Source of the DNA: Beroe forskalii
Lineage: Eukaryota; Ctenophora; Nuda; Beroida; Beroidae
NCBI GenBank assembly: GCA_011033025.1
Contig: WFMF01000044.1
Coordinates: forward strand, 1 to 64,000
Length of the DNA stretch: 64,000 nt
Direction: 5' to 3'
Shown here: one piece after another, positions 1 to 64,000 of the stretch
How positions within the stretch are numbered: the stretch's first letter is position 1
Layout of the letters: every line of letters starts with the position of its first letter
The notes under the pieces: model-generated
What the model was told of the DNA's origin: nothing
What the model saw: the letters and a program-made list of their open reading frames with translations, nothing else
The model's database searches: none
Made by a program: the position numbers and the translations under genes

Positions 1-150
1 TTGTACTGAAATATTAGCAGGGTTAGCTTTATACTGAAACATTAGCAGGGTTAGCTTAGCATGATTAGCTTTATACTGAGACATTAGCAGGGTTAGCTTT
101 GTACTGAAATATTAGCAGGGTTAGCTTTATACTGAAATATTAGGGGGGGT
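1..150. repeat. Tandem repeat, about 29-bp unit
   Basis: The window opens inside an array whose unit reads approximately ACTGAAAYATTAGCAGGG followed by TTAGCTTTAT. About five imperfect copies are visible, so the array continues to the left of the window. It lies in an intron of the minus-strand dynein gene and has no coding sense. Confidence 0.8.
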
Positions 151-349
151 AGGAAACGACCGGTTAACCGAACCGAAACCGATATACCGGTTAACCGGGC
201 GTTTTCAGCCAACCGAAACCGATTATTTTGATTTCGCAATTAACCGTTTATGGAAATCGGTCGGTTAACCGAAACCGAAATATCGGTTAACCGACGTTTT
301 TAGCGAACCGAAACCGAAACGGTAACTGGATTTATTGAGAAATGGTAAC
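150..349. repeat. ACCGGTTAACC-rich palindromic MITE-like element, copy 1
   Basis: The sequence is built from repeated ACCGGTTAACCG / CGGTTTCGGTT words in both orientations. It starts near GGAAACGACCGGTTAACCG and ends near AACCGGTCGTTTGGTAC, which is roughly an inverted copy of the start. Related copies occur near 24,853-24,935, 41,370-41,455, 46,383-46,492 and 48,143-48,232. The inverted ends and copy number suggest a non-autonomous DNA element; no transposase is present. Confidence 0.6.
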
Positions 350-454
350 CGGTCGTTTGGTACAGGGAGTTTATATTATGATCCGGTTTTTCAAAGATCC
401 GTTCCGGTTTGGAAAAAGTCGATCCGGTCGGTTCTGACTCCCAAACGAACAAAA

Positions 455-655
455 ATGTTGCTTCAACGTTGGTCAGTGGGGGTTCACCAGGGAGTCGGTA
501 TGGGGTCAGCAGGGGTTCACAAGGGGGTCAGTAGGGGTTCACAAGGGGCTCAGAATGGCTTCACCAGGGGGTCAGTAGGGGTTGATCATGGGGTTAATAG
601 GGGTTCACAAAGGGGGGGGTCACCATGGGGTCACAAGGGGGTAATTGGTATATTT
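455..655. repeat. G-rich minisatellite (GGGGTTCACAAGG / GGGGTCAGTAGG units)
   Basis: Imperfect tandem copies of a 15-30 base unit run up to the leftmost dynein exon (666-760). It is one of many intronic arrays touching exon edges in this window. Confidence 0.7.
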
Positions 656-665
656 TGCTACGTAC

Positions 666-49002
<48,337 letters not shown>

Positions 49003-50062
49003 CTGCGAGAATGGGGTTTATCAGGGTTTTAGGGTTTATTTAGGGTTAGTCGAACGACTATAGTCGTTGACCGTTATTCCTTCCGGCACAGGCATGATTT
49101 TACCAGGCAAATAACCGAAGGATGATTAAAAAATTCAAATTTTGAAAGCAAGTAGCAGGCCACTTCAGGATTTAGTTAGTCTCAAAATCTAAGATCAATC
49201 TGTTTGTTAATGTATAATGATCTAAAACAGCCAGCCGTAGGCAAAAAATTGTGAAAGTACATAACTGAGATTGTACTTGGATCAATTAGGACATTACTGA
49301 ATTATTACAACAGCCAGCCGCAGGCGAAAATTTTAAGGTTTTGTGCCTGAGTCTGCCTCTGAGATTAATCTGGTTAAATGTTTAATGATTAACAATCCTT
49401 TTCTTGCCATAGGCGTTTTCTATCGAATATCTATTATTGAACTATTACAAAAGTTTAAAATGGTCAGTATTTTCTCTTGTTTGGCATATCGCTTTTCCTC
49501 ACCTCACTTCCCTCACCTACATGTCATCACGAATCACCGTTATTCCCTCACCATACTTCCTCACCTTAATTAGTTAATTTCCACATCATACTTCCTCATC
49601 TTAGTTACTAAAGTCCCCTCACTTTACTTTCACTCAGTTAACGTCCCCTCACCTTAATTCTCCTCAGCCCATCTTCCTCCACTTCACTTCCCTTGATTCA
49701 CTACCCCTTCCCCTCACTTTACTTTCACTCAGTTAACGTCCCCTCACCTTAATTCTCCTCAGCCCATCTTCCCTCCACTTCACTTCCCTTGACGTTGTTA
49801 TTAGAACACATTAGTTGCAAATAAATACAATTTTTTATCAAATTTTTATTCGAGATTTCGGCACGGCACGCACGCTGCGTGTGCGTGCATCTTGACTTGA
49901 AAATCCCCTCGGTTTTGAAAAAATCCCCTCGGTAGCAGTGCTACTCCTGCTACCCACTTTTGGAAGGTAAGCATATTTTAATCATATTTTTTACGACTAT
50001 TTTTTCATCTATGACTATTTCACAATGTGTCATTGTAGTTGCTTCGTAAAAGCACCCATTAC
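49003..50062. other. Gap between truncated dynein and truncated claspin-like gene
   Basis: No exon of either gene was found here. Features are a duplicated ACAGCCAGCCGTAGGCAAAA element (about 49,227 and 49,310), a CCCTCACCTTAATTCTCCTC duplication at 49,630-49,790, and a GC-rich palindromic GGCACGCACGCTGCGTGTGC near 49,864. This interval should contain the rearrangement point proposed in the findings. Confidence 0.6.
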
Positions 50063-53000
50063 CTTGGCCTCATCCTTTTCTTTTTAAACTCCTTCCTCTT
50101 TTCCAACAAAGATCCGATCTTCTTCTTCGCTTTCTCAATCTTCTCTTTCCTCTTCTCTTCCTCTGAATCTGACTCATCCAAGACGTTTTGTTGCCGTCTC
50201 TTGACCAGCCTCTTCTTTCTCACATACCTGAAATGAACGTTTACACGTCGTAACATTCTAAATCCTAATTCACAAACAGAGAAAACATAATAAAACACAG
50301 AAGAATCCCAAAACATCTTCGATTGATCCCTTTACTTGGTGGAGAACAGACATTTGATCTCACATCTTATCTCGTAATAAATCAACTCCGAGCAAAGGTT
50401 AGGGTCAGGGTCGAGGTAAGAACCAGAATCAGGGTTTGGGACTGGGTTAGGGTAAGGACAGGTAGATGAGTGTCCTCGGATAAAACTTCCTACTACCCAC
50501 CTAGTAAGTCGTCTTAGAGAGTATCTACTGGGCTGCAAGGGGTCATCATCTTCGTTCGCAGAATCCGTCTCAAGTTCACGGATATGAACCTCGTCTGCTG
50601 ATGCCAACTGAGGATAAGGTCAGGTTTACTGCGAAATTTACTCGATTGAGAATTTTAGTAAACCCGTAAAACGTCATTGTAATTAATTATTACTATACTG
50701 AAGGACGCAAATTTCTCACCAAATCACTGTCAGTATCAGTGTGATAGTTCCTCAACTCCCCCTCCTCTTCCTCTTTCTGCCTTTCTTCGTCCTCTGAAGA
50801 TGAAACGTCTTCCCCTAGAAGAATCTTCTCAGCTCGTAACTCAACCTTGTCGGTTTCTTCTCCCTCCGAACCTGTAAATCGTAATGTACTAGCAGCACGA
50901 ATTGCTGAATTGTCTTTGGCGGGAATGCATGAAAAGTTTGCAGACGCGGCGCGCGCGCGTTTTGTGTAAATTACTCATTTTCCGCACAGAGGATAACTTT
51001 TTCTGTAGCGCGCCCAACGTAAATACAAATATCTACGCAAAAGTGTGCCATTTGGCAATTATTGCGCGCGTTTGAACCAATAAATAATCACTGCAGTCTA
51101 AATCAATGACGAACCGCTGTCTTCAGCATCCTCATTTCCATCCACGCCAGGCTCCTCTTCTTCACTGTCAGTTAACTCTGCTTCGATCTCTTCTTCTTCA
51201 TCCTTCATTTCACCCTGAAATTATCCTCGTGTTTGGTTCGGCAGGGCCGCAGGGGTTAGTTAGTGGGCATTCGAAAGGGTCGGTTCCGTGCTGATAGGAC
51301 AGTAACGTATCCAGGATTTGAAAGCAGGGCATGCAAAATATTTCCGGGGTAGTTATGAGGTCTTATTATCTATGATTAGATATTCTCTCAAAATTTGATA
51401 CCATGCAAGGTATTTTCTGGGTTTGCAATTCAAAGTCTGCATACCTATGGCTGCGTCACTGAATTTTGCATGAAATTCATTTCAAAACAAAACGATCTAT
51501 ATCCAATAAATTGTGTTTTGTGTCAATTAACGTATATTTTCTTACATGGAATTCCTCGTCAATCTTCTTCTCCATTTCGAGAGCAGTTCGTGCTTCCACT
51601 TTCTTTGCCAATATTTGGTTCTGAAATATTCAACAAAGTTGTCAGATAGTCACATCGAAATTACTCAAATCATTGCACCCACCTTGGTCAAGTATTACGC
51701 GTAACTTGAAAGTGAGAAATAATCCAATAATCCATTTAACTAATTGATAGTTGGGAACCTCTGCACGAAAATTCGAGTGAAAATTTCACCTCCCACTATT
51801 TCATCGTGGACTCATTTCCACTCTAAGCCTTAGATCAAAGTTTTTAAAAGGCCACAAATTACGGTCAGACAACCCTTGGGGTGGAACCAAGCATACTATA
51901 AAGAAACACTCCTTACTTTACCTTCAGTTGGTCTTGCAGCTGTTTCTTGATCAGCACACTTTGGGGTACGTTCCTCTTAGCAGCAACTTGATGCGTTATC
52001 AGTTTGTTAGAGCAGTTGTCAGGTTCGGAGGACACTTTGCTCGCCATTGAGATGTGCTTCTTGAACCTGAACGAGTTTAGTTTTTTTTTGTTTTTTTTGG
52101 CAAAATTCACAGGGAAAACTGTTCAAATGATAAATCATTACATATTCACATAAACAAATACTGAAAAAACAACTCATTTATAAGTATTTATTGAGTGAGT
52201 CATATGTGCTAGAATTAAGTGGTGTCGACACTCGACATGAAGTGAACCAGAGTTTGAGTGAATTAGTGTCAGGGTGGACGACTGAGTAGATTGGTGTTAG
52301 CAGTTACTAGAATACAATGGCAACAGTCACACATTTTAAAAACCTGTTCATGAAATTCCCCAAGTTTTTGGGCATGAAGAACTCGTCTCCTTGCGCAGAT
52401 AACCTCGGTACAGGACCCTCCGGTCCCTTCTTGGTAGGTTGAGAGGGAGGTTGTACGGCAGTTAGTTTGGGTATACGAGCCAGGCAGTCGCTGAGGAGAA
52501 CAGGTCGTGGTTCGTGGCGAGGCAGCTTGATCACACGCTCTAAGGATATGGACAATGTTAGTGCCATGTTCATTCAGCTGATCACGCGTTGTAAGGAGAT
52601 GGGGAATGTTAACTTGGTATATTTCGCCCATTTCTACATCAAATTCTCCATAAATAACTTATTGGCCCACGCACCATTTGCAAAGTTGTGTCGTAAAATA
52701 CGCTAATCTGTTGCACTAATTGCACTCGGCTTTACTTCGTACAATTATAGTAACATTGTCATTACGCACCGTTAGATTAGCGTTTCATCAACTAATACCC
52801 TGCCGATGGTATTTATTTTTTGTACCGTACTCCATTAATTCTCATTTCAATTTTTATAATACATTAATTCCCTTAGCTTATAGCTAGGTAAGCGCTTTTA
52901 ACCGAGAAAGTAGTTTAGTAGTGTATTTAAAAACGATCTTTTAAGCTAGTTAAAACGTTTAGAATTTCGATATTTTAACCGCTTATATCAAGTTTCATGT

Positions 53001-55309
53001 TTGAGATGAATGTTCCAGTAACTCAGTAACTTACTTATTGAAAGTACTTATTGAAACCGCGTTAAAACTACTTATTAGGAGCTATCTTTAACTGGTTTTA
53101 CTGGTTTAAAGTACTCAAGAGGTGGAATTTTAAACGAAATTACTGATATGAGAGAATTTTATTCAGAAGCTTTCGAAAATCTTGTGATTATCGTCGGTTT
53201 AAAGTATTTATATTTGGTGTTTGACGATCACTCACCACGCATCATTCTCTGTTTCTCGCTGACCAACTGTGAAACAGTATCCAGTTCCCCCTTCTTGCCC
53301 TTCTTCTGCTTCTTCTCACTTCCCTCAACTCCTTCCACTTGATCTTCAACCTTCTCTTTCTTGCTCTTTTTCTCCTTCTTTTTACCTTCCTTAACATCTT
53401 CTTCACCATCACTTAATTCTTCACTTGCTATCTCCTTTTTCTTCTTCTTCTTTTTCGTTTTCTTCTTTTTCCTATTTTCCTTGTTCTGACCACCCTCATC
53501 GTTTGAGCTGCCACTCGTTCTTGGAGGGTCGGAATCATTGTCTTTCTCAGATTCCGCGGGTTTGTCTGGTTTTGTGTCTGCGGGGATATTAAAAAGCTCA
53601 TTACAAAAATCAATAGAACTGCTTACATACAGGGTGTTTCATAAATAGTGTTACTATTTTGAAACTGTACTGAAAATTCAATGAGAGACTTGGCACTGAA
53701 AATTCAATGAGAGACTTGGCACTGATTATCATATATATAATTTGATGATGAGGGCCAGGGCGTATCCGAGTGCTTCAAAACTGACAGAGTGACTGATTTA
53801 TAGTACCTTTCGCTCGGTTGTACTCAGTACACAAGAGAATAAATCAGGCACACTGATCAGTTTTAATACGGGATGCCAGATACGCGATGGCCCTTAGTTC
53901 CAGCAATTATTCAATTCAATTCAATTCAATTATAGTATTGAATCACATATTATGTAAGTGTAGTACTTATATTGAATAATTCCCGAAAGGAGCTTATACG
54001 GTCATATTAGCTCGAATATGGTATAAATAACACCAGCTCCAATGCAGTCCCCTACTAAAATTTGAAAAATAATACCTTCTTATTTTGATTAAATACAATT
54101 CGTGAGTTTTGATCTTGATTTCAATATATTGAAATAAAGATCAAAACTCACGAATTTAATTTGATATAGAATTTTAGTACCTATCACGTCGGATAACTTC
54201 AATCAAATCAATGGCAGAGTGTTTTAATTGAACTGTATTAGGTATTGTGCAAGGATGTTTGACAGTGACGTCATTATCATGGATTACAATGAGGGATTGA
54301 TGACTTTAAATCAACAATACTTTTGCGCTCGGTATTTAGCACACAATTCAATTATATGTTTAGTAGTTTCCCATAAAATACTAGCTATGATAAGCGTCAA
54401 ATCATATCAAAAGGAAGGTCAACATTTGATTTACAAGAAACTAAAATACTGTGTAATTACCCATATTACAAACTACATTATCGGACATAATTATTACAGA
54501 CTTCAGTTTCACAGACCTAAAACTTCACGGACATTAATAATCACGCTGAGGTGCTCAGCATGACTGTAAAACTGTAATGTCCGTGATAATTATGTCCGAT
54601 AATACGTAATCAAGGTATTTCAAACAAACTGATTCATCACCTGTAAAGCAGTTCTCTTGCCATTCTTCAGGATCAGAATCTCCAAACACGTCCCTTGTCT
54701 TTTTCTTTCTGGAAGTCGGAAAATCATCATTGCTATCACTGTTATTGCCGGCCTTATCTTTATTTCTTTTCATCGGAAAGTCTCCATCACTTTCACTCTC
54801 ATGGTTGGTGAAAGTTTCCTGGGATGTTAGTCATTCTTACGGAATTGGTATTTCATCGATGTTTTAATTTTGTTGCTAGTTCCATCGGCAAGAGATATAT
54901 TTTTTGTATCGTGAGAGACTCAATAGAATTATAATAGGTTCGGAAAGTGGCCAGTGCATCAAATATCACGCTCTTCTCAACTCATCAAGATAATTTATTT
55001 ATTTTAATAAAGGCTGGATATTATTAATGACAAATTCATTGGATTATATACCTCAATCACAGCCTCTGACGAAATATCATCGTTAAGAAGTAACTCCAAA
55101 TCCTTCAAAAGTTTGTCACTTGCATCTGTTAAACCATTTGATTGCGAAGTAACGGTGTCTAATTTATGACTTTCTGCAAATTCATTTTCTTTTGGAAGCG
55201 ATCGTGCTTGATCAGTTGGATCTTTTTGGAGATTGTCAGTGATACAGTCATTTGTTGAGCAATTTTCATGTTCCTTAGTTTCTACTTCCATAATGTTTGT
55301 AGATACCAT
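50063..55309 (-). CDS. CLSPN: Claspin-like checkpoint mediator, N-terminal part (ten exons, 3' end missing)
   Basis: Exons are at 55052-55309, 54641-54818, 53236-53577, 52344-52539, 51922-52066, 51546-51620, 51115-51214, 50720-50871, 50501-50607 and 50063-50227; phases checked for the first joins agree. The protein is acidic with Lys-rich blocks. It has LVSEKQRMMRERVIKLPRHE, resembling claspin's SETQRLIRESALNLPYHMP, then NRFKKHIS (like LKQRFWKHA) and VLIKKQLQDQLK (like the LKAKLQEAMK helix), then Glu-rich stretches. Claspin stabilises replication forks and mediates ATR-to-CHK1 signalling in the nucleus. The last exon (KKRLVKRRQQNVLDESDSEE) ends in a good donor, CCAAG|GTAATG, but no later exon exists before dynein. 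Low complexity limits certainty; another acidic nuclear protein is possible. Confidence 0.6.
52540..53235. other. Intron with a copied exon edge, otherwise no gene
   Basis: At 52,566-52,610 GCTGATCACGCGTTGTAAGG plus AGATGGGGAATGTT repeats the acceptor edge of exon 52344-52539 (CTTGATCACACGCTCTAAGG). The remainder is AT-rich and featureless. Confidence 0.65.
53578..54640. repeat. Intron with two palindromic MITE-like elements
   Basis: Positions 54,085-54,164 form a near-perfect hairpin (AATTCGTGAGTTTTGATCTT and complement). Positions 54,477-54,603 form another (ATTATCGGACATAATTAT and complement, with inner TTCACGGACATTA). A 32-bp direct duplication (GAAAATTCAATGAGAGACTT) lies at 53,670-53,725. 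Confidence 0.75.
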
Positions 55310-55624
55310 TGTTTCATTCCTAACTTCAAATATCAGTTAACTCCATTTAAAAATGTATCATAACAGGTTATGGGTAATAAATTTTAAAGTAATGCAAACA
55401 ATAATTAGGGATAATACTTAGATTTCTTCTAACATCAAAAGTTATGAGGAACTTGAAAATAAATACTGAACAGCAATCTGCAGAAATATTTAAAGCAAAC
55501 ATATTATGAAAATCAAATATCAATCAAATCCGATAACAATCAAGAATCCATCTATCAACCACATAACTAACTCATGGATTCAATAGCCTTGAATGCCAGG
55601 CCAGGAAAAACTGAAAACATTCGT

Positions 55625-56476
55625 TCATTTCAGTCCAGACCACTGAAGACTAATATAGGACACATTTTCACCATCTACTAATGCTAATACTCCAATTTTA
55701 CGAACTGAAGATGCTAACCGACTTATAGATAACAAGTCACATGACCTCACAGTTGAGTCAGAGCAACACACTTTAACCACAAAATATGCATGATACACCA
55801 ATGGGTCCCCAGGGTATGATAGGAAATCACCACCAAATTTATCTCCTACTGTGGTCTGATACTTTCTTCTGCTCAAATCATGTAAAACTAAAGCACGTTT
55901 CTTTTCAAAATCACTCAATACAATTTTGTCTATGATATTGTAATTCGAAGTCCAAAACTGAGGCAGCTGACGATGGAATATCTTGTGTAAATGGTAGGGC
56001 AGATTATCCAGATCAATATCTTTTGTGAGATCAAGATGGGGTGGCACTTCAACAGGGTCGTCAACGAATTCTTGTGACTTCTGAAATATACTCCTCTGGA
56101 GATATTCGTTTTGTTTTGAATATGAATCTATGAGCTGCGCCTCAAACTGTTCTTCATTGCAAGCAGTTGGCAGTGCTTCCATCCTGATAAGTTTGGCTAA
56201 TCCCATTTGAGTCAAAATGAATGCCTCTTCCTTCATGATTTCAAGAGGAAGCCCTAAAACTTTGTTTTGCCTGACTTTTCGAGACAAAGCTCCAGTCAAT
56301 TTCCCTATGATACCAAATTTAGATCGAATTTTCATAATGGCATCAATATCCCAAATGAAATAGGAAGAGCCGACATAATGAATATCAAATTTTTGAAATT
56401 CCTCTGTGTCTTTGTCAAAGCTATGGCTATTTCTTGTATTCTTGTTAACAATAGTCAGCAATCCAGTCAATACCAT
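55625..56476 (-). CDS. TSEN34: tRNA-splicing endonuclease subunit Sen34
   Basis: Catalytic subunit of the nuclear tRNA intron endonuclease that cuts the 3' splice site of pre-tRNAs. A single-exon frame of 283 residues, close to the usual animal length of about 310. The C-terminal nuclease fold is clear: GDKFGGDFLSYPGDPLVYHA, ASSVRKIGVLAL, and the family-typical ending VSYISLQWSGLK. The catalytic Tyr221, His229 and Lys260 are all in place. The N-terminal half (EAFILTQMGLAKLI and so on) fits the Sen34 N domain. It lies 315 bp upstream of the claspin-like start on the same strand. Codons are AT-rich, unlike the dynein exons on the left. Confidence 0.92.
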   Translation of the reverse strand: MVLTGLLTIVNKNTRNSHSFDKDTEEFQKFDIHYVGSSYFIWDIDAIMKIRSKFGIIGKLTGALSRKVRQNKVLGLPLEIMKEEAFILTQMGLAKLIRMEALPTACNEEQFEAQLIDSYSKQNEYLQRSIFQKSQEFVDDPVEVPPHLDLTKDIDLDNLPYHLHKIFHRQLPQFWTSNYNIIDKIVLSDFEKKRALVLHDLSRRKYQTTVGDKFGGDFLSYPGDPLVYHAYFVVKVCCSDSTVRSCDLLSISRLASSVRKIGVLALVDGENVSYISLQWSGLK

Positions 56477-58600
56477 TCATACAATAAAAATATCTCAATT
56501 AGTTAATTATTAAAGTTATATAGACAACTCTTGGTTACAAGTAGGAACAGCTTCATAATTTCTCAGAATCTGTTACTAATCATTATTAATTACTCTCTGT
56601 GTACAAAATTCAAGTACCTATAATAAAATCATAGCAGTTTTTATCATACACGAATTTTAGGTAACATGTCAGATCTAAGGCTATCATAAAAGTAAAATAT
56701 ATATCAGAGTTGAGTGGTCTTAATGATAGCTAAAAACTGACAATAAGGTACAATATATGATAGCAGAGAACAAAAATCTATACTTCAATATTTTATATAT
56801 GTACCCAGGTAAAGTCTAGGACATACCTTTATAGAATAATCAAACTTTTTATAGTGTATTGATCATTTGACATCATTGAAATTATTGGATAGAACAATCG
56901 CCATTATAAAAAAGATCTTCTAAATGGGTAAAAATTCGAAGAATCATGTTTCAGAAATGATGTTTCTGTAAGAAATGACTTAAAAACTTCGAGCAGCTTG
57001 ATTTTAATTGGATTGATGTCTATTCAAAACCCATAGCACCTGCATAATAATACAATACCAGATGCTTTCTATGATGCAGAGCCTTTTGTTGGGAATGATA
57101 TAAAAGCAATAGTTTTAGCAAGAAGTGATATTTTATTCCTTTACCACTAGAGTTTGAGTCTTCTTGATGTATCTAATTCTGTATGACATTTCTTTCACAA
57201 CCATCTTTTCATCTAGATTATAGTGTGAGATTATACAGCAAAATAGTGCTAGTTTCTAAAACCTTAAAGTCATTTCAAGATGCCTCACTTTGCCTACACA
57301 TACATTTTCCATTTCATTTGTATTTCATATACTCACTAGGGGTAATACTACCTAACTTTGAATCTATGATTTTTCATACCTTAGGGCCTGCCTTAAAACT
57401 GCAGTGTCCTGTGTTATGTTTAAATGTCCAGGCTGACATGGTGTATGACTCTAAATTCTAATGTAGTAGGTACTTTTAGTAAGTACTTGTGCCTATTGCA
57501 TTTGGCTGCTTTAAGACCAGCATATGCCAATTTTGAGGGTATTTAAGAACACTTTCGACCATTTCAGTTGAATACAATGTCTATTTTTACCCTTTTTCAC
57601 AATTTTAAACATAATTTCTGTTAAAATATATAATTAATTACCCTTATATTTAGTCTTCAATGGGAGGCCTTTTAACAAATTTCAAATTTGTCTTGGTGCT
57701 CACCCTCAGCAAACCCCATAAGCCTCTTATCAAGAATGCAGTGGCTGCTTTCAAATCATTACCATAATTCAATGAAAAAACTGTTGAACTTCTATTGTTT
57801 ATCCAACTTGCAATTGAGCCAATTTTATAAAAGTTTGGTCATTTTAGTGAAGCTGAAAAAGCCACTTTTACTCTAATTTGCAGATTCCCAGCCAATTTTC
57901 AAAATTTCCCACATGGCTATGCTAGTGAGTTTTACATAGTATTCTTTGAATGATCTTTGACCTAATCTGCTGGCAAGCATTGACTTCCTTCACTTTCTGT
58001 TTGAAGCCATGAGTGTTGGTGGAATTCCAGACATGTGTGGTCCAGGACTGGGTTCTGCTCTCAGCCAAGGTTATCCTTCATAGTCAGGTGGCCTGTTCAC
58101 TCAGGAGTTCACGCCCTTAGCCTATTATTATCATTATTATTATCAAATCTAGACAGCATAAACAAATATACCTTTAGCCTAGCATACCAGGAAAGTCTCT
58201 ATACTCAGCATGGCTGCCACTGGCCTGGTTGATTAAACTGACTACTGCCATTTTACTAAGACTAAGACCACACTAACCCCACATCTTTTTACTTTCATCT
58301 TCTTTATTCTTACTTTCACATTTACCTAGAACTAAGTTAACTTGTAATTGATGATGATACATGTCCTTTCCTGTTTGATAAGATAAACCAATCTTCCTAT
58401 TAGTATTATAAAACTTAGCTGAAAGCATGAATTTGGGATAGGGGTTTGCTAGGATAGCCTGGATGTGTACCAACATTTTGGCAATCCATAGGTCTGTAAG
58501 CTACTAGTGAAGCAATGAGACACAACAAATAGGGAGTACAAAAGGGATAACAATCTTGGTAACGTAGTCCAGAATAGTCTCAACATTAGCCATGTGTGGC
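56477..58600. other. AT-rich intergenic stretch, no gene recognised
   Basis: Small open frames (for example plus 57,183-57,461) have no family signature. An ATTATTATCATTATTATTAT microsatellite is near 58,121-58,143. Confidence 0.5.
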
Positions 58601-59100
58601 CTCTGAGCAAACAATTTGGCCATTCCTAAGAGACATATAGAGCCATAATTTTTATCAGGGGCTCCAAAAATTTTTGAGCCCTCCTGGCACAACTTTTTGG
58701 CCCAAATGGGCTCAAAATTTCTGGAGGATCCAATCAAAAATAAGATGTGGGCTTTATTGTGGATTTGAGGAGGTTTTTTATGGGCTAAAATAGCCAAACA
58801 AGGTCCAACTCGATTATAAATTGGTTTCCTCATAACTTTCAACCTAAATGATGCACAAAAAAGTTTGAAGCTGATTCCTCGAAAATTGTGGCCATTCTGG
58901 CCAAAATAGACTAACTGCCACTTTAGAGCCTGCCATTTTTTGTCTGATTGTGACACAGCTTGCTGAGGCAAATGAATGCAATCAAAAGCCCTGTTTTTGC
59001 TGCAAGGTCCACCAAAATGTTTGAACCTCCAAACCATCCTGCCCAATGCCCAATCTTATATATATTTTCGTAAGAGCACGTGAATTATGTCTGTCTGTGC
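58601..59100. repeat. Dispersed repeat related to 8,700-8,830
   Basis: A 180-codon minus open frame at 58,504-59,046 covers repeat-like sequence. The segment AAAAAGTTTGAAGCT ... TGTGGCCATTCTGGCC matches AAAAAGTTTGAAGCT ... TGTGGCCATAATGGCC near 8,755-8,795. The open frame is therefore more likely a relic or chance than a gene. The shared family shows both ends of the window come from the same genome. Confidence 0.55.
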
Positions 59101-59986
59101 GGGCGCACAGTTTAAATTTGAGCTTGCCATGAAAATATCAAGAGAAACGAATGCAGAGTGGAGAAAAGAGGTGCCGTTGCTATGGAAACCAATTTAAGTG
59201 CACGTGCAGATTATCATCAGTTCTATGCGAGTGCTTTCTATTACGCAACTACTTTTAAATGCTGCGCTTTAGTTTTTGAAAATTTGACGTTTCCTTCACT
59301 TCAAAATTAAGATCTCAGGATGGAGAATGGATATAACTTGAGTAACGGAGGATAAAGGATTGTTATCATAAAACTGTGGTAGAGTTCGGTCGATTATCAA
59401 TGCTTAGTCGGTGATAACAGTAGTAACTGTAATTTTGAAATTGAACGTTGAGAGCAATCTAAGGTTTACAAAAGTGTACAATTTATTCGAGTTGAATATA
59501 GGTGAAGCAGATTACGAAGAATTGATCCTGGCCAGGATCAATGTGAACAAAACAAAGTTGTTCAATGTCAGTATGAGAATCAGTTGTCAGAGTTGACAAC
59601 ATCCTGCGGAACAAAAACGGAACAAAAGTCACATGGTTCAGCACAACTGAGACTAATAATTGTCGAAATATTTTTCACTCTGCTCCTTCATAAAATTCGT
59701 TGCTCAATAACTATTGATTTGATTGCAATTTTTTGATGCAGTAAAAAGTATCCGATCAATTTGAATGGTAGTGTTCAAAATTTGCGAACGAGGTGCTGCG
59801 TAGCAGCGCCGAGTGAGCTGTGTCTGCAGGCCCAACGGGCCTGCTAGTGTTTCATAAAATATGAGGCCTGAGCCTACTCCCCTCCCTTGACAGATGAACT
59901 AGGTTATATTTTCATGATTTACTTGAATATCATATGAAACAAAATAGTTTCTTGTTCAGTTTGCTTAACAACTTACCACTCAGATT
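59101..59986. other. Intergenic, upstream of secreted-peptide gene
   Basis: No gene recognised. GC-richer hairpin-like GCTGCGTAGCAGCGCCG and CAGGCCCAACGGGCCTG occur near 59,790-59,850. The peptide gene's promoter probably lies here but no confident element was identified. Confidence 0.4.
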
Positions 59987-60217
59987 ATGTTCAAAACAAC
60001 ATCAGTTAGTGTTGTTCTCACAGTTCTATTCCTTGGAACATTTCTCATAGACATTTCCCTTGGAGAAAGTCAGAGTGTTGGAGTCAGATGGTTCCATGAC
60101 ATGGCCCGACAGAAAGCAGCAAATGGGAATGCTGAGATGCAAGAAGAAAAGGTCACTGAAAACAAGGCTGAGGATCTAACAGATGATTTCCTAGGATTTC
60201 TATCTGTTGAGGACTAG
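59987..60217 (+). CDS. Small secreted protein, 76 residues, unknown family
   Basis: MFKTTSVSVVLTVLFLGTFL starts a clear signal peptide, with likely cleavage near residues 25-28 (ISLGES). The mature part of about 49 residues is charged and cysteine-free: VRWFHDMARQKAANG, then acidic NKAEDLTDDFLGFLSVED. There are no dibasic sites that would mark a multi-copy neuropeptide precursor. The frame is complete within one exon and followed by AT-rich sequence. I do not recognise the family. Confidence 0.65.
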   Translation: MFKTTSVSVVLTVLFLGTFLIDISLGESQSVGVRWFHDMARQKAANGNAEMQEEKVTENKAEDLTDDFLGFLSVED

Positions 60218-60949
60218 ATCATAGTACAATTTATTTGCCAATGACTAATATGATTATTACAGTGGAAGAAAAATTCAGGATTAAGATAGCCATAGAAGCA
60301 TTAATATGGTATTATGGTAACATGTAGCACTGTCCTAGCTTTTCTTAGGGGATGTGCAGAGACTTCACATCACTAGAGATCTATTCCCTCACATAACATA
60401 GTTTATGTCAAAAGTGTTAAATGATGAAAACATACAAAATGATGACAATATTCAAGATCATATCATCATTGATTCATTGGGCATATTTCATTACAATGTG
60501 ATTGAGTTTAATGAAATCATTAGTGGTACCGAATTGACCATTGTTGGTCCCTAAACACATATTCATTATAAATTATGAAAGTTCTGAGGCATTAACTGGG
60601 GCCTGAAAAATCTGGATGAGTAGATACCTTGTATATAGCTTTAAGTTCTCCAGATCCTTTACAATGACCTTGTTCTGTTCTTAGAATGTGAAATATTTTA
60701 ATTCATGTTGTACATCATTCAAAAGTATTTTTAATTGATCTTGCATGAACTTTGTGATTTACTTTGGTTGTAAAGAAGTGAAAAATGTGAGCCTGTCATT
60801 TATCAATAACAAAAATACATAAAAATACAAAAATTCAATTCCAATTTACATGATACAACAGCATGAGCAATTGTCCTCAAATTAGTTTCAAAATATAAAA
60901 ATAAACATAATATAAAATTGACCAAATAAAATGGAATAAATACAACTAG
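60218..60949. other. 3' flank of the secreted-peptide gene, no gene
   Basis: AT-rich sequence with AATAAA-like words near 60,930-60,940, consistent with a 3' UTR or intergenic DNA. Nothing else recognised. Confidence 0.45.
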
Positions 60950-61990
60950 TTTGCGACCTAGGCAGCACAATTCGTCAGGGATCCCTAATTTTCAAATTGA
61001 CCTTATTACATTTGCTTTGTCTGACGTTGACAGACCCTCTCGAGAATCAGCGCCGCGCGCGCTTCGCGGCTGGCGTCAGCGGGTCATACATCGTACGTAC
61101 TTCCTAAGCCCGCATAGGTGTGTGTACGCGCCGCGCGCTTCCCTGGGGAAGCGCGCCGCGCGAGCCACACAGGGATATACGTGTTTAGCAACGTACGTAC
61201 GGCAACATTTGCTTATCTGACGACAAAGCAAGTCGTGACGCGAGCGCGAGGAGTCTGGCAACACCTGACAAAAAACGCTGTGCGCGCGGCGAAGGGTTAA
61301 AGCTTAATCTAACCAGATCATTGTAATTGTAACCAGATCCCTAGTTTTACGCTTACGCGCGCGCGGCGTAGCTCGGAGTTCCTTACCAGGGCGTCACTTC
61401 GTCTTGGTTTGAGCTCAAACCAGGACGTTCCTAAGCCCGCATGAGTGTGCGCCGCGCAACGCGAACGCGCAAACAGGAAGTGCGCCGCGCAACACAAACA
61501 GGGTGTATACTTGTTTAGCAAACCATGAGGACGAAGTGACGCCCTGGCCCTGGTTCGTAGTTAACAAAATTATAATATGTATAAGATGTTCCTAAGCCTG
61601 CATAAGTGTCTGTACACGCCGCGCGCTTCCCTACTCTCCGCCGCACAATCATCGTTTTCCAGTCGTGCATTGTGCAATCATTTTGTCAAGCATTGTTTTA
61701 CCTTTCCTAAGCCTGCATGGGTGTGTGTACGCGCCGCGCGCTTCCCTACGGAAGGAAGCGCGCCGTGCAACGCAAACAGGGCTACTCGTGTTAAGCAAGC
61801 TTTGCCCCCTAACGCGCGCGCCATTGGTGGCCGTTGACAGACCCTCGTGAAATCACTGCCGCTTGGCGGCTTGCCCTAACGGCTAACCAGGCCCTGGTTA
61901 CACGCACGGAGTACTCGGTGCGGCAAGCGCTAAAGTCATTTCGTGACGCTCCTGGTTAGAGAAACGCGAAACCAGGGTCCAGGTTATGGC
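60950..61990. repeat. CpG-rich cluster of a TACGCGCCGCGCGCTTCCC repeat
   Basis: Four imperfect copies of CCTAAGCCCGCATARGTGTG followed by a GCGCCGCGCGCTTCCC palindrome lie near 61,102, 61,430, 61,588 and 61,707. Inverted ends ACCAGGGCGTCACTTCGTC at 61,385-61,403 and 61,530-61,548 outline a 164-bp MITE inside. The block is very GC-rich against an AT-rich background. The open frames in it are repeat-driven and not genes. Confidence 0.75.
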
Positions 61991-62645
61991 GAGTTGCAAT
62001 GATCTCTTTTTTCATCTCAGATCGTCAAATCTGGATGCGTAGTTTAATTTCACAAATTCATAGTAGATGGATGCTAGTGTTCACTCATGGTTTGGACGAA
62101 AATTGATTGTGAAAATTCTCATAGAACTCTGCAATTTTTGCCATCTCTCTAGTGTCTGCTTGAATTATGCCACTCTTTCCTATTTCGGCATTTAAATGTG
62201 GGCAAATGAACGTTATTTTCCAGAACTTAAGTATTGAATTCACCATGTACTTAGGATAATTTATATACCAAATTTTGGTAAATTTTGTTGGGATTAAATG
62301 AAGAAACTTTTGCAAAATTTATCAATCAAAAGTTGATCAGCAAGTAAATCTTCAAATCTTGCATTTCATGTTCTATTCTACCTCACTTACCTTTATTGAC
62401 CATACCTTTATCGACCTTCCAAGAGTACATGACATTGTTAACCTTTTTTCTGGTCTGTCAATTTCAAAACAAGATTTACAGTGATCAAAAAAGTTGATGT
62501 GATATCTTTAAAATGGAAATTTTTTTGGCTTCTAGACAATTTTCATTGTATAATTATATCAACAATTAAAGAATAAATAATAATTAGATAGCATAGTTAG
62601 ATAGGAAAATCCTCAGCTTTGCCTATGACATAGGCCACCCCAAAA

Positions 62646-62805
62646 CCATCAGTCATGAGTTATTCATATCACACAGCTTGGGGTGGCTTGGAGGGAGTTG
62701 GTTACCAATGCTTGACAGACGTCAAGCATTGGTAACCAAGCCTCCATTCCAGCCACCCCCACAAGCCACCCCTGCTGTGATTATGAATAACTCATGACTG
62801 ATGAC
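62646..62805. repeat. 160-bp foldback MITE
   Basis: Arms ATCAGTCATGAGTTATTCAT, CTTGGGGTGGCTTGGAGG and GGTTACCAATGCTTGAC meet their inverted copies at a 4-base loop (AGAC, near 62,717-62,720). Confidence 0.9.
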
Positions 62806-63038
62806 TTTTACTTCACTCTAATTAATTAGTTAATTATTACAAATTATTAGTGACTGTATGTTCTTCACTGTAAATCATTCTTTTACTCAAGGTGAAAATG
62901 AAGTGCCTAGTAAATGTAGTAAGTGTAGCAGTTTTAAATTTTGTTTCTTTGGTCTCACAATAAGGAACAGGTTATACTGTGTGTATAACCAAGCAGATTG
63001 ATCAATTAATTAATCCTATTGAGTTACTGATTTAGTTG

Positions 63039-63878
63039 ATGGAGGATCCAGACAATGGTGATAATGAAGATGGGGCACCACCCCCTCCTTCATTGGTTGA
63101 ACCTATCGATGTCCTGAACTACATCAAACGTTTGATTCCCGTTCTGATGGAGGAAGATCCCATGGAAATAACTCCTCAGTTTGAGGTAATTGATTCATTT
63201 ACCCATAATATGTGTCACAACTTATTGTTAAATTTATCAAATTTGAGAATCTTAGTAGCCAATCATTATATCATTACTCTATTTAATTAAATTAATATTT
63301 TGAAATTTGCAGAAAGAACTCAAGACCCCGGCAGTGTATGGAATGATTGAGAAGTTCATTGGTGAACCACAAGTTCGAGCTCTTCTTGTGAACCGTCTTA
63401 CCAAAGATAGTGAAGATCCAGAGAGTGATGTTCCACCAGAGATAACATATGTCATCACAGTAGACATCCAGTACATGTCTAACAAGTTAGTCAAATTGTA
63501 CTGATATTGAGTATTTTTTGCAGATTGATATTATGCAGTTGAAATTGTATTATGGTTGTCATCATATAGGCTTACGTTAAATATTATGTTAAATACATTT
63601 ATGTTAAATATTATGTTAAATATTATGTTAAATATTATGTTAAATATTATGTTAAATATTATGTTAAATATTACATTCAATATTATGTACATTGAAACAT
63701 CATTTCAGGGTGATGACTGTTGCATTTATCAAACGTGGAACCCATGTGGAAAGCACCAAGCAGTTGACAAAGCAAGTGCAAACTATACATCTGTCTCAGG
63801 AGAGCACTTATGAATCTCTTCATGCCTTGATCTCTTCTGCTATCATACCAATCTTCAACAGCTTTGTTACCAAGAGTG
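63039..63878 (+). CDS. DYNC1H1: Cytoplasmic dynein heavy chain, first three coding exons (N-terminus)
   Basis: Exon 1 (63039-63185) starts MEDPDNGDNEDGAPPPPSLV and includes NYIKRLIPVLMEED. Exon 2 (63313-63485) encodes MIEKFIGEPQVRALLVNRLT and ITYVITVDIQYMSNK. Exon 3 (63709-63878) encodes VAFIKRGTHVEST, HLSQESTYESLHALISSAII and NSFVTKSGK. Phases are 0, 2, 1 with GT-AG introns. The order and spacing fit the start of DYNC1H1 (KHLRKLVPLLLEDG, DPQVHTVLVERS, SYNINIDIHY, LAFIKRTP, SPYETLHSFISNAVAPFF). This is the dimerisation end of the tail. It continues beyond the right edge. Codons are AT-rich, in contrast to the minus-strand dynein exons. Confidence 0.85.
63570..63690. repeat. TTAAATATTATG 12-bp repeat
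   Basis: About nine copies lie in the intron between plus-strand dynein exons 2 and 3. They are in frame with a chance open frame (LNIMLNIM...) that is not coding. Confidence 0.9.
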
Positions 63879-64000
63879 GTAAGTATTAAAGAACCTGGAC
63901 CATAATATTTGGATATCAAATGCTATAAGCTCCATGTTCAATGTTCATTTGAAGATCAGTTACCTGAAAAAATCAGCAATTCTTCAACTCACATTCTCTG

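Follow-up and report, generated by a model that had tools for sequence, protein, structure and literature searches.

Allele-like inverted exons in a ctenophore dynein gene suggest a haplotype mosaic in the genome assembly

Exons 20-26 of a dynein heavy chain gene are duplicated as an inverted pair in the assembly of Beroe forskalii, in which the other parts of the gene that we searched for are single. We consider it probable that two dynein alleles are patched together in the contig carrying them, C514, with one piece of ~27 kb reversed, and that no real inversion took place. The window, i.e., the whole stretch of DNA analyzed here, covers positions 1-64,000 of this contig of 803,785 bases; the assembly of the animal amounts to 216 Mb in 1,134 contigs. 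The features discussed below are collected in Table 1.

Table 1. Features of the window and of the sequence to its right on C514
Feature	Position on C514	Strand	Remark
Dynein exons 27 onward	612-46,156	-	Human residues ~1134-3137; gene leaves contig start
Left arm, dynein exons 20-26	46,259-49,097	-	Inside window
Dynein exon 20	48,877-49,002	-	Final minus-strand exon before break
785-bp dispersed repeat	49,188-49,972	.	Between dynein arm and claspin-like gene
Claspin-like exons	50,059-55,336	-	Weak similarity to human claspin
tRNA intron endonuclease frame (TSEN34-like)	55,625-56,476	-	Pfam PF01974, E 3.1e-16
Dynein exons 1-3	63,039-63,185; 63,313-63,485; 63,709-63,878	+	Window's right end
Dynein exons 1-26	63,039-75,725	+	No stop; 1,123 residues encoded
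Right arm, dynein exons 20-26	69,739-75,969	+	Right of window

A dynein gene on two strands

Dynein exons were read by spliced alignment, using as the query a human DYNC1H1 sequence. Judged by its sequence, the split gene is that of the cytoplasmic dynein 1 heavy chain. Among the best 120 of 1,287 public matches, the highest, at 63% identity, was to the coral Pocillopora meandrina, and these 120 were cytoplasmic dynein 1, rather than axonemal dynein, wherever the source gives the type. A further match (69% over 60% of the query) was to an unnamed protein.

The original prediction had placed a last minus-strand dynein exon at the break and the start of the gene, in three exons, on the plus strand at the right end of the window. 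Spliced alignment confirmed both: the minus-strand dynein consists of exon 20 onward, with more exons leading leftward from 49,002 to ~612, near the start of the contig, and the plus-strand start has the three exons listed in Table 1. The missing exons, expected to the right, were indeed there: exons 4-19 lie beyond the window on the plus strand and belong to a run of exons 4-26 that continues to 75,725. The interval between dynein and the claspin-like gene had been thought to be free of exons, and no exon was found in 49,003-50,058. However, the two halves do not abut at a single point near residue 780, as had been proposed. Exons 20-26 are present in both halves, and exons 1-19 account for 811 residues in the spliced models.

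How many copies of this gene does the assembly hold? Two queries were run against the animal's own 216 Mb, an 873-residue N-terminal dynein sequence, beginning at residue ~250, and residues ~1141-1843. The N-terminal query found 28 places, all of them on C514, with exons 20-26 hit twice. Hence, chance is not an issue for dynein. The second query found 31 places: 14, with identities of 72-97%, belonged to the C514 minus strand, and the other 17 were on other contigs at 24-51% identity, as other dyneins should give. A DHC_N1 family search showed no evident second gene of the same kind. Two complete dynein paralogues, the alternative raised earlier, are therefore unsupported: exons for residues ~250-811 and ~1141-1843 were each found once, the latter at high identity only on the minus strand of C514.

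How the two arms differ

The arms enclose a 20.6-kb loop of unrelated sequence, and neither reaches a contig end. AG/GT borders are kept in both copies at all seven exons; the non-coding parts of the arms differ by substitutions and many indels. Intron 22 is ~3.3 kb longer in the plus arm than in the minus arm, and the extra block (C514:70,774-74,042) is mostly an imperfect tandem repeat. Over 312 codons, the two copies differ by 20 synonymous and 0 nonsynonymous changes (dS 0.105, standard error 0.024). Such an all-synonymous outcome has a probability of 6e-14 if every change is neutral and of 2e-7 if ten of the 20 are neutral. The copies thus differ in the way that alleles of one functional gene would.

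Perhaps the contig nevertheless records a real inversion, in which staggered breaks left a copy of exons 20-26 at each end and disrupted one allele, with an intact homologue sustaining the animal? Staggered single-strand breaks are described as leaving inverted duplications that flank the flipped block (PMC3355041). As such an event requires, single-copy DNA is duplicated in inverted orientation at both ends of the block on C514. A single flip brings all dynein exons onto one strand; as originally predicted, turning ~49.1-76.0 kb around puts exons 1-26 on the strand of exons 20 onward. However, a dead allele at this dS should hold amino acid changes, and the drift expected of a broken copy was absent from the 312 codons. 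Given 20 synonymous and no nonsynonymous changes at a dS of 0.105, a broken, inverted, and decaying allele is unlikely. Moreover, the search of the assembly turned up no further intact copy either of exons 1-19 or of the part encoding residues ~1141-1843. Inversions 2h and 2q of Drosophila mojavensis, as presented in PMC3355041, are likewise flanked by inverted duplications, but the duplicate there suffered deletions, whereas no exon is missing and no amino acid altered in either C514 copy over the parts compared. We regard a staggered-break inversion as very unlikely.

A fixed split is another way to explain two intact pieces. One gene would comprise exons 1-26 and the other exons 20 onward, on opposite strands, and their products would be joined by trans-splicing. 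The dynein pieces are indeed encoded apart on opposite strands, and both are intact, in frame, and constrained. Dynein heavy chain introns are reported to be trans-spliced in Giardia (PMC5224939), where dynein likewise comes from separate pieces; the C514 pieces differ in sharing seven exons, and their joined transcript is hypothetical. This overlap would be superfluous for a trans-spliced pair, and allele-like inverted pairs are also seen where no joining is called for (the genes on C441, C790, and C784, below). From the sequences compared, trans-splicing of such a pair seems very unlikely, and we give equally little credence to the broader proposal that dynein would be two fully constrained, trans-spliced opposite-strand genes with exons 20-26 in common and that overlapping inverted halves would be frequent in essential genes.

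Inverted pairs at other loci

Inverted pairs were found at four loci of the assembly: C514, C441, C790, and C784. Of the further contigs with dynein hits, the analysis covered C441 and C790, both carrying axonemal dyneins; their pairs were noticed through paired hits and are therefore no random sample. The C441 gene is a palindrome (994-12,601 versus 14,966-27,703) lying <1 kb from the contig start, with arms of ~11-13 kb that are 82-95% identical by piece. Its exon A (733 codons) carries 51 synonymous changes and 1 nonsynonymous change, and exon C (131 codons) carries 11 and 0. For exon B, the 462 aligned codons hold 28 synonymous and 3 nonsynonymous changes, the latter in codons 4-5; the open-frame count for this exon, 28/19, runs past an indel. 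The synonymous counts of the three exons give a dS of 0.105. On C790, a partial inverted copy (6,334-10,479 versus 17,287-20,312) lies upstream of a plus-strand gene that is continuous to at least 27.5 kb, and the end of the minus copy seems frameshifted. This pair has 18 synonymous changes in 362 codons (dS 0.079), in stretches picked as protein-identical, so that zero nonsynonymous changes was forced; like the PMPCB pair described below, it was kept out of the homogeneity test.

Two non-dynein genes, the clathrin heavy chain gene and EEF2, served as controls. The clathrin gene forms a head-to-head inverted pair on C784 (69,694 bases), centered at ~47.2 kb, with its exons within 28,583-66,030. 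Seven of its nine full exon pairs were compared: in 435 codons there were 18 synonymous and 0 nonsynonymous changes (dS 0.065, standard error 0.015). EEF2 was single and collinear on C208. One of the two controls therefore showed an inverted allele-like pair. The dS values of C514, C441, and C784 did not differ (P 0.16), while that of the PMPCB pair was zero. On C317, an EEF2-related GTPase also showed three exon pairs with near-equal scores (195,282-196,689 and 238,953-240,395); these lie ~43.7 kb apart in direct, not inverted, orientation.

Might true palindromes simply be common in this genome, C514 being one of them, with the proteins kept alike by selection or gene conversion? Four loci with inverted pairs in one assembly would fit, and palindromes have been reported in the Folsomia candida assembly (PMC5490193) and on human and ape Y chromosomes (PMC7953838). 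However, partial, nonfunctional copies should gain amino acid changes, and the dynein arms show none; frequent gene conversion should equalize silent sites too, and these differ at a dS of ~0.1. A real duplication would also mean that the gene is broken, since only one N-terminal and one middle dynein part were found. This reading seems unlikely to us.

Neighbors of the joins and a mosaic of haplotypes

Beyond 75,969, the contig carries exons of PMPCB (mitochondrial processing peptidase) on the plus strand at 77.3-100.4 kb. Exons for residues ~52-287 are also present on C569 (C569:345,995-350,145 versus C514:77,201-80,210); those for residues ~288-469 were found on C514 only. Exons 3-5 are identical on the two contigs over 531 nt, and 0 changes in ~125 synonymous sites has a probability of 2.5e-6 at the dynein rate. 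Hence, the pairs in this assembly are not all of the same kind. The C514 gene is frameshifted in the first common exon, near 77,372, and its homology to C569 starts at 77,201 and does not take in a possible PMPCB exon 1 on C569. PMPCB, a second patchwork gene at the right join, suggests that the joins are those of the assembly. The C569 region also contains ~1.3 kb of extra sequence with a 301-aa frame that may resemble a retroelement ORF1.

The gene next to the left join is named claspin-like here on account of a weak similarity to human claspin. It had been described as ending in an unpaired splice donor at 50,063. Its last frame instead runs (as KKKRMRPR) into an in-frame TAA at 50,059-50,061; a donor there is still conceivable, in that AAG/GTAATG at the frame end could serve as one. 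The C-terminal exons of claspin, predicted to lie to the right, did not appear: the human claspin C terminus had no match in C514:1-144,000, where PMPCB follows the break. That C terminus against the animal's own genome and a Pfam MRC1 search likewise gave no match, both being searches that lacked a working positive control. These searches thus gave no sign of a 3' half of claspin that would complement the break, though one may be present in the genome. The TSEN34-like gene is an intact neighbor within the flipped block.

The 785-bp repeat beside the left arm has internal tandem units of ~170-200 bp and many copies genome-wide (at least 205 matches, dynein and self included). No second copy was found in C514:1-144,000; on C569, a related copy precedes PMPCB by ~1 kb. 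A repeat of ~105 bp lies near the right end of the flipped block. No element common to both breakpoints was found, and a transposon-mediated inversion was rejected.

How would a mosaic of two haplotypes produce this arrangement? The animal would be highly heterozygous, and the assembly would retain one copy of the regions tested. Exons 20 to the end would come from one haplotype, on the left, and exons 1-26 from the other (49.1-76.0 kb), so that a ~27-kb piece of one haplotype would have been inserted backward into the sequence of the other. The double occurrence of exons 20-26 would reflect the overlap of the two haplotype pieces in that region. Flipped back, the piece would yield one ordinary gene plus a seven-exon haplotype overlap. 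We infer that the two copies represent alleles, that the assembly made the joins near 49.1 and 76.0 kb, and that each chromosome has one ordinary dynein gene.

The purely synonymous divergence, the single state of the other dynein parts, the C441 palindrome, the clathrin pair, and the patchy PMPCB all argue for a haplotype mosaic. Several observations argue against it. Two joins are required. C514:1-144,000 contains no N and hence shows no plain scaffold gap, which counts against a simple scaffolding error. The C514 arms stop short of the contig end and enclose other sequence, the plus gene on C790 is continuous alongside its partial inverted copy, dS is uneven (lower on C784 and C790 and zero in PMPCB exons 3-5), and EEF2 has no inverted pair.

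The original prediction was borne out in part, both as an observation and in its interpretation. An assembly flip, one of the options it offered, is close to the mosaic that we favor. Another of those options, a true inversion disrupting two essential genes, is opposed by the seven-exon overlap, the 20 all-synonymous differences, the pairs elsewhere, and the failure of the claspin part of the prediction.

Haplotypic duplications are described for assemblies of heterozygous genomes, in which, as here, two allele-like copies of one gene stand separate in one assembly (PMC10548655); on C514, by contrast, both copies share a single contig in inverted orientation, and the gene gives the appearance of being split. 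Erroneous scaffolding can create artificial palindromes, according to PMC7953838. In the account given in PMC5916493, the 2013 assembly of Adineta vaga contained palindromes of homologous copies, inverted on one scaffold like those of C514, that were undetected in A. ricciae. Scaffolding artefacts are discussed as a possible source of palindromes in both of these papers. The A. vaga palindromes comprise whole gene blocks, whereas C514 has seven exons of one gene and an unrelated loop. Our literature search recognized no description of the present dynein arrangement, which is no proof of absence.

If the split were true, this would be a rare essential animal gene built from two loci. Purely synonymous divergence between the arms provides a simple test for such cases, as it indicates alleles rather than a broken gene. 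Should C514 prove to be an assembly mosaic, the breaks in genes, the numbers of genes, and the rates of rearrangement taken from this genome would need correction: an inverted allele-like pair is also carried by one of the two control genes.
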